61,086 nt of DNA, taken from positions 1 through 61,086 of the IMG/VR virus record IMGVR_UViG_3300046660_000208. One strand, given 5' to 3'. The position numbers and the translations under genes are program-made. The notes beneath the pieces are model-generated. The model searched no databases, had not been told where the DNA came from, and saw only the letters and a list, made by a program, of their open reading frames with translations. Below are positions 1 to 61,086 of the stretch, one piece after another; positions within the stretch are counted from its first letter, which is position 1, and each line of letters starts with the position of its first letter. Source of the DNA: a virus.

Positions 1-1
1 G

Positions 2-844
2 CTTTATGAAGATTTCTTTGAAGAGAAGAAGGCGAAGAAGAAAGACAGCATCAAAATCTACTCCTTGACCAAGGATTGGGTGCAGCATCTGAAAGATATG
101 CCGAAGCGGAGCCGCGAAGGCGTCTTCATCTCTCCAGACGTTCTTGAGCACATTGAAAAAAGAATTAAGTTCTTTCAAAATAATAGAGCTTGGTATGAGG
201 ATCGCGGCATCCCTTATAAGTATGCAATTCTTCTGCACGGTGTTCCCGGAACTGGTAAAACAACATTAGCGAAATATATTGCATCTATTACGAACCGGCA
301 CGTAGTAATGGTAAGCCCGACACGACTCCCCGGTCTGGCGTTAGCGCTAAACGGCATTTATGATCCAGACGACAGGCAGGAACGAGCTTCTTATCTAGGG
401 ATTATGGAAGATATTGACACAGATAACATCACAGCTAAACGGAGTGAAGCACCAGATGATGCCGATGACGATGGTGAAGTGATCGTTGGAAACGATGGCG
501 AAAAGTTCAGCCTGATTACCCTTGCCGATCTCCTGAACGCTATCGATGGGATAAATTCGCCTGAGAATTTCATTCTGGTCGCAACCACTAATCACTTAGG
601 AAAGCTCGATCCTGCGTTGTTCAGGAAGGGTCGCTTCGATGATGTGATTGAAATTAAACCTCTCGAAACACCTGAGATTATCCGCATGGTTAAATTCTTC
701 TTCGAAAGACAAGATGCCAAAGGATTTGCCAAGGAGTATGAGCCGATCCCCGGCGCTGTGTTGCAAGATATTATTCTTCAATATTATGACGACGGTATTG
801 AAAAGACAATAGAGGTTTTGAATGAAAAATTTAGCAGAGTTTGA
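2..844 (+). CDS. BCS1-like AAA ATPase (5' end outside window)
   Basis: The reading frame is open from base 2, so the gene begins before the window; a TTG at 65 is an internal codon and not a convincing start. The visible 281 residues hold one AAA module: Walker A HGVPGTGKTTLAK, Walker B-like GIMEDID, a sensor-1 segment VATTNH and the arginine-finger/sensor region PALFRKGRFDD. The arrangement is that of the BCS1/AAA family (ATP-driven protein remodelling), common in large phages with unknown substrates. An acidic insert lies between Walker B and sensor 1. It overlaps the Thg1-like gene by 23 bases, which suggests translational coupling. Substrate unknown. Confidence 0.8.
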   Translation, partial: LYEDFFEEKKAKKKDSIKIYSLTKDWVQHLKDMPKRSREGVFISPDVLEHIEKRIKFFQNNRAWYEDRGIPYKYAILLHGVPGTGKTTLAKYIASITNRHVVMVSPTRLPGLALALNGIYDPDDRQERASYLGIMEDIDTDNITAKRSEAPDDADDDGEVIVGNDGEKFSLITLADLLNAIDGINSPENFILVATTNHLGKLDPALFRKGRFDDVIEIKPLETPEIIRMVKFFFERQDAKGFAKEYEPIPGAVLQDIILQYYDDGIEKTIEVLNEKFSRV

Positions 845-1595
845 TTATCTTAAGGCTCTTGAAAAATCTTATGAAGATTACGTCCCTGACCATTTTTATA
901 TGATCGCTCGACTGGATGGACATGCGTTTCACACATTCACCAGAGGTTTGAAACGTCCGTTCGATCAGACCCTGCGTGAAACCATGGCTGATGTTACCAA
1001 GAGCTTGATGGAAAAGTTTGGCGCGACAGAGGCGTTTACCCAATCAGATGAAATCACTTTGATTTGGAAGCCCCGCATGAATCGCAACGAGACAGCCTTG
1101 GTGCCGCATCCGCATAAGGGACGTGTGGCCAAACTGTGCTCCCTAATGTCGAGCCATTGCAGCGTTGAATTTTATAAATTAATTCATCAGTACCATGACG
1201 GTAGATATGACGGTTTTGATTGCCGCATTTATGGCGGCTCTGAAAAGACCGCAACTGATTCACTTCGGTTCAGGTTCATTGATGCTGCATGCAACGCGTA
1301 TCAGCAAGTGGCTCAATCAATCTGGTCACCTAAACGACTTCACGGCATGTCGGTCCAAGACATTAAAACCGCGCTGCGTGAAGAGGTTTTGATAAATCCT
1401 TTTGAAGCATATGGCGATGACGCTATGCTCGGAGTGTGGTTCTATAAGGAAGATATCACAACGACTAGCTCGCCCATGGAACTTTGGGGTAAAGAAGCGG
1501 TGATGATCCAAAGGACTGGAAGGCAAAGGATCGTCCGATCCAACGGCGCAGAAATGATGAAGAGGATTAAAGAGAATGCTTTATTGGAGAGTTGA
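822..1595 (+). CDS. Thg1-like 3'-5' nucleotide-adding polymerase (tRNA-His guanylyltransferase family)
   Basis: 257 aa. The family's metal-binding carboxylates are visible: D32 in RLDGHAFHTFTRG and D76/E77 in TQSDEITL, with the downstream GCRIYGG-type region present as DCRIYGGSEKT. Eukaryotic Thg1 adds G-1 to tRNA-His; bacterial and archaeal Thg1-like proteins mainly repair 5'-truncated tRNAs using template-directed 3'-5' addition. In this genome a tRNA-His gene with G-1 already encoded lies at 46230-46306, so repair of damaged tRNA 5' ends is the more likely role (inference). It overlaps the AAA gene upstream and the 68-aa gene downstream, so it sits inside an operon. Confidence 0.9.
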   Translation: MKNLAEFDYLKALEKSYEDYVPDHFYMIARLDGHAFHTFTRGLKRPFDQTLRETMADVTKSLMEKFGATEAFTQSDEITLIWKPRMNRNETALVPHPHKGRVAKLCSLMSSHCSVEFYKLIHQYHDGRYDGFDCRIYGGSEKTATDSLRFRFIDAACNAYQQVAQSIWSPKRLHGMSVQDIKTALREEVLINPFEAYGDDAMLGVWFYKEDITTTSSPMELWGKEAVMIQRTGRQRIVRSNGAEMMKRIKENALLES

Positions 1596-1782
1596 ATTAA
1601 ACGATATTAGCTTTACCGAAGATATGCTTTTCAAGTCTGAAGAGGCGGCTTACGCCTATCTCTCGGAGCAATCTGAGGTTCAACAATACATGGAAGAAAT
1701 GGAATACGCTAGCGTTGAGGAAATTTTTGCCGATGGCAACATGATCCTCTTGGATATGTACCTTCACGATCCTGCTGAATGA
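1576..1782 (+). CDS. small acidic protein, unknown
   Basis: 68 aa, rich in Glu/Asp/Tyr, no recognised motif. It starts with ATG inside the end of the Thg1-like gene (20-base overlap) and is the last gene before a hairpin terminator at 1788-1822, so it looks like the final cistron of the AAA/Thg1 operon. The N-terminus MLYWRVELNDISFTEDML resembles generic small phage early proteins. Function unknown. Confidence 0.6.
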   Translation: MLYWRVELNDISFTEDMLFKSEEAAYAYLSEQSEVQQYMEEMEYASVEEIFADGNMILLDMYLHDPAE

Positions 1783-1787
1783 TTTTA

Positions 1788-1822
1788 GACCCTCCCCAAA
1801 TTAATTTAAATTGGGGAAGGTC
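1788..1822 (+). terminator. hairpin terminator after the AAA/Thg1 operon
   Basis: Inverted repeat GACCCTCCCCAAATT ... AATTGGGGAAGGTC with one internal mismatch. A T-rich tract follows only after a few bases. It separates the upstream operon from the promoter at 1825. Confidence 0.6.
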
Positions 1823-1824
1823 CC

Positions 1825-1853
1825 TTGACTTTTTAATTTTTATATGATACACA
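1825..1853 (+). promoter_or_regulatory. sigma70-type promoter for the 1896 gene
   Basis: CTTGACT is followed by the same AT-rich spacer seen upstream of the portal gene at 45489-45517. At 17-base spacing the -10 is TACACA (weak); TATGAT is present but only 12 bases away. It directly follows a terminator and precedes a gene. Confidence 0.45.
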
Positions 1854-1895
1854 TTGATCTAGATTTAAACCTTTAAAAGTAGAAAAACAAAAAGA

Positions 1896-3479
1896 ATGAA
1901 TTTATCTGATAAGGAAATTTTTACTGCCATTAAAAAGTATGGCAGTGCCCGTAAAGCAGCACAAGCCCTTGGCATTCCTAAGTCAACTTTCTCAGACGCG
2001 GTGCGGCGTACCCGCTCTGGCCAGATTACCGAGACTAAAGTTATTAAGCCGGTAATCCTCAAAGCCCCTAAGAAAAAAGGTGCGGTAAAGCGCTACATCC
2101 TGACCAGCGTTCAAGACGGAACAAAGATTCACCCGTTCTTCAATGTTCTAAAAGTTTACGCCGAATATCTAGATGCGGAAATTATGGTGTCGGGTTACAC
2201 CTATAACAAGTCTCTGTTTCAGGAGCATAGCAAGCACAAAGTTGTGTTCCCCGCTGAAGTCCTGCCATATCTCACAAATGATCGCGTCTTGCTCGGTGAC
2301 AAGGTTGTATTTTGCGGTGAGATGAATATCCTACCCACGGCAAGTGATCCACTGCTAGGCCTTAAGACGTACACAGAAAATAAATGGGGAATCATTCCGC
2401 ACGCCAAGATCAGACTTGAATCCGTGCCTATGATGAAGGGCGATCCGGCTAAGATCGTCATGACCACTGGCACAATCTCTAAGCCTAATTATGTGCAGAA
2501 GCGCGCCGGATTGATTGCTGAATTCCATCACACCTACGGCGCTGTTTTGGTTGAAGTTTGTGCCAACGGCGAATTCTTCTGTCGCCACCTCATGGGCGAA
2601 GACGACACCGGCAATTTCTATGATCTAACCAGATACGTCACGGCAGAAGGAGTTGTAGAAGGTAACCGAGTCGCAGCTATAGGTTGGGGCGACATTCACT
2701 ACGAAAAACTTGACGAAACAGCCGCTATTGCCGCGCTCGGTTACTCACCTCTAATGAAGAGTAATGTCGTCAGCGATTCTCTCTTGGACATCTTGAAACC
2801 GTATCATCAGTTCTTTCACGATACTATCGACTTTCGCTCCCGAAACCACCACTCTATCAACGATCCACATTTCCGGTTTGAGATGTGGGTAAATAATACT
2901 GAGAGCGTGGAGCACGATCTTACGAACGCGGCGCTGTTCCTCAGTAAGACTAAGCGTGACTGGTGTACGAGTGTTATCATTGAATCTAATCACGATACCG
3001 CCCTATCTAAATGGTTGAAGACCGGTGATTACAGGCAAGACCCTGTAAACGCTATACTTTTTCTCGAAACGCAACTCGGGAAATACAAAGCCATCCGTGA
3101 CGGCGATGCGAAGTATAACATTTTTTGGGAAGCGATCAAGCGCTACAGTCCTGATAATGCGCAAGGCCTTGTTTTCGTTCCAGAAGATAGCTCGTATCAG
3201 GTCTGTGGCATCGAAATGGGGATGCACGGCCACCTCGGAGCCAATGGGGCTCGCCCCTCGCCTCGCTCCTTCTCTCGCATGGGAACGAAGGCTAACACGG
3301 CTCATGCTCACAGTGCCTCTATCTTCGACGGGATTTGGACCCAAGGCGTGATGGGCAAGCTCGATATGGGTTATAACAAGGGCCTAAGCTCTTGGAGCCC
3401 GACTCACACCATAACTCATCTCAACGCTAAGAGGCAAATGTTGACCATGAGCCCTAGCGGTAGATTTTATGCAGAATGA
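1896..3479 (+). CDS. helix-turn-helix / metallophosphoesterase-like phage protein
   Basis: 527 aa. Residues 1-45 form a resolvase/homeodomain-like helix-turn-helix (KYGSARKAAQALGIPKSTFS). The C-terminal half carries motifs of calcineurin-like metallophosphoesterases: FHDTIDFRSRNHH, IIESNHD (the GNHD-type motif), GMHGHLG and an AHAHS motif followed by IFDGIWTQGVMG. This pairing of DNA-binding head with metallophosphoesterase-like body recalls T5 A1-type early proteins and Mre11-like nucleases; the match is by motif memory only. It has its own promoter and no good Shine-Dalgarno. A nuclease or transcription-related early role is an inference. Confidence 0.65.
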   Translation: MNLSDKEIFTAIKKYGSARKAAQALGIPKSTFSDAVRRTRSGQITETKVIKPVILKAPKKKGAVKRYILTSVQDGTKIHPFFNVLKVYAEYLDAEIMVSGYTYNKSLFQEHSKHKVVFPAEVLPYLTNDRVLLGDKVVFCGEMNILPTASDPLLGLKTYTENKWGIIPHAKIRLESVPMMKGDPAKIVMTTGTISKPNYVQKRAGLIAEFHHTYGAVLVEVCANGEFFCRHLMGEDDTGNFYDLTRYVTAEGVVEGNRVAAIGWGDIHYEKLDETAAIAALGYSPLMKSNVVSDSLLDILKPYHQFFHDTIDFRSRNHHSINDPHFRFEMWVNNTESVEHDLTNAALFLSKTKRDWCTSVIIESNHDTALSKWLKTGDYRQDPVNAILFLETQLGKYKAIRDGDAKYNIFWEAIKRYSPDNAQGLVFVPEDSSYQVCGIEMGMHGHLGANGARPSPRSFSRMGTKANTAHAHSASIFDGIWTQGVMGKLDMGYNKGLSSWSPTHTITHLNAKRQMLTMSPSGRFYAE

Positions 3480-3499
3480 ATTTTAAAAGGAATTTTTAA

Positions 3500-3934
3500 T
3501 TGACCAATAAATTACTTTATAAAAAGGGTTACCTTATCCGTGTCACGTCGTGGGAAAACGACGCGGACAACTATAAGACTGCCGAAATGCATCTCCCTAC
3601 CGAGGAAGGCATGAAACAAGCCGTCGAATTTGCCAAGCTGTTTGAAGAGTCATTTCATGGTGGCGGTATCGGCAATATTCACGGCGATTATCATAGCGAA
3701 GAAATCGCCGGGGCTCTTGAAACTTTACAAAAGTTCTATGAGAAGTATCCAAACTTCTTCGATGAGGCACCTGAAAATCCAGAATACGTCACTGATTGGC
3801 TCATGGAAGTTGCTCACGATCTAGGCCTATCTGGCGGTGAATGGTTTACCAGAGTCTGCGACAAGATCGAAGTGTATCGTTTCGACCAAGATGTTTATTG
3901 TGAGGATTTGTCCAGAGAATTTAATAATGGGTGA
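3500..3934 (+). CDS. phage protein of unknown function
   Basis: 144 aa with a TTG start at 3500 behind AAAGGA. Begins MTNKLLYKKGYLIRVTSWEND, acidic, single domain, no catalytic motif recognised. It overlaps the next small gene by 8 bases (ATG inside the stop region). Likely part of the early operon starting at 1825. Confidence 0.7.
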   Translation: MTNKLLYKKGYLIRVTSWENDADNYKTAEMHLPTEEGMKQAVEFAKLFEESFHGGGIGNIHGDYHSEEIAGALETLQKFYEKYPNFFDEAPENPEYVTDWLMEVAHDLGLSGGEWFTRVCDKIEVYRFDQDVYCEDLSREFNNG

Positions 3935-4148
3935 ACGCAACGGCGATCCGGCGAAGCAGCCTCCAGAATGTAAACCAGTCTTCACGCCGTTCTCTGCTGA
4001 ATGCCCTAAGTCTATTTGGGACGTTGGCGATGGGAAGTGGTCAACTTGCCCCAACCTGTATGAATCGGGCGGCGACATGGAGACTGAGGTTTATAACTGT
4101 GACGTTTGCGGAAAATATTACACTCTTTATTACGAAGATATGAAATAA
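3927..4148 (+). CDS. small protein with zinc-ribbon-like cysteines
   Basis: 73 aa from the ATG at 3927, which overlaps the stop of the upstream gene; a longer reading from 3837 would overlap that gene by about 100 bases and is not preferred. Cysteines are arranged as C...C...C then CDVCGKYY near the C-terminus, suggesting metal binding. Function unknown. Confidence 0.6.
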   Translation: MGERNGDPAKQPPECKPVFTPFSAECPKSIWDVGDGKWSTCPNLYESGGDMETEVYNCDVCGKYYTLYYEDMK

Positions 4149-4153
4149 AAAGA

Positions 4154-4176
4154 GGCGCGGACCATTGATCCGCGCC
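4154..4176 (-). terminator. rho-independent terminator between convergent genes
   Basis: Perfect 8-bp stem GGCGCGGA/TCCGCGCC with a 7-base loop. On the - strand it is followed by a T-run (CTCTTTTTATT), so it ends the 4523-4185 gene. Confidence 0.8.
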
Positions 4177-4184
4177 CGCCAAAA

Positions 4185-4523
4185 TTAAAATTCGTCTTCG
4201 ATTTCGGATTCCTTCAGGTCGTAAATCCTGTCGGAGACTTCATAGCCATGGATAAGGTCAAGTAAGATGTTCCGTCCCTCGAAAACTGCTTCGAAGTCGC
4301 TTTTTGTGAAGATGATGTCTGGAAGCTTTTCCATCCGCTCGGCATAGAGTGTGCCCATCTCATCAACGTAAGCATCTTCAGAGACTGCCCGAAGATTGAT
4401 CGTGATTTTATCGTGGCGTAGACTGCCAAAATTTTTCTGCCAGTTACGCAAGGCTTCCTCAACACCTTTAGCCTTACCCCAAGAGTGATAGCCAACGGCC
4501 ATGACATGAGTGAGTTTTTTCAT
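4185..4523 (-). CDS. lone - strand protein, unknown
   Basis: 112 aa, starts MKKLTHVMAVGYHSWGKAKG, start preceded by TAAGGAGACACAA (clear Shine-Dalgarno). It is the only - strand gene in the first 20 kb and has its own promoter (4560-4588) and terminator (4154-4176), so it is an independently expressed moron-like unit. The internal region MGTLYAERMEKLPDIIF is not diagnostic. Independent control suggests a host-interaction role, but nothing in the sequence proves it. Confidence 0.75.
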   Translation of the reverse strand: MKKLTHVMAVGYHSWGKAKGVEEALRNWQKNFGSLRHDKITINLRAVSEDAYVDEMGTLYAERMEKLPDIIFTKSDFEAVFEGRNILLDLIHGYEVSDRIYDLKESEIEDEF

Positions 4524-4559
4524 TTGTGTCTCCTTATTTGAAATAACCTTACAATCACC

Positions 4560-4588
4560 AATGTAAGGAAACTAAACGAATTTGTCAA
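4560..4588 (-). promoter_or_regulatory. sigma70-type promoter for the 4523-4185 gene
   Basis: On the - strand TTGACA, 17 bases, TACATT, about 40 bases upstream of the start codon. Confidence 0.65.
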
Positions 4589-4606
4589 CACTAGGAAAAC
4601 AAAATT

Positions 4607-4807
4607 ATGAAAATTATCGGGAAAAATAAGTACGGAAGAGCTAAGGTTGCTGATATTTTAATCGCTGAAAACGTCGATCCCACTTACGCTTGGACCATGG
4701 CTGATCACCTGAACGGACAAAACTACATCGGGCAAGACAGCGAAACTTTTTTTAATGTTGAAAGAGATGATTACGTCCTCTGGTCCGGTGAAAAAATAAT
4801 TAAATGA
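4607..4807 (+). CDS. small hypothetical protein
   Basis: 66 aa starting MKIIGKNKYGRAKVADILIAEN. The stop overlaps the Nudix gene start by 4 bases (ATGA type), pointing to coupled translation. No recognised domain. Confidence 0.6.
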   Translation: MKIIGKNKYGRAKVADILIAENVDPTYAWTMADHLNGQNYIGQDSETFFNVERDDYVLWSGEKIIK

Positions 4808-5265
4808 CTTTACAAATTAAAAAATATGTGTTAGGGTTTGCATTCTGGCGTGATCAAGTCGCTTTGATTTATAAAACCAAAGGTCCTGAATATGTCATCG
4901 GGACATGGAACGGGATCGGCGGCAAAATCGAAGATACTGACCTAAGTATTTATCACGCCATGTCCAGAGAATTTTTGGAAGAAACCGGCGTACCCATCAT
5001 CCCCGGTCTGTGGCAGCATTTCGCCACGCAGTCTGGCCTGTCATGGGACGCGGTTGGTTACGAGCTTAATTGCTTTCGTATCTTCCTAAATCCTGATCAG
5101 GAATTTTTCTATCACATTGTGAATACAGAAGGCGACGGAGAAGAAGTGGCTTGGTGGGATTATCGTGACGTAAACTTTGACAAATTCTGTACCCCAAATC
5201 TTCAATGGATCATCCCGCTCGCTCTGGATAAGACAACGGGCTTTTTGGAGATTAACGAACGGTGA
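4804..5265 (+). CDS. Nudix hydrolase
   Basis: 153 aa. The Nudix box is readable as GGKIEDTDLSIYHAMSREFLEETGV; the loop between GGK and REFLEE is one residue longer than in the common box, but the REFLEETGV helix with the catalytic EE pair is intact. Members cleave nucleoside diphosphates linked to another moiety, such as 8-oxo-dGTP, ADP-ribose or mRNA caps; substrate cannot be read from sequence. It lies in the early operon, overlapping both neighbours by 4 bases. Confidence 0.9.
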   Translation: MTLQIKKYVLGFAFWRDQVALIYKTKGPEYVIGTWNGIGGKIEDTDLSIYHAMSREFLEETGVPIIPGLWQHFATQSGLSWDAVGYELNCFRIFLNPDQEFFYHIVNTEGDGEEVAWWDYRDVNFDKFCTPNLQWIIPLALDKTTGFLEINER

Positions 5266-5441
5266 AAGTTTTTGCGCTAGAACTGGAATACGAGGATGCT
5301 ACCGGCGAACCTCATTTTGAACTTCGCGGTATTTTTAAAACTTACGATGATGCGTATTGGCATTATGAATGGCACGTCTCAGACGCCGATAAAGCTAATT
5401 ACATCGGTTACAACATAACAAAATGGGAACTAAAAATCTAA
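5262..5441 (+). CDS. 59-aa hypothetical protein
   Basis: GTG start at 5262 overlaps the Nudix stop (GTGA), and the stop overlaps the next ATG (TAATG), so the frame is tightly packed in the operon. Aromatic-rich (FKTYDDAYWHYEWHVSDAD). No motif recognised. Confidence 0.6.
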   Translation: MKVFALELEYEDATGEPHFELRGIFKTYDDAYWHYEWHVSDADKANYIGYNITKWELKI

Positions 5442-5716
5442 TGTATTCAATTAGATACCTCCTCAAAAAAGACGGCTCACAGATCGCGTTCTGGAATTAC
5501 AATGCCAGTGACAACCTGTCCAAAGCACTTGAACTGGCTTACAAATTCGGAACAGTGAATAACAATACGGTTATTTCGAATTCTGGCTGGATCAAGGAAG
5601 ATGTGAATTTTTATAGAATGAAAATTACCTACGCCGCTACTCTTCCCGACGATACTAATTTCTCATTGCACATCTCTGTGTCCCTCACCAGTGAGACGCA
5701 TAAATCAAATGTCTAA
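5441..5716 (+). CDS. 91-aa hypothetical protein
   Basis: Start taken as the ATG at 5441 that overlaps the previous stop (TAATG); an in-frame ATG at 5423 would overlap by 19 bases. Begins MYSIRYLLKKDGSQIAFWNY. The stop overlaps the ATG of the disrupted DUF4326 frame at 5716 in the same TAATG manner. No known domain. Confidence 0.55.
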   Translation: MYSIRYLLKKDGSQIAFWNYNASDNLSKALELAYKFGTVNNNTVISNSGWIKEDVNFYRMKITYAATLPDDTNFSLHISVSLTSETHKSNV

Positions 5717-5841
5717 TGTCAAAGGTTCACAATAAGTATCACAACACCGCCCCTAACGGGGCCGTATATTGCGGTCGTGGCTCAGCGTATGGAAACCCTT
5801 TCATCATCGGAAAAGATGGTGATCGTGACACGGTATGCGAC

Positions 5842-5871
5842 AACCTTCTTCAAATTGATTTGAAGAAGGTT
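5842..5871 (+). repeat. perfect 14-bp palindrome inside DUF4326
   Basis: AACCTTCTTCAAAT - TG - ATTTGAAGAAGGTT, no mismatches, 2-base loop. It coincides with the first break of the DUF4326 frame; the excess over the family sequence is 29 bases (5845-5873). Confidence 0.9.
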
Positions 5872-5939
5872 AATTTGAAACTTTAATTCTTCCTACTCTC
5901 GATGTATCAGATTTGAAAGGTAAAGATTTGGTTTGCTTA

Positions 5940-5970
5940 GTCGTGAAAACAATTAAATTGTTTTTACAAC
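5940..5970 (+). repeat. second palindrome inside DUF4326
   Basis: GTCGTGAAAACAATT - A - AATTGTTTTTACAAC: 13 Watson-Crick pairs, one G-T and one C-A. It coincides with the second break of the DUF4326 frame. Its sequence is unrelated to the first palindrome, but size and architecture are alike. Confidence 0.85.
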
Positions 5971-6031
5971 AAGCAAGCCGAAACGTTGCCACTGTGATGC
6001 TATTCTATTAAAAGCTAATAAAGAAGAAAAA

Positions 6032-6781
6032 ATGGTACACCAATCTACAGGAGAATTCTGGCACGGAGATTGTCTAGAATTAATGAAAGATATTCCAGAT
6101 GGCTCGATAGATATGATCTTGTGTGATCTTCCGTATGGTACAACTCAAAATAAATGGGACGCGGTCATTCCTTTTGAACCTTTATGGAAGCAATATTGGC
6201 GAGTGTGTAAACCAACAGCTATGATTGCTCTAACCGCAAGTCAACCTTTTACCAGTGCTTTAGTTATGTCTCAGCCAAAGTTTTTTAAACACGAATGGAT
6301 TTGGATAAAAAATAGAGGAAGTAATTTTGCCAATACTGTTAGAGAACCAATGAAAGAGCATGAAAGCGTTCTAATGTTCTCTAAGGGAAAGTGGGTTTAC
6401 AACAAACAGATGCAGCCAAGAACAGGTGGTGGTTTAGACATGGTGGGGGCGGTGAAGAAGGATAAAGGCGGCAAAACAGATAATTTCGGTAAGTTTGAAG
6501 GTATAGATATCACCCTGTCTGAATTAAGGGTTCCATCATCTTGGCAAAAATTTAATTGCGAGGTGGGGATTCACCCGACACAAAAGCCCGTCCCTTTGTT
6601 CGAGTATTTAATTAAAACTTACACGAACGAGGGTGAAACGGTTCTTGATAATACCGCTGGGTCGGGAACTACAGCTATAGCCGCGATCAATACAAACCGA
6701 AATTGGATTTGTATTGAGAAAGATGAAAAATATTACAATAGCGCTTGTGATAGAATCGAAAACCATAAGAAGAAAAAATGA
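6032..6781 (+). CDS. DNA methyltransferase (N4-cytosine/N6-adenine, DPPY type)
   Basis: 249 aa. The catalytic motif is DLPYGTT in DMILCDLPYGTTQNKWD near the N-terminus; the AdoMet-binding motif NTAGSGTTAIAA is near the C-terminus, preceded by HPTQKPVPLFEYLI. This catalytic-before-AdoMet order is that of beta-class amino methyltransferases. It could protect phage DNA against host restriction; no restriction partner is seen. The gene is noticeably more AT-rich than its neighbours, suggesting recent acquisition, and its frame is open upstream into the DUF4326 remnant. The stop overlaps the DNA polymerase start (ATGA). Confidence 0.9.
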   Translation: MVHQSTGEFWHGDCLELMKDIPDGSIDMILCDLPYGTTQNKWDAVIPFEPLWKQYWRVCKPTAMIALTASQPFTSALVMSQPKFFKHEWIWIKNRGSNFANTVREPMKEHESVLMFSKGKWVYNKQMQPRTGGGLDMVGAVKKDKGGKTDNFGKFEGIDITLSELRVPSSWQKFNCEVGIHPTQKPVPLFEYLIKTYTNEGETVLDNTAGSGTTAIAAINTNRNWICIEKDEKYYNSACDRIENHKKKK

Positions 6782-8871
6782 AACTTAGAACAGCTTTATT
6801 CGACATTGAAGGCGATGGCCTCCTAAACAGCAAGTTCGTGAAGCACGAAGACGTTTTGGTTGAAATTCCAGCCATGACAAAGATTCACTGTCTCTGCATC
6901 ACTGAATTTGAAACTGGACGTAAATTTAAATTTGTAGGCCGGGAAGAAATTGAAAAAGGAGTCCGCCTCCTTGAAGACGCTGAAATGGTCGTGGGTCATA
7001 ACATTCTAGACTTCGACTTGCGCGCCATTGCTAGAGTTTTTCCTTGGTTCGAATTTACCGGTAGGGTGCGTGACACTCTTGTCATGACACGTCTGATGTT
7101 TTCGCATCAGAAGGAACTAGATTTCCGTCTCCACGAGCGAGACAGGCTTCCGTCTAAATTCATTGGCCGTCACAGCCTCGACAGTTGGGGCTATAGAATC
7201 GGCAAATGGAAAGGTGACTATTCGGAACAGAAAGAAAAAGAAGCAAAGGCTCTTGGCATTACTGATCCACTAGGAATCCACCTCCATGTATGGGGCACTT
7301 ACAATGAAGAGATGGGCGAATACTGCGAAAACGACGTTGACGTTACGGAAGAGCTTTGGAAGATGCTATTGGAGCAGAACTATCCAGAATTCCCAATCGT
7401 GTTTGAACATCAAATCGCGGATCGTCTGATCCAGCAAGAAGATAATGGATTCCCTTTTAACACTGAAGCCGCTGACAAACTCAGACTAGAGCTTGAAGAA
7501 TACCGCGAAAATATCAGGGTAGAGTGTGAGACAAAATTCCCCGGCAGGATGGAAGCGCAAAAGTATACCACATACGGTAAGCTACGCGAAGAATATAATG
7601 CAGTGGATTGGGACACGGTTAATAATTTAGAACTGGAAGACGCGGTCTACGAAATGCTGGCGAATTATCCTAGCGATAAAGAAACGCCGCAGATTATGAT
7701 TCCCAAAAGAACTATTAGATACAAAGACATAGCTAAGGGCGATAGGACCGCTGGTGCGCCATATACGCCAGTCTTCTATAAGGATTTCAATGCAGGCTCG
7801 CGCCAGCAAGTCGCGGAACGTCTCATTGAACTTGGATGGAGACCTGAAGAATTTACCGAAACGGGTCAGCCACAGGTAAACGAAGTTACGCTAAAGAACG
7901 CGGCGGATAATATTCCAATCGCAAAATCTCTGGCTGATTATTTCGGGGTGCAGAAAACCTTGGGACAGCTTGCAGAGGGCGATAACGGTTGGCTCAAGCT
8001 TGTCACTGGCGAGAATAAAATCCATCACCACGTCAATCCTTGTGGCGCTGTAACGGGTCGTTGTACCCACGCCAATCCTAATCTAGGTCAAGTACCCTCT
8101 ATCTCGAAAAATAAGGATAAGCAAATCCTTATGGGCCGAGACGGCGGTTGGGGTTTTGAATGCCGCTCATTGTTCCACGTTCTGCCTCCCTTCGTAATGA
8201 TGGGAAGTGACTTGAGTGGTATCGAGCTTCGTTGCTTGGCCCACTACATGGCTGAATTTGATGACGGTGAATATGGCCGCGAACTGCTTGAAGGCGATAT
8301 CCACACCGTTAATCAGATGGCAGCTGGACTAGAAACCCGCGAGCAAGCCAAAACTTTCATATACGCCACGTTGTATGGGGCCGGTCCTGCAAAGATAGGT
8401 AGTATTGTTCTACCCTTCGCATCTGAGGCAGAGCAAACCCGCGTGGGTAAAGAACTTCTAGATCGATTCCTTCGCAACATGCCAGCGCTAAAGAAGCTGA
8501 TGAAAAAGCTTAAGGCTGAAGCAAGACGTGGATTTATCGAAGGCATTGATGGCCGTCGTCTCTATATCAGGGCGCAGCACGCAGCACTCAATACCTTGCT
8601 TCAAAACGCTGGTGCCATGCTAGCTAAGAAATGGTATCTCCTGTTTGAGGAATTCATGGAGAATCGCGGATACGTTCATTCGTGGGAACAAGACTTCGCC
8701 ATGATGGCTTTCGTTCATGACGAAATTCAGGTCGCAGTATTGGAAGAGATTGCACAAATTGCTGGTGAAACTTCGGTTGAAGCCGCCGCTGCATCTGGCG
8801 ATTTCTTTAAATTCAAATTGCCTGTCGCGGCTGAGTTTAAAATCGGAACGAATTGGGCACTTACGCACTGA
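6778..8871 (+). CDS. family A DNA polymerase, T7 type
   Basis: 697 aa, close to T7 gp5 (704 aa). An N-terminal 3'-5' exonuclease domain shows FDIEGDG (residues 8-14), VGHNILDFDLR and YCENDVDVT. The polymerase domain shows motif A DLSGIELRCLAHY (about 478-490), motif B REQAKTFIYATLYGAG (about 520-535, nearly the T7 O-helix, including the Tyr at the T7 Y526 position) and motif C FVHDEIQV (about 643-650). It is the replicative enzyme; a separate primase-helicase is not in the window. T7 pol recruits host thioredoxin; whether this one does cannot be told. Confidence 0.95.
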   Translation: MKLRTALFDIEGDGLLNSKFVKHEDVLVEIPAMTKIHCLCITEFETGRKFKFVGREEIEKGVRLLEDAEMVVGHNILDFDLRAIARVFPWFEFTGRVRDTLVMTRLMFSHQKELDFRLHERDRLPSKFIGRHSLDSWGYRIGKWKGDYSEQKEKEAKALGITDPLGIHLHVWGTYNEEMGEYCENDVDVTEELWKMLLEQNYPEFPIVFEHQIADRLIQQEDNGFPFNTEAADKLRLELEEYRENIRVECETKFPGRMEAQKYTTYGKLREEYNAVDWDTVNNLELEDAVYEMLANYPSDKETPQIMIPKRTIRYKDIAKGDRTAGAPYTPVFYKDFNAGSRQQVAERLIELGWRPEEFTETGQPQVNEVTLKNAADNIPIAKSLADYFGVQKTLGQLAEGDNGWLKLVTGENKIHHHVNPCGAVTGRCTHANPNLGQVPSISKNKDKQILMGRDGGWGFECRSLFHVLPPFVMMGSDLSGIELRCLAHYMAEFDDGEYGRELLEGDIHTVNQMAAGLETREQAKTFIYATLYGAGPAKIGSIVLPFASEAEQTRVGKELLDRFLRNMPALKKLMKKLKAEARRGFIEGIDGRRLYIRAQHAALNTLLQNAGAMLAKKWYLLFEEFMENRGYVHSWEQDFAMMAFVHDEIQVAVLEEIAQIAGETSVEAAAASGDFFKFKLPVAAEFKIGTNWALTH

Positions 8872-8876
8872 CCTGT

Positions 8877-8905
8877 GAGAAAAATAAAAATTAAGAGATT
8901 TTCTC
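8877..8905 (+). terminator. possible weak hairpin after DNA polymerase
   Basis: GAGAAAA / TTTTCTC, 7 bp with a 15-base AT loop, directly before the promoter at 8907. No GC-rich stem, so termination is doubtful. Confidence 0.3.
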
Positions 8906-8906
8906 C

Positions 8907-8935
8907 TTGACTTTTGAAAATCATTATGGTATTAT
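8907..8935 (+). promoter_or_regulatory. sigma70-type promoter
   Basis: TTGACT, 17 bases, TATTAT, about 40 bases upstream of the small membrane-protein gene. It would drive the exonuclease/nuclease/SSB group. Confidence 0.8.
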
Positions 8936-8974
8936 CCTCACATAATAACAAAAGTAAAAATTAGAAACTGACAA

Positions 8975-9190
8975 ATGATTGCATATATTTTAATTTCAAT
9001 TGCCGTCCTGTTCGTGATGCTGAGCTATTATATCCTCATCGTACTAGCAGTGAAAAACGGCCTCCTACTCTTCATGTCATCTCTGGCCGAAACGCCCAAG
9101 CAAGACGCTGATATCGAGACGGAATTCACTACCGTCATCACAGCTGAAGAGTCTATTAAAATTCTACGCAACATGCGTGGAGAACAATAA
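8975..9190 (+). CDS. small membrane protein
   Basis: 71 aa. Residues 2-36 are hydrophobic (MIAYILISIAVLFVMLSYY then ILIVLAV), enough for one or two membrane helices, followed by an acidic soluble tail. The stop overlaps the exonuclease ATG (TAATG). First gene behind the 8907 promoter. Partners unknown; a holin role is possible by topology but the position among replication genes argues against it. Confidence 0.65.
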   Translation: MIAYILISIAVLFVMLSYYILIVLAVKNGLLLFMSSLAETPKQDADIETEFTTVITAEESIKILRNMRGEQ

Positions 9191-9783
9191 TGAAATATTT
9201 AGTATTTGATACCGAAACCACTGGAATGGTTCAGTGGAAGCTGCCTCCTACTGACCCTAACCAGCCTAAGCTGGTCCAGATCGGTTGCCTCCTTTTTGAC
9301 TCACATCATAACGAAATCGCCGCACTAAAAACTCTTGTGGTTCCCCTCGCATCAATTGAACCGAAGGCCCAAGAAACTCACGGCATCTCGTTTGAAACGG
9401 CTCAAGAGCTTGGCGTTTCCAACAATAATGTTTTAGAAGTTTTTTGTGACTTTGTCGATATTGCCGATGTCGTTGTGGCTCATAATTCAGCCTTCGACGT
9501 TAAAGTTATGCGCCATGCCGCACATAACGCAAAGATTGAAACAGACATTTTTGCTGGTAAAGAAATCCGCTGTACCAAAGAAGCTACTACCAAAATTCTC
9601 AGAATCCCTAATCCAAAAATTCGTGGTCAATATAAGTGGCCCTCTCTGCAAGAATGCATGACCTACTTTTTTAAAGAAAGTATCGAGGGGGCTCACGACG
9701 CCATGGTTGACGTTAGGGCTTGCGCCAGAGTTTATCAGAACCTAGTCGATAATTTCGAACCAAGAGAATTAAAATGGCAGTAG
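9190..9783 (+). CDS. DnaQ-like 3'-5' exonuclease (DEDDh)
   Basis: 197 aa. All exonuclease motifs are present: Exo I FDTETTG (residues 6-12), Exo II VVAHNSAFDVKVM (about 95-107) and Exo III GAHDAMVDVRA with the DEDDh-type His (about 169-179). It resembles DNA polymerase III epsilon and free-standing phage exonucleases. Since the DNA polymerase has its own exonuclease domain, this enzyme may act in recombination, repair or host DNA/RNA turnover (inference). It overlaps the Cas4-like nuclease gene by 10 bases. Confidence 0.9.
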   Translation: MKYLVFDTETTGMVQWKLPPTDPNQPKLVQIGCLLFDSHHNEIAALKTLVVPLASIEPKAQETHGISFETAQELGVSNNNVLEVFCDFVDIADVVVAHNSAFDVKVMRHAAHNAKIETDIFAGKEIRCTKEATTKILRIPNPKIRGQYKWPSLQECMTYFFKESIEGAHDAMVDVRACARVYQNLVDNFEPRELKWQ

Positions 9784-10865
9784 ACGATTCCAAAATCCTA
9801 GATTTCGATAAAATCTTTAATAACTATATGGCTCATGAGAGCAAGCAGAAGAAGTGGATGTACGACCGTAACCTTTCAATGGGTGCGTCTGAAGCTTTTG
9901 ACTGTCTCAGAAAAGCTTTCTTTAAGAAGAAGGGTTTCGATCAAGACTCTGATTATTCTCAGTCTTGGGGCGCGATGGAACGCGGTAACATGATCGAAGA
10001 TCATTACGTTGTTCCAGCCCTTGAACTTGGACTACCTGAAGGTATCGATCTAATCGGCGCGGGTCAGCAGGATCAAACAACTTTCTTGGACGAAGAAAAT
10101 CGTCTCAGCGCTACACCAGACGGACTTCTTGCTGGTCTTCCGCGTAACGCTCTAAGTAATTATGGTATTGAGGATATTGAAAGTGACTGTATCACGGTCG
10201 AAGTCAAGTCAATCGATCCTCGCGTTTCTCTCACGGAAGAGAAGGCTATCCACCGTGGACAGGTAAATATTCAGATCGGCCTCATTCGTGATCAGACAGA
10301 TTTCAAGCCTCGCTACGGCGTCATTCTATACGTAGACGCTTCGTTCCTCGATAACATTACACCGTTCGTTATCCGTTTCGATGAAAAGACTTACGCTGCG
10401 GCTCAGGCCCGTTCTAGGAAAATGTTTGCCGCGAAAGAACCTTCTGATCTACCAGCTGAAGGCAAAGTAACAGGGGCTTGCAAGCTCTGCCCATGGGCCA
10501 AGCGTTGCAACGGTCTCAATCTCGCTGCTGTGCCGCAAGAGTCGTTCGATAAGACAGCCCTTGATAAAGATCGCGCCATCATGGCTAAGCTCGTAGAAGA
10601 CGAGCAAGAAGCAAAAGAGCGCAAGAAGCTGGCCGAAATGGATGAAGAACGCATCCGCGTCGAGATGAAAGAATTCCTAAAGAAGCTTGGTACAAAAAAT
10701 CTCAAAGCAACTGATGGTTCTTGGGGCGTTACATATTCTACTCAGAAGGGCCGCACCGGTCTTGATAAAGAAAAAATGATTGAGGATGGCATTGACTTAT
10801 CGCTCTACGAAAAAGAAGGCGAAGGTTTTGAAGTTCTTAGAGTTACAACGAAGAAGATTAAGTAA
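9774..10865 (+). CDS. Cas4/RecB-like PD-(D/E)XK nuclease
   Basis: 363 aa. Nuclease motifs: LSATPDGLLAGL (the D of PD), ITVEVKSID (the E-x-K) and HRGQVNIQIGLI (the QxxxY-like helix). One Cys at about residue 43 (EAFDCLRKAFF) plus CKLCPWAKRC near residue 245 make the four-cysteine pattern of Fe-S Cas4/AddB nucleases. Likely a DNA end-processing exonuclease working with the RecD-like helicase and SSB encoded nearby. A Lys/Glu-rich coiled segment follows the last cysteines. Overlaps the DnaQ-like gene. Confidence 0.85.
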   Translation: MAVDDSKILDFDKIFNNYMAHESKQKKWMYDRNLSMGASEAFDCLRKAFFKKKGFDQDSDYSQSWGAMERGNMIEDHYVVPALELGLPEGIDLIGAGQQDQTTFLDEENRLSATPDGLLAGLPRNALSNYGIEDIESDCITVEVKSIDPRVSLTEEKAIHRGQVNIQIGLIRDQTDFKPRYGVILYVDASFLDNITPFVIRFDEKTYAAAQARSRKMFAAKEPSDLPAEGKVTGACKLCPWAKRCNGLNLAAVPQESFDKTALDKDRAIMAKLVEDEQEAKERKKLAEMDEERIRVEMKEFLKKLGTKNLKATDGSWGVTYSTQKGRTGLDKEKMIEDGIDLSLYEKEGEGFEVLRVTTKKIK

Positions 10866-11092
10866 TGGCAAAATTCAACGAAGACGTAATCGTTCGGATC
10901 ATGGAAAAACTAACTGTGACATTGTTCGAAACGGCAAACGCAGTGCTAACTGAGGTCGCTAATGATCCTAGCATTGGTAAAGATGATTATGACGCGGCTC
11001 TGTTTCTAACATATGACGCGTATTACAAGGGAATCATTGAAGAGCTTGATCCTGAATTCGTCAAAGAAGCGCTAGCTCTGCTCGATGATTAA
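10865..11092 (+). CDS. 75-aa acidic hypothetical protein
   Basis: Starts MAKFNEDVIVRIMEKLTVTLFETAN; helical, acidic, ends ELDPEFVKEALALLDD. ATG overlaps the nuclease stop region (TAATG). Lies between a nuclease and the SSB gene; no domain recognised. Confidence 0.6.
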   Translation: MAKFNEDVIVRIMEKLTVTLFETANAVLTEVANDPSIGKDDYDAALFLTYDAYYKGIIEELDPEFVKEALALLDD

Positions 11093-11099
11093 TTAAATT

Positions 11100-11119
11100 T
11101 CCCTACTCGTCTCTAGGGG
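11100..11119 (+). terminator. short hairpin before the SSB gene
   Basis: TCCCTA / TAGGGG with an 8-base loop, followed by ATTTT. Could partially terminate so that SSB is controlled separately; the 11093-11196 gap otherwise holds only a purine-rich leader. Confidence 0.4.
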
Positions 11120-11196
11120 ATTTTAAAATAAGAAAAATGTAGAGACACAAACTAAGAACCAAGAAAACAGAAAACTAAGAAACGAGAAAATATAAC

Positions 11197-11985
11197 ATGG
11201 CAAATGAAGTAGCAACCCGTAATAACACCGCAGTCTCAACACCGGCTTCAGGGAATCCGTTCCTCAACGCTGCATCTTCACTCGGTGGCGGTAATGAAGG
11301 TCTTACCTTCCTCGCATTCTCTGGCAAGACCGGCGATTACACTTACGGTGCTGACAAGGAAGAACTAGACGACGGCTGGGAAGGCGCAGTTAATATGAAT
11401 TCTGCTAAGCAGGGCCATATTTGCTGGAAAGATTCCGAAGTCGTTGGCGAAGATATGACACGCATTCTCGACGGCAATCCTACGCCGAAGAGCCAGCTTA
11501 AAGATCATGGTCCTTACGATGACGATGATGATGGTTGGCAGCAGCAGATTAGCTTTGAGGCAGTTGTTGTCTCTGGTGGTGGCGATGCAGAAGGCGAACA
11601 GATGCTGTTTAAGAACAGTTCTAAGTCCGGCCTTCGTGCCTTCGGTAATCTCCTTTCCGCTTACGGCAAGGCGATCCAGAAGGGTCAGAACATCGGTGAT
11701 GACGGTGAAGAGCTTTTCCCTGTAGTTAAGTTTGAAGCTACAGAATTCACGCCAAAGGGCGCGAAGAAGAAGGAAAAGGCTTACGCTCCGAAGTTCACTA
11801 TCACTGACTGGATCAGCGAAGCGGCTCTTGAAGAGCAGTTCGGTGGCGCGGACGATCCTGAGAATTACGAAGATGAAGACGATTCATCCGAGGCTGCTCA
11901 GGCAGAAGTCAAGGAAGAAAAGGTAGCTGAAAAGGCTAAAGCCGAAGAAGCTCCTGCTACTGGTGGTCGTCGCCGTCGTTTCTAA
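11197..11985 (+). CDS. probable ssDNA-binding protein
   Basis: 262 aa. The core (about 30-210) is an OB-like, Gly/Asp-rich domain; an acidic stretch (residues ~215-250, EDEDDSSEAAQAEVKEE) follows, as in phage and bacterial SSBs, but the chain ends with a basic GGRRRRF instead of an acidic tip. Position between the Cas4-like nuclease and the RecD-like helicase, a long leader and a strong terminator right after it fit an abundant SSB. Assignment rests on composition and context, so an unrelated structural role cannot be excluded. Confidence 0.55.
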   Translation: MANEVATRNNTAVSTPASGNPFLNAASSLGGGNEGLTFLAFSGKTGDYTYGADKEELDDGWEGAVNMNSAKQGHICWKDSEVVGEDMTRILDGNPTPKSQLKDHGPYDDDDDGWQQQISFEAVVVSGGGDAEGEQMLFKNSSKSGLRAFGNLLSAYGKAIQKGQNIGDDGEELFPVVKFEATEFTPKGAKKKEKAYAPKFTITDWISEAALEEQFGGADDPENYEDEDDSSEAAQAEVKEEKVAEKAKAEEAPATGGRRRRF

Positions 11986-12014
11986 GAATTAAAAACTTAG
12001 AAAATACGAATAAT

Positions 12015-12038
12015 AAAAGGGCTATTTTGAGCCCTTTT
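12015..12038 (+). terminator. rho-independent terminator after SSB
   Basis: AAAAGGGCT - attttg - AGCCCTTTT, followed by ATTTATG. A strong, well-formed terminator. Confidence 0.85.
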
Positions 12039-12061
12039 ATTTATGACTTAAGGAGATTGCA

Positions 12062-13396
12062 ATGTCAATTACTTTAACTGATCACCAAAACGACGCTGTT
12101 AAAAAAGTTGTGACTTGGTTTAAAAAGGCACAAACCGAAGAAGACCCGGATCACTGCTACCTAGGCGGTTTCGCCGGAAGCGGTAAAACGGCTATTCTGC
12201 CTTTTATCGTTGAGGCTTGCGGTCTAACTACCAGTGAAGTGTTTGTAGTCACCCCTACGGGGAAGGCTGCTCGTGTCGCGGGCAAGAAGCTACGTGATGC
12301 GGGCGTCGATATCATACCTACTACGATCCACTCAGCGATCTATCGCCCCAAAGCGTTGAAAGCTGAAGTTTTAGAATATAAAATTGCTGACTTGGGTCGT
12401 GCCTTAAGCTCAGCCGCTGAATTCAGCGCTCCAGATGTTTTTTACGAAGGTAAAAAGTACAGCATCAAAGACGCTCAGAGAACTTTAAAACTTTTAAACG
12501 AAGATTTGGATAAGGCTTACATCAGCACTGATGGTCCGACATGGCACCTTAACACGGAAAGCTCTATCAGAGAAGCGTCTCTCATTATCGTTGACGAAGC
12601 ATCTATGGTTGGCGAGCTTATCGCTAACGATCTTCATTCATTCGGTATTCCAATTCTAGCCATTGGCGATCCGGGGCAGCTGCCTCCTGTAAAAGATAGT
12701 CATGGGCTCTGCATCGGCAAGCCTCACGTTTTCCTAACTGAGATTCACCGTCAAGCCAAGGATAATCCTATTATCGCTTTGGCCACGCATATCAGAGAAG
12801 GTGGAGAATTGGAAGTTGGCAAATGGGGCGACTGTGTCGATATCGTGAGACGACGTGACGATGAAGATACTCTCGACATGGATAAAGAAGTCCAAGTCAT
12901 TTGTGGCACGAATACAACACGTTGGAAGCTGACAAAGAAAATCCGCAAAGCAGCAGGGTACGATCTTGTTGGCCCGATGGCTGGCGAACCTCTTATCATG
13001 CGTAAAAATTCAAGAGTTGCTAAAGAACTTGTCAATGGCATGTTCCTTACAAATAATAAAGATTACGAATTGGTTGAGGGTCGTGCCACGTTCTACATGA
13101 ATGCGACGGATGAAGATGGCGTGGTCAGAAATATCACGGTGTGCCAAGCTCTGTTTGAGGAGCATTACGGAAAGCAAGCCGGATATTTTACCGGTGAGAA
13201 AAAAGAAGTTTTTGAAGCCAAAAAGAAACATCACCTTGTCGATTGGGGCCATGTCATTACGGGCCATCTCAGTCAGGGATCGCAGTGGAACCACGTAGTG
13301 GTACATGACGAAGGTTATGTCTTCAAAGACGACATGGATAAGTGGCGCTATACCGCCGTTACTCGTGCCGCAGAAAAACTTACAGTGGTAATTTAA
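12062..13396 (+). CDS. RecD/Dda-like SF1B DNA helicase
   Basis: 444 aa, ATG behind AGGAGATTGCA. Helicase motifs in order: Walker A GGFAGSGKTA (about 33-42), Ia VVTPTGKAARV, Walker B IIVDEASMV (about 177-185), motif III AIGDPGQLPPVKD, motif IV LTEIHRQ, motif V GHVITGHLSQGSQWNHVVV and motif VI YTAVTRAAEKLTVV. These assign it to the RecD-like, 5'-3' SF1B group used for phage replication initiation and recombination. It overlaps the dNMP kinase start (TAATG). Confidence 0.93.
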   Translation: MSITLTDHQNDAVKKVVTWFKKAQTEEDPDHCYLGGFAGSGKTAILPFIVEACGLTTSEVFVVTPTGKAARVAGKKLRDAGVDIIPTTIHSAIYRPKALKAEVLEYKIADLGRALSSAAEFSAPDVFYEGKKYSIKDAQRTLKLLNEDLDKAYISTDGPTWHLNTESSIREASLIIVDEASMVGELIANDLHSFGIPILAIGDPGQLPPVKDSHGLCIGKPHVFLTEIHRQAKDNPIIALATHIREGGELEVGKWGDCVDIVRRRDDEDTLDMDKEVQVICGTNTTRWKLTKKIRKAAGYDLVGPMAGEPLIMRKNSRVAKELVNGMFLTNNKDYELVEGRATFYMNATDEDGVVRNITVCQALFEEHYGKQAGYFTGEKKEVFEAKKKHHLVDWGHVITGHLSQGSQWNHVVVHDEGYVFKDDMDKWRYTAVTRAAEKLTVVI

Positions 13397-13986
13397 TGGC
13401 AGAAAAAAAGTTTAAACTAGTAAAAAACCGCATCGTAGGTTTTTGCGGATATAAACGCTCAGGAAAAGGGATATGTGCTGAAGCTCTGGCTGGCATGAAA
13501 TATGTAGATGTCCCTTTTGCTGGCGGACTTAAAGCAATGCTCACGGCTTGGTTGGAATATAACGGCGTGACTGACACATCTCTTTATACCGACGATTGGT
13601 ACAAGGATCATAAGAGTCGTTATTTCAATAATAAGGAATTTCGTTACGCCATGCAAACTCTCGGCACGGAATGGGGCCGGAATATTATGGGGAAGCAGTT
13701 CTGGATCGAAGGTTGGGAAAGAAGAATTGCCGGTATGAGCCGTGTCGCTGTCAGCGATGTGCGTTTCCCTGATGAAGTTGACGCTATTAGAGAAAAGAAC
13801 GGGATTGTCATTAAAGTTAGACGACCTTCGTTTCGTAACCTCGATACCCATGAATCTGAAACTAATATGGAATCTTTAAAATGTGACTACGAAATCGTCA
13901 ACATCGATATTGAAGACACACAGAACCAAGTTAGAGAAATTGTAGATAATCATTTTAAAGGCAAAGGAAACTTCATTCGTGACTAA
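13396..13986 (+). CDS. deoxynucleoside monophosphate kinase
   Basis: 196 aa from ATG 13396, which overlaps the helicase stop. P-loop GFCGYKRSGKG (about 15-25) and the family segment AVSDVRFPDEVDAIREKNG (about 134-152) match phage dNMP kinases of the T4 gp1 type, which phosphorylate dGMP, dTMP and modified dCMP to diphosphates. It works with ThyX directly downstream (8-base overlap) and with the NrdEF reductase to feed dNTP synthesis. Confidence 0.88.
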   Translation: MAEKKFKLVKNRIVGFCGYKRSGKGICAEALAGMKYVDVPFAGGLKAMLTAWLEYNGVTDTSLYTDDWYKDHKSRYFNNKEFRYAMQTLGTEWGRNIMGKQFWIEGWERRIAGMSRVAVSDVRFPDEVDAIREKNGIVIKVRRPSFRNLDTHESETNMESLKCDYEIVNIDIEDTQNQVREIVDNHFKGKGNFIRD

Positions 13987-14839
13987 ATTTATTTTTGAAC
14001 CAACGGTCCACGTCGTGGCGGAAACCAAAATCAATTGGGAAGGTCTTCAGGCGTGGGCCGATGATCATGGCCTTACCGAAGTGCTTGGCGATAATGGTAC
14101 TCCGCTGGGCGTGTTGTGGCAAGACCTTTACCACGATGAGAAAGATGTGTCGCTCGACGCGCTTCCCGAATTCGCTGGCCGTCATTGTTACAGATCGTTC
14201 TCGAAAGGTAGAAAACGTGAAGATTACATTAAAAACATTATTGATATGGAACATGGCTCTGTTCTGGAACATTCAAATATTAGCTTTGCCATTTCTGGTG
14301 TTAGTCGAAGCCTCACTCATGAACTGATCCGCCACAGGGCCGGTGCTGCGCCGTCTCAGGAGAGTCAGAGATACGTAGACGCTCAAGACGTTAATTTCGT
14401 TGTGCCTCCTCTGATCCGAAGCTTATCAAATCCTGACAGTGCCAAAACGGTTTATGACGCATTCGAAAATAGCTGCATCTTTGCCTTGAACGATTATAAA
14501 AGCCTAATCGCCCAAATGGAATCTCTTACAACTTCCGGCGACGGTTCTGAACTAGGCGTAAAACTCGCTACGATGCGCAAGAAGCGAATCCTTGAAGCGG
14601 CACGCTCTGTCCTACCAAATGCGGCTGAAACGCGCCTGACGTGGACCATGAACATGAGAGCGGCACGTCACGTCTGCGCCCTACGCGGCGGGGAAGGGGC
14701 TGATCTAGAAATCAGGGCTCTCGCCATCGCCATGTTGAAACAGCTTAAAGATCGTGCCCCTATTATTTTCAGCGACTTTACCATCTATACCGCTGATGAT
14801 GGTTTCGACGCGGTGCATTGTGAAAAGCCAAAGGTATGA
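13979..14839 (+). CDS. thyX: flavin-dependent thymidylate synthase
   Basis: 286 aa with GTG start at 13979 overlapping the kinase gene. The ThyX signature is RHRAGAAPSQESQRY, which has one more residue between RHR and the Ser than the textbook RHRx7S motif; this longer form occurs in a ThyX subgroup as far as I recall. Also visible are HGSVLEHSNISF and the C-terminal RHVCALRGGEGADLEIRALA. ThyX makes dTMP from dUMP using FAD and methylene-tetrahydrofolate, independent of host ThyA. Confidence 0.93.
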   Translation: MTKFIFEPTVHVVAETKINWEGLQAWADDHGLTEVLGDNGTPLGVLWQDLYHDEKDVSLDALPEFAGRHCYRSFSKGRKREDYIKNIIDMEHGSVLEHSNISFAISGVSRSLTHELIRHRAGAAPSQESQRYVDAQDVNFVVPPLIRSLSNPDSAKTVYDAFENSCIFALNDYKSLIAQMESLTTSGDGSELGVKLATMRKKRILEAARSVLPNAAETRLTWTMNMRAARHVCALRGGEGADLEIRALAIAMLKQLKDRAPIIFSDFTIYTADDGFDAVHCEKPKV

Positions 14840-15081
14840 CATACGCTGAGTTAGAAGAATTCGACACAAGTTCTTATTGTACTATTCCAGCAATGTTTGA
14901 TCATCAGTGGCATACGTCAATGCTTGATTTTCTGGAAGACGAACGTATTTTAAAATTTTATAAACACCCCTCCGGGGAGTTCGTCATAGAAGAACAGTGC
15001 GACAAAAATTTCGCTGTCCTATTCAATAGAGTGCAAATGTCTCAATTAATAAAAGAGTTACAGGAATTACTGGATGCTTAA
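14836..15081 (+). CDS. 81-aa hypothetical protein
   Basis: ATG overlaps the ThyX stop (ATGA). Begins MTYAELEEFDTSSYCTIPAMFD; acidic, no domain recognised. First of four tiny overlapping genes between ThyX and MazG. Confidence 0.6.
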   Translation: MTYAELEEFDTSSYCTIPAMFDHQWHTSMLDFLEDERILKFYKHPSGEFVIEEQCDKNFAVLFNRVQMSQLIKELQELLDA

Positions 15082-15280
15082 CATTAAAGAAATGGTTTCA
15101 GACGGAAAGCGCGTAAAGTTCAAATACTACCGGAGTGAAAACCTTTGGTACGAAACTGAAAATGGGTTTCTCTTCCCCGTACCGATCAGTGACATAGGAG
15201 ATGCAACTTTCCTTGCCGAAGACAAGGCCATGCTCTTCATGCGATACATCCGACAATATCTTAAATTTTTAGAAAGTTAA
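15074..15280 (+). CDS. 68-aa hypothetical protein
   Basis: Overlaps the preceding gene by 8 bases. Begins MLNIKEMVSDGKRVKFKYYR and contains FLFPVPISDIGDATFLAEDK. This pattern recurs in small phage proteins of unknown role. Confidence 0.6.
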   Translation: MLNIKEMVSDGKRVKFKYYRSENLWYETENGFLFPVPISDIGDATFLAEDKAMLFMRYIRQYLKFLES

Positions 15281-15283
15281 ACA

Positions 15284-15520
15284 ATGTTTGCGAATATCAA
15301 AATTACAAATGGTGATAATGGCGTAGTCATCACAGAGACTACTTACGAATTCGAAAATGACGAAGAGCGTGCCGGTCCAGTTACCAACGCCGGGTTCTAT
15401 GCCTACACCGTTGATTATCTGTTCAGGACCGGAAAGATTCAGGATTACACCGCTGAAGTGGAAGCTGAATTGAGAGGCCTTATCCCGGTGGCTGAGAATG
15501 AAGGGCTAAACATTGACTAA
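15284..15520 (+). CDS. 78-aa hypothetical protein
   Basis: Begins MFANIKITNGDNGVVITETTYEF, acidic; overlaps the next small gene by 8 bases. No recognised domain. Confidence 0.6.
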   Translation: MFANIKITNGDNGVVITETTYEFENDEERAGPVTNAGFYAYTVDYLFRTGKIQDYTAEVEAELRGLIPVAENEGLNID

Positions 15521-15695
15521 GTACGGCAGAGAGATTGCAGCTGATTTGGCCGCGCTTGAAACTTTTTTGGCTACAACTGACAAAGAAATCATCAGTGTCA
15601 ATAGTTATAACAACGGTGGCTTTATCGTAGTTTATAAAGAATCTGATCCAGAAATGGAAGACTGGATCAGAAACATTCGTGTCGAACCAATTTAA
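15513..15695 (+). CDS. 60-aa hypothetical protein
   Basis: TTG start at 15513 inside the end of the upstream gene. MTKYGREIAADLAALETFLATTD, then a beta-rich segment FIVVYKESDPEMEDW. Function unknown; coding status supported by packing between two genes. Confidence 0.5.
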   Translation: MTKYGREIAADLAALETFLATTDKEIISVNSYNNGGFIVVYKESDPEMEDWIRNIRVEPI

Positions 15696-15711
15696 TAACG
15701 GAATAAATAAA

Positions 15712-16218
15712 ATGACAATTACTATTACAGACCTACTCAATCTTCAGGACGAAATTTTTAAAATTAATGAAGCCAACGGCTTTTGGGAAATGGGTGTCGA
15801 GAACCGCTCCTTTGCACAGCACATCTCTCTGGTCCATTCGGAAATTTCTGAGGCTGTCGAGGCAGACCGCAAAGACCTTAACGATGATAAGCTCACGGAA
15901 TATCTTGGCCGCGACGTAGAACTTGCCGACACCGCTATTCGTATCCTTGATTGGACCGGGGCTAACAAGTGGGCCTATACCACGCAGTACGCAGAAGAAT
16001 ACTACGTCGATTATGCCGACTTCTCTGAATTCGCGGCTGAGCTTCATCTCCTCGTTTCTAGCTGGTACGCCACTGACAATGTGGCATGGGGCTTCATCGT
16101 TCTAGACGAAATCGTTAAGTATGTGAATGACAACGATATTCCTTTCATGGAAATCATTGAGAAGAAGTTGCAGAAGAATCGCGAGCGCGGTTACAAGCAT
16201 GGTGGGAAGAATTACTAA
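15712..16218 (+). CDS. MazG-like nucleotide pyrophosphohydrolase
   Basis: 168 aa from ATG 15712; an in-frame GTG at 15679 would overlap the upstream gene. The all-alpha NTP pyrophosphohydrolase motif is visible: HSEISEAVEADRKD supplies ExxE and VELADTAIRILD supplies ExxD. These enzymes hydrolyse (d)NTPs to monophosphates and in phages have been linked to (p)ppGpp-related control or dUTP removal. Placed between ThyX and the reductase genes, in keeping with nucleotide-pool control. Followed by a terminator. Confidence 0.8.
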   Translation: MTITITDLLNLQDEIFKINEANGFWEMGVENRSFAQHISLVHSEISEAVEADRKDLNDDKLTEYLGRDVELADTAIRILDWTGANKWAYTTQYAEEYYVDYADFSEFAAELHLLVSSWYATDNVAWGFIVLDEIVKYVNDNDIPFMEIIEKKLQKNRERGYKHGGKNY

Positions 16219-16237
16219 TCAATTCAATTAGTAAAAG

Positions 16238-16269
16238 AAAATTACCCGCCAGTGAGGCGGGTAATTTTT
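16238..16269 (+). terminator. rho-independent terminator after MazG
   Basis: AAAATTACCCGCC - agtga - GGCGGGTAATTTTT, strong stem and T-run. Confidence 0.9.
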
Positions 16270-16281
16270 ATGGAGAAAGAT

Positions 16282-16557
16282 ATGACAGAAGAAAAATTTT
16301 ATATGCATCCAAAAGACATTGTCGAGCTTTTTAAAAAGTTCGAGATTGAAAAGAAGGATACGAAAAACCCAAAGAAAACAAAGCCGACTGGTAGAAAGCG
16401 CCCGAAGAATCATGACGGCCTGCCTCTGATGGAACGCTGCCAAGCCATTCTCGGTAAGAGGATGCGCGAGCGCAAAGGCGTTGGGTATATGCTAGATGGT
16501 GTACACGTTTCGTGCGAACGACTATTGCGCGAAGCGGGTTTATTTTTGTTGGACTAA
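16282..16557 (+). CDS. 91-aa basic protein, unknown
   Basis: Start chosen at ATG 16282, six bases after GGAGAAAG; earlier ATGs at 16252 and 16270 lie in or next to the terminator. Very basic in the middle (KKDTKNPKKTKPTGRKRPK), with a C-terminal helical part DGVHVSCERLLREAGLFLLD. Possibly nucleic-acid binding by charge; no domain recognised. Confidence 0.65.
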   Translation: MTEEKFYMHPKDIVELFKKFEIEKKDTKNPKKTKPTGRKRPKNHDGLPLMERCQAILGKRMRERKGVGYMLDGVHVSCERLLREAGLFLLD

Positions 16558-16569
16558 GATAATTTTAAC

Positions 16570-16598
16570 TTGACTTTTTAGAAGTTTTATGTTAAGAT
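16570..16598 (+). promoter_or_regulatory. sigma70-type promoter for the ribonucleotide reductase operon
   Basis: CTTGACT, 17 bases, TAAGAT, about 60 bases upstream of nrdI. Confidence 0.75.
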
Positions 16599-16656
16599 TT
16601 TAATCTTTCAATAATGAAAAATGGACTGTTCAAGTAGGCCAATAAGGAGGTGGCAG

Positions 16657-17046
16657 GTGTATAATATTGTCTTTTATTCCTCCGAAACTGGTAACACGCT
16701 TTCATTCATTAAGAAATTAGGTATGGAAGAAAACGCATTTCAGATAAAGTCTAAAATGCCAAATTTAGTAGAAATTTCAAGTCCTTACATTTTATTTATC
16801 CCGACCTACGCAGCAAATGACGGACGAGGGGCTATCCCAAAATCAATAGTAAAATTTCTAAATAATCAAAATAACAGAACACTCCTCAAAGGTATTGTGG
16901 CTTCCGGTAATAAAAACTTCGGGAGCAATTTTTGTCTCGCGGGTGATCTGATTTCTAATAAATGTGACGTGCCAGTCTTATATAGATATGAGCTACGAGG
17001 CACGCAGCACGACGTAACAAATGTAATGGATATTTTCAATGCTTGA
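16657..17046 (+). CDS. nrdI: NrdI flavodoxin of class Ib ribonucleotide reductase
   Basis: 129 aa. GTG start at 16657, six bases after AAGGAGG; the upstream ATG lacks such a site. The flavodoxin FMN-phosphate loop YSSETGNT is at residues 7-14, and [19 protein letters not shown] plus [13 protein letters not shown] are NrdI family segments. NrdI delivers oxidant to assemble the dimanganese-tyrosyl cofactor of NrdF. Overlaps nrdE by 8 bases. Confidence 0.92.
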
Positions 17047-19153
17047 TTACCACTCTCTTAACGCACTACTGGCAATTCCCACGCACGATGGAAAAGTAAA
17101 TTTCGACGCCGACAAAGAGGCGGCGCGTCAGTATTTTTTGAATCATATAAACCAAAATACCGTTTTCTTCCATTCTCTGGAAGAGAAAATCGCATACCTT
17201 ATCGAGAATGAATATTACGAGCAAGACGTTTTTGATCTATATAAATTTGAAGATATCAAAAACCTATTCAAGACTATCTACGATGTAAAATTCCGCTTCC
17301 CCTCATTCATGGGAGCTTTTAAATTTTATACTCAATACGCGATGAAGACGTTTGATGGCGAACGCTACATCGAACGCTACGAAGATCGCGTCTGCATGAC
17401 AGCGCTCTACCTTGGCCGTGGCGATTTAGCTCTGGCGAAAGATATCGCTTCTGCCATTGTTAAGGGTGAATACCAACCTGCTACGCCCACCTTCCTTAAC
17501 TCCGGTAAGAAGCAACGCGGCGAACTTGTTTCATGCTTCCTTCTCCGTGTCGAAGATAATATGGAAAGCATCAGTCGTGCCATTAACTCTTCGCTTCAAC
17601 TTTCTAAGCGCGGAGGCGGTGTTGCTCTCCTCCTCACAAACCTTCGTGAAGCCGGTGCGCCGATCAAGAAAATTGAGAATCAAAGTTCAGGCGTTGTGCC
17701 CGTTATGAAAATTCTGGAAGATTCGTTCTCTTATGCGAATCAACTTGGTGCTCGACAGGGGGCAGGCGCGGTTTACCTCAACGTCCATCACCCCGACATT
17801 TTGACATTCCTCGACACGAAGCGTGAGAACGCTGATGAAAAGGTTCGCATCAAGACTCTCTCCCTTGGCTTAGTTGTTCCAGATATTACGTTCGAATTGG
17901 CAAAGAAGAATGAAGACATGTTCTTGTTTTCACCTTATGATGTTGAACGCGTCTACGGTAAACCGATGTCTGAAGTTTCTATTACAGAGAATTACTATGA
18001 CATGGTGGCAAACACTGAGATTCGCAAGAAGTCAATCTCGGCTCGTGAACTGTTCCAAATCATCGCTAAGATTCAATTTGAATCCGGTTATCCATATCTG
18101 ATGTTTGAAGACACTGTCAATAAGTTAAATCCTATTGATGGCGTGATCAACATGTCTAACCTTTGCTCAGAAATCCTACAGGTAAACACCCCTTCTGTTT
18201 ATGAAGACGATTTGGGCTACAAAGTTATTGGCAAAGACATTTCGTGTAATCTAGGTTCTCTTAACATTTACAACGCGATGAAATCTGCCGATCTTGGTAG
18301 ACTAGTTAGAACTTCGATCCTTGCCTTGAACACTGTTTCCGAAATGTCGTCTCTCGATAGCGTTCCTTCTATCCGTGAGGGTAATGCCAAGAGTCATGCC
18401 ATCGGCTTGGGCCAAATGAATCTTCACGGCTATCTTGGTAGTGAAAAAATTCATTACGGCTCTGAGGAATCTGTTGACTTTACAAACATTTACTTTTATA
18501 CAGTTTTATATCACGCATTGAAAGCTTCGAACGAACTGGCTAAGCTCCGTGGTAAATCATTCGACGGCTTTGAAAAAAGCGCTTACGCCGATGGGTCGTT
18601 CTTTGATAAATACATTAATCAAAAGTGGGAACCGAAGACTGAGCGTGTGAAAGAACTTTTCGATGGTAAGTTTATCCCGGCACAGGGAGATTGGGTCGAT
18701 CTGGCTCAAGCCATTGTTATTGATGGTTTGTATAATCAAAATCTTCAGGCCGTTCCTCCTACAGGTTCAATCTCTTATATCAACAATGCTACATCTTCGA
18801 TTCACCCGATTGTCGAAAAGATCGAAGCTCGCAAAGAAGGTAAGATTGGTCGCGTTTATTACCCCGCACCACATCTCACAAATGATAACTCGGAATATTT
18901 TGCCGATGCTTACGAAATTGGGCCAGAAAAAATTATTGATATCTATGCCGCCGCTACTCAGCACGTGGATCAAGGCCTGTCTCTGACATTGTTCTTCCCC
19001 GAGACGGCGACGACAAAAGATATCAACAAGGCTCAGATTTATGCGTGGAAGAAAGGTATCAAGACAATTTATTATATTAGAATTCGCAAAAAAGCTTTGG
19101 AAGCGAAAACAATAGAAGTAACTGAAGACTCTTGCGAAAGCTGCGTACTATGA
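17039..19153 (+). CDS. nrdE: class Ib ribonucleotide reductase large (alpha) subunit
   Basis: 704 aa, normal NrdE length. Family segments: [21 protein letters not shown] (active-site Cys), [26 protein letters not shown] (active-site Asn-Leu-Cys-x-Glu), [15 protein letters not shown] and [18 protein letters not shown]. The C-terminus ESCESCVL supplies the swinging CxxC reduced by NrdH. It reduces NDPs to dNDPs. The nrdF ATG overlaps the stop (ATGA). Confidence 0.97.
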
Positions 19154-20097
19154 ATTTCTCTGGTGCTATTAATTGGAATCAATTAGAAGATAACATGGAT
19201 TTGGAAGTCTGGAACCGCATGACTTCCAATTTCTGGCTCCCCGAAAAAATCGCACTATCTAACGATATTGTGTCGTGGTCCACGATGAGCGAGATAGAAA
19301 AAGATACGTCGGTTAAGGTCTTTACCGGCCTTACGTATCTTGACCACTTACAAAGTTCAACTGGTGCCCCTTCTCTCATGGTAGATGCCGTGACACAGCA
19401 CGAAGAAGCTAACCTCGCTTTCATTGGTGCGATGGAGGCAATTCATGCTAGGTCCTATTCTTCAGTGTTTGCCACGCTGTGTAGCTCTTCTGAAATCGCG
19501 CAAGCGTTTGAATGGGCGAAAAACAATAAGCATCTTCAGCAGAAATATGAAATAGTAAACAAGTATTATGATGGAACCGATCCTCTTATGAAGAAAGCGG
19601 CTTCGGTATTTCTAGAAAGCTTTATGTTTTACTCAGGTTTCTACTTGCCCCTTAAATTGTCGGCAAGGAAAAAACTTACTAATACTGCGGATATTATTAA
19701 ATTAATTATTGCAGATGAGGCGGTACATGGTTATTACATTGGATATAAATTCCAAGTAGCGGCCCGAAAGCTTTCTCAGCCAGATCGAGACGAGTTGGAG
19801 CAAAAAGTTAAAATCCTTCTCAACTCACTTTACGCCGTAGAAACGGCGTATGCTTATGAAATTTATAAAGATATAGGTTGGTACGAAGAAGTCATTCCGT
19901 TTCTTAACTACAATGCAAACAAAGCTCTGATGAATTTAGGCTATGACGAAATGTTCGACTTTAGTGAAACACAAGCCGATCCTTCTGTCATTGCCGCACT
20001 CACGTCAGACGATAATCATGACTTTTTCTCTGGCGCAGGCTCAAACTACGTCATGGGTAAAGCAGTAGATACAGACGACTCAGATTGGGATTTTTAA
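19150..20097 (+). CDS. nrdF: class Ib ribonucleotide reductase small (beta) subunit
   Basis: 315 aa from ATG 19150. Metal ligands are visible in [22 protein letters not shown], which also contains the radical Tyr (SYS), and in [16 protein letters not shown] (ExxH). The C-terminal tail ends DTDDSDWDF, the acidic-aromatic type that docks to NrdE. It generates the tyrosyl radical with NrdI help. Confidence 0.96.
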
Positions 20098-20099
20098 AA

Positions 20100-20345
20100 A
20101 TGTTTACGGTATATAGCAGAGATAATTGTGGGTTTTGCGTCAAGGCCTACGACCTTCTGGAAAAGAAGGGTGAAACTTATAAAAGCGAAAAATTAGACAC
20201 AGACGAAAAGGTGCAAGCCTTTATCGCTAAGGGTTTCAAACAGGTGCCGCAAATTTATCATAACGATGAGCATATAGGCGGATACGATAAGCTTGAAGCT
20301 TGGTACGCCGCGAGAGAAGTAGACGATAGTGCATTTGATGAATAA
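20100..20345 (+). CDS. nrdH: NrdH-type glutaredoxin-like redoxin
   Basis: 81 aa from ATG 20100. Thioredoxin fold with redox site CGFC (YSRDNCGFCVKAYDLLEKKG), cis-Pro segment QVPQIYHNDEHIGGYDKLEAW. In class Ib systems NrdH reduces the NrdE C-terminal disulphide. Last gene of the + strand module, followed by a terminator. Confidence 0.9.
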   Translation: MFTVYSRDNCGFCVKAYDLLEKKGETYKSEKLDTDEKVQAFIAKGFKQVPQIYHNDEHIGGYDKLEAWYAAREVDDSAFDE

Positions 20346-20349
20346 AAAG

Positions 20350-20371
20350 AAACCCCGCAATTGCGGGGTTT
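20350..20371. terminator. bidirectional terminator between the two halves of the genome
   Basis: Perfect palindrome AAACCCCGCAA/TTGCGGGGTTT, with T-runs on both strands. Ends nrdH and the - strand lysis operon. Confidence 0.92.
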
Positions 20372-20375
20372 TTCT

Positions 20376-20627
20376 TTATCTTTTATTATTTCTAACCATT
20401 CCATAACTAGAACTTAAACCATAGCGATCCTCGATTGCTTTGTTTAATGCAGTACCACCTTTATAAATATCATCTGCTATAGAAGCTTTTATTACCACGT
20501 TAATGATTTCAGGTTTTGCAGCTTCGAAAAGTTTCAGGACATGTTCAGCCCCTAGCCTTTCAAATTCTTCCACCGTGATATCTACAGTAACATCTCCTGA
20601 CGTGATCAGCATTACTTCTGGCCCCAT
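20376..20627 (-). CDS. small protein ending like the tape measure C-terminus
   Basis: 83 aa. The last 35 residues (ADDIYKGGTALNKAIEDRYG ... NNKR) closely match the last residues of the tape measure protein (AKDISKGGTNLNKAIEARYG ... GNKR). The N-terminal half, MGPEVMLITSGDVTVDITVEEF, is unrelated. It overlaps the Rz1-like gene by 16 bases and is the final cistron of the lysis/tail operon. Whether it takes part in tail initiation, chaperoning or competition is unknown. Confidence 0.75.
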   Translation of the reverse strand: MGPEVMLITSGDVTVDITVEEFERLGAEHVLKLFEAAKPEIINVVIKASIADDIYKGGTALNKAIEDRYGLSSSYGMVRNNKR

Positions 20628-20917
20628 TCTTCTTTTAGCTTGAGCGCGTTTGCGTTCTGCTTGTCGATCAACGCTGTTAGCTCTTTAAGTTTTAATTTAC
20701 AATTGAGTCTAGCATCGTTTAATTTGGCAATAAATTCCCCTACTTCACGTTCAGTGTAAACACCCGTTGGCCTCTTGGGAAGTCCTGAGCAGGTGCGTAA
20801 CGCAGCTGGAATCTCTATCGTATAAATTAAAGGCTCGTATTTAGTTATCGTCGTGCATCCGCTCAAGCTGACGCTGCAAGAGAGGAGACACAGCCCCATT
20901 ATCGCTTTCAGGTTCAT
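20612..20917 (-). CDS. Rz1-like outer-membrane spanin lipoprotein
   Basis: 101 aa with a lipoprotein signal peptide: hydrophobic core, then lipobox LSGC with Cys21. The mature part is helical and charged, ending KLKEEWGQK. Its gene overlaps the end of the Rz-like gene in another frame by 77 bases, the classical Rz/Rz1 architecture. Together they fuse inner and outer membranes at the last step of lysis of a Gram-negative host. Confidence 0.8.
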   Translation of the reverse strand: MNLKAIMGLCLLSCSVSLSGCTTITKYEPLIYTIEIPAALRTCSGLPKRPTGVYTEREVGEFIAKLNDARLNCKLKLKELTALIDKQNANALKLKEEWGQK

Positions 20918-21176
20918 TTCTTAAAATCTCCAATTCGTCTTCTAATTTTTGTGTCGCTTCGTTCTGTTGTGTTAAAAGATTCTCTAGAGACTGCTGCGCC
21001 GCTTTAGAATTATCTACTTCTAATTTTTTGGAAGTAAAGGCAGCTTTGAAGTTATCTCTTTCAATGCCTATTTGCAGAACGTCGTTTTTTAATTTTTGGT
21101 TCGCGGCGTACATGGAGCTAAAAGCTCCAAATACGAGTAGACCAACAATTACGTATGCTCCAATTTTCTCAAACAT
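20841..21176 (-). CDS. Rz-like inner-membrane spanin
   Basis: 111 aa: N-terminal membrane helix (GAYVIVGLLVFGAFSSMYAA, residues ~6-25) followed by a long coiled coil to the C-terminus, the type II inner-membrane topology of i-spanins. Directly downstream of the endolysin. Confidence 0.78.
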   Translation of the reverse strand: MFEKIGAYVIVGLLVFGAFSSMYAANQKLKNDVLQIGIERDNFKAAFTSKKLEVDNSKAAQQSLENLLTQQNEATQKLEDELEILRNEPESDNGAVSPLLQRQLERMHDDN

Positions 21177-22252
21177 TATTTATCCTCAAATGCTTTTCGG
21201 TAATTTTTATAAGCCGAAATAATCTTTTCCTGAGCAAAAATACCAAGTGCAGCAATGATCAAGAGGCTTAGGAAGATGGCTACAAGGATGCGCCAGTCTT
21301 GGAACCACGCCAGCGATCCAGCGAACGGAATCGATGTGAACCAATAACCGAAACGACCAAAGAAACCGGGCTGCATCGAAGGCGGCTGGCCAAGTACGGC
21401 GCTTGGGTCTTGACCTTGATCTTCAACAACTTCGGCAAGCTTCTGCTTCGTCAATGGTCCTACCTCACCATCCACGGTCAATCCATTTTCTTCCTGAAAC
21501 TGCTTCACAACTTCCTGAGTATGGCCACCAAAATCACCATCAGCGTCTACGTCATAACCAGCGGTTTGTAGCGCGCTTTGGACCGCAACAACATCAGCGC
21601 CCTTAGTTCCGATATCTACGGTTGGGTTACTGTAAGAAACCGGAGTAAACTTAGAGCTATTCAATTTGGCCTGCCACTTGCGATCAGCATTAGCGAGCTT
21701 GACGTGGTAGTTGTTTGCTTTAAATTCTTTTCCATTATATCCAGCTGCGAATACTTCCCATTTAGCATCTTTCAAAGCTTGAAAAATACCTTTGGCTTGG
21801 GCGAATTTAATGATGCCTTCAAGTTGATTAGCTTCACTCTGCGCCAGCCATTGCACCAATGAAAGCGCGGTGGGGAATCCCAACATGGCGTGATTGAAGC
21901 CCATGACTTGGCCCATGCCGAACGATGTTGACATGGCTGCAACCTCGTCGCCAGCGATTGAGGCGCAAAGATCAATTCTGTCATATGAAGTCTTGGGATA
22001 ATTTCTTACCCAAGTCTTATACGCAATACCAGCTTTTACAAGCTTGTCTCGCACAGCGCCTTTGGTGTAGCGATATGCCACGTGGGGCTCGTACAGCGCG
22101 ATCAAACGATTTGCGCTGTCGTAGCCCGATCCACGTGCTTCTACTTCTGCAACGGCTCTGAGACGCGATTCAGGGATGTTATATTTCGTGGCTAGAGCGG
22201 TGAAATCAGCCGCGCTAATTTTTCGCCCTGTGCCGTAATAAAAGTTTGTCAT
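21176..22252 (-). CDS. N-acetylmuramidase endolysin with peptidoglycan-binding domain and C-terminal membrane anchor
   Basis: 358 aa. Residues ~10-200 are an N-acetylmuramidase (DUF3380) domain: RAVAEVEARGSGYDSANRL with the probable catalytic Glu, LYEPHVAYRYT, STSFGMGQVMGFNH and FAAGYNGKEFKANNYHVKLA. Residues ~210-275 form a PG_binding_1 domain (GTKGADVVAVQSALQTAGYD). Near residues 317-340 is a membrane helix (ILVAIFLSLLIIAALGIFAQ). No separate holin is obvious, so the anchor may tie the enzyme to the inner membrane. ATG overlaps the J-like stop (TAATG). Confidence 0.9.
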   Translation of the reverse strand: MTNFYYGTGRKISAADFTALATKYNIPESRLRAVAEVEARGSGYDSANRLIALYEPHVAYRYTKGAVRDKLVKAGIAYKTWVRNYPKTSYDRIDLCASIAGDEVAAMSTSFGMGQVMGFNHAMLGFPTALSLVQWLAQSEANQLEGIIKFAQAKGIFQALKDAKWEVFAAGYNGKEFKANNYHVKLANADRKWQAKLNSSKFTPVSYSNPTVDIGTKGADVVAVQSALQTAGYDVDADGDFGGHTQEVVKQFQEENGLTVDGEVGPLTKQKLAEVVEDQGQDPSAVLGQPPSMQPGFFGRFGYWFTSIPFAGSLAWFQDWRILVAIFLSLLIIAALGIFAQEKIISAYKNYRKAFEDK

Positions 22253-25200
22253 TACGTTACCAATCTGCTAAATTGTGATGAATAGAGATAACCATTGCCA
22301 CCGGCATAACTATCGATTGTACTTACTCTGTAATAATATGTCGTGCCCGACGCTAGGCCTGTGATAGATACGCCCAAGGCATTTCCATCAAATACTCTGT
22401 TACCCACGGCAGGGGTAAAGCCATTGGTGGTGCTCATGAACACTTGATACTTAGTCACATCAGATAATGCGACAGCGCTCCAAGTAATATCAATTCTGCC
22501 CGCTGAAGGGCTTGTTGAACTAATTGTCGTTGGGGCAGGAGGTGCAGTATCAGCGACATTCAATGTAGTTTCAGGACCAGTCAAACTTGCGTTTTCTGCA
22601 TTGACTTTGACCGAGAAATTACGCCAAGGTCCACCATCTGCCACTATCTGCGAGTTGCTATAAAAATAATTATTGGTAGTGACTGTGGTCGTTCTGATCA
22701 GTGCGCCAACGTTATTATAAATTTTAACTCTGTATAAATTAGCGCTTGTTACAGTGTTCCATTGAATATTAGATTCAACGCCGGTATAAGGATTGGCAAT
22801 TGATAATCCAGTAACCGCGCCAAGGGTTAGACCAAGAATTTGGTCCACTACCGCAGCGGATTCGCCGTAATCATTTATTGCGTAAACATTAACTTGGATT
22901 CTGGACCAAGGTCCGCCTACCGCTGTAACTTCTGAAGAAGTCCAAGACAAGAAAGGAGAACTAACAGTTTTTGAAAGTTTAACGGTGTTAAACGTTCCAC
23001 TGCCGGGAGAACTTTCAATCAGCACTTCCCCTCGGTAAGACGTGGCACGAGGCGCGGCGTTAAACGTTGCCTGAATCGTACCGCCGTTGACATCAGCTGT
23101 CGCATCTAGATTACTTACAAGACCCGGCGTTAGTGAAGGCGTGCCGAAGTTTTGCGGATTAGGATTGATGTACTTCCAAGGTCCAATAATATTATTTAAA
23201 GCCGCAACCCTTACATAAACATCACCAGCATTCGCAATAATCTGAAAGTTAGTGTTTGGCCCGCTATAAACCGTTAGCCAATTGATGCCGTCGTAAGAAA
23301 TTTGCAGAATATAGCTCGTGGCTCCAATAGCACCGGCCCACATTGCGTTGATCAATACTGGATCGCTGCCGCTCAAAGGGTCTTGAGAAATATGCAAACT
23401 TGTGATGGATGGTCCATCTGGAATAACACCGGGGCCTAAATATGTTACACCGGGAGGAGGTGTACCAGCATCGGCGGCATAAACCCTAGGGTCATCTATC
23501 ACAAGAGATAGATCAACTTTATCAACACCTCTCATTGTGGTGCCGACAACAATAAATCTTTTCTTGTACTCAGTTGTGGAACCTAATACAAAAGCCGTTT
23601 CTTTTGCATCTCCTTCCAGAGACAGCACCTCTTCAATGGTCATCCCCTGAGAAAGTTCTAGGGCTTCCAACGATCCCGTTTCTAACCTCACTTCGTTAGA
23701 GAAATCATTTTCAAATACTTCTATAGGCCCAAACTCTTTGCCGTCGCGTCTTCTCAGAGAAATGTAATTAGGCTGTGCCCCACTTAATGTTACACTCCTA
23801 TCAAAAATTAAAACCTTATCAATCGGTAAGTAATCTGCCACAAGGCCGTTTTGTGACCATCCCGGTACGTCATGGCTGACAATTACTGGATCACCTTTAA
23901 GCAATAGTCTTCCATCTGCTTCGGTAGAAACCGATGCAAAAATTCGCCTATATGAATTAGACGCCGCTCGATACATTCCTTCGCGCCAAGCCTGCGATCT
24001 ATTAGTGATGCCAAATATTTGAACCCTAGCTGGCTTAGTTGAATTAGAACCGGGTAATGTGCATTGAACTTCAGAATTTACCCACGTCGTGCTATCCATA
24101 AATTCAACAATTACGTCATCGGCACTGTCTTCACCTTTAGCAATATGCGTAGACTTAAAAGTGTTTTTTAGAATTGACTGAGGCGTGATAACTGTGCGCG
24201 CCAAGGCTCGCTGCTGATCCCTGACGAACGTAATCATTCCCGCGACTAGAATTGGCTGCGTTCTGACAACAGAAAGAACAGACGTTAGCGCGTCCCAAAG
24301 GGTCTTCGACGTGTCAAACACCCCATTGAACGAATCCCCTCTAGCGGTATAAACACTGTGTAGGTTTGAAAGTTTCTGAATATCAATTCGACTATCTGGC
24401 AATCCCGCGCCATATACGGTATTTCTTAATATATCAGCTGCGATCCAAGCTGGTGAGTTAGTGTAAACCGGCGAAGTCCAACTCTGAGACGCATCACTCC
24501 ATGTTGGAAGTTTGCTTCTTTGGATCGTGTTGATTTGTGTCGAGCTTTGATTTGTCAGCTGATTCGACGCTCTAATCTTTACTGCAAGAAGTGTGACATC
24601 TGGATAAATGTTGTCATCTGGAATAAAGGCGCGCAGGGCTTGCCAAATAATGTCGTTACCGTAACGAGCATCAGTTTGTTTTGTGCTAGTTCTTCTTACT
24701 TGAACTTCGTATCGACCTAGACTTACGTATATATCTCTTGTGTAACGACGCTGTGTCTGATCGGCCAATGTAAATGATTCATTTAATACAGTGACGAATG
24801 AACCGATTGGATCACCAACGTTATTGATCTCTCTTACTTGCACGGTATAACTGACTGAAGCATTGCTAAGACCTCCAGCGTCATTAGCGTAATACAGACC
24901 GCGCGGTAAAACAATATCAACTTGTAAATGGTCCGTGGCTTGGTTGTTCGGGTTGGCCACGTAAGGGCCTACCCAATCCGAAGTGTTGATCATCTCCTGT
25001 CCATTTACTTCTGACGAAGTATTGACGTTGGATGGAAACAACGTGATGCGGCCACCGGGAGGAATAATCTCTAACTGAACGTTAGAGAAAGTGCTGCTCA
25101 ATCCAGTAGATGAGTCCCAAAGCTCTGTCTCACCAATATTAATCTTATCTACATCGTAATAACCCACACCTAGGCAGAGCAATTCGTAGAGATACTGATC

Positions 25201-25761
25201 ATTATTTTCGAAATTTTGATACGGCTGTGACGCAAAGTCTGGAAATAGGATATGCTTCCCATAAAGCCTTGGGATAGGTTCTAACAGACGCGCTCTGTTG
25301 CCTTGGGCTTCCAAGTTATATGTAGGGCTAGCAGCTTCACTTGATTGCTGAGACTTGCTCTTTGGAACGTTAGGTCCTAGGAACGCATTAATTAAAAATG
25401 TTCCGCCAAGAACGATAGCTGCTGAAATAAGCCCTAAGCCAATAGCACTTGTGACACCAATAAGTCCGCCAATGGCTCCTGCGAGCGGGCCTGCGACAAT
25501 GCCTAAAGCAATAACAGCAATTGTTCTTAAAATATTTTTAAACTGCTGTCCACGAGGGATGATGATGAATTTAATTTCATCCTCTTTGATGCCAATCGTT
25601 TTACCCCAATCCTTACGAAAGATCGGTTCGCCGTTTCTGACACAGATTACTGGCTCGCTTTTATAGGGCGCACCTAGTCTATCAGCTAGATCATAATAAG
25701 TGTCGCTGCAAACATAGTTGTCAAATTTTAATTTTGCAAATGGTGTGTTATATTCAATCAT
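22252..25761 (-). CDS. tail tip attachment protein (lambda J-like) with fibronectin-type domains
   Basis: 1169 aa. A Gly/Ala-rich hydrophobic stretch lies at residues ~75-125 (AGPLAGAIGGLIGVTSAIGL), as in J-like proteins, then the J core (RLYGKHILFPDFASQPYQ, YELLCLGVGYYDVDKINIGE). From about residue 780 on it has repeated fibronectin III-like units (SYILQISYDGINW, YRVKIYNNVGALI, TKYQVFMSTTNGFTPAVGN). It closes the tail tip, contacts the receptor and is placed after NlpC/P60, as in lambda order. Confidence 0.88.
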   Translation of the reverse strand: MIEYNTPFAKLKFDNYVCSDTYYDLADRLGAPYKSEPVICVRNGEPIFRKDWGKTIGIKEDEIKFIIIPRGQQFKNILRTIAVIALGIVAGPLAGAIGGLIGVTSAIGLGLISAAIVLGGTFLINAFLGPNVPKSKSQQSSEAASPTYNLEAQGNRARLLEPIPRLYGKHILFPDFASQPYQNFENNDQYLYELLCLGVGYYDVDKINIGETELWDSSTGLSSTFSNVQLEIIPPGGRITLFPSNVNTSSEVNGQEMINTSDWVGPYVANPNNQATDHLQVDIVLPRGLYYANDAGGLSNASVSYTVQVREINNVGDPIGSFVTVLNESFTLADQTQRRYTRDIYVSLGRYEVQVRRTSTKQTDARYGNDIIWQALRAFIPDDNIYPDVTLLAVKIRASNQLTNQSSTQINTIQRSKLPTWSDASQSWTSPVYTNSPAWIAADILRNTVYGAGLPDSRIDIQKLSNLHSVYTARGDSFNGVFDTSKTLWDALTSVLSVVRTQPILVAGMITFVRDQQRALARTVITPQSILKNTFKSTHIAKGEDSADDVIVEFMDSTTWVNSEVQCTLPGSNSTKPARVQIFGITNRSQAWREGMYRAASNSYRRIFASVSTEADGRLLLKGDPVIVSHDVPGWSQNGLVADYLPIDKVLIFDRSVTLSGAQPNYISLRRRDGKEFGPIEVFENDFSNEVRLETGSLEALELSQGMTIEEVLSLEGDAKETAFVLGSTTEYKKRFIVVGTTMRGVDKVDLSLVIDDPRVYAADAGTPPPGVTYLGPGVIPDGPSITSLHISQDPLSGSDPVLINAMWAGAIGATSYILQISYDGINWLTVYSGPNTNFQIIANAGDVYVRVAALNNIIGPWKYINPNPQNFGTPSLTPGLVSNLDATADVNGGTIQATFNAAPRATSYRGEVLIESSPGSGTFNTVKLSKTVSSPFLSWTSSEVTAVGGPWSRIQVNVYAINDYGESAAVVDQILGLTLGAVTGLSIANPYTGVESNIQWNTVTSANLYRVKIYNNVGALIRTTTVTTNNYFYSNSQIVADGGPWRNFSVKVNAENASLTGPETTLNVADTAPPAPTTISSTSPSAGRIDITWSAVALSDVTKYQVFMSTTNGFTPAVGNRVFDGNALGVSITGLASGTTYYYRVSTIDSYAGGNGYLYSSQFSRLVT

Positions 25762-26170
25762 TTTTGTACTTATAAAAATTAAATCTACGCCAGCCTGAAG
25801 CTTTTAAAATAATTAGAGGATCAAAAGTTACACCAGCAACTGAGCAATGTAGAATTCCACCTCCATCAATATCGAGGTAGACACCTACATGATTGGGATG
25901 GAAAGAATTAGAAAGTTCAACTACGCCGCCGTGGGTGGGGTGATCTACTTTTTCCCAATTCTGATGCTCCGGGTGTTCCTTAATAAATTTAATCAAGTCT
26001 CGGACTTTGTCAGAAGGCGGTTCAATAATTTGTAGATCACGGCCAAAAGCTTCTTTCTGAATATGTCTGACCAGACCCCAGCAATCAAAAGTGTCTGGCC
26101 CCATGGAACCAGACTCATATTTTACGCCCAAAACAGAATAGACTAAATTAACTAATTCTTCATTGTTCAT
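25754..26170 (-). CDS. NlpC/P60-type tail tip peptidase (lambda K-like)
   Basis: 138 aa. Catalytic Cys in GPDTFDCWGLVRHIQ (about residue 30), catalytic His in NHVGVYLD (about 93) and the GGGILHCS strand are visible. The family cleaves peptidoglycan cross-bridges or acts in tail-tip assembly. Overlaps both neighbours by a few bases. Confidence 0.88.
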   Translation of the reverse strand: MNNEELVNLVYSVLGVKYESGSMGPDTFDCWGLVRHIQKEAFGRDLQIIEPPSDKVRDLIKFIKEHPEHQNWEKVDHPTHGGVVELSNSFHPNHVGVYLDIDGGGILHCSVAGVTFDPLIILKASGWRRFNFYKYKND

Positions 26171-26745
26171 TAGATTAGGCCTCTGAATTCCTCTGGCCTG
26201 TACAGTTTACCGGGGAAGTTTCTATTAACTAGGTCCGCGAAACTGGCAGTTGCCGTGACACGAGTAACAGTAGAATCAATTGATTGGATGGACATTCCAT
26301 TTAAAATGAATTGAGGAACTTCCAAATCATTTAGTAAGTATTCTCTGTAGGTCACTTCGATGTTGGTATCTAGTTCAACAACATCGTCAAGATATTTGCC
26401 GACTTCTCTCGTTACGTTATCAATAATAATTTCAATTGTTGGCAGACTTCCCTCTTGCTGTGACGGCAATTCAAAGTCAAACATGCAAGATACGTACTTA
26501 ACAGTTTCACCAGCATCCATCGGTGCATCATCTTCAAGCTTTAATTCATACCCAAAAATGTCTGGATCACCTTCTTCAAGAAGTACACCGTAATCTCTTA
26601 CCAGTCTGATCGGGGCAGGATTTCCATCACTATCTACAAAAGATGGGTGACGCAGTTCCAAAGTATATAAAATAATTACGTCGGTTGGCGCTGATGCATA
26701 TGCCTCTTGTATCGCCAAGCTCCAGATTTCGTCGGATGTAGTCAT
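26170..26745 (-). CDS. DUF1833-type minor tail protein (lambda L-like position)
   Basis: 191 aa, matching DUF1833 in layout: YTLELRHPSFVDSDGNPAPIRLVRD near the start and a C-terminal TATASFADLVNRNFPGKLYRPEEF. It sits between the M-like and K-like tail-tip genes, with ATG/stop overlaps on both sides. Confidence 0.75.
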   Translation of the reverse strand: MTTSDEIWSLAIQEAYASAPTDVIILYTLELRHPSFVDSDGNPAPIRLVRDYGVLLEEGDPDIFGYELKLEDDAPMDAGETVKYVSCMFDFELPSQQEGSLPTIEIIIDNVTREVGKYLDDVVELDTNIEVTYREYLLNDLEVPQFILNGMSIQSIDSTVTRVTATASFADLVNRNFPGKLYRPEEFRGLI

Positions 26746-27227
26746 TAAATATAATCTGCCATAATTGTCGGATAAGTTTCATTTACTATAATTTGAAGAA
26801 CATCTGCCATCTCTTCAGCAAACGCCGCGCCGTACAAGCTGATGAGATATGTGGCAAACGCATCGTAGTAGAAATAATCTCTTACTTCTAATTTTACAGT
26901 CAATGTATATTGGTCCCAACCTTCATCCTTAATTTGATACTTTTCTGCAAATCTAGCTTTTCTTGAGTTGTACCCCAATCCTTCCCAAATTGGGAACTGG
27001 AACCAACGGCTACCTTGCCTTAAAGTATTAAAATAAAAACCTCTGAAGACGGTAAATTCATCATTCGTTAATGTAATAGTCCCATTATAAATTAGTGGAG
27101 GATTATTAAACCTAACTCTGACGAGTTGCGGGCCATCGTCAAAATCAGTCCTAGCGGGCTCTCTCTCTTCAAGAGAGAAAGAGCCTCTATCTAGTTTATA
27201 ATTAAGATTCGGTGGCCACTGTTCCAT
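26745..27227 (-). CDS. minor tail protein (lambda M-like position)
   Basis: 160 aa beginning MEQWPPNLNYKLDRGSFSLEE; contains LRQGSRWFQFPIWEGLGYNSRKARF and TVKLEVRDYFYYDAF. Directly follows the tape measure gene, the position of distal-tail/minor tail proteins. Assigned by position and overall look. Confidence 0.7.
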   Translation of the reverse strand: MEQWPPNLNYKLDRGSFSLEEREPARTDFDDGPQLVRVRFNNPPLIYNGTITLTNDEFTVFRGFYFNTLRQGSRWFQFPIWEGLGYNSRKARFAEKYQIKDEGWDQYTLTVKLEVRDYFYYDAFATYLISLYGAAFAEEMADVLQIIVNETYPTIMADYI

Positions 27228-27236
27228 AGCTATAAA

Positions 27237-30200
27237 TTATCTCTTATTACCAGCTGCGGCTGATGAGCCGTAGCGGGCTTCAATTGCCTTATTAAGATTT
27301 GTGCCACCCTTAGAAATATCTTTTGCAACACCGTCTTTAATTTGTTCCAGCAAGACATTTACATCTAGTGAACCGTCTGGATTCTGCTTCGTTGAGGTGG
27401 AAGCACTTGCGTTCGTGCCGTTATTAATAATACTAATGTTAACCTTCGGCTGAACATAAACACTGCTTGAAGATGCTTGAACCGCGCCACTGGCTTGAAC
27501 GCCTAATGAGCCGTCAGCTGCTCTCTTAAGCGGAATAATCGCTTCAGGACCGGCTTCTCCCATCAGACCTGTCTTACTACCAGACATGTCAAACAGTGTA
27601 GGTGAAGTCACTATACCATTATTTGAACCGTTTGTCAAGCCCCCATTAGCAAAAGGAATAACATTTCCTGAATTAAATGCACCGCCTTTAGCATAAGTCA
27701 TTGGCGTGGAAATAGCAGACATGCCTCCACCAAGATTAAATCCACCAAATGAACTTGATCCTCCACCAAACATCCCGCCGAATAGACCAGACAGAGCTTG
27801 GATGATAGGCTGAATTACGGTGTAACGAATAACAATTCTAGCAATATCGCCAAGGATACTTGTGGCGAGAGACTTGAAATCCATCTTACCAGTAGTGACC
27901 CACTCGGTCAAAGCATCTTCAAGACCATTGAAGGCGTTAGAGACCGCACCAGCAACATCGTTAGTGAAATCTTCTGATGTTTTGGTTAGATCAGTTAGGC
28001 CTTTATTGATACCGGCGATCCAAGGTGAGCCACCGCTTGCCGCTTCAGAATACTGTTTCTTCAGGCGCGTCAATAGATCGGTATACTCTTGCAAGTTACC
28101 GGTATTGGCAAATTCTTGATCAAGGATTTGCTTCTTCTTCGTGAATTCATCTAGAGCCGTGGTAGAAGGCATTAATTCAGAGCGCAGTTTTTCGAAGTCA
28201 GACGTAAACGCGTTTGCTCCTGCCGTACCATCAGCATATTGAGCCTTCAATTTTGCGATACCATCGTTATACTCAGCCTGAGTTATCTGACCTTTCTTAA
28301 GTTGTCTTTCTAATGTTTCTTGAGCCTTATTGTAATTAAGGGTAGACTTGGCAGCATCATCTAGATAAGCTGAAGCCGCACCTCCGGTATGATCCTTCTT
28401 TGGTTTATTACCTTTATTTATTTCTGCAATTTTTTTATTGTACTCTTGTTGTACCCCGGCCATGGCGTTGAAGATTTCGTCGGCTGACCTACCTTTAGTG
28501 TTTTTCTTAATTAGCTCTTGTTGCTCGTGCAATTTAGCAAGCGCTCTAGCGGCCTCAGAAGCTCCGTCGCCATATTTTTCATAAACATTTTGAGCTTTGT
28601 CGCGGTCTTCGGCAAGCTTTTTAACCACAGTCATTTTGTCAGCGAGCTTATCCAGATTCGATCTGGCGATAGCTGCTTGGTTGTTTATTCTGCCGATCAT
28701 TTTGTCTTGATCTTGACCAGTAGATGAAGACGTAGCATCCTTGAGTTTATCAGCTGTAAGCCTATCAAGCTCCATATAGTTGTCAGCCAACGCAGCCTGA
28801 TTCTTAGACAGCGACATTTTATAATAAGCTTTTTCGACATCATCAGCAGCTTTGGATACAACAGCAGCCATGTCGGTAGCAGCACCGCTTGCAGCATTCA
28901 TGGTAGAGACGAACCCTGATGCATTTCCCCCATTAAGGGTTGCAAGCAGTTCAGCAATTTTAGCTTTCAATACTTCAGCGTTTTGACCAGTCGTGTCCAT
29001 CTGAGACACGATTTCAATCAATGTCTTAGCAAATGCTTGCCCGCCCGGTGTGTCTAATTTTTGGCTTCTAATAATGTTAGCCAATTCAGACCACGAGCCT
29101 CCAGTTTTTTGAATCTTTTCAATAACCGGCAGGAGCGATTCAGCAAGCGTTTGAGTCTCAGTCTTAATAAGGGACCAAGAACCGTTATCCAACGCGGCTT
29201 GGACCGTATCAACAAACGACTGTTGAAGTTCTTTCAGATGAGCATTAGTTTTGTCTAGCTGTTCATTTAGCGAACCTTGCTCTTTAATAAGCTGAGCCGT
29301 GGTGAATGTCGCAATCAAATCCTTGTAACGGCCCAAAGCATCTTTGCTGCCGTCAAGAGTTACACTGAAATCGTCAGCGGCTTGACGTGTGGCATACCAA
29401 GTTGTTCCAAGAACGCCAAGCGCAATGATAAGCAATCCGATTGGACCAGTTGCGACAGATAGCAGCGTAGCTCCACTAAATACAGCTTCAAGAGCCAGAC
29501 CAAAAGCTTGTAATGCCGGTCTAGCTCCGGTTAGCACTTGGCCAAACAGACTCACAACATTAATTGTTGTGGACCACGCTCCAGACAATTTAGTAAGAGA
29601 GCCTAGCATACCTTGAAGATATGAAGCAATGTTGTACGTTAAAATCAGCTTAAGGCCTAGTACGACAGAGTCAATATTTTTTACTAAGAAGACAAAACCG
29701 TCTCCAAGAGCGCCAACAACCTTAGCCGTGCGCTCGCCAAATTCAGAAGCGAATTTCAAAAACTCAGGCGCGGAAATAGCTTCTCTAATTTTTTGAAACG
29801 CTCCGGCCAAAGCATCCATAGCTCCGCTTTGACCTATTATGACTTGAAGATCGTAGAGAGCATCATATAATAGATTAAATTGAGCCACGGACCCTTTAAG
29901 GGCGTATTGCAGTGATCCACCGTAAGTCTTTTGAATCTCAGCCGCGAATTTTGGAAGGAACTCGTTGGACGCAATACTACCAGCCTTCAACATTTTTTGC
30001 AGCTCAGCGGTGTTTACACCTAGTGCGCGAGCAGCTAGGTTTACTGCACCTGGAAGTTGCTCGCCTAACTGTCTACGAAGTTCTTCGGAAGACACAGTTC
30101 CTTTTGACATCATCTGTTCAAGTGCAAGCAACGCAAGCTTTGTTCTGTCGCTTGAGCGGTGCAATACTGTCATAGCGGTAATGGTTGCTTCGAAGATTTC

Positions 30201-31520
30201 GCGTGTCTGATCCGTGGAAACGCCAGCGAGCTTAGACGAAACAGAGAACGAGCCAAAAGATTCTTGAATGTCATCGATACGCTGGCCAAGACGTTTAGCC
30301 ATATCTTCGGTGTAGCGCATCTCTTCGCCCGTAGCTGCTAAGTTGCCTTCGTTGACAGCTAGTAGCGTTGACTTAAATGCGTTGAAGCTATTATTTACGT
30401 CATAGATAGATTTTGATAAAGTACCAAGTGTGATAGAGCCAATCAAGGTACGGAACACTGAAGCGGCTTGGAACGTACCGCTAAAGGCGTTCTCTAAGCC
30501 GCGTAGATTCGAAGTCATGCCAGCGGCTTCGCGAGTAAAACCGCCACCACCGATCCCATTAAGATTGGTTCTGAAATTATTTAAGAATTTGTTTGCCGTG
30601 CCTGCTGCTATGCCAATTTTCTCAAGATAGGCCGCGATCTGTGGCGCGTTAGCTGGAACTTTTAAATTCCCTAACATCTTCACAAAAGCTTCTACGTTTT
30701 TAATCTGAGCCGGTGTTGGACCTTTAAAATTAGAAAAGGCTTGCGTGATGGCAGAGATAGAGCTAGTGCCACTGACTGGTTTAAACGTAGCCAGCGTGGA
30801 AAATAAGTCGCGAAGATTTTTTACGCTGGTGGAGCTTGGAGCTTTCATGCCTGCCACAGCATTGCTCAAATTTATGATCCCGCTGACAAGTGAACCGCTA
30901 ACAGAAGCTTTAGAGCCGCTATTGTTAAGCGCGCTGAAGAAAGCCTTCATGTTGGAGACAGCTTTTTCAGAAGGCGCTCTGAAGCCACCTAGGGCGTCAC
31001 CAAGCTTCGTTATTCCGGCAAAATTACCAGCGATACGAAGCGACGGCGCAACTTCTTGTAGCGACATCCCGAATGCCTTTAGAGCAACGATCTTTGACTC
31101 GCTTGGGACTTTAAATCCCGCAAGGGCAGAACTAATCTTGTTAACAGATTCAGCAAAGCTCCCGCTAACATTGAAGCTGTTTAGCAGGGCAGGTATAGAT
31201 GTGGCGAATGAATTGATATTTTTCAAGGCAGCAGGGCTCGGCGCTTTTAGATTTTTAAAAGCGTTGCCGATGCTGTTAATGCTCTTAACAGCGGCTGGAT
31301 TAATGTTGATGTTGTTGAGTTTGCCTAAGTCTTTTGCAAGCTTGGTGAAGTCACCGCCAGAGGCACCACCCGCCATCAGTTTAGAGAAGGCAGCTTCGGC
31401 CTTGGCGTCTAGACCACTAAGACTTTTATTAACCCCATCAATGGCCTTGATGAACTGTCTCGCTCCCGCTTCGGCGCGGGAGGCGTCAATTTCGAAGCGT
31501 AAGGAGAAAGTGTCGGCCAT
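27237..31520 (-). CDS. tail tape measure protein
   Basis: 1427 aa, which by the usual ~1.5 A per residue implies a tail of roughly 200 nm. The N-terminal ~330 residues are built of degenerate ~43-residue repeats (GFKVPSESKIVALKAFGMSL, GFRAPSEKAVSNMKAFF, NFKGPTPAQIKNVEAFVKML). A tape measure N-terminal domain follows (RLGQRIDDIQESFGSFS ... EQMMSKGTVSSEELRRQLGE), then hydrophobic segments (~615-725), coiled coils, and a lambda gpH-type C-terminal region (PLKRAADGSLGVQASG). It ends DISKGGTNLNKAIEARYG...KR, a tail shared with the 83-aa protein at 20376. Confidence 0.95.
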   Translation of the reverse strand: MADTFSLRFEIDASRAEAGARQFIKAIDGVNKSLSGLDAKAEAAFSKLMAGGASGGDFTKLAKDLGKLNNININPAAVKSINSIGNAFKNLKAPSPAALKNINSFATSIPALLNSFNVSGSFAESVNKISSALAGFKVPSESKIVALKAFGMSLQEVAPSLRIAGNFAGITKLGDALGGFRAPSEKAVSNMKAFFSALNNSGSKASVSGSLVSGIINLSNAVAGMKAPSSTSVKNLRDLFSTLATFKPVSGTSSISAITQAFSNFKGPTPAQIKNVEAFVKMLGNLKVPANAPQIAAYLEKIGIAAGTANKFLNNFRTNLNGIGGGGFTREAAGMTSNLRGLENAFSGTFQAASVFRTLIGSITLGTLSKSIYDVNNSFNAFKSTLLAVNEGNLAATGEEMRYTEDMAKRLGQRIDDIQESFGSFSVSSKLAGVSTDQTREIFEATITAMTVLHRSSDRTKLALLALEQMMSKGTVSSEELRRQLGEQLPGAVNLAARALGVNTAELQKMLKAGSIASNEFLPKFAAEIQKTYGGSLQYALKGSVAQFNLLYDALYDLQVIIGQSGAMDALAGAFQKIREAISAPEFLKFASEFGERTAKVVGALGDGFVFLVKNIDSVVLGLKLILTYNIASYLQGMLGSLTKLSGAWSTTINVVSLFGQVLTGARPALQAFGLALEAVFSGATLLSVATGPIGLLIIALGVLGTTWYATRQAADDFSVTLDGSKDALGRYKDLIATFTTAQLIKEQGSLNEQLDKTNAHLKELQQSFVDTVQAALDNGSWSLIKTETQTLAESLLPVIEKIQKTGGSWSELANIIRSQKLDTPGGQAFAKTLIEIVSQMDTTGQNAEVLKAKIAELLATLNGGNASGFVSTMNAASGAATDMAAVVSKAADDVEKAYYKMSLSKNQAALADNYMELDRLTADKLKDATSSSTGQDQDKMIGRINNQAAIARSNLDKLADKMTVVKKLAEDRDKAQNVYEKYGDGASEAARALAKLHEQQELIKKNTKGRSADEIFNAMAGVQQEYNKKIAEINKGNKPKKDHTGGAASAYLDDAAKSTLNYNKAQETLERQLKKGQITQAEYNDGIAKLKAQYADGTAGANAFTSDFEKLRSELMPSTTALDEFTKKKQILDQEFANTGNLQEYTDLLTRLKKQYSEAASGGSPWIAGINKGLTDLTKTSEDFTNDVAGAVSNAFNGLEDALTEWVTTGKMDFKSLATSILGDIARIVIRYTVIQPIIQALSGLFGGMFGGGSSSFGGFNLGGGMSAISTPMTYAKGGAFNSGNVIPFANGGLTNGSNNGIVTSPTLFDMSGSKTGLMGEAGPEAIIPLKRAADGSLGVQASGAVQASSSSVYVQPKVNISIINNGTNASASTSTKQNPDGSLDVNVLLEQIKDGVAKDISKGGTNLNKAIEARYGSSAAAGNKR

Positions 31521-32325
31521 TATTTATTCTTCTTTAAATTATTTAAGGTTTCTTCTTTTCGCTTTTTTTCTTTTTCTTTTTCGTAATAATCTTCGATCCA
31601 AAGAGTATCTAAAAGTTTGACGTAATCAGCGAAATCGATTTTCTTTCTGTAGCCATCTATGCCGTAGATTTGGCAATAATGATTAATTTCGGAAAATGTA
31701 ATGTGAAGAGGGCCAGCCATCCCGGCAGGTCTGGATGCAGAAAGTATTAAAAATCCTTCCCAAATCCATCGCAAATCTTCAAAAAGTATCGGCCCTTCTT
31801 CTTCCTTAACTTCCTCCGGTTTAGGAGGAAGATTTTTTTCTTTTCTTACCTGCTCTATCCACTCATTAGTCTTTCTAGAAATTTTGTTGTTTGCTCTAGA
31901 GAGTGAATATTTCAGGTATTCAATTAGTTTTTTTCTGCTTCGGCCTTGTCTTGAACTTTGAAGGCATCATCATCAGTAACTAGCTTGGCGATCAAGTTGC
32001 GGAATTCGCGGTACTTGGTAAGCTGAGCTTCAGCAGCATCGACAGAATAAGGAAGTTCAGTAACTTCGTCTTCTTCGGTAAAACCTTCCCAATCAGCGAC
32101 AATGGCCTGTGCCATTTGCTTGATTAGAAGCGTTTCCTGTTCCTTCTGTGGAATGCCTTTACCAGTGCGCTTCAAAGCGAGATAAGGGGCTTCAAGGGCT
32201 TCGCGTACTTCCTGCGAACGCTTGCTCTGGAATGAGCGGAGCTTGATGCGAGTACCTTCGCCAAGTTCGAACCACTTGCCAGTTTCTTCAGATTCAATGT
32301 CGGTAGCAAAAGTTGAGAATTTCAT
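31520..32325 (-). CDS. tail assembly chaperone, -1 frameshift product (G-T type)
   Basis: The 133 codons of the G-like gene continue after a -1 shift at A AAA AAC (31933-31927) into an open frame that has no credible start of its own and ends at 31520, where its TAA overlaps the tape measure ATG. The T part begins LIEYLKYSLSRANNKISRK and ends in a charged coiled segment KEKEKKRKEETLNNLKKNK. Total about 268 aa. This is the conserved G/GT chaperone design of long-tailed phages, always just before the tape measure gene. Confidence 0.85.
31924..32325 (-). CDS. tail assembly chaperone (G type, unshifted)
   Basis: 133 aa from ATG 32325, preceded by TAGGAAACCCGAAAAA; an upstream start at 32394 lies inside a terminator hairpin and is rejected. 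Acidic, begins MKFSTFATDIESEETGKWFELG and has FQSKRSQEVREALEAPYLAL. It ends DKAEAEKN at the slippery sequence. Confidence 0.85.
   Translation of the reverse strand: MKFSTFATDIESEETGKWFELGEGTRIKLRSFQSKRSQEVREALEAPYLALKRTGKGIPQKEQETLLIKQMAQAIVADWEGFTEEDEVTELPYSVDAAEAQLTKYREFRNLIAKLVTDDDAFKVQDKAEAEKN
31927..31933 (-). promoter_or_regulatory. programmed -1 frameshift site A AAA AAC
   Basis: Read on the - strand as GCA GAA AAA AAC TAA; the heptamer is the canonical X XXY YYZ site and lies directly before the zero-frame stop. Confidence 0.88.
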
Positions 32326-32374
32326 TTTTTCGGGTTTCCTATGTGTGTTGCGTCGGGTGACATTTAAAGATAAA

Positions 32375-32405
32375 AATGGCGACGGACCCGACAACCGCCG
32401 CCATT
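32375..32405 (-). terminator. terminator between tail tube gene and chaperone genes
   Basis: On the - strand AATGGCGGCGG - loop - CCGTCGCCATT with one G-U pair, followed by TTTATC. It lies 28 bases past the end of the +1 extension of the tail tube frame. Confidence 0.75.
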
Positions 32406-32432
32406 CTCAATAAGCTCAACAGAGCTTAAATT

Positions 32433-32520
32433 TTAACTATTCGTTATACTTAAAAGTAAACCGGTTGGTGACCCGCTAGCCCCACCGCCCCCACCAATAG
32501 GAGGTGAGGCTAAATCAGGA
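32433..32520 (-). other. candidate +1 frameshift extension of the tail tube protein
   Basis: The tail tube frame ends GTC TGC TCC TGA T. Shifting +1 at TCC TGA gives GAT TTA GCC ... and 27 codons reading DLASPPIGGGGGASGSPTGL then LLSITNS before TAA at 32433. The extension is a Gly/Pro linker plus hydrophobic tip and resembles the end of the 66-aa protein at 35603 (GTPIGLLLLLTR). The next terminator begins just after its stop. Not proven to be translated. Confidence 0.5.
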
Positions 32521-34374
32521 GCAGACGTTCTTTACGTCACTCCAGCGATCTATCTGGAACATGGTTCCAGTCGAAGCATCGCGGAAAGCAACGAATTCAA
32601 GCGGTTCAACAACGTCTTGGTCAATACCTTGAGCCGCGATGTTGTCGCTTGAGAACTTCACAGCTGGCAGAGTGTACTTGTAAGTATTTCCGTCAACGTC
32701 AGTAAACTTGAAAGCTAGAGAAGTAGTTTCGTGGTTGATAAAGTCGTCGTAGAACGGGCTACCAGCTTCGAAGTAAGCCGTTACAGTTCCGGTAAGGTTG
32801 AAACGACCTGTACCGATACCACGAGCGAACTTAGAACCAACGGCTGGCTGCTGACGCAGCGTAGCATCGCCCTGTAGAGCAATGGACTGGAGCGCTGAAG
32901 AAAGTTCAACGTCATCCTTTTCAATCGAGCCAACGTTAGTCGTGGCGTTCATGACTTCAGTACCGGTTGACTTAAGCGGCGTGTAAGGAGCAAGACCTAG
33001 CTTAGATACGTTAGTGATCTGACGCCTTGTCTGTCTGCCCTCGAAAGAGTATTTTCCGGTAACGATAGCACCAGAGCTAACATCCATTGAGAACGATCCG
33101 ACACGCAGACCGTCATGAACGAAGAACTGGTTAACGTCGTTGTAAGCCGATTCAGCAGAGAAGCTTTGTGCTACGATTTGCTGGTGAGGTAGTGAGCCGG
33201 TCCCGTCAGGGTTACGAAGCATTGAACCTTTAATAGTTACACCAAGGTTAGATGCGTTAGCATCAGTAGCTGGTGCAGGGAAAACGCTAAGAACGTCGTC
33301 AGCGACAGAAAGAATCTTGAAGAAACCACCAGAAGCTAGACCACCGCTGAAGGCTGTCGTAACAGCGTTGGTAGAAACGTCAGTAAGTGCTCCACCAATT
33401 CTGTTAAGGTTCTGTACAGTGACTGTGGCAGTCGATACAGTCGCCTTGGCTTGGAGACGGCCATCTACGCGAGCTTGGTTGATCGCAGCAGCAATGTTAG
33501 TTGCAGTAGCTGCACCTGAACCGCCGAGCGTTACGATTTGGTTACCAGCCGTTGCGCCACCATCAGATGATGTTTCGAAGATGACTTGGTTGACGCCATC
33601 AAATACAGTGAACGTGTCGTGGTTAGAAGCATTGACTGTAAAGTTAATCGTGCCAGACTCGCGTCCAGAACCATTATCTACATAGATGTTTTGACCCGCG
33701 ACAAGATTGCCAGCTGCAATTGCAGCAGCGAAAGCATTTGTACCATTTGAGTCGATAGTAGCAGCGCCGCTAGTTCCGAAACGAATAGCGGTATTGTTAA
33801 GAATAATAACGTCGTTAGCATCTTGAACCTTCGTGAAAGCAGTGCCGCCTTGAACTACAGCAGTAGTCGTGGTTACAGTGATTTGCGTAGCGCCACCTGA
33901 GAAACCAAGAGCGGAAATTTCAACATACTTATTGTTTAGGGGATTTAGGAAACCTGAAGTCTTGAGACGACGGCCCACGGTGAAGTAGTCGCGGAAATCG
34001 CCACCAGCAATCGTAATGATGTTATTCGCGGTCCAAGATACCTGAACACCTTTGAAGTAATCAAACTCCATCGGGCGGCTCCAGAGGCCGAGAACGAAAG
34101 CCTGCATTAGAATGTCGTGGGAGCCTGCGCTGAATTCGTAGTTAATGTCACCACCGGTAGATGCAGAAACTTCAACAACCGAGCTAACCATACGGTCGGC
34201 ACGAAGTTCGTCAGAAACGACGGTTTCTTTAGCAGCTGCTAGTGAGTGGGAAGTGATACGAATTTCGCGAGTCTTACCAGAAGAAGGCGTCGTGCCCCAA
34301 GTAAGGTTATTCTCTTGAATTAGGCGAATGCTATCGCGGTTGCTATCTGCAAAGTTGGCCACTATTGTCTCCAA
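32515..34374 (-). CDS. major tail tube protein
   Basis: 619 aa. Starts METIVANFADSNRDSIRLIQENNLTWGTTP and holds the tail-tube-type core (ITSHSLAAAKETVVSDELRADR, VVEVSASTGGDINYEFSAGSH). It is long for a tube protein; the middle (~180-350, AATIDSNGTNAFAAAIAAGN) is a Thr/Ala/Gly-rich insert that may be a surface Ig-like domain. Own promoter at 34439-34467. The stop is UCC UGA U with a +1 frame open for 27 further codons, see the entry at 32433. Confidence 0.85.
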   Translation of the reverse strand: METIVANFADSNRDSIRLIQENNLTWGTTPSSGKTREIRITSHSLAAAKETVVSDELRADRMVSSVVEVSASTGGDINYEFSAGSHDILMQAFVLGLWSRPMEFDYFKGVQVSWTANNIITIAGGDFRDYFTVGRRLKTSGFLNPLNNKYVEISALGFSGGATQITVTTTTAVVQGGTAFTKVQDANDVIILNNTAIRFGTSGAATIDSNGTNAFAAAIAAGNLVAGQNIYVDNGSGRESGTINFTVNASNHDTFTVFDGVNQVIFETSSDGGATAGNQIVTLGGSGAATATNIAAAINQARVDGRLQAKATVSTATVTVQNLNRIGGALTDVSTNAVTTAFSGGLASGGFFKILSVADDVLSVFPAPATDANASNLGVTIKGSMLRNPDGTGSLPHQQIVAQSFSAESAYNDVNQFFVHDGLRVGSFSMDVSSGAIVTGKYSFEGRQTRRQITNVSKLGLAPYTPLKSTGTEVMNATTNVGSIEKDDVELSSALQSIALQGDATLRQQPAVGSKFARGIGTGRFNLTGTVTAYFEAGSPFYDDFINHETTSLAFKFTDVDGNTYKYTLPAVKFSSDNIAAQGIDQDVVEPLEFVAFRDASTGTMFQIDRWSDVKNVCS

Positions 34375-34438
34375 AAATTTTGTTATTGCTATTAGATGGG
34401 GCTTTTAGTGGCCCAAACTTTTTCTAAATTTGAATTGC

Positions 34439-34467
34439 ATAATACTACAATTAATAAAAAAAGTCAA
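34439..34467 (-). promoter_or_regulatory. sigma70-type promoter for the tail tube gene
   Basis: On the - strand CTTGACT, 17 bases, TATTAT, about 65 bases before the tail tube ATG. Confidence 0.85.
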
Positions 34468-34492
34468 GAAAAATCTTCTTTGTACAGAAAAT

Positions 34493-34522
34493 TAAACCCA
34501 CTAAAATTACTTAGTGGGTTTA
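34493..34522 (-). terminator. rho-independent terminator after the repeat protein
   Basis: TAAACCCACTAA / TTAGTGGGTTTA, 12-bp perfect stem with a 6-base loop; the - strand reads into TTTAATTTT. Immediately followed by the tail tube promoter. Confidence 0.9.
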
Positions 34523-34552
34523 ACAATTTTACTACTCTAAAAGTTTAAGTTA

Positions 34553-35596
34553 TTAAACCGATACGGTGTGAAGCGTTATGGTATAAACTGATGCCGAATT
34601 AGGGGTATAAGCACCGTTGGTAACTAGGTAGCCATAGACGTTGGCAGAGCTTAATTTAATCTGCTTGTTGATGTTAGTTACTTCACAATATAGCGTAGAA
34701 CCTAGATCGGCTGGTGTGCCCAAGTCGATATAGCCAAGGAACGAAGCTCTATCACCAGATGGTAGGTCCCAAGCAGCGTTATCAGCAAGAGCTGAAGGAG
34801 GTGTAACATTATAGAGATAAAGTCTGAAGTTTGTCATGCCAGAAGGAATTGCCGAAATGTCAATTTCCAGCTGAGCGCCAGTGATCAGCGTAGCTGCGCC
34901 AGAAACGCCTACAGAGGCGAAAGTAAGAGCAGCGGCTGTTGGACCAACAACGTCATTCGCAGTATAAGCCGTGGTGTCGGCGGGGCGAGTCGCAGAAACG
35001 GCTACGTCAAAAGCAGAAGTTATTTGGTTGATCGGAACAGTGGCTTGGTCCGAAGCTAGAACTACTGAGAGCGAAGCTGAGCTTGTCTTAGCGCCTAGCG
35101 AAGCTGGTAGCAGACCGATAAGCGACGTTAGGCGCTGAGCCACGCGCTGGAGTCTGCCGTTTAGGCCGCTAGAAGCGGTATCGGAAGCTGGTGCGGTTTC
35201 AGTGACTGAACCAAGTTGTGGAACAAGAACGTCGTCAGTCGCGGTTGTTACAGCTAGTGAAGCAGAAGCAGTCTTTGCACCTAGTGAAGTAGGCAATAGT
35301 GCGATAAGCGACGTTAGGCGCTGAGCCACGCGCTGAAGGCGTCCGTTCACACCGCTAGAAGCGGTATCAGAAGCTGGAGCCGTTTCTGTAACGATACCAA
35401 GCTTAGCTTGAAGATCGTCATCACTGGCAATCGTTACGGGAAGCGAAGCAGATTTAGTAGTTTGGCCGGAAGCTAGGTCAGCCGCCGTTCCGTCTGCGCC
35501 AACAGAAATCTTTACGCGTTGGTGTAACACACCGCCAATGTCGTCAGCAGCTACTGTTGCACCTGCGCCGGGGGTTACTGCAATATTATCAGCCAT
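34553..35596 (-). CDS. virion-type protein with internal tandem repeats
   Basis: 347 aa. The N-terminal 200 residues are a Ser/Ala/Thr-rich stretch with two long copies of a 62-aa unit (SVTETAPASDTASSG(L)NGRL, QRVAQRLTSLI, SLGAKT) plus shorter SLPVTIASDD-like pieces; each unit includes an amphipathic helix. The C-terminal ~140 residues form a beta-rich domain (GAQLEIDISAIPSGMTNFRLYLYN). It lies between the tail terminator and tail tube genes and behind a strong promoter, so a structural or decoration role is likely but not proven. Confidence 0.65.
   Translation of the reverse strand: MADNIAVTPGAGATVAADDIGGVLHQRVKISVGADGTAADLASGQTTKSASLPVTIASDDDLQAKLGIVTETAPASDTASSGVNGRLQRVAQRLTSLIALLPTSLGAKTASASLAVTTATDDVLVPQLGSVTETAPASDTASSGLNGRLQRVAQRLTSLIGLLPASLGAKTSSASLSVVLASDQATVPINQITSAFDVAVSATRPADTTAYTANDVVGPTAAALTFASVGVSGAATLITGAQLEIDISAIPSGMTNFRLYLYNVTPPSALADNAAWDLPSGDRASFLGYIDLGTPADLGSTLYCEVTNINKQIKLSSANVYGYLVTNGAYTPNSASVYTITLHTVSV
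35094..35403 (-). repeat. two direct copies of a 186-bp coding repeat
   Basis: Copies begin at 35094 and 35280; about 124 bases of each match closely (for example GCGATAAGCGACGTTAGGCG in the second copy). They encode the helical repeats of the 347-aa protein. Confidence 0.85.
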
Positions 35597-35602
35597 TTTG
35601 AA

Positions 35603-35803
35603 TCACCTAGTTAAGAGTAATAGCAGCCCTATCGGCGTACCTAAAGTTACAGGAGGGTTGATAACTGGTTGAGCCAGTTTTCTCCCTGATTTTTTATTTG
35701 TTTTAGGTTTAGTTGGTCCTTCCCTTAAACTCTTGGGAGGATCAACAAACACGAGTTTGTTGTTAGACGGATTATATCTTATGATATTTTTTGGGTTGGT
35801 CAT
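35603..35803 (-). CDS. 66-aa basic protein with GTPIGLLLLLTR tail
   Basis: Basic, Pro-rich, starts MTNPKNIIRYNPSNNKLVFV and ends VTLGTPIGLLLLLTR. The hydrophobic end resembles the end of the frameshifted tail tube extension (GSPTGLLLSITNS). First gene behind the 35836 promoter and seven bases ahead of the repeat-protein gene. Function unknown. Confidence 0.6.
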   Translation of the reverse strand: MTNPKNIIRYNPSNNKLVFVDPPKSLREGPTKPKTNKKSGRKLAQPVINPPVTLGTPIGLLLLLTR

Positions 35804-35835
35804 AATATATTATCCAATTTTTAATTATTGTTTCC

Positions 35836-35864
35836 ATTATAGCATAGTATTTTTTAAAAGTCAA
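35836..35864 (-). promoter_or_regulatory. strong sigma70-type promoter
   Basis: On the - strand CTTGACT, 17 bases, TATAAT (consensus -10), about 30 bases before the 66-aa gene. Confidence 0.9.
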
Positions 35865-35895
35865 GAAAAAGTGACTTTATACAAAATTTTAAATA

Positions 35896-37602
35896 TTAAG
35901 ATGCTTCGTAACATCCAATGTTTGCTGTTCCGCCAGAGGCTAGGGCATTGCCAAATAGATCAATTGTGCCTAGGTTAATGCTAAATAGAGAGTTGATGTT
36001 TTGTCCCGCATTCTTAGCTGGCGAAGACGATTGTAATTTATAAGGAGTTAGAGCGGCGATATTGAATCCATTTGTATTGCCAACCGGAACAGTGCCTTGT
36101 AACAATGGATCACCACTGACTGATACGTTGGTGCTAGTAATAGTTTCTTGCGTTGAAAAAGCGCCGCGCCATGCTCCAATTGAAGTATAAGTTGAAGCTC
36201 CCCATTTGATAGATACTGACGCGACAGTGCTATATAAATTTCCAATAAATCTAATAGCAGGAGTCAAGCTGGTAGAAGAATAGATTAGTTTTGTTGTAGC
36301 GCCGGTTAGATAAAAAATGTTATTGCAAACATAAGTGGTTGTAAATTTATCTGGATTAGAAAAAACATACACTCCATTAATTGAAGCTACGCTGCTATAA
36401 ATCGTATTGTTATAAATTGAATTTCCCGGCGCGGCTCTTGACGCCTCTGCTGTTCCAATTAGTATCCCTCCTTTGGAAGTCGGCGCTTGCGTGCCATCGT
36501 TCTCAGAGATGTTGAAACGAATTGTATTACCACTCAAGGCAAGAACAGTTGAATCATTAAATTGATAAAGCTGGAAACCTGAGCCATAGTTATCGTGGCT
36601 ATAACAAAATTGAACGACGCAGTTTTGACAACCTCCGTCAATATCGAAGCCGCCTCCATCTGACGTTCCGGTTCCGGTTTTGTTATGGTGACTTTCGCAA
36701 TATTGAATAACAGAGTTTGTACATTCATACAACCAAATGCCGACAGGACCAGACGCGAAAGTGTTATTAGCGCCATTGTTGTAGGCTTCGCAAAATTCTA
36801 TTAATGCATTATTACATTGGCCTAGAATAATCCCGCTTCCAGAATGAGAAACCGTAATCCCGGCCTTGCCTGTGCAGTTATAGACCTTACAATTTCTAAC
36901 GACCGGATTTGTATGGCTTACAGCATTTGCTACTAGTCCATAAAGACCTTGAATTGTAATCCCATTGCCTGCATAATCGATGCAATTTCCGGTGCAGTCA
37001 TGGACTACACAGCTATCGATAAGTGGAGCATCCCAGCCAGAAGCAGAATTAGCGGCATAAGCCGTATCTCCAGTATAAAGCGAAATACCATCAACACCGT
37101 AGCCAGAAACATCTAATCTTAAAAGCGTGAAGCTTTTTAATTTAGTGCTACCGAGTTGGTCATTGGTACAGTAAAGTCCCGTCGCCGTGCTAACAGTAGT
37201 ACCTGTTCCTACAAAAATTAAATCCTGAACCGTTACATGGTGAGGATTTACCAAAGTAGCTCCTCTGTCGCTATTGCCGGAAGCTTGGATCGTCGCCCTG
37301 CCTGTGCCATAGGAACCATAGACAGTAATTGCTCCGCTGACTCCGTAATGCTGGCCCTCGGCAAGTGTAAGCGTACCTGAGAAAGTCGCCCCGCCTTTAA
37401 AGAGAACCCACGCTCCTGCCGGAATTGTGGCACCATTAACTTTTGACAAAGTTTGCCAAGGTGTAGATGGCGACAAGCCGCTATTCGTATCGGACCCGGC
37501 AGGATCAACATAGTAAATAGCCGTAGGTTGAGAAACGCCTTTTTTAGTTACGGCGGCACTGGAAGTAATTACTGATTTTGATTTAGCGCGAGCCAGCGAC
37601 AT
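35896..37602 (-). CDS. right-handed beta-helix protein (pectate-lyase-like fold)
   Basis: 568 aa. After a short basic N-terminus it has the typical YYVDPAGSDTNSGLSPSTPW opening of parallel beta-helix proteins, then many short beta-coil repeats rich in Asn/Gly (NCIDYAGNGITIQGLYG, NSVIQYCESHHNKTGTG, GGFDIDGGCQNCVVQFCYSH). Such proteins bind or cut polysaccharide. It is placed inside the tail gene block, away from the other spikes at 54-61 kb. No lyase catalytic residues can be assigned. Confidence 0.8.
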   Translation of the reverse strand: MSLARAKSKSVITSSAAVTKKGVSQPTAIYYVDPAGSDTNSGLSPSTPWQTLSKVNGATIPAGAWVLFKGGATFSGTLTLAEGQHYGVSGAITVYGSYGTGRATIQASGNSDRGATLVNPHHVTVQDLIFVGTGTTVSTATGLYCTNDQLGSTKLKSFTLLRLDVSGYGVDGISLYTGDTAYAANSASGWDAPLIDSCVVHDCTGNCIDYAGNGITIQGLYGLVANAVSHTNPVVRNCKVYNCTGKAGITVSHSGSGIILGQCNNALIEFCEAYNNGANNTFASGPVGIWLYECTNSVIQYCESHHNKTGTGTSDGGGFDIDGGCQNCVVQFCYSHDNYGSGFQLYQFNDSTVLALSGNTIRFNISENDGTQAPTSKGGILIGTAEASRAAPGNSIYNNTIYSSVASINGVYVFSNPDKFTTTYVCNNIFYLTGATTKLIYSSTSLTPAIRFIGNLYSTVASVSIKWGASTYTSIGAWRGAFSTQETITSTNVSVSGDPLLQGTVPVGNTNGFNIAALTPYKLQSSSPAKNAGQNINSLFSINLGTIDLFGNALASGGTANIGCYEAS

Positions 37603-37632
37603 GGTGATCTTTCTACTGATTAAAAGTTTATT

Positions 37633-37661
37633 AGACTAACATTAATTTTTAAAAAAGTCAA
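37633..37661 (-). promoter_or_regulatory. possible promoter for the beta-helix gene
   Basis: On the - strand CTTGACT, 17 bases, TAGTCT (poor -10). It overlaps the last codon of the upstream gene. Confidence 0.5.
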
Positions 37662-38089
37662 GTTATTTCTTCGTCGCGCCTAAAAGCAATACGAACAACT
37701 ACTCTGTCCGCGCCGCGTTCTTGTCCCACGACAAAGTTACTTGGAGTTTTAAACACTAACGTCCCTGCCGTTGCGGTTTGAATATTTGTTCTTCGATAGA
37801 TTTTACCCAAGAAATCTGCTACGTCATTTTGCTTCTTAGTGCCAACATCAAGCGGAGTAACTACATCGAATTGAACTATGCCGACGTGCCTGTCTACTTG
37901 GCGTGTCGCCGCTAATTGCGCTTGAATAGAATCTCCGTGGATGATAGAAAGCCTTATGTAAGTCTTGTCATCTGGTGTCTCGAACGATTGATTCGGATAT
38001 TGAATAGGAACGTCTGGAAATGTTGTTGAAAATCCAGAAGAAAGTAATTTTTCTGTGACGGCTTTACGTACTTCGTCTAATGCTGACAT
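37658..38089 (-). CDS. tail terminator / completion protein (DUF4128-like)
   Basis: 143 aa. Starts MSALDEVRKAVTEKLLSSGF, with VGIVQFDVVTPLDVGTKKQND and a C-terminal VVRIAFRRDEEIT, matching DUF4128-type tail terminators. Position after the gp10-like gene fits the head-to-tail order. ATG overlaps the neighbouring stop. Confidence 0.75.
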   Translation of the reverse strand: MSALDEVRKAVTEKLLSSGFSTTFPDVPIQYPNQSFETPDDKTYIRLSIIHGDSIQAQLAATRQVDRHVGIVQFDVVTPLDVGTKKQNDVADFLGKIYRRTNIQTATAGTLVFKTPSNFVVGQERGADRVVVRIAFRRDEEIT

Positions 38090-38574
38090 TATAAACTTCC
38101 TGCTTCGAGTCGGGCTAATAATTGTTCCATCGTAATTCCAAACATGCCGTTGGGACTACGAGATACAAAAGGTTCTCCCGGCAATATCCCGGCCTCTAGT
38201 CCAGAAACACTATCTGCATTGTTGCTGATATAAATCTTTACAAAAGGCTTATCTGGATTGATTACCAGATTAGAAAGAGACGTTTCAGCAGCTTTTTCGT
38301 TTGCTGATCTTCTTGGTTCTACGCCTAGTGGCAAGTTGTTTGTTTGTCCAATAGGGCCGGATTCAACTGGACTGAAAACCGTGGTAGAGGGCGTATTCAT
38401 CGTCAGAATGTAATTTCTGACAGTGGTGCCCTCGTGGACCGGCGTTCTAGACATTAACGTTTTGTGAGAGTAACGTGCTATTCTATCGAGACGCTTGGCG
38501 AAGTCCTTTTTCCATTTAGGAAAATAGGCGTTTAACTGATCTTTAAACTGAGGTATATTTGATTTAAAAACCAT
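38089..38574 (-). CDS. HK97 gp10-like neck/tail protein
   Basis: 161 aa, begins MVFKSNIPQFKDQLNAYFPKW; helical N-terminus, basic, then VHEGTTVRNYILTMN and a C-terminal GILPGEPFVSRSPNGMFGIT. Length and position (between head closure and tail terminator) fit the gp10 family. Confidence 0.65.
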   Translation of the reverse strand: MVFKSNIPQFKDQLNAYFPKWKKDFAKRLDRIARYSHKTLMSRTPVHEGTTVRNYILTMNTPSTTVFSPVESGPIGQTNNLPLGVEPRRSANEKAAETSLSNLVINPDKPFVKIYISNNADSVSGLEAGILPGEPFVSRSPNGMFGITMEQLLARLEAGSL

Positions 38575-38946
38575 TTAAGCTTTTCTACATTGGAGAATCC
38601 AAACACTCTCTCCCGGTACAGTCTTTACAATTCTAACTGTCCAACGGAGATTTTTATCATCAAGGAAGTAATCATTTTCTTTGGGCTCTACGCCGTTTAA
38701 ATCTTTATTTGCAATAATAAATTTAGCGTCTTTATCAACGATAATGGAATCATTAATTTCTTCAGCCTTATAGCGGGCTTTGACTGCTTTCACTGTCGTC
38801 TGCGTATCCACACTTGTTTCAACGTCATTGACAGGATCGTAAGTCGGTGTTAGACCTTTTGATACGTAGGTAATCTGTATCGGAATATCACCGAGAATTT
38901 TAATGGCTGAAGAAACTAGATTATTAAGAGAACCTTTTAAGGCCAT
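38575..38946 (-). CDS. head closure-type protein
   Basis: 123 aa, begins MALKGSLNNLVSSAIKILGD; beta-rich, with NDYFLDDKNLRWTVRIVKTVPG at the end. Position between connector and gp10-like genes supports head-tail joining. Confidence 0.6.
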   Translation of the reverse strand: MALKGSLNNLVSSAIKILGDIPIQITYVSKGLTPTYDPVNDVETSVDTQTTVKAVKARYKAEEINDSIIVDKDAKFIIANKDLNGVEPKENDYFLDDKNLRWTVRIVKTVPGESVWILQCRKA

Positions 38947-38949
38947 AAT

Positions 38950-39465
38950 TTAGCTCCTTCTAATTTTCGCTACAGTTGTAGAGCCGCCTTTAATTCTGCC
39001 GATCCCAAAAATGAGATCATTAATATAACTTGGGACTTCCGCAAGCCTGTAACTTTTATCAAATTCAAGCTCAATAACGTCTACAACAATCTTAGTCAGG
39101 CCGTCAGTTTCTTGCTCAACGGTTCTATCATTTTCGATAAGGAAACGCGCATACTGAGCCGTGGCTTGTTTTAATTGCTTCGGCACGACGTTAGAGGGAA
39201 TTGCAACGCAGTCCCTATCAACGGTATACTTTCTAGGCCATCTCAATGCAGATGAGGGATAGGCTTTTTGCCCATCCCAATCTGCTTTGGTGTCTAACAG
39301 GCTTGTGGCCCACGCCAATAGATATTGCTTGTTAGTGTCGTTTAGACTTTCCCAAGCAGTATTATGGATATTAGTAATAAGTATATCATTGGCTTCTGCC
39401 AGTGAAACATAAGACGTGGCATTCGGTAATCCGGTGCCATCCTCAACAACGAACGCGAACGCCAT
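38950..39465 (-). CDS. head-tail connector of the DnaT-like family
   Basis: 171 aa. The segment TSYVSLAEANDILITNIHNT followed by LAWATSLLDTKADWDGQKA and SALRWPRKYTVDRD is characteristic of the phage DnaT-like ssDNA-binding/adaptor family. In this place it most likely acts as the portal adaptor. Confidence 0.72.
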   Translation of the reverse strand: MAFAFVVEDGTGLPNATSYVSLAEANDILITNIHNTAWESLNDTNKQYLLAWATSLLDTKADWDGQKAYPSSALRWPRKYTVDRDCVAIPSNVVPKQLKQATAQYARFLIENDRTVEQETDGLTKIVVDVIELEFDKSYRLAEVPSYINDLIFGIGRIKGGSTTVAKIRRS

Positions 39466-39469
39466 ATCT

Positions 39470-40198
39470 TCATCCCTTATTTTTCTCTTTGTTGAAAGCG
39501 CCTACCCATTCTTTAGCATTCTGAGAGCGTACAACATCTTCTTCTGTAAATTCAACAACGGCAGGAGTTAGATCGTATTCAAAAATAATGTCTACGATTT
39601 TTTCTAGGCCGCTATCTGGAATATCAACTTGGTCGATATCGCCATTTACGATGGTTAAACTATTTTCTCCGATACGCGTCAAAAACAATTTTAAATCTGA
39701 GTAAGTGCAATTCTGAGCTTCGTCTAGAATAATGATGGCATCATTAAAAGTTCTGCCTCTCATATGTTCAAAGCTTAGGAATTCAATTTTCCCTAGATTT
39801 TTTAATTTATCAACATCAGCTGGTGATATTTCATCAGCAAATGAAGAAAGGATAGGCACGAGCCACGGTCTTAGTTTTGCTTCCAAGTTACCGGGTAGGA
39901 AACCTAATTCGTGCCTCTTCTGAGCCACTGTAGGTCTTGCGATAATTAATTTTTCATATTTATTTTCGACTAATTTTCTGATCGCGAAGCGGGAAGCTAG
40001 ATAGGTTTTACCTGTACCTGCGCCGCCGATGGCGAAAACTTGTGTTTCAGTATTTAGGCACTCAAGATAGAATTTTTGTGTTTCAGTTTTAGGTGTTAAA
40101 GGTCTTTTTATTTTCTGTTCCGTTCTAGTTTCTTTCGCATCTCTACGGACACGACGTTTTTCAGATTTTGTTAGTGAAGCGGAATGTTCTTGAATCAC
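39470..40198 (-). CDS. PhoH-like ATPase
   Basis: 242 aa. Walker A VFAIGGAGTGKTYLA (about 55-69), ARPTVAQKRHELGFLPGNLE (PhoH signature), Walker B AIIILDEAQN and GDIDQVDIPDSGL. A basic N-terminal extension precedes it. PhoH is a predicted RNA-related NTPase common in phages. Here it sits within the head gene cluster. Confidence 0.93.
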   Translation of the reverse strand: MIQEHSASLTKSEKRRVRRDAKETRTEQKIKRPLTPKTETQKFYLECLNTETQVFAIGGAGTGKTYLASRFAIRKLVENKYEKLIIARPTVAQKRHELGFLPGNLEAKLRPWLVPILSSFADEISPADVDKLKNLGKIEFLSFEHMRGRTFNDAIIILDEAQNCTYSDLKLFLTRIGENSLTIVNGDIDQVDIPDSGLEKIVDIIFEYDLTPAVVEFTEEDVVRSQNAKEWVGAFNKEKNKG

Positions 40199-40258
40199 TT
40201 AGGATTGCCTTTTAATTTTCATTATAATAAACACACAGTAGTAATCGAAAATTTTTAA

Positions 40259-40489
40259 TTATGAACCAATAATTCTATCCTTAACAAAGTCCCACAAGTA
40301 GAACCAAGCTGCAATGACAGCAGCGGCGCTTAGTAGGATGGTTTTTACATAACGACTGACTACATTCATAGCCTCGTCTCTCTCAATCATGGTCATCATC
40401 CTGCGATAATCCTTGGCTCGCATTCTGACCACGATCAATTCTTCATCTTTATAAAGTTCGTGAATAGCTTCTTCGTCTGACATTGGCAA
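40259..40489 (-). CDS. small C-terminally anchored membrane protein
   Basis: 76 aa. Charged N-terminal helix (ELIVVRMRAKDYRRMMTMIERDE), then a membrane helix TILLSAAAVIAAWFYLWDFV near the end. Could be a holin or membrane-remodelling protein; it is far from the endolysin. Confidence 0.6.
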   Translation of the reverse strand: MPMSDEEAIHELYKDEELIVVRMRAKDYRRMMTMIERDEAMNVVSRYVKTILLSAAAVIAAWFYLWDFVKDRIIGS

Positions 40490-40513
40490 ACATTTAACCC
40501 CTTAAATAAAAAA

Positions 40514-40536
40514 GAGCCACATTCAATATGTGGCTC
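40514..40536 (-). terminator. rho-independent terminator after the acidic repeat protein
   Basis: GAGCCACAT / ATGTGGCTC with a 5-base loop; the - strand continues TTTTTTATTT. Confidence 0.92.
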
Positions 40537-40587
40537 TGAGTCGTTCACCACGATGTTTCATGGTAAAAATAAATATTTTTATTTTTA

Positions 40588-40932
40588 TTATGATTTCTTC
40601 TTACGACCGCGAGTAGGCTTTTCAGCAACAGGCTCTGCGACTTCCTCAACTGCTACAACTTCTTCGACTGGTGCTTCTTCAGCAACAGGCTCTTCATCAG
40701 CTACAATTTCAGGAACTTCTTCTACTGCTGCTTCTTCAGCAACAGGTTCTACGACAAATACTTCGGGCGTTACAATTTCAGGAACGATAACGGGAGTAGG
40801 TTCTGTTACAGCAGTGGCTGTGACAGGTCTGTCGTAACTCCACCCAGCATGAACTACCAAGTCACGTGCGTTAACAGGTGAGTTTTCGAACATTTCGCCT
40901 TTTGGGGAATATACTTTTACCAAGTCAGACAT
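40588..40932 (-). CDS. Glu/Val/Ala/Pro-rich repeat protein with basic tail
   Basis: 114 aa. Residues ~45-105 are repeats of the type VAEEAPVEEV, strongly acidic; the last residues GRKKKS are strongly basic. Residues 1-35 form a small folded head (MSDLVKVYSPKGE, WSYDRPV). A flexible, charged structure next to capsid genes suggests a capsid-associated or DNA-condensing role; this is inference. Confidence 0.7.
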   Translation of the reverse strand: MSDLVKVYSPKGEMFENSPVNARDLVVHAGWSYDRPVTATAVTEPTPVIVPEIVTPEVFVVEPVAEEAAVEEVPEIVADEEPVAEEAPVEEVVAVEEVAEPVAEKPTRGRKKKS

Positions 40933-40958
40933 TATCTTTTCTTTCAGGTTATAGTTGA

Positions 40959-40986
40959 TTAAAGTCTCATTTTATTGAGACTTTAA
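40959..40986 (-). terminator. hairpin after the 146-aa gene
   Basis: TTAAAGTCTCA / TGAGACTTTAA, 11-bp perfect stem with a 6-base loop, T-rich afterwards on the - strand. Confidence 0.75.
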
Positions 40987-40989
40987 TAA

Positions 40990-41430
40990 TTAACCAACGA
41001 TAGGAGCAAGATATGCGTCGTAGTCGAGGATTGGGGTTGTACCAGCAAGCGTAGCGTTGATACGAATGAAAGCAGCGTTAGAAACGAGCTTCTTGATTGT
41101 ATCTACGTCTAGAAGGATGGTGTAAGCGCCTACAGCAGTTACGCCAGCAAGTGTGCCAACAACTGTGTATGAACCACCAACAAGGTTGGAAACTTCAACA
41201 GTGAAGGTATAAGCTTCATCGCCAGTTGTACGGTCGATTGTCTTAACAAGGACGTTTACTGCGAGAACCTGATAAGGTGTCTGACCAGAGTTCCAAACAG
41301 CAGTGCCGTTATTTAGAGTGATACCAGTTTCAGCAGTTGACGCCGTAATCTGAGCGGCGGAAGTAGCACGAAGTGTTACAGCAGCTGCCTTATCAACTAG
41401 AAACTTTACTTTAGAATTCATGTTAGCCAT
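40990..41430 (-). CDS. probable capsid decoration protein
   Basis: 146 aa, beta-rich and low in charge, begins MANMNSKVKFLVDKAAAVTL. It directly follows the major capsid gene and is flanked by hairpins on both sides, as expected for an abundant virion protein. Assigned by position and composition. Confidence 0.6.
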   Translation of the reverse strand: MANMNSKVKFLVDKAAAVTLRATSAAQITASTAETGITLNNGTAVWNSGQTPYQVLAVNVLVKTIDRTTGDEAYTFTVEVSNLVGGSYTVVGTLAGVTAVGAYTILLDVDTIKKLVSNAAFIRINATLAGTTPILDYDAYLAPIVG

Positions 41431-41461
41431 TTTAATTCTCCTAAATGGTTTTATTTTTGGA

Positions 41462-41492
41462 AGTCAAGTCAGAAGGTTATTCTGACTTGACT
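41462..41492 (-). terminator. 13-bp perfect hairpin after the major capsid gene
   Basis: AGTCAAGTCAGAA - ggtta - TTCTGACTTGACT. No clear T-run, so it may instead act as a processing or stabilising hairpin between capsid and decoration genes. Confidence 0.6.
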
Positions 41493-41511
41493 AAAGTGTC
41501 TCTAGTTGATA

Positions 41512-42444
41512 TTAGAGAGTTACGTTGGCGTTAGTGATACCCCAAACGCGGGAAGCGGCGCGACCATGCTCGACAACCATACCAACATACCATTCAACAC
41601 GTGTACGGTAGACAGGAGCGGTCTGAAGCTGACCAAGGTCCTGAACGTCGATAAAGCCGTTCTGAATACCCTTGATTTTGCCGGGGCCGATGGAGAGGAC
41701 GTAGATAGAGCTTGAAGTAGAAGCGCCACCTGGACCAGCTTCGTTGAAGCCAACCATACGGTTACCAGTTTCATCGTAATCAGCGATGAGGATTGGGAGA
41801 CCGTTGTAGTAAGCAACGCGCTGGCCAAATTCATCAAGTTCGAAAACGATGTCGCCGCCGATGCCAGCACGAACAGCTGTTGAAAGCTTGTTACGCATTG
41901 TCTTCGACATTAGAAGGTGAGTAGGAGCATCGACGCGGTCAATAGCTTCGTCAAGTGCTTCAAGTGAAAGCGGTGAGTTAGCTGAAGGCGCGGTTAGGTT
42001 CGAAGGCACAAGCTGATCACCAGTGATACGCTTGCGGAGACCGTCGAATTCTAGTTCAGAGTTAAGTTCAGAGTCACCGTTAATCATCTTGTTCATGATT
42101 GAGAGTGAAAGAGCCTTAACTTTCATTGCTTCCTGTTCAGAACGAACTTCTTGGCCACGAGTTGCGATAAGGAACTTATCAACATCAAGATCGCCACCAG
42201 CAATACGAAGAGCTTCGGTGCGCTGGTTTAGAATACCAGTTGATTCGGTGTAAGCAGCATTAACGCCACGGAAACCAACACCCGGAAGAGCATGCTCTTC
42301 AGTGTATGTGTATGAACCACCCGGAATGTTTTCGAAAGGAAGAACGCGAAGTAGATCGGCGTTCATTGCGAACATTTCAACGATAGCTGAACGCTTAACG
42401 TCGCCATCATTCATTTTATTAGCTTCTAGAAGCGTAAGTGCCAT
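41512..42444 (-). CDS. major capsid protein (HK97 fold)
   Basis: 310 aa. Segments fit phage major capsid proteins: MFAMNADLLRVLPFENIPGG, YTYTEEHALPGVGFRGVN, RGQEVRSEQEAMKVKAL, THLLMSKTMRNKLS, YNGLPILIADYDE and RVEWYVGMVVEHGRAASRVW. Position after scaffold supports the call. A good Shine-Dalgarno (AAGGAGAATTCCC) precedes the ATG. Confidence 0.93.
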   Translation of the reverse strand: MALTLLEANKMNDGDVKRSAIVEMFAMNADLLRVLPFENIPGGSYTYTEEHALPGVGFRGVNAAYTESTGILNQRTEALRIAGGDLDVDKFLIATRGQEVRSEQEAMKVKALSLSIMNKMINGDSELNSELEFDGLRKRITGDQLVPSNLTAPSANSPLSLEALDEAIDRVDAPTHLLMSKTMRNKLSTAVRAGIGGDIVFELDEFGQRVAYYNGLPILIADYDETGNRMVGFNEAGPGGASTSSSIYVLSIGPGKIKGIQNGFIDVQDLGQLQTAPVYRTRVEWYVGMVVEHGRAASRVWGITNANVTL

Positions 42445-42517
42445 GGGAATTCTCCTTGTAGGCCGTTTGTTATTTTTTTAAAAATTCAGTTTCTTGGGCT
42501 GTAGTTTTTTAAAACTT

Positions 42518-42543
42518 GGGGAACTTCCCTAAAGATTTTCCCC
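42518..42543 (-). other. hairpin in the scaffold-capsid intergenic gap
   Basis: GGGGAA / TTCCCC with a 14-base loop in the 150-base gap 42445-42595. It could reduce read-through or protect capsid mRNA. Nothing else was recognised in the gap. Confidence 0.4.
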
Positions 42544-42595
42544 GTACACAGCCGTTACGAGGAGTTTGTTTTTACCCAGCAAGGAGTATAAAAAA

Positions 42596-43372
42596 TTACT
42601 TAAGACCGGCTTTCTTGTTTGCTAGCTCAAGGCGTTGCATCGGAGAAAGTTTATTAAGTTCTTCTTTAGTCATTCCGTAACCGGACATATTACCGCCGTT
42701 AGCACCGCCGCCGTTGGATTCCTTAAAGAGGTAAGGCATCTGTTTCTGAAGTGTCTTCATCCACTCGACCGGAGACATAGGCGTTGCACCGTCTGATCCG
42801 TAAATTGTGGAGTCGCCATTCTTCGGAATGATCTTTTCACCATCTATTTTAAATACTTTACGTGCTTCAAGAAGGATGTGCGATTCTGCTTCTGCACGAG
42901 CACCGGATTTAGGATCGTGAATGGCTGATCGAATGAAATTATCGATCTGGACGCCCTTAAGCTGATCTGTTACGGTTTCGTACTGGTTCTTCCATGTCGA
43001 ACCTTCACTCGCTAGGCGACGAAGTTCTTCTTCATGGGTTTCACGCATCTTCTTAGTACGTTCGGCTAGAACTTCTTCGATCTTGCCTGATTCAGAAAGT
43101 GTACCATCATCTACACGCTGCTTTGTCTTACGAAGCTCTTGTAGTTCTGAAACAAACTTATCAGGGTCTTCTCCGACTACTTTAGAAAGTTTGGCAAGCT
43201 GAGCAGCGGCTGTTTCATTTGCTTTCGCAAGATCAATGTTCTTTTCTCTAAACTCATCGACTTTCGTCTTTGGCACTAGGTTAAGAACATACTTACCGTC
43301 GTCACGCTTCTTTGCTTCCGTATGAAGTTCTTCAGGAACTTGCTCAAGTACGTCAAAAAGAAATTCTGGCAT
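42596..43372 (-). CDS. capsid scaffolding protein
   Basis: 258 aa, highly charged and mostly helical/coiled coil (residues 35-130, VDEFREKNIDLAKANETAAA, KKMRETHEEELRRLASEG). A C-terminal Gly-rich hinge (NGGGANGGNMSGYG) leads to a helical capsid-binding end (MTKEELNKLSPMQRLELANK). Sits directly before the major capsid gene. Confidence 0.88.
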   Translation of the reverse strand: MPEFLFDVLEQVPEELHTEAKKRDDGKYVLNLVPKTKVDEFREKNIDLAKANETAAAQLAKLSKVVGEDPDKFVSELQELRKTKQRVDDGTLSESGKIEEVLAERTKKMRETHEEELRRLASEGSTWKNQYETVTDQLKGVQIDNFIRSAIHDPKSGARAEAESHILLEARKVFKIDGEKIIPKNGDSTIYGSDGATPMSPVEWMKTLQKQMPYLFKESNGGGANGGNMSGYGMTKEELNKLSPMQRLELANKKAGLK

Positions 43373-43484
43373 TTTACATCTCCGATGTATTTTTATAAAG
43401 TTTTTAAAATAAAAGGTCGCTCTGCAACTCTTACTACATTCACCTTGAACGTAGATTTTTAGTCTTGCGTAATTTGAAACTTAG

Positions 43485-43628
43485 TTACGCGTTGTCGGGC
43501 TCATTCACTAGTTCAGTTAACTTACGCTGCGCCGCTCTACGATCTTTAAAAGGTCCAACTCGCACCACGATGTAGGACTCTTGCGTAACGGGATCAGTTT
43601 GTACTTCAGCTAAACCGGTTTGTTTCAT
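43485..43628 (-). CDS. 47-aa SPOR-domain-like peptide
   Basis: ATG at 43628, 12 bases after a consensus -10, with GAGAAA before the start. The core SYIVVRVGPFKDRRAAQRK followed by LTEL matches the second half of SPOR domains (the xVxVGPF-x-DRxxAxxxLxxL pattern), which bind denuded peptidoglycan glycans. There is no signal peptide. It is the first gene of the scaffold-capsid transcript. Confidence 0.6.
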   Translation of the reverse strand: MKQTGLAEVQTDPVTQESYIVVRVGPFKDRRAAQRKLTELVNEPDNA

Positions 43629-43640
43629 TTTATGTTTCTC

Positions 43641-43669
43641 ATTATATACTAAAAATTTAAAAAAGTCAA
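43641..43669 (-). promoter_or_regulatory. strong sigma70-type promoter for scaffold/capsid genes
   Basis: On the - strand CTTGACT, 17 bases, TATAAT. Confidence 0.92.
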
Positions 43670-43676
43670 GGAAAAA

Positions 43677-43862
43677 TTATTTAGTCCATTTTTTATTTGT
43701 TTTTACTTTGACTTTTTCTAAATATTCTTCTAAACTTTCAAGTTCAATACCAAAAAAGGCATCGTCTTCATCTGGCATTGATAATTCAAATTCTTTGAGG
43801 AGAGACTCGATGTCATCTACGTCATCGAAGTCAGGATCAAATTTGCTTAGTTTTTTGGGCAT
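43677..43862 (-). CDS. 61-aa acidic protein
   Basis: MPKKLSKFDPDFDDVDDIES, acidic middle, basic ends (VKVKTNKKWTK). It overlaps the portal gene's 3' end by 26 bases. Unknown; may belong to head assembly by position. Confidence 0.6.
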   Translation of the reverse strand: MPKKLSKFDPDFDDVDDIESLLKEFELSMPDEDDAFFGIELESLEEYLEKVKVKTNKKWTK

Positions 43863-45456
43863 TTGTATTATTCTTATTTAATTTATTTTGTTGTGCCGTA
43901 AAACTCTGCGTCATCTGAAGCTGTGACGTAGCCGCGCTACGATCCTTGGCGTTCTCCTCGACTTCGACCTTGGTCTTGGCGTCGGGGTAACCTTCTTTGC
44001 GTGCTTCGAAATCTGGATCGTTCGGGAACTGGTCTGGATTTTCAAGCATGTTTTTAAATTCATCCAGAGTTAGGCCGTCTGGAATGATATCGGTTTTTTG
44101 AAGAATATCGAAAAGCACATCGATAGGAATGATGCCGTCTTGGTACATCATTGTGAAAGCTCTGAATTCACGAGCATCGATCTGTGCGAATAGGAAATCT
44201 TTATTAACTTCAACGGCAGTTTCGAGCTTATCTAGGTCTTCGTTCTGCCAGTACATCCACCAAGAAAGAAGTCTGGTGAATCCTTCGTTGAGCACGGTGA
44301 CAACGTTTAGGAGAAGAGACATTTCATTCTTCTCTTTTACTTTAACTAGGTTGTCTGATTCCGCGACAGCGGTAGACTTAGTGCCAAGCATTCTGCCACC
44401 CATGGCAGAGATGTTGGCTTCCTTCTCTTCCAAGGCGCGTTCCAAGAAGATCAGGCCTTGACCATTATATTCAGCAATGCCGGGAGCCTTATCACCTTCG
44501 TATTCCCAAACGACGTTAGGGCCAACGACATAATCGCCACCCTTATCATTTGAATTCTTAACTTGGACGTGATAAATTGGAATAGCGGTGTAGAAGCGGC
44601 CATGCTCTAATTGAGCCACGGAACGATAATGACTTAGGTTCATTAGTCCGATGTCTAATAGAGGGGGCTTCTCGACCTGTGGGTTATTTGATAATGTTCC
44701 AAAAAACATGAAAGGAATAAAATCAAATGGAACGCCTAGGCGCTTGGGCTCAATCACTTCAGGCTCTTCGTTTGTGACAAGAGCTAGATTAAAGAACTTG
44801 GTGCGATACACATACTGACGATAGACACCGTCATCATCGAGACGAAGCTTACGGTACACGGCCTTGTAGCGCAGTGAGGTGGTTCTGAGTTGAGCCGCTG
44901 TAGTTTCTCTGTCTTCTTCAATCTCACGTAGCAGGACTTCCTTGAGGACGTAGCGGCCATTCTTCTCAACCACGGACCAGTCAAGAATGTTCTCAGCGAT
45001 ATAATTGACGAGAAATGGCGTGCCATCTCCTGCTTTATCCATATCCAGCAATACGCCGACACGACCAACGTCAAAGATTTGATTCGCTGTGTCACGGATA
45101 AACGTGTTTAGCGAGCTTCCATCTTTGGAAATGGTCTTGATCGACTTTTCAAATTGTTTGGGGAGGTTTTTTACTTTAGGTTCACGTCTGAAGATTGTGC
45201 CGACTAGGCCGTTGGACGTGCGCTGTGTCATATTATAAAAATATGCACGATCTAGGAACGCAGAATATTCGTTAGGGTCCTGAGCATCCATGCGCGGGAG
45301 ATACTGAGTCCCTTTAGCCTTGACCGCAATTTCGCCAAGGAGGGTGTCTCTCATAGTTTCCCACGAATAGCGCCAGTAATTATATTCAGGATGGACCTGA
45401 ACACTTTCCTGACCGACTGCGGTAACAACCTGTAGATTTTTATCGTTAATTGCCAA
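43837..45456 (-). CDS. portal protein (DUF4055 type)
   Basis: 539 aa. DUF4055-type portal features: YWRYSWETMRDTLLGEIAVKAKG near the start, FLDRAYFYNMTQRTSNGLVG, FMFFGTLSNNPQVEKPPLLDIG and the helical RSVAQLEHGRFYTAIPIYHV. The C-terminal ~70 residues are Gln/Asn/Lys-rich. Behind its own promoter; terminase genes are not adjacent. Confidence 0.9.
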   Translation of the reverse strand: MAINDKNLQVVTAVGQESVQVHPEYNYWRYSWETMRDTLLGEIAVKAKGTQYLPRMDAQDPNEYSAFLDRAYFYNMTQRTSNGLVGTIFRREPKVKNLPKQFEKSIKTISKDGSSLNTFIRDTANQIFDVGRVGVLLDMDKAGDGTPFLVNYIAENILDWSVVEKNGRYVLKEVLLREIEEDRETTAAQLRTTSLRYKAVYRKLRLDDDGVYRQYVYRTKFFNLALVTNEEPEVIEPKRLGVPFDFIPFMFFGTLSNNPQVEKPPLLDIGLMNLSHYRSVAQLEHGRFYTAIPIYHVQVKNSNDKGGDYVVGPNVVWEYEGDKAPGIAEYNGQGLIFLERALEEKEANISAMGGRMLGTKSTAVAESDNLVKVKEKNEMSLLLNVVTVLNEGFTRLLSWWMYWQNEDLDKLETAVEVNKDFLFAQIDAREFRAFTMMYQDGIIPIDVLFDILQKTDIIPDGLTLDEFKNMLENPDQFPNDPDFEARKEGYPDAKTKVEVEENAKDRSAATSQLQMTQSFTAQQNKLNKNNTNAQKTKQI

Positions 45457-45488
45457 TGTATTAATCTTTTTATTAATTTATTACATTG

Positions 45489-45517
45489 ACTATATCATAT
45501 AAAAATTAAAAAGTCAA
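45489..45517 (-). promoter_or_regulatory. sigma70-type promoter for the portal gene
   Basis: On the - strand CTTGACT, 17 bases, TATAGT. The spacer equals that of the promoter at 1825. Confidence 0.85.
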
Positions 45518-45541
45518 GAGAAAAAATTAAAAAAGTACAAA

Positions 45542-46021
45542 TTAATCCTTAGTTTTATTTTTAGATCCGAATGTTCCAGTTTGTGAGTGGCAATTTGGAC
45601 ATAAAAATCTTAGATTTTTTATTTCGTTATTTTTCCAATTACCGTCTATATGATCTACGTGCAAAGTTATCGGGTGCCCGCACCAGTCCGATATATCACA
45701 TTCGGAACACTTATATTCAATACCAGATTCCAGAAGTCCTCTTTTTAGGAATTTTGTAGCTACTCTGGTTGATATATTTTCATCAAATATCAAGATTTCG
45801 GATAGATTTTTTTGTTTGTTTGGAAACTTTTTACCTGTACTATAATTCTTGCCATTCAAAAAATGTGAAGTATCTAATCCTAGATTCTTTATTCTTCTAC
45901 TTATATGGGCGTGCGAGCCGCCAGCCATTCTCATTCCTAGTTTTCTGAGGACATCTGATACAGTATCACACTCTGCTACTAACTTTGTTATATCTTCGTC
46001 GGAATATTTATATCTTGGCAT
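45542..46021 (-). CDS. HNH homing-type endonuclease
   Basis: 159 aa, AT-rich gene. Zinc-binding cysteines CSECDISDWCG and CPNCHSQTG flank the HNH core LHVDHIDGNWKNNEIKNLRFL. The N-terminal half has a small DNA-binding segment (SDVLRKLGMRMAGGSHAHIS). It sits between the portal promoter and the tRNA array, a typical free-standing homing endonuclease site. Confidence 0.88.
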   Translation of the reverse strand: MPRYKYSDEDITKLVAECDTVSDVLRKLGMRMAGGSHAHISRRIKNLGLDTSHFLNGKNYSTGKKFPNKQKNLSEILIFDENISTRVATKFLKRGLLESGIEYKCSECDISDWCGHPITLHVDHIDGNWKNNEIKNLRFLCPNCHSQTGTFGSKNKTKD

Positions 46022-46050
46022 TTTATTTTTTTTTATTTAATTTATTTAAT

Positions 46051-46135
46051 TGGTGCGGGTAGAGGGACTCGAACCCCCACGCACAAGGCACAAGTTTCTA
46101 AAACTTGCGTGGCTACCAAATTACACCATACCCGC
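46051..46135 (-). tRNA. tRNA-Leu (UAG)
   Basis: Acceptor GCGGGTA/TACCCGC, A73, CCA encoded. Anticodon stem CAAGT/ACTTG, loop TTTAGAA. Long variable arm (class II), T-loop TTCGAGT. Confidence 0.88.
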
Positions 46136-46136
46136 G

Positions 46137-46209
46137 TACTCCCTGATGGATTTGAACCACCGAATGTCTGGATGTAAACCAGATGCCTTAACCGCTTGGC
46201 GAAAGGAGC
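46137..46209 (-). tRNA. tRNA-Val (UAC)
   Basis: Anticodon stem TCTGG/CCAGA, loop TTTACAT; T-loop TTCAAAT. CCA is not encoded, unlike its neighbours. One base separates it from the tRNA-Leu gene. Confidence 0.88.
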
Positions 46210-46229
46210 GTGTTAAATTTTATAATCTT

Positions 46230-46306
46230 TGGACCGTCTTCCTTGGATTGAACAAGGATATCGCGATCCACAATCGCGCGCTCTAACCAATTGAGCTAAA
46301 GACGGC
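46230..46306 (-). tRNA. tRNA-His (GUG)
   Basis: Anticodon stem CGCGA/TCGCG, loop TTGTGGA. Acceptor CCGTCTT/AAGACGG with an extra G encoded at -1, opposite U73 (not the usual C73), then CCA. The combination G-1:U73 is unusual and relevant to the Thg1-like gene at 822. Confidence 0.88.
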
Positions 46307-46309
46307 TGT

Positions 46310-46383
46310 TGGTTCAGGATGATGGATTCGAACCACCATAACGAGTACCAAAAACTCGCGCCTTACCATTAGACGAATCCTGA
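46310..46383 (-). tRNA. tRNA-Gln (UUG)
   Basis: Acceptor TCAGGAT/ATCCTGA (U1-A72 typical for Gln), A73, CCA encoded; anticodon loop TTTTGGT in stem CGAGT/ACTCG. Confidence 0.9.
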
Positions 46384-46390
46384 TTATTAC

Positions 46391-46498
46391 TTACTTATAG
46401 CGCTCAAGTATATTGGAAAGACCCGCGCCGGGAGGTTGATAAGATGCGCAAGCCGTTACACTAAAGGTGAGGAAGAGAATTACAAATACTTTAAACAT
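46391..46498 (-). CDS. 35-aa mini-lipoprotein
   Basis: ATG at 46498 with GGAAG upstream, overlapping the end of the next gene. MFKVFVILFLTFSVTACASY: signal peptide with lipobox VTAC (Cys17), and a mature tail of only 19 residues (CASYQPPGAGLSNILERYK). Entericidin-like in size. Function unknown; could act in envelope modification. Confidence 0.6.
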   Translation of the reverse strand: MFKVFVILFLTFSVTACASYQPPGAGLSNILERYK

Positions 46499-46673
46499 TT
46501 TCTATTGCTTCCAATTTCTTTTTAGCTTTTTCAATCCCTGCTTCGGCAAAATCTAATAAATATTCGGGGTGACTATCGTCTTTGTCGTGCTCAAGGAAGA
46601 TTTTAAGGTTCCAAATCGCACACTGAATATCGTCTCGATAATGATCGCCGTCTGGTAACGCGAAAAGTCCCAT
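46491..46673 (-). CDS. 60-aa acidic protein
   Basis: ATG at 46673 behind TTTAGGAAATGTT; a longer frame would run into the tRNA-Tyr gene. MGLFALPDGDHYRDDIQCAIW followed by a helical Lys/Glu-rich end. Unknown function. Confidence 0.6.
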   Translation of the reverse strand: MGLFALPDGDHYRDDIQCAIWNLKIFLEHDKDDSHPEYLLDFAEAGIEKAKKKLEAIENV

Positions 46674-46688
46674 AACATTTCCTAAATT

Positions 46689-46771
46689 TGGTGGACGTAG
46701 ATGGAGTTGAACCACCAAGCCTTAAGGACCGGAGCTACAATCCGGCGGGCCTGCCAATGCCCAATACGTCC
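46689..46771 (-). tRNA. tRNA-Tyr (GUA)
   Basis: Acceptor GGACGTA/TACGTCC, A73, CCA encoded; anticodon stem CCGGA/TCCGG with loop TTGTAGC; long variable arm as normal for bacterial Tyr. Confidence 0.9.
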
Positions 46772-46777
46772 TTATCT

Positions 46778-47161
46778 TTAAATAGCGTCTGGATGCTTTT
46801 CCAGTAGTTTCTTCAACTGCTCAATCTCTTTGGCTTTAGCCTTAGCGGCTTTCTTTTCTGCCGATTCGGCTTGCTTTCGCTTGGCTTCGGCTTTCCGTTC
46901 TAGTTCCGCTTTAACCGCTCTAGCTACTTCATCTTTGATGGACTTAATTGCTTGGAGCGCTCCACCTTCAGGCTCGCGTACCAGAATATACTGCTGAGTA
47001 TGGTTATTAACTCTTTGCAGCACATGAAGATTTTGTCTTATAAATTCAAAATCCTCTTCAGAAATTTCTTCCCAATCTGAGATTCCTTGAGTTAGTATTT
47101 GCTCGCAGTCATAATCATCCAAGTGTCTATCGATATACATAAACAATTTAACTTTGACCAT
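46778..47161 (-). CDS. 127-aa protein with C-terminal coiled coil
   Basis: Begins MVKVKLFMYIDRHLDDYDCE; residues ~75-125 are Lys/Ala/Glu-rich (KAEAKRKQAESAEKKAAKAK), a strong coiled coil. Lies between two tRNA genes. No domain recognised. Confidence 0.65.
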   Translation of the reverse strand: MVKVKLFMYIDRHLDDYDCEQILTQGISDWEEISEEDFEFIRQNLHVLQRVNNHTQQYILVREPEGGALQAIKSIKDEVARAVKAELERKAEAKRKQAESAEKKAAKAKAKEIEQLKKLLEKHPDAI

Positions 47162-47177
47162 GACAATCTCCTAAAAT

Positions 47178-47264
47178 TGGCTGGGGAGGCCGGATTCGAA
47201 CCGGCGACGGGCTTTCGCCAATGGATTAACAGTCCATCCCCTGCTACCGCTCGGGTACTCCCCA
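47178..47264 (-). tRNA. tRNA-Asn (GUU) with class II body
   Basis: Acceptor TGGGGAG/CTCCCCA, G73, CCA encoded; anticodon stem ATGGA/TCCAT, loop CTGTTAA. The variable region is 15 bases with its own GGC-GAAA-GCC arm and the D-arm is CCC/GGG, so the body looks Ser/Leu-like. Bacterial tRNA-Asn normally has a 5-base variable loop. Confidence 0.82.
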
Positions 47265-47274
47265 TTATTTTTTC

Positions 47275-47303
47275 ATATTAACACGAAGATTCGTATTTGT
47301 CAA
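47275..47303 (-). promoter_or_regulatory. internal promoter of the tRNA array
   Basis: On the - strand TTGACA, 17 bases, TAATAT, about ten bases before the tRNA-Asn 5' end. Overlaps the small frame 47278-47373. Confidence 0.75.
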
Positions 47304-47373
47304 CCAATTTAACTAACTCTTGATAGGAAAGTGAACTCTTAGTCTTCTTTCTGTTATTGTCAGAGAACGACAT
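47278..47373 (-). CDS. 31-aa small protein
   Basis: ATG at 47373 overlaps the stop of the zinc-finger peptide (TAATG). MSFSDNNRKKTKSSLSYQEL, ends DKYESSC. Coupled translation is plausible, or it is the remnant of a longer zinc-finger gene. Confidence 0.4.
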   Translation of the reverse strand: MSFSDNNRKKTKSSLSYQELVKLVDKYESSC

Positions 47374-47492
47374 TAACTCACAATCATGCCTGAGTGGGGA
47401 GATTTACCTTTACTAGGGCCGTGAATTCTTTTATGGCCATTTAAAGCTTGTGTAGTTCTAAACTGTTTATCACATAAATTACAATTAAACAT
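47373..47492 (-). CDS. 39-aa C2H2 zinc-finger peptide
   Basis: MFNCNLCDKQFRTTQALNGH then KRIH: exact C-x2-C-x12-H-x3-H spacing of a classical C2H2 finger, with a QALNGH helix reminiscent of the plant QALGGH type. C-terminal tail GPSKGKSPHSGMIVS. No good Shine-Dalgarno. Probably binds DNA or RNA; single-finger peptides occur in phages. Confidence 0.65.
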   Translation of the reverse strand: MFNCNLCDKQFRTTQALNGHKRIHGPSKGKSPHSGMIVS

Positions 47493-47516
47493 ATACTATA
47501 AATTAATTTTTAAAAT

Positions 47517-47607
47517 TGGCGGAAGGTGCGAAGATTCGAACTCGCGGTCCCTTTTCAGGGACACTTCTTTAGCAAAGAAGCGGTTTAGGCCTCTCACCCA
47601 ACCTTCC
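47517..47607 (-). tRNA. tRNA-Ser (GCU)
   Basis: Acceptor GGAAGGT/ACCTTCC, G73, CCA encoded; anticodon stem CTTCT/AGAAG, loop TTGCTAA; long variable arm with GTCCC/GGGAC. Confidence 0.9.
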
Positions 47608-47612
47608 AAATT

Positions 47613-47687
47613 TGGAGACTAGGGCCAGTCTCGAACTGGCACGTGACGGCTTTGCAGGCCGTTGCATAACCCTTCTGCCTCCTAGTC
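47613..47687 (-). tRNA. tRNA-Cys (GCA)
   Basis: Acceptor GACTAGG/CCTAGTC, U73 as expected for Cys, CCA encoded; anticodon stem ACGGC/GCCGT, loop CTGCAAA. Confidence 0.9.
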
Positions 47688-47690
47688 GAA

Positions 47691-48302
47691 TTAAATGCTA
47701 GTCTTACCTGTCGCCATGGCACGATCTTCGTCACTGAAACCTAAATTGGCATCAGAGCCCCACTGCTCATAATACATACTGCGGTTTGCAACAGATTTAA
47801 ATGCCTGCTCGTAATTACCTTTGGTCATGTTAAGAGTTGAGCCGGTTAGAACACCTAGCCCGCTGCTCTGGCCGAATGCATCAAAATCAGCGCCGATGAA
47901 TACAACGTCGTAACCAGTTGTTTTGAAGTTATCAAGAATTGTTTTCGTGCCATTCTTATCAAATTCGCGGCTCGCATTTTCAAGGCCGTCAGTAACGATA
48001 ATGATTGAAGCCTTCTTAGGAGCCTTAAGTGTTAGAAGCTGATTCAGCGCGCCAATCGCATCGAACAATGGCGTCATACCACGTGGCAATACTTCTGTGG
48101 CTGAAATCGGATTCCAATCCTTAAGCTTTACGTCTTTTCTAATAACCTTAAACGGTTCTTGATTATCAAAAACTGTTACAGATACTGAAGCCTTAGTCTT
48201 AGCTTCTTTCAAAGCTGTGACATAAGCATTTACAGCGCCGATAGTTTCATCCCAACGAGACTGCATCGAACCGGAACGGTCAATCAAAATTTCTACTTGC
48301 AT
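47691..48302 (-). CDS. von Willebrand factor A domain protein (TerY-like)
   Basis: 203 aa. Starts with the MIDAS motif MQVEILIDRSGSMQSRWDE (DxSxS), later GMTPLFDAIG (MIDAS Thr) and IIIVTDGLENAS (MIDAS Asp). This single-domain vWA type resembles TerY proteins, which bind partners through a metal ion in tellurite/stress and conflict-related systems. No partner genes of those systems are seen here. It lies between tRNA-Cys and tRNA-Ser. Confidence 0.85.
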   Translation of the reverse strand: MQVEILIDRSGSMQSRWDETIGAVNAYVTALKEAKTKASVSVTVFDNQEPFKVIRKDVKLKDWNPISATEVLPRGMTPLFDAIGALNQLLTLKAPKKASIIIVTDGLENASREFDKNGTKTILDNFKTTGYDVVFIGADFDAFGQSSGLGVLTGSTLNMTKGNYEQAFKSVANRSMYYEQWGSDANLGFSDEDRAMATGKTSI

Positions 48303-48327
48303 TATAAGTCCTTTGTCGAGTTAGTTA

Positions 48328-48419
48328 TGGCGGAAGGGGTGGGATTCGAACCCACGGAACCCTCTCGGGTCCTTCGGTTTTCAAGACCGACTCAATCGGC
48401 CAGACTCTGACACCCTTCC
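48328..48419 (-). tRNA. tRNA-Ser (UGA)
   Basis: Acceptor GGAAGGG/CCCTTCC, G73, CCA encoded; anticodon stem TCGGT/ACCGA, loop CTTGAAA; variable arm GGACCC/GGGTTCC. Confidence 0.9.
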
Positions 48420-48423
48420 ATTA

Positions 48424-48505
48424 TGGAGCACGCCGAGGGACTCGAACCCCCATTCTCGTTCCAGTTAGCTTAGTCATCGTTCGTAGCGATGCGGCATAGG
48501 CGTGC
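48424..48505 (-). tRNA. aberrant tRNA-like gene lacking a D-arm (loop reads ACG)
   Basis: Perfect acceptor GCACGCC/GGCGTGC, U73, CCA encoded, normal T-arm with TTCGAGT. The only strong anticodon-like hairpin is CATCG-CTACGAA-CGATG, but just seven bases (TATGCCG) separate it from the acceptor, so no D-arm fits, while 23 bases lie between it and the T-arm. Those 23 bases contain AGCTAACTGGAACGAG, which looks like a D-arm in the wrong place. If the hairpin is the anticodon arm it would read Arg CGU. Confidence 0.5.
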
Positions 48506-48510
48506 ATTAA

Positions 48511-48888
48511 TTAAATATGTGTAATCTTTTTCGCATCTCTGAGGAAAACTTCTGCGCCAATATCCTGCGGCTCAAAATATTCTCTAACGAGATTAATTAC
48601 TTCATTTTCATCATAGTCTTTACAGCTGAAAATGTCAAGATAGAAATCACCGTCATGATCGACAAAGTGACCAGTAATATTTGACGTTTCGATCATTTGA
48701 ATAAATGAAATGCCTGCCTTGACCGGATCGTGAGTGGCGAAACGCTCGATCCAGAGCGGGCCGTATTTAACCATGTCAATCTTTACCACTAGCTCATCAA
48801 CGAACTTAGCGATGTGTTCTTTAGACGTTACGGCAGGGATAGACCCGGCCCGCGCATCAATAATTAGGTGTTTTCCCCAATACTGCAT
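48511..48888 (-). CDS. S-adenosylmethionine decarboxylase-like pyruvoyl enzyme (SpeD/SpeH fold)
   Basis: 125 aa. Starts MQYWGKHLIIDARAG; the segment IQMIETSNITGHFVDHDGDF followed by YLDIFSCKDYDENEV matches the AdoMet decarboxylase core, with a Glu-Thr-Ser at the self-cleavage position and the conserved Cys in the FSCK strand. Known enzymes make decarboxylated AdoMet for spermidine; some phage relatives decarboxylate ornithine or arginine. Either way it points to polyamine metabolism during infection. Confidence 0.75.
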   Translation of the reverse strand: MQYWGKHLIIDARAGSIPAVTSKEHIAKFVDELVVKIDMVKYGPLWIERFATHDPVKAGISFIQMIETSNITGHFVDHDGDFYLDIFSCKDYDENEVINLVREYFEPQDIGAEVFLRDAKKITHI

Positions 48889-49175
48889 TAGATTTCCTCT
48901 AGAACTTCAACGTTAAAGCCCTGACGCTTCGAACCAAAAGGATAAGCCTTACCGAGATTAACTACCGGCGCGTAACGCTCGTGGCGAGGCTTGACATAGG
49001 CCTGATATGCCCTAACAGCTTTACCTTCTTCGTTCCTAAAAACTGTGACGCGGCCTTCTACGAGTTGATCCAGAGGATGGACCTTGTATCCTTCGCTCTT
49101 CTTAGTCTCAGCTACAACAGTGGTAGATACCGTGGCTGTTTCGCCTTCACGTAGTGTAACACTTACATCTTCCAA
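48888..49175 (-). CDS. 95-aa hypothetical protein
   Basis: Begins MEDVSVTLREGETATVSTTVV; beta-rich with VFRNEEGKAVRAYQAYVKPRHERYAP. Its stop overlaps the decarboxylase ATG, so they may be co-translated. No domain recognised. Confidence 0.6.
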   Translation of the reverse strand: MEDVSVTLREGETATVSTTVVAETKKSEGYKVHPLDQLVEGRVTVFRNEEGKAVRAYQAYVKPRHERYAPVVNLGKAYPFGSKRQGFNVEVLEEI

Positions 49176-49209
49176 AATACTTTATCCTTTTTAATTTCTA
49201 ATTTTTAAT

Positions 49210-49284
49210 TGGCACGACGCTCGGAACTCGAATCCGGTTTCTCGGTTTTGGAGACCGACGTTTTACCGCATAAACTATCGCCGC
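49210..49284 (-). tRNA. tRNA-Trp (CCA)
   Basis: Anticodon stem TCGGT/ACCGA, loop CTCCAAA; G73, CCA encoded. The acceptor has two G-U pairs and an A-G mismatch and the T-stem one mismatch, so it is a somewhat degenerate gene. Confidence 0.78.
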
Positions 49285-49287
49285 AAA

Positions 49288-49364
49288 TGGTGGAACAGAA
49301 TGGAATCGAACCACTGACCTTCTGAGCTTCAATCAGACACTCTACCAGACTGAGTTACTGTTCC
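49288..49364 (-). tRNA. tRNA-Phe (GAA)
   Basis: Acceptor GGAACAG/CTGTTCC, A73, CCA encoded; anticodon stem TCTGA/TCAGA, loop TTGAAGC; T-loop TTCGATT. Its first ten bases also encode the end of the 49355-49522 frame. Confidence 0.92.
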
Positions 49365-49522
49365 GAGATTAATTTTCGATAATATTCTATGGAAAAGTAA
49401 TATGTTTTCCCATTCGTATCGTAAGCCATGACGAAGCATAGCCAAACTTTTCGAGTAATACCATCACCCTGATAAGCCTTCACAGGTGACCAAGCGAACC
49501 GTTTTCTATAGGCGTAGTTCAT
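49355..49522 (-). CDS. 55-aa basic protein
   Basis: MNYAYRKRFAWSPVKAYQGD then a beta-rich end (CFVMAYDTNGKTYYFSIEYY). ATG 49522 preferred over an in-frame TTG at 49540. The stop falls inside the tRNA-Phe gene. Function unknown. Confidence 0.5.
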   Translation of the reverse strand: MNYAYRKRFAWSPVKAYQGDGITRKVWLCFVMAYDTNGKTYYFSIEYYRKLISEQ

Positions 49523-49550
49523 TAATGAGACTCGCTTCAAACTTAAATTT

Positions 49551-49625
49551 TGGAGCGGGTGAATGGTATCGAGCCATCCTCTTCAGTTTGGAAAACTGAG
49601 GCCCATCCATCTAGACCACACCAGC
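49551..49625 (-). tRNA. tRNA-Gly (UCC)
   Basis: Anticodon stem TCAGT/ACTGA, loop TTTCCAA; acceptor GCTGGTG/CACCCGC with one T-C mismatch; U73 and CCA encoded; T-loop CTCGATA. Confidence 0.82.
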
Positions 49626-49771
49626 AAATTCTGTGACGGTTACTACCCCTCCGTCGTAGCTATTTCGTTGCTACAGATGTTCCAGTGGTTGGACGGATCG
49701 TTTCAAGTGAGACACCCGTAGGCCCTCGAAACAGGGTTGCAACGATCAAACTACTTGATCCTGTTCTGGAA
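49626..49771 (-). ncRNA. structured non-coding segment between tRNA-Gly and tRNA-Thr
   Basis: No reading frame of note. On the - strand: GATCAA-gtag-TTTGATC, then a 7-bp stem GATCGTT/AACGATC closing CCCT-gtttcg-AGGG, then CCGTC/GACGG closing GTAGC-aacgaaata-GCTAC. The nested helices suggest a folded RNA of about 120 bases. No known RNA family recognised. Confidence 0.45.
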
Positions 49772-49854
49772 TGGTGCTGGACACAGGATTCGAACCTGCG
49801 ACGTGGGATTCTTCCTTACAAGAGAAGCGCTTTCGACCGCTCAGCCAATCCAGC
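49772..49854 (-). tRNA. tRNA-Thr (UGU) with extended variable loop
   Basis: Acceptor GCTGGAT/GTCCAGC, A73, CCA encoded; anticodon stem CTTCT/GGAAG, loop CTTGTAA. The D-arm GCTGAGCGGTCGAAAGC is Ser-like and the variable region is 11 bases (AATCCCACGTC), long for Thr. Confidence 0.82.
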
Positions 49855-49867
49855 ATAGGAAAGACGC

Positions 49868-50194
49868 TTACGCGTCGATCCACTTAAAAATGTCTTCCCT
49901 AGTGATTTGCTTATCACCGTACTTATTAACCATGGCGAGTACGCGAGGCACAATAACAACCACTAGCTTATTGCTGCTGTGGATTTTTACCTCTACGGAC
50001 TTGTAAGCCCTGCCATCTAGAAACGCACGAGCTAAGAATGTGGCTCGATTTTCGTTCCTAACGTCCCATGTCCTATGTTGTCTCAGGGACCAGAACGCGG
50101 GCTTATTTTTTGCTTTTTGTTTCCTCTCTTCGAAACGGATAATTTTTGCTTCTTCAGTGAGGTGCTTAGATTTAACTTTAAGTTCGATACTCAT
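49868..50194 (-). CDS. 108-aa basic protein, unknown
   Basis: Begins MSIELKVKSKHLTEEAKIIR; very basic first half (RFEERKQKAKNKPAF, LRQHRTWDVRNENRATFLAR), C-terminal helical end QITREDIFKWIDA. Own promoter at 50204-50232. A nucleic-acid-binding role is suggested by charge only. Confidence 0.65.
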   Translation of the reverse strand: MSIELKVKSKHLTEEAKIIRFEERKQKAKNKPAFWSLRQHRTWDVRNENRATFLARAFLDGRAYKSVEVKIHSSNKLVVVIVPRVLAMVNKYGDKQITREDIFKWIDA

Positions 50195-50203
50195 TTGTAT
50201 TCT

Positions 50204-50232
50204 CCATTAGATTATTTGATTGCCATTGTCAA
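50204..50232 (-). promoter_or_regulatory. promoter for the 50194-49868 gene
   Basis: On the - strand CTTGACA, 17 bases, TAATGG (weak -10). Confidence 0.55.
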
Positions 50233-50333
50233 GTGATTATTTGACGATTTAAGGTGGCCCTCTAATGGAAAGTATTAATGTTTTTTCAAGCTACGTGTTA
50301 TCGCCCATTTTTAAATCCTTTATATGGGTAGTT

Positions 50334-50407
50334 TGGTGGGATTACCCGGAATCGAACCGAGGTAAAAGAGTTTAGAATTCCCTGCTCTACCATTGAGCTA
50401 TAATCCC
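50334..50407 (-). tRNA. tRNA-Arg (UCU), anticodon register ambiguous
   Basis: Acceptor GGGATTA/TAATCCC, A73, CCA encoded, D-arm GCTC/GAGC, T-loop TTCGATT. With stem AGGGA/ACTCT the loop is ATTCTAA and reads UCU (Arg); with the standard base 26 the stem is GGGAA/CTCTT and the loop TTCTAAA reads CUA (amber). The first has better pairing and a 5-base variable loop; both have a mismatch at 31-39. Confidence 0.75.
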
Positions 50408-50475
50408 TTTGGTCGAGGCTTCGCACCCCGTTGTCGATTGTCCCTTTTAACTACAGGCCTATCGATAATGCCAAT

Positions 50476-50556
50476 TGGTCTGAGTGGCAAGGATTTGAAC
50501 CTGCGACCTTCCTCTTGAATGGTCGAGGATGCTCTGTCCCGCTGAGCTACACCCAA
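50476..50556 (-). tRNA. tRNA with a 10-base anticodon loop (identity unclear)
   Basis: Acceptor TTGGGTG/CACTCAG (two wobble pairs), A73, CCA encoded; canonical D-arm GCTC/GAGC; anticodon stem TCCTC/GAGGA encloses GACCATTCAA, ten bases instead of seven; T-stem GCAGG/CCTTGC has a bulged T. Possible readings include UUC (Glu, with A33) or UCA (opal, with U33). Confidence 0.65.
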
Positions 50557-50589
50557 GTCATAAATTCAGTTGGTGATGATAATATCAAC

Positions 50590-50940
50590 TCAAGAAAAAT
50601 GTTTTTCCATGTGACACCTACAACAAAGTAGTATACATTTTTCTGCTTCGTTCAAGTAAGTTTCCCATGAAAGTTTGACCGCGTCGGAAGCGTTCATTTC
50701 TTTATTAGGATCAGGATGGTGCCACTCCAATGCGGCTCCTATTTTGTCATACCCACATTCTTGACAACCAATGTTTATTTTATGATTGCGCATCCTTTGT
50801 GAATACAAATGGTGCCGTAAGTTTTTTCGTTCTTGTTTAGAAAGTCCTTCGGGCATACAATCAAAACAAAATTTTCTGTTTGTTCCACCTGAGCCTTTTC
50901 TATTTGGTTCAAAATTTTTTGAGCAATAATCACAAAACAT
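50590..50940 (-). CDS. HNH endonuclease with zinc knuckles
   Basis: 116 aa from ATG 50940 (GGAA upstream; 50946 also possible). N-terminal zinc knuckle CDYCSKNFEPN ... FCFDC, then IGCQECGYDKIGAALEWHHP (HNH His pair) and CILLCCRCHMEKH. Homing-type endonuclease in the tRNA array. Confidence 0.8.
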   Translation of the reverse strand: MFCDYCSKNFEPNRKGSGGTNRKFCFDCMPEGLSKQERKNLRHHLYSQRMRNHKINIGCQECGYDKIGAALEWHHPDPNKEMNASDAVKLSWETYLNEAEKCILLCCRCHMEKHFS

Positions 50941-50957
50941 TATCATTTCCAAAATTA

Positions 50958-51034
50958 TGGTCGGAGTGATCAGGATCGAACTGATGACCTTACCGCCCCA
51001 AACGGTACGCGCTACCAGACTGCGCTACACTCCG
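50958..51034 (-). tRNA. tRNA-Pro (UGG)
   Basis: Acceptor CGGAGTG/CACTCCG (C1-G72 typical for Pro), A73, CCA encoded; anticodon stem TACCG/CGGTA, loop TTTGGGG. Confidence 0.92.
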
Positions 51035-51050
51035 TATTCTTTTATTGTGG

Positions 51051-51119
51051 GGCACCAGTACCTAATAAAATCAACTCAGATGCAGTGAGTTAAAGATCAG
51101 GTTTGCATCCCGGTGCCTC
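51051..51119 (-). tRNA. possible degenerate tRNA-like element
   Basis: On the - strand GCACCGG/CTGGTGC can form an acceptor stem followed by C and CCA; AACTCA-CTGCATC-TGAGTT resembles an anticodon arm (GCA, U33 present); only 15 bases follow where variable loop and T-arm should be. A competing hairpin GATGCA/TGCATC overlaps it. May be a decayed tRNA or another RNA. Confidence 0.3.
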
Positions 51120-51127
51120 CCAATAAA

Positions 51128-51190
51128 AGAATGTGCTAGGACGAACGAGTTACCGGCGTACCTGTAACTTCATTCTAAAGACGCCTAGCC
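51128..51190 (-). ncRNA. small structured element
   Basis: GCTAGG/CCTAGC encloses AGTTAC-aggtacgccg-GTAACT on the - strand. No tRNA features besides a CCTAGCA end. Unassigned. Confidence 0.35.
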
Positions 51191-51203
51191 GCCTTCTCAT
51201 TCA

Positions 51204-51344
51204 TTACAGAATAGAATTCTGCCTAGCAATTTCCCTGATATCACATCGTGAGATACCAAGATCGGCAAGTTCCCTATTTGTCAAACGCTCTAGCTCACGA
51301 ACCGTTTGACGCTGCTTCTTCCACTTATTGAGAAAATTGAACAT
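51204..51344 (-). CDS. DUF1127 (YjiS-like) small protein
   Basis: 46 aa, ATG at 51344 behind AAGGATTAAC. The DUF1127 core is clear: QTVRELERLTNRELADLGIS followed by RCDIREIAR. DUF1127 proteins are abundant in alphaproteobacteria, where some tune sRNA-linked phosphate and carbon metabolism. In a phage it was probably acquired from the host. Located in the tRNA array between tRNA-Ile and tRNA-Pro. Confidence 0.88.
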   Translation of the reverse strand: MFNFLNKWKKQRQTVRELERLTNRELADLGISRCDIREIARQNSIL

Positions 51345-51648
51345 GTTAATCCTTGTAATGTTCTAGTTTTCTCCTCCACTGATCTTCTCCCAATATAAAT
51401 TGGAGAAAGACTGTATTGCTTCCCATGCAATTAAATCACCAAGGGCACTTAAACTATCTGTAAAGAAAGGTGTTTACAGAGTAGAGCGGGACGGTCCACA
51501 ATTCCAAAAGGCTTTTACGAAGAGCTTCCCCATTACTCACCTAATGTCGTTTTATCTAGTTCGGTGTACGCCGATCATTCCCTCAACAGCCCTTATCGCT
51601 ATGATTTGGCACATCGTACAACGTACCGGCTTATAGCTATGGTGAACT
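51345..51648 (-). other. 304-base gene-free stretch with hairpins
   Basis: No convincing gene. On the - strand three consecutive hairpins precede DUF1127: CTGTAAA/TTTACAG, ATTGC/GCAAT and TTCTCCAAT/ATTGGGAGAA (one bulge); a further CGG-CCG hairpin lies nearer tRNA-Ile. Could be a leader or an RNA gene. Confidence 0.4.
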
Positions 51649-51725
51649 TGGTATCAGTGACTTGACTTGAACAAATGACCTCTTCCTTATCAGGGAAGTG
51701 CTCTAACCAACTGAGCTACACTGAC
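51649..51725 (-). tRNA. tRNA-Ile (GAU)
   Basis: Acceptor GTCAGTG/CACTGAT (G-U at the end), A73, CCA encoded; D-arm GCTC/GAGC; anticodon stem CTTCC/GGAAG, loop CTGATAA; T-loop TTCAAGT. Confidence 0.9.
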
Positions 51726-51726
51726 A

Positions 51727-52007
51727 AACTGTTTCTGAAGGCAGGTTTATGACTAACCTTATTTAAGTGAGGCGGACAGTACGCGACATCACCCTTCAAA
51801 ACTTTTTGTTTCTGAGCCTTCACCCTCTAGCTTTCTGCAAGACCTAGGATGACCTTCGCCGCAAATTGCGTCCAATTCGCTGACACCGTTTACCAGACCC
51901 CCGAAAGTTTCCAGACTTTCTTCGCGATAACTGACGTGCCGAAGGTGAAGCTCAGAAACAGCACCTTTGATCCTGATATATGACGACTTTGGGCCGCTAA
52001 TTTTGGA
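51727..52007 (-). ncRNA. large structured leader RNA of the tRNA operon
   Basis: Begins about 7 bases past the 52014 promoter. Three domains: GGCACCT/AGGTGCT closing ~40 bases; a ~16-bp long-range helix GTTTCTGAGCTTCACC / GGTGAAGGCTCAGAAAC (one bulge, 51827-51959) closing ~100 bases that contain GAAAGT/ACTTTC; and GAAGG/CCTTC closing an AGGTT/AACCT hairpin. tRNA-Ile follows at once. No coding frame and no known RNA family recognised. Confidence 0.55.
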
Positions 52008-52013
52008 GGTGCC

Positions 52014-52042
52014 ATTATTGTGGTTGATTTGGTTTGTGTCAA
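52014..52042 (-). promoter_or_regulatory. promoter of the structured RNA and tRNA-Ile
   Basis: On the - strand GTTGACA, 17 bases, AATAAT. Confidence 0.7.
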
Positions 52043-52101
52043 CGGTTTACAACCATCCGCATGTCTAGGATTGTTCCAGTAGTGCCGGAACCGTGCCAGA
52101 T

Positions 52102-52212
52102 TTACTTGCTTGCTTGAGATTTACTTGAGGCTGGTCTAACTTCTACGCCATTAATAAAAACAGCGACGTACTTAGTGCCATCAAGATTAATAATTTCTTT
52201 AGTCGTTACCAC
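52102..52212 (-). CDS. 36-aa small protein
   Basis: GTG start at 52212 overlapping the end of the upstream gene; reads VVTTKEIINLDGTKYVAVFI then NGVEVRPASSKSQASK. Beta-hairpin-like. It is a plausible coupled small gene, not recognised. Confidence 0.4.
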   Translation of the reverse strand: MVTTKEIINLDGTKYVAVFINGVEVRPASSKSQASK

Positions 52213-52402
52213 GAGTCACCTCTCCATAAAATTTCAGGTGAATGATGGTTCTTCCGGTCGGGTACGGATAACCATCATCCCCATCTACATATTCTCTTTC
52301 GATATTTACGTCCCTTACATTAACTCTCTTACCGTCTAGAATAACGTTAAAGCTTTTGGCTTCATCTGGATCAGCCGGAATTGAATTAATATAAAGATTC
52401 AT
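52199..52402 (-). CDS. 67-aa hypothetical protein
   Basis: ATG at 52402; the longer frame to 52489 runs through the tRNA-Met gene and is rejected. MNLYINSIPADPDEAKSFNV, beta-rich, ends TIIHLKFYGEVTRGND. Directly downstream of tRNA-Met on the same transcript. Confidence 0.6.
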   Translation of the reverse strand: MNLYINSIPADPDEAKSFNVILDGKRVNVRDVNIEREYVDGDDGYPYPTGRTIIHLKFYGEVTRGND

Positions 52403-52418
52403 TTCACACTCTATGTTT

Positions 52419-52495
52419 TGGTTGCGGGTGTCAGAATCGAACTGACGTGATTGGCTTATGAGACCATGCTGGAACCGCCTCCAGTCCAACCCGCA
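52419..52495 (-). tRNA. tRNA-Met (CAU)
   Basis: Acceptor TGCGGGT/ACCCGCA, A73, CCA encoded; anticodon loop CTCATAA; D-arm CTGGA/TCCAG; T-stem GTCAG/CTGAC. A CAU anticodon could also be a lysidine-modified Ile tRNA; initiator features (C1-A72 mismatch) are absent. Confidence 0.82.
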
Positions 52496-52523
52496 GAATT
52501 TTTTTATTTCATTTAATGCGTAA

Positions 52524-52552
52524 ACTATAACACAGGTTTTTCAAAATGTCAA
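52524..52552 (-). promoter_or_regulatory. promoter at the head of the tRNA array
   Basis: On the - strand CTTGACA, 17 bases, TATAGT, about 25 bases before tRNA-Met. Confidence 0.88.
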
Positions 52553-52854
52553 GAGTTAATTTTGTAATTTTTATTAAATTCTTTATTTCCCATGATATTA
52601 AATGTGCCGTCGTCATTAAAAATTACATAATCATTGACATGAACTGTGTAAGACTCAATCGTCAGTCCGTATGTGCCGTGGCGATCATGATTAAAGTCTA
52701 GACGGAAACCGGAACGCTCTTTATCGAAATTTAAAAGAAAATCTGCGCAGTTATATTGTTGAAACAGGTACTCAATAAGTGAAAGCGCGTTGGTGTAATT
52801 GAATTGAGTAGCTTTGACATTGTCAGCTACTTTGGTGTAAGATTTAAACATCAA
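52549..52854 (-). CDS. 101-aa hypothetical protein
   Basis: Begins MMFKSYTKVADNVKATQFNY; later VHVNDYVIFNDDGTFNIMGNKEF. The pattern 'xxVxAxQF ... DYVIFxD...F...EF' is shared with the genes at 53378 and, more loosely, 52851, so these look like paralogues. Function unknown. Confidence 0.65.
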   Translation of the reverse strand: MMFKSYTKVADNVKATQFNYTNALSLIEYLFQQYNCADFLLNFDKERSGFRLDFNHDRHGTYGLTIESYTVHVNDYVIFNDDGTFNIMGNKEFNKNYKINS

Positions 52855-53144
52855 ACAACCTCAGATGTGACTAGATACAATCGTGCAAACTCTTCCTGAG
52901 TATAAACAGTATGTGCAATGTTATGCCAAATAATATACGACCCTACAACAATGTCGGAGCGTTCCGAAACTTCTTCTTCAGAAACGTTTTTATAAAAATA
53001 AAGTCCATTAGAGTGGATATCGATGTTTACATTTTTATCCTTGTAACGCTCCAAGAGCCAAAGCCTTACCTCACTCTTATTTTCTTCCGTCATGAGGAAG
53101 CATTCAAACTCAGGCGGCTTATTCATTACAATGTACTTAGGCAT
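52851..53144 (-). CDS. 97-aa hypothetical protein
   Basis: Begins MPKYIVMNKPPEFECFLMTE; has VVGSYIIWHNIAHTVYTQEEF, similar in layout to its neighbours at 52549 and 53378. Overlaps the downstream gene by 4 bases. Confidence 0.65.
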   Translation of the reverse strand: MPKYIVMNKPPEFECFLMTEENKSEVRLWLLERYKDKNVNIDIHSNGLYFYKNVSEEEVSERSDIVVGSYIIWHNIAHTVYTQEEFARLYLVTSEVV

Positions 53145-53415
53145 AGTCTTTAATCCATTCTTCGATGATTGATTTGGTAACAGCGCCGATCTTAGTCGCG
53201 ACCAGTTCTCCAGCCTCGTTATAGATTTGAATCGTCGGCGTTGCTTTGATTTTCTGCTGATCAGCTATATCAGGGTTTTCGTCAATGTCAATCACTTTGT
53301 GACGAAACCCATCTAAATTTTTAACTAGGAACTGAGACGGAGCGTCCCACGACGTGACATAAGCCGTAATGAAATAATTAGTCAAGAACTCTGTTCCACT
53401 TTGTAAGGTCATCAC
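53137..53415 (-). CDS. thioredoxin-fold protein lacking the redox cysteines
   Basis: 92 aa. The thioredoxin layout is readable: YVTSWDAPSQFLVKNL where WCxxC would be, KVIDIDENPDIADQQKIKAT, then PTIQIYNEAGELVATKIGAV with the cis-Pro. The CxxC is replaced by DAPS, so it should not be a disulphide reductase. It may act as a binding or chaperone module. Confidence 0.7.
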   Translation of the reverse strand: MMTLQSGTEFLTNYFITAYVTSWDAPSQFLVKNLDGFRHKVIDIDENPDIADQQKIKATPTIQIYNEAGELVATKIGAVTKSIIEEWIKDYA

Positions 53416-53755
53416 TGTCAGTGGGCCATGACTTTGGGATATATGGATTTAATACAGGATCATATTTTACAGGCACTACCGCAATCGGTACAGGCTCGAA
53501 AACTTCGTTGAACTGCTCTACGCTCAGGAAATCATAATCCTTATCGTCAAAAACGACATATTCACCCTCAGATATATCTATATAGTAATCTCCCGCACTG
53601 ACAAAAAGTACGCCATCTTCATTCAGGCTTACGTTGAAGATAACTCTATCATTAGTTCTTTTTTGAATATTATCTAGGATTTTCCCTAAATTATTTAAAT
53701 TCAATTGAAGCGCAGTGACTTCCGAATTTTTCGGTCTATATTTAACATCAGTCAT
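53378..53755 (-). CDS. 125-aa hypothetical protein
   Basis: Begins MTDVKYRPKNSEVTALQLNL; contains GDYYIDISEGEYVVFDDKDYD and FLSVEQFNEVFEPV, then a Pro-rich tail. Shares its pattern with 52549. The leader contains a hairpin that includes the GGAG ribosome-binding element (53766-53788). Confidence 0.65.
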   Translation of the reverse strand: MTDVKYRPKNSEVTALQLNLNNLGKILDNIQKRTNDRVIFNVSLNEDGVLFVSAGDYYIDISEGEYVVFDDKDYDFLSVEQFNEVFEPVPIAVVPVKYDPVLNPYIPKSWPTDSDDLTKWNRVLD

Positions 53756-53765
53756 TAAATGAAAA

Positions 53766-53788
53766 GCTCCACAAATTTAATTATGGAG
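53766..53788 (-). promoter_or_regulatory. leader hairpin holding the ribosome-binding GGAG
   Basis: On the - strand GCTCCA-taattaaatttg-TGGAGC, near the predicted 5' end of the transcript; GGAG in the 3' arm lies 11 bases before ATG 53755. Confidence 0.45.
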
Positions 53789-53790
53789 CC

Positions 53791-53819
53791 TTTGTAACAT
53801 AGTGATTTAGAAAAGTCAA
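53791..53819 (-). promoter_or_regulatory. promoter for the 53755-52549 gene group
   Basis: On the - strand CTTGACT, 17 bases, TACAAA (weak -10). Confidence 0.6.
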
Positions 53820-53826
53820 GCAAAAA

Positions 53827-54153
53827 TTAAAGCTGTGATGCTCTTTTCCATAACGCGTCTAGATCAGCTTCCGTCATGCCTTGCAGCATCCCGAAAACAC
53901 TTACGAATTTATTATTCCGTTTAAAAACCGTTGCGCCGCACAATTGCATATTAGCATCGAACTGTTCATCTTCAGGAAGAGCCGCAATGAAATTAACGAA
54001 CTGCGCCGGTAGTGTGCCAGTCATAACGGCCCCAAGGGCTGCTTCTTTAGTGATTAGGCCCATGATAGCCAGTTCCTGAAAGAATTGGCGATCACTAATT
54101 TCCGTTGGCACGAAATCTTCTGTTACAGCATTTCCCCATAATCTAGGTGCCAT
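53827..54153 (-). CDS. 108-aa protein downstream of the tail fibre
   Basis: Begins MAPRLWGNAVTEDFVPTEIS; helical, contains FFQELAIMGLITKEAALGAV and ends LDALWKRASQL. Follows the LamG fibre gene by 3 bases, a common place for fibre-assembly chaperones; that role is inference. Confidence 0.55.
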   Translation of the reverse strand: MAPRLWGNAVTEDFVPTEISDRQFFQELAIMGLITKEAALGAVMTGTLPAQFVNFIAALPEDEQFDANMQLCGATVFKRNNKFVSVFGMLQGMTEADLDALWKRASQL

Positions 54154-54156
54154 GTC

Positions 54157-56328
54157 TTAACTCCACTGTTGTACCGCGCCTGAAATAAGCGCATTTTTGT
54201 CGTTTAATATTCTGACACGGTATTTCATTGAGGTGCCTGAAGGCTGAGACGAAATGCTTGCCGTGCCCTCGTACTGCCTAATGCCGCTATAATTTTCTGT
54301 CAATACCAATGTGACAGCGGTCCATGTCGTGCCACCGTCGCGCGATACTTCGCCAATGATGTCAGTGTTAGCCACTAATGTAGCGCTGCCTGTGACTTGA
54401 ATAGAGAGACGTGACGTGGTTGGAACGGCGAGCGCTGTGACAGGAACAGATTCCAAAGTCATATTGCTGTAAGTAACAGAATTTGTTCTGACTTCCATAC
54501 CAGTGATATAATATCTAGCTGCCTGTGAAGCGGCGGTGTAGCCTGTTGGTGCAGCAATTGATGCCTCAGCCGCGCTCGCTTTAAAGTAGTTTGAGTAGCT
54601 TTGGCCTACATCTATCGCTGAACATATAGTAGTATTTGTTGGAATATCAAATGCAACTACGAGATCGTTGCCAACGGTGCCTATGTCAAAATTGATCCAA
54701 TCACTCCATATTTCTGTGTTGGGAGATATTGTGATATTGTTACTGCCGCCGTTATACGTGACTCGAACAGGGGTAGTGCTAACAGTATCCATGTGCCAAG
54801 CGCTACCTGAAGACGCTTTCCTTCCAAGAAACGTATTGTTTATAATTGATGTACCAGAACCTCCAGTTAGGCGGATTCTGAAAGAAGTTCCTCCAGTTGA
54901 AAGCGCGGTAGAGTCAAGTACAGTTCTAAGAGCATAGCTTGACGAAGCTGTAGATTCCGTAGAAGTTTTTACTGACAAGGCGGTTGTCCCAGCACTGGTG
55001 GGGTAATAATTATCATTAGTGAAATCGTAAACTTGATTTGTAGTGCTAGTTCCAGATGCTAAGGCATATGGGGCGTTAGGCGGTGTGAAATTAGCGGTCC
55101 AACGCGCCGAAGAGCTAATTCTATACTCATCCAAGAAGAGATTTGATCCACTTAGATTATAGGCAGCACCTATGATAGGACGATTTGCATACGCTGATAT
55201 GCTAGTGCCATCCGTGAATGCAGAACCTTCTTGAACACCGTTTAGGTATATTTTAGTTACACCTGAACTTCTTACAAGGGCCACGTGATACCAAGTATTC
55301 GCCACGATGAGGTTTGTACCGGTAATTCTAGTAGCACCTGTGGAATAATACGAAAGAACATTTGTCGTCGTAATATAGAAAACAGAGTTAATAGAACCCG
55401 GAGACGAATCAGGTCGTGAATCGTAGATATAATCTGAAACATTTACAGCGGGTCGTCTTACCCAAGCGTCAATCGTGAAATCTCCAGTGCCAAATCCATA
55501 TTTCAAATATTGATATGGGTTTACTAGTGCGCCTCCCGCCATGCTAAGGCAGGAACCTCCAAATTTTGACTGAGCCGTGGTAATAGCGGCATTTCCATAC
55601 ACGTCCCATCTTGGTTTAGATGTTAGCGGGCCGAAGCCAGAATCAATTGCTACTTTCTTTGCATTTGTTTCATCAAAATGTAGGCAAGTAATTGTGTCTG
55701 CATCAATTCCGTTATATACTGTGCCAATATTAATTCCATCTTCAGAATCATAAGGGTCAGCGATTCCGCCTGCCATACCGTTTCGAATGCCTTTAATATC
55801 AGCCATATCGAGGGCGAGGATAGAGATATTTTTATTTGCCACGTCAAGGCCTACAGCGTTAGCACTCGCCGTGGTTCCATTCGCAGTTATATTAGATTCA
55901 ATAGTTACGAGTGAGGCTTCTAATGTGCCCGCGCCGCGAGTCACCAACGTTGTGGTATAGTCACCTGAAGTAGGATTGACGTTGCCTGATCTGCCGTTGA
56001 AAGAGGAAACACCAGCAACAGCACCAGTCGCAACACCGGCCCAATATTTGGCGGAACGTTTACCCGGCTCTACTTCGTTAGGACTTTCGGCCCATAACGC
56101 AGCTTTATCGCTGAAACCTGAAGCAGACGTTGCAGCGGCTTGTGCCATGGTGACGAAACCACCAGCCGTCGTGCCGATCTGAGCATAAAATTTTGAAATG
56201 CTTGGGACCGAGCCAGTATCAATCCCGATATCTTGAGAAGAACTTCCGTTGACAATGTTATCAAGGCGCGTCATGTTGACGCTTAGCTTGTCAATTTTTG
56301 CTTGAATCTCTGTAGCACTGTCGGCCAT
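54157..56328 (-). CDS. tail fibre with LamG/concanavalin-like domain
   Basis: 723 aa. N-terminal helical stalk (MADSATEIQAKIDKLSVNMT) and Ala-rich segment with ALWAESPNEVEPGKRSAKYWA, a fibre-base motif; then a laminin-G-like jelly roll (KFGGSCLSMAGGALVNPYQY, WYHVALVRSSGVTKIYLNG, LFLDEYRIS). The C-terminal part is beta-rich and serine/threonine-rich. Likely binds host surface sugar. Own promoter at 56369-56397. Confidence 0.82.
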   Translation of the reverse strand: MADSATEIQAKIDKLSVNMTRLDNIVNGSSSQDIGIDTGSVPSISKFYAQIGTTAGGFVTMAQAAATSASGFSDKAALWAESPNEVEPGKRSAKYWAGVATGAVAGVSSFNGRSGNVNPTSGDYTTTLVTRGAGTLEASLVTIESNITANGTTASANAVGLDVANKNISILALDMADIKGIRNGMAGGIADPYDSEDGINIGTVYNGIDADTITCLHFDETNAKKVAIDSGFGPLTSKPRWDVYGNAAITTAQSKFGGSCLSMAGGALVNPYQYLKYGFGTGDFTIDAWVRRPAVNVSDYIYDSRPDSSPGSINSVFYITTTNVLSYYSTGATRITGTNLIVANTWYHVALVRSSGVTKIYLNGVQEGSAFTDGTSISAYANRPIIGAAYNLSGSNLFLDEYRISSSARWTANFTPPNAPYALASGTSTTNQVYDFTNDNYYPTSAGTTALSVKTSTESTASSSYALRTVLDSTALSTGGTSFRIRLTGGSGTSIINNTFLGRKASSGSAWHMDTVSTTPVRVTYNGGSNNITISPNTEIWSDWINFDIGTVGNDLVVAFDIPTNTTICSAIDVGQSYSNYFKASAAEASIAAPTGYTAASQAARYYITGMEVRTNSVTYSNMTLESVPVTALAVPTTSRLSIQVTGSATLVANTDIIGEVSRDGGTTWTAVTLVLTENYSGIRQYEGTASISSQPSGTSMKYRVRILNDKNALISGAVQQWS

Positions 56329-56350
56329 TAATTAATATCCCAAATATAAA

Positions 56351-56382
56351 AATAGTGTTATAGCAGAAACTATAACACTATT
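56351..56382 (-). terminator. terminator overlapping the fibre promoter
   Basis: AATAGTGTTATAG - 6-base loop - CTATAACACTATT, 13-bp perfect stem followed by TTTATATTT on the - strand. Confidence 0.75.
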
Positions 56383-56397
56383 TTTTAAAAAAGTCAA
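56369..56397 (-). promoter_or_regulatory. promoter for the LamG fibre gene
   Basis: On the - strand CTTGACT, 17 bases, TATAGT. The -10 lies in the 5' arm of the terminator hairpin. Confidence 0.85.
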
Positions 56398-56421
56398 GTT
56401 TTAAATACTTATGTCAAAATT

Positions 56422-56688
56422 TTAATACGCACTAACAGCAGCTTTAGCGCCGCCGCCTGTATTATCAGATTTAATAAATACGTTATTAGAGCCTAGATCG
56501 TTTAGTTTGACTGTCTCGTTACGATTAATCTGGTGCCCCGTCACGTTGGCTAGATCAGTATCAGCTGCTGCTACGGCGTAACGTAGCGGAATGGTCGAAG
56601 TATTCGTGATAACGACTGTAGCTTTCGATGTTGATACTTGGGTCCACGCGCTGTTAGCGAGGGTGAAGTCTGCTGTTAATGCTGCCAT
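56422..56688 (-). CDS. 88-aa beta-sandwich-like virion protein
   Basis: MAALTADFTLANSAWTQVST, then KATVVITNTSTIPLRYAV. Small beta domain between fibre genes, typical of fibre-associated or decoration proteins; no firm family. Confidence 0.55.
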   Translation of the reverse strand: MAALTADFTLANSAWTQVSTSKATVVITNTSTIPLRYAVAAADTDLANVTGHQINRNETVKLNDLGSNNVFIKSDNTGGGAKAAVSAY

Positions 56689-56711
56689 GATATAGTCTCA
56701 CTTTTTAAAGA

Positions 56712-57923
56712 TTAAACAAATTTGTAATAAGGATCAAGGTACGGTACGAAACCAGCTGCTACAACAGCAGCCATATCAGCATGTACCGATGAGCCGGGGT
56801 GAATCTGATCGCTTGGGTACGTGGTATAATCACCAGCTGCGGCGTTCGTGTCGTAATATTGATCTACTAAGCCATCAGCGCCAGCCGCAAGCCAAGTATT
56901 GTAATCAGTTCTGATCGTGTTCTGAGCCCCACTGAAAGTACCACGAGGAATGATTGCCGTGGCATGGATGCGAGGGCGGAAACCGTAAGGTCCTGTCAGG
57001 GTGCGACCATAACCAGCAATATCAGTGAAACGGGCTTGCATCGTTGCAAGTGAAGCACCGGACGCGATATCGTTCGTGCCTAGCTGAATCAGAATATCAG
57101 TTGCGTATTTCCAAACTTGCTTCTGCAACGGCGCATCGGCAATTTCTTGGTTGTTAAGTGAATTAGCGTCAATGGTTTGTTTATGCCAAGGCACAATAAG
57201 GCCATTGACGTTTTGGAACGCACGTGTTAGAAATCCCTGAGTCGTTGAAGTGTTTGTATCATTAAGGTAAGTAGCAATACTATCACCTACAATAACAACG
57301 CTGGCTAATGGAGCATCTGGAATGCCGAGAATCATCATTGGCCATACAGCTGGTCCGCTTCCCGTACCGCTGTTATTTAGCGAGCCATTGCTCATTAATT
57401 GGTTACCGGAAACCGTTCTAAAACCTTGGCTCGACGGGCCGTTTAAGGTAATGACGCTTAAGGAGTCTGTATCGAGTGGTACGGTTCGATAAAATCTGGT
57501 ATAAATTCTTGTGTTTTTAGGAAAAGTTAGACCAGTGATTTCATCGCTTACTAGCATTCCACCAGTGTCTAACGTGGCTGATGTGCTGCCGCCATAATTT
57601 ACACGAATCGTGGTTGAACCTAGTTCAACTGATCTTTGCCATGTGCTGGTCGCGGCTGGCGATGCCGCTTCTAATCCAGAACCGGGCGTGATACGAAACT
57701 GTGCGTCTAAAATTTTAACGCGGGAGCAATTGGCATTACCAATGTCGTGGCCGTTCCTGCCTTGGTTCGCGGTATAGGAGCTAGTCATCTGGACCGGAGC
57801 GCCGTTAGGAACAGAGGTAAAGCTTGCGATTAGCTGATGATTAATCGGCTTAGGTCTGACAATGCCACTGGTGCTAAGATTAGCAACAGCGACATTTCTC
57901 TTTTTAAATCTTGAAATCGGCAT
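56712..57923 (-). CDS. SGNH-hydrolase tail fibre/esterase
   Basis: 403 aa. SGNH catalytic blocks in order: VVIVGDSIATYL (nucleophile Ser, ~residue 214), QLGTNDIASG (block III Asn) and SDQIHPGSSVH (Asp-x-x-His). The N-terminal half is beta-rich and probably attaches to the virion. Such enzymes deacetylate surface polysaccharides such as O-antigen or exopolysaccharide. Confidence 0.85.
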   Translation of the reverse strand: MPISRFKKRNVAVANLSTSGIVRPKPINHQLIASFTSVPNGAPVQMTSSYTANQGRNGHDIGNANCSRVKILDAQFRITPGSGLEAASPAATSTWQRSVELGSTTIRVNYGGSTSATLDTGGMLVSDEITGLTFPKNTRIYTRFYRTVPLDTDSLSVITLNGPSSQGFRTVSGNQLMSNGSLNNSGTGSGPAVWPMMILGIPDAPLASVVIVGDSIATYLNDTNTSTTQGFLTRAFQNVNGLIVPWHKQTIDANSLNNQEIADAPLQKQVWKYATDILIQLGTNDIASGASLATMQARFTDIAGYGRTLTGPYGFRPRIHATAIIPRGTFSGAQNTIRTDYNTWLAAGADGLVDQYYDTNAAAGDYTTYPSDQIHPGSSVHADMAAVVAAGFVPYLDPYYKFV

Positions 57924-57946
57924 TTTATTTATTACTCTCTAAGAAA

Positions 57947-60900
57947 TTAAGCCGTGACAGGAATTGAGATAAAGTAATCTTTAATATCAATGCCACGAGT
58001 TTGACGTAGGATACATCCAACCGTAGTGCCGTTCGTTACCGCGCCAGCGGCACGTGCCACATCACCGTTAGAGTTTACGTAAATAGCTCCACCGGTATAG
58101 GCCGTAGGTGCGGTAGCTGAGTTAAGTAAAACGCGAGTTTCGTTGTTTAACAATGCAGGCTGATCAATAACGACGGCGTCTAGCGCAGTGTTGGCAACGG
58201 ATAGAGTTCCCGTTACCAATAGAGTAGGCATTGGAACGGCTAGTTCGCCAGTTCTAGCGATAGGAGTCGATGTGGCATAAGTCGCGTCATAGGCCAAGTT
58301 AGTAACTGTGCCATCCGTAACTACGATATGAATTCTATCAACGCGGCTGATGAGGCAACCCATATCTTCAGTCTTGACAGTGTAGCTTGGGTTTGTTTCA
58401 CCTTCGATCCAACGGCAGTCATAGCCCAAATGCTCGCTCCAGTTCGCCAATTGAACTACGGGGCGATGACGACGCCACTGATAAGAACGTGTAATCGTTG
58501 CGTTAGGAAATTGAGCAAGAATTACGGACGTGTCAAAATCAGTATCTGTCGCATCAAGGGTTTGACCCACGGCACGCGTTCCAGTAACAACGGCACGTGT
58601 AATGATTGGAGGAGGAGCAACAACTACACCCTTATAGATGAAGTGATCGGACCAAGTAAAGCTCTGCATCGTTCCAGCCGTTGGGACATTAGTGTCGGTA
58701 CGGCGTAACGTAGTTGTTACGTTGTGGAACACGATGCCACGGAAAATACCTGAAGTAGGTCTATCAATGCTGATGCCGTTGGCGCACTTCCAAATCAATT
58801 CATCATGAACCGCAATATCGGCACGATAAGGCTTGCCAGTGAAACCAGAAACCGAAATACCAGAATACGAGTGGGCACGATTAATGTCGTACCAAGTATT
58901 GTCGTAAATTTCGTGGCTCATTGAGCCGCCTTGGTTGTCATACCCACCAATGCCATAACCAAACGAATAGCTATTCATTTTGGCATGGGTGCAGGCGTTA
59001 CGGCAGAATACTTGGAAGTCGCCTTCGTCCGTACCCTTAACGAAGTTATTTCCGTCCATTTTGTTGTCATGGCTGTAGACATAGCTCGCCATATTCGTGA
59101 CAAGGCAGCCTTTACCTGAAGAAGTTTTGACGCTGGCCATGTCGAGGAAGCAGTTACGAGCGATGAAGCCACGGTTCTTAGTCGTGAATCGATCTTCACG
59201 AAGCTGAACCGCGTCACCTTCAGCGGCATAAACCGGCTTGGTGTTGACCGTATCTAGAATGACGCGATCAGTATTATCTAAGTAAATACCATCGGACCAA
59301 ACTCTATCGAGCGTTACGCGTCTCAGCGTAATATCGTTACCGTTCTGGAAGAACAGGCCTTGTGAGTTTTCATTCTTTGCCACGTAGCCGCAAGGATCGA
59401 ACAAGCAGTCTTCAATTAACCAATTGCTACCTTGACGCTGCTGAAGCCCGCGCTGATTTCCAGCAATGTTCAGGTTTCTAATAGTGATATTGCTTAGGCC
59501 TTGAGTACCATCGGTGTATTGGTCGATACCGAAAGTAACGTTCGTACCAATAGTTGGCAGTCCGCCAGTGCCATAAGCATCATACGTTCTGCTCGCACCA
59601 ACGACTAGCTGAGTGGACCAAGAAGAGCCACGCTTTAGCAGGGCTGAGCCCGATGAAGTGATTGAACCAGTTCCGGTTAGGTTTTGCTTCGCCGTGTCAG
59701 GGGTTAGGCCATCGAAGCCGTCATTACCACCGGCAAGATCGTAATACGTGGCAGGGCCAAGAACCGTGGTTGGGGCGGAATAAACCGTGGTAGAGCCAAT
59801 ACCGTTTGTAGCGGTTACAGCGACACGAATTCTCTTGCCCAAGTCACCTGTGACAGGGACGTAGGTCGAAGTCGTTGCACCTGAAATATTGGCCCAATCA
59901 CCAGCATTAAGTGTTGCTTCTTGCTGCATCTGCATCGCGAAAGTCGTTGGCTGGTGATTCCACGAACCAAGCGTAATGTTGTGCGCCACACCAATTCTGT
60001 ACTCAACCGCTGTCAAAGCTGGTAGAGATAGGTTAGCAGGGGCTGAGGTTTGAGCCGCAACGCTTTCAAGCGTGATGCCAGCCGTTGTAACGGTGTGGGT
60101 AAAGCTCGAATTAGAGTAAGTAACTTTAGCTGTGATAGACTTACCGGCATGCTCAGAGCGTGACGTAAATTTATTTTTACCAAGTGCAAGACCTGTATAA
60201 GCGCCCCACGGAACATCGACGTAGCTCTGGCCCGCCGTGGGATCAACGGTGAAGTTGTTCGAGCCCGATCCGATGTTGGTCATGGCAAGTCTTAGACGCA
60301 GAAGATCAGTTCCGGCCCATGGACCAAAATCATTTGTTACAGTCGTTGTAATGACGCCAGTCGTGGCAGGAATAGCAGCGGTTCCCAGCGTTCCATGAAC
60401 CATTTGAACCTCTGAGCCTTGGACCACACCCGCACTATCAACGCGGGCGAGATAGAGTCGAACGCTGACCTGAGAGTTCGGGCTTGAACTTTTAATAGTT
60501 GCGGAATAAAGCTGAGCCCCATCATTCTGACCCGCCGCAGTGGTTCCGCTCAGGTAGTAGTAATCACTTTCAGTGGTAAAAGGTGAGATGGAAGAGGCGT
60601 TCGTGTTTGAACCGCCATACGCGCTGGTGGAAAATCCTCTGGTGTAGTTCTGACCCTGTGGCAACGTTCCGAACGCAGCTGTGGTCTGAGCATAAAATCT
60701 CTTTGGCGATCTTGTGTCGTTGATTTTCACGTTATCGGCCTGCCATTCCCATGCCGTCTCAGCGGCGAAGTTGGTATAAACACCCGGAACGACTGAAATT
60801 TCAGAGCCAATTAGGTTTGTTCCAGATAGTGAAGGAGCCGTGGTTACAGCTGTATCGAGATAAGCAATCGGACCAATAGCGTTCGCGCTGACCCAAGCAG

Positions 60901-61086
60901 AAGTGCCAGCAGTGTTAACCGCTGCGACTTGCGCCGTAATATTGTCAAAGTCGTCGTCGGGCTGAAGAACATAAGTGCTCGCGTTCGCGCCGGGGATGAG
61001 GTAAGAACCACGGAGCCAGCGATACAGGAATGTAGTTGGGTTATTGGCCCAAGTGCCGGGATTTACTGTGAGAGTGCTACCGACAA
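57947..61086 (-). CDS. long beta-helix tail spike (5' end outside window)
   Basis: The frame is open to the window end, giving at least 1045 residues. The visible N-terminal part has Ig-like repeats (LTVNPGTWANNPTTFLYRWL; later MQMQQEATLNAGDWANISGA), then a right-handed beta-helix (~from YYDLAGGNDGFDGLTPDTAK: NITIRNLNIAGNQRG, NDITLRRVTLDRVWSDGIYL, DTVNTKPVYAAEGDAVQL), and a C-terminal Ig-like and capping region. Probably a receptor-binding spike or depolymerase. A GTG at 60730 is internal, not the start. Confidence 0.8.
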   Translation of the reverse strand, partial: VGSTLTVNPGTWANNPTTFLYRWLRGSYLIPGANASTYVLQPDDDFDNITAQVAAVNTAGTSAWVSANAIGPIAYLDTAVTTAPSLSGTNLIGSEISVVPGVYTNFAAETAWEWQADNVKINDTRSPKRFYAQTTAAFGTLPQGQNYTRGFSTSAYGGSNTNASSISPFTTESDYYYLSGTTAAGQNDGAQLYSATIKSSSPNSQVSVRLYLARVDSAGVVQGSEVQMVHGTLGTAAIPATTGVITTTVTNDFGPWAGTDLLRLRLAMTNIGSGSNNFTVDPTAGQSYVDVPWGAYTGLALGKNKFTSRSEHAGKSITAKVTYSNSSFTHTVTTAGITLESVAAQTSAPANLSLPALTAVEYRIGVAHNITLGSWNHQPTTFAMQMQQEATLNAGDWANISGATTSTYVPVTGDLGKRIRVAVTATNGIGSTTVYSAPTTVLGPATYYDLAGGNDGFDGLTPDTAKQNLTGTGSITSSGSALLKRGSSWSTQLVVGASRTYDAYGTGGLPTIGTNVTFGIDQYTDGTQGLSNITIRNLNIAGNQRGLQQRQGSNWLIEDCLFDPCGYVAKNENSQGLFFQNGNDITLRRVTLDRVWSDGIYLDNTDRVILDTVNTKPVYAAEGDAVQLREDRFTTKNRGFIARNCFLDMASVKTSSGKGCLVTNMASYVYSHDNKMDGNNFVKGTDEGDFQVFCRNACTHAKMNSYSFGYGIGGYDNQGGSMSHEIYDNTWYDINRAHSYSGISVSGFTGKPYRADIAVHDELIWKCANGISIDRPTSGIFRGIVFHNVTTTLRRTDTNVPTAGTMQSFTWSDHFIYKGVVVAPPPIITRAVVTGTRAVGQTLDATDTDFDTSVILAQFPNATITRSYQWRRHRPVVQLANWSEHLGYDCRWIEGETNPSYTVKTEDMGCLISRVDRIHIVVTDGTVTNLAYDATYATSTPIARTGELAVPMPTLLVTGTLSVANTALDAVVIDQPALLNNETRVLLNSATAPTAYTGGAIYVNSNGDVARAAGAVTNGTTVGCILRQTRGIDIKDYFISIPVTA

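What the first reader, a model, noticed from the sequence alone, without database searches (positions are those of the whole stretch)
5716..6031. DUF4326 gene broken by two ~30-base palindromes, each shifting the frame by -1
Seen: three pieces of one DUF4326 protein lie in three frames (VYCGRGSAYGNPF..RDTVCDN; FETLILPTLDVSDLKGKDLVC; KPKRCHCDAILLKAN). The joins coincide with two hairpins, 5842-5871 (14-bp perfect) and 5940-5970 (15-bp with two imperfect pairs). The extra lengths are 29 and about 32 bases, both leaving remainder 2 on division by 3. Two unrelated palindromes at two frame breaks in one gene are unlikely by chance. Options: a tiny hairpin mobile element, quasipalindrome-templated mutation, or translational bypass elements like the T4 gene 60 hop or the byps of yeast mitochondria. 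Matching take-off and landing codons were not found, which weakens the bypass option.
Basis: partly seen in the sequence, partly recalled or inferred. Interest (0 to 1): 0.82.

Follow-up and report, generated by a model that had tools for sequence, protein, structure and literature searches.

The report
Phage gene broken by two hairpins
A small phage domain that relatives carry intact at the front of their DNA polymerase has been cut off by an inserted methylase gene and disrupted by two precise ~30-base hairpin insertions; this most likely shows an unusual fold-back mutation in a gene no longer needed, not a new way of reading genes.

Summary
Intact relatives show two exact insertions in the window's DUF4326 gene, 29 nt (5843-5871) and 32 nt (5939-5970). 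Each is a near-perfect palindrome and each shifts the frame. All 51 related loci found are intact. Among 46 insertions of at least 12 nt called between five related contigs (counted per contig pair), these two sites are the only strong palindromes. In four relatives the domain is the N-terminal part of one continuous DUF4326-DNA polymerase ORF. In the window a methyltransferase gene sits in the linker, the polymerase has its own start, and the severed DUF4326 part carries both hairpins.

Bypass is unlikely. [quoted passage not shown] No copy of either hairpin was found in the window, IMG/VR, GTDB genomes, phages or plasmids.

In both inserts the outermost pairs join a native left-flank dinucleotide to a new right-flank one; at insert 2 native CT became AA. 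This fits fold-back (template-switch) copying of a short extension of unknown source. Best reading: a dispensable domain inactivated by two fold-back insertions. Interest is moderate.

The parts
5716..5841 (+). DUF4326 piece 1 (frame 1; ORF 5716-5886, 56 aa, ends in TAA inside/after insert 1)
   Evidence: Pfam PF14216 E 4e-7; alignment A1
5782..5841 (+). 60-nt patch only 67-75% identical to all relatives, next to insert 1, in a gene otherwise 94-98% identical to L003
5843..5871 (+). Insert 1, 29 nt, palindrome 5842-5871 (14-bp perfect arms); borders uncertain by about 1 nt
5874..5936 (+). DUF4326 piece 2 (FETLILPTLDVSDLKGKDLVC), frame shifted by -1
5939..5970 (+). Insert 2, 32 nt, imperfect palindrome; with native flanks a stem over about 5927-5982; native CT before GCAAG replaced by AA
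5975..6031 (+). DUF4326 piece 3 (KPKRCHCDAILLKAN and linker), shifted by -1 again, in frame with the methyltransferase
6021..6034 (+). First copy of the direct repeat AAGAAGAAAAAATG at the left edge of the methyltransferase gene
6032..6781 (+). DNA methyltransferase gene (N6_N4_Mtase), absent at this place in L003 and L004
6767..6780 (+). Second copy of the direct repeat AAGAAGAAAAAATG, at the polymerase start
6778..8871 (+). DNA polymerase ORF, separate here; in L003, L004, L005 and L009 continuous with an N-terminal DUF4326 domain

Best explanation
The DUF4326 part is an inactivated remnant. Shown: in relatives it is the N-terminal part of a DNA polymerase ORF; in this phage a methyltransferase gene sits in the linker, the polymerase ORF stands alone, and the DUF4326 part carries two non-triplet palindromic insertions. 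Inferred: once cut off from the polymerase the domain was no longer needed, and local replication or recombination errors made the hairpins. In each event the growing strand, read left to right, gained about 15 nt of unknown source, folded back on itself with a 1-2 nt loop, copied that extension plus two bases of the native left flank, and then returned to the template (at microhomology GCAA in the case of insert 2). The result is a truncated 56-aa product and no DUF4326 activity.
For: Relatives are intact and share the empty sites. Lengths are not multiples of 3 and no codon pair rescues the frame. The second Cys of the invariant CxC motif is lost in every frame. The domain is severed from the polymerase by the methyltransferase gene. 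In both inserts the two outermost pairs join a native left dinucleotide (AA, TT) to a new right one (TT, AA), chance about 1 in 256 together, and native CT became AA at insert 2. No flanking direct repeats as a transposon would leave. Template switching is reported to create hairpins of tens of bases by one event (PMC8794818). A divergent 60-nt patch abuts insert 1, which suggests local recombination.
Against: The arms themselves have no template in the window or in the collections, whereas classic quasipalindrome mutation copies an existing arm. Insert 2's arms differ by two substitutions and one extra base, more change than its flanks show. Two such rare events within 100 nt, with no other stop or frameshift in the pieces, is odd for a decaying gene. 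Order of events is inferred.
Confidence: 0.6

Rival explanations
1. Small mobile hairpins (REP-like or byp-like DNA elements of the phage, the host or another mobile element) inserted twice into a tolerated gene.
For: Two hairpins of similar size in one gene; both inserts are complete hairpins whose arms are foreign to the relatives' sequence. 20-40 bp palindromic repeats, some inside genes, are known (PMC3733652).
Against: The two inserts share no sequence; no second copy in the window, 2.9 million viral contigs, 84,980 genomes (exact patterns), phages or plasmids; no target-site duplication; loss of native CT at insert 2; no GTAG or CGTC tag.
Confidence: 0.16
2. Regulatory RNA hairpins that tune expression of the newly acquired methyltransferase gene downstream.
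For: A strong RNA hairpin (-26.8 kcal/mol for 5925-5985) lies about 50 nt upstream of the methyltransferase start; the methyltransferase is new at this place; piece 3 runs in frame into it.
Against: No promoter or terminator signal above chance nearby; no Rfam match; the hairpins interrupt DUF4326 coding sequence instead of lying in added leader DNA.
Confidence: 0.07
3. Programmed translational bypassing: ribosomes skip both hairpins, as in T4 gene 60 or mitochondrial byps, and make a complete domain.
For: The three pieces keep conserved sequence (piece 3 identical in protein to L003 and L004); hairpins sit at both joins; palindromic byps in Magnusiomyces lack perfectly matched codons in several cases (PMC5009743).
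Against: No identical take-off and landing codons restore the domain; at insert 1 the codon before the resume site would be TAA; the second Cys of the invariant CxC cannot be recovered at insert 2; two successive hops would be needed; only two inserts, in one gene. Conservation may only mean the inserts are recent.
Confidence: 0.06
4. Assembly or sequencing artefact in a metagenomic contig.
For: One contig, no reads at hand, near-identical records may be hidden by the tools.
Against: Inserts are exact, local and not copies of other parts of the contig; flanking genes are intact; short-read chimeras do not usually make two different perfect 30-nt hairpins.
Confidence: 0.08

Closest known systems
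Template-switch (quasipalindrome-type) hairpin mutations (PMC8794818; Ripley 1982 as cited in PMC6649704)
   Same: Whole hairpins of tens of bases appear in one lineage; the new arm extends into native flank; native bases are replaced near the return point.
   Different: Textbook events copy an arm already present; here neither arm is found in relatives or elsewhere in the window.
Byps of Magnusiomyces capitatus mitochondria (PMC5009743, PMC6649704)
   Same: Short palindromic inserts that break reading frames inside a gene, with empty sites in relatives.
   Different: Byps occur at 81 places, are transcribed and skipped, and products stay functional; here two inserts in one gene, and an invariant Cys codon is lost.
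T4 gene 60 bypass (PMC5009743, PMC11194080)
   Same: Phage gene split by a short non-coding stretch with hairpins that changes the frame.
   Different: Gene 60 has matched GGA codons, a stop after take-off and a nascent-peptide signal; no matched codons that restore the protein here.
29-nt hop reported for the Prevotella loescheii adhesin gene (PMC5009743)
   Same: A 29-nt interruption in a bacterial-type gene.
   Different: That report concerns a proposed hop with limited follow-up (PMC5009743); no hop is supported here.
REP and CGTC/GTAG palindromic repeats (PMC3733652)
   Same: Hairpins of 20-40 bp that can lie inside genes.
   Different: REPs are multicopy families with a GTAG or CGTC tag; these two are single-copy, unrelated to each other and untagged.

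Membership tests
Template-switch hairpin insertion | Empty site in relatives and a new inverted repeat in one lineage | tested here: met
Template-switch hairpin insertion | New sequence is a reverse-complement copy of neighbouring sequence | tested here: inconclusive
   Right arm mirrors left arm and two native flank bases, but the left arm has no local source
[quoted passage not shown]
Translational bypass (byp type) | Product after skipping keeps the conserved residues | tested here: not met
   second Cys of invariant CxC absent in all frames
Translational bypass (byp type) | Inserts stay in mature RNA and are not translated | not testable with these tools
   needs cDNA and proteomics
Translational bypass (byp type) | Many inserts spread over the genome | tested here: not met
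   no other palindromic insert in the regions aligned between related contigs
REP or other mobile palindromic repeat | Several related copies | tested here: not met
   (patterns were near-exact)
REP or other mobile palindromic repeat | GTAG or CGTC end tag | tested here: not met
   read from the sequence, definition from PMC3733652
DUF4326 (PF14216) | Full domain with the C-x-C ... C-H motif in one frame | tested here: not met
   only the first half scores; motif broken at insert 2; the pieces are clearly derived from the family

The most novel reading that the evidence does not exclude
The two hairpins are phage counterparts of mitochondrial byps: palindromic inserts that ribosomes (or an RNA-level process) skip, making a DUF4326 domain that is here joined in frame to the methyltransferase.
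Probability: 0.05. Interest if true: 0.9.

Novelty: new variant of a known kind. Interest (0 to 1): 0.4.

Why it matters
It gives a clean natural case, with empty sites in four relatives, of hairpins of about 30 nt arising whole inside a gene, twice within 100 nt. The arms have no visible template, which standard template-switch models do not explain. It also shows a polymerase-fused DUF4326 domain being severed and lost beside a newly gained DNA methyltransferase, which bears on the proposed role of DUF4326 between ADP-ribose signalling and DNA modification (PMC7824862, PMC9503650). If bypass were shown after all, these would be byp-like elements in a phage.

Tried and rejected
[quoted passage not shown] Classic -1 slippery sites: none convincing at either join (my reading of the codons). 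Separate starts for pieces 2 and 3: no suitable start for piece 2; piece 3 only lies in the methyltransferase frame. Terminators or promoters: none above chance. Rfam: only tRNAs. Donor of the hairpins: none found; the Lactobacillus phage LP65 match (E 0.1) lies in a tail fibre gene and is taken as chance. Hairpins travelling in with the methyltransferase: not supported, since the inserts lie separated within native DUF4326 sequence. Solved structures: no sequence hit and no confident fold match, so the published rhodanese-phosphatase proposal could not be confirmed here, although the AlphaFold model is confident (pLDDT 96.8). An early idea that both inserts sit in strong native hairpins was weakened: site 2 folds only weakly in relatives and no fold is predicted at site 1 in L003.

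Full report
What is there. The window is a whole 61,086-base IMG/VR record. At 5716-6031 three pieces of one DUF4326 domain lie in three frames. Related viral contigs L003, L004 and L005 carry the domain at the syntenic place in one frame, and L009 does too. Alignment shows two exact gaps in the relatives, 29 nt and 32 nt long (same lengths by blastn). Both coincide with the palindromes and both leave remainder 2 on division by 3.

More than chance. Hairpin 1 has perfect 14-bp arms (DNA-fold z -7.1). Hairpin 2, with its flanks, is an imperfect stem over about 5927-5982 (z -4.0); no shuffle folds as well. In pairwise alignments among the window and four related contigs, 46 insertions of at least 12 nt were called, counting each contig pair separately; the two sites here are the only strong palindromes, and every other insertion scores 5 or less. 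The 51 DUF4326 loci recovered from IMG/VR each match the query as one unbroken segment, one of them (L057) only over its last 16 residues.

Setting. In L003, L004, L005 and L009 the DUF4326 domain reads without a stop into the DNA polymerase, as open frames of 817, 831, 769 and 911 codons. In the window a DNA methyltransferase gene (PF01555) sits in the linker, with the direct repeat AAGAAGAAAAAATG at both ends. The polymerase ORF starts at its own ATG, and the last DUF4326 piece is in frame with the methyltransferase. DUF4326 has been predicted to link ADP-ribose signalling with DNA modification and has been reported fused to replication and restriction-modification parts (PMC7824862; PMC9503650). 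A Nudix gene lies just upstream at 4804-5265.

Details of the inserts. At insert 1 the two closest relatives read GACAA or GATAA, then G or A, then TTTGAA; the window reads GACAA, the hairpin ending in TT, then AATTTGAA. At insert 2 relatives read GCTTCTGCAAG or GCTTCTGCAAA; the window reads GCTT, the hairpin, then AAGCAAG. In both, the outermost two pairs join a native left dinucleotide (AA, TT) to a new right one (TT, AA), and at insert 2 the native CT is gone. This is what a strand that folded back and copied itself into its own left flank would leave (inference). The left arms have no source in the window or in the collections searched. The gene is otherwise 94-98% identical to L003, except for a 60-nt patch at 67% that ends where insert 1 begins. 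This suggests local recombination, though L003 and L004 also differ more there than elsewhere in the domain.

Is the product rescued? No identical codon pair restores the domain. If reading resumes at the first F of piece 2, the landing codon would be TAA. All relatives tested have C-[FWH]-C (51 of 51), and both Cys are invariant in a 29-sequence alignment. At insert 2 the second Cys codon is absent in every frame; a hop could give LVC-L-S-KPKR at best. This argues against a functional bypass but does not exclude it, because the role of that Cys is not known; no solved relative was found.

Reading. The simplest account is a domain severed from its polymerase by a methyltransferase gene and inactivated by two hairpin insertions of fold-back type. 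Template switching is reported to create hairpin stems of tens of bases in one event (PMC8794818). The unusual points are the untemplated arms, the two events within 100 nt, and the lack of other damage. These keep a mobile hairpin (0.16) and, weakly, bypass (0.06) open. Byps of Magnusiomyces mitochondria are the closest system in appearance (PMC5009743; PMC6649704), but the features that could be tested here were not met.

Limits. One contig, no reads, host unknown. Near-identical records may be hidden by the tools, and collection searches for the hairpins used near-exact patterns. The order of events (methyltransferase first, hairpins later) is inferred.

Noticed in passing
L026 2191-2220, L029 2691-2714, L031 2681-2706, L041 2691-2714, L043 2689-2716, L044 2684-2709, L048 2682-2711, L049 1071-1098; also L033 1138-1162, L035 789-813: Genes that join a ParB-like part and an HTH-like part to DUF4326 carry a coding, in-frame near-perfect palindrome of 24-30 bp at about the same place in a hypervariable linker; sequences differ between relatives but stay palindromic, as if a DNA or RNA element inside the gene were maintained. 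No paper found. Domain names are my reading of the sequence.
   Followed up: partly
L051 9-36 and 176-205: Two coding palindromes of 28 and 30 bp in one open frame, at the repeated peptides ATLVANLPKAS and ATLLAHGPEAF.
   Followed up: no
window 50334-50407 (- strand), in the tRNA cluster 46051-52495: Seventeen tRNA genes including one with anticodon CTA (amber), while only 1 of 72 chosen ORFs ends in TAG: possible amber suppression or recoding.
   Followed up: no
window 6021-6034 and 6767-6780: The direct repeat AAGAAGAAAAAATG flanks the methyltransferase gene that splits the DUF4326-polymerase fusion of relatives.
   Followed up: partly
window 5782-5841: A 60-nt patch 67-75% identical to all relatives lies next to insert 1 in a gene otherwise nearly identical to L003; most codon changes in piece 1 are synonymous.
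   Followed up: partly
window 1788-1822: An intergenic imperfect palindrome of 35 bp (17-nt arms) with a promoter-like TTGACT just after it.
   Followed up: no
window 822-1595: Thg1-like tRNA(His) guanylyltransferase (PF04446, E 4e-26) in a phage that also carries a tRNA-His gene.
   Followed up: no
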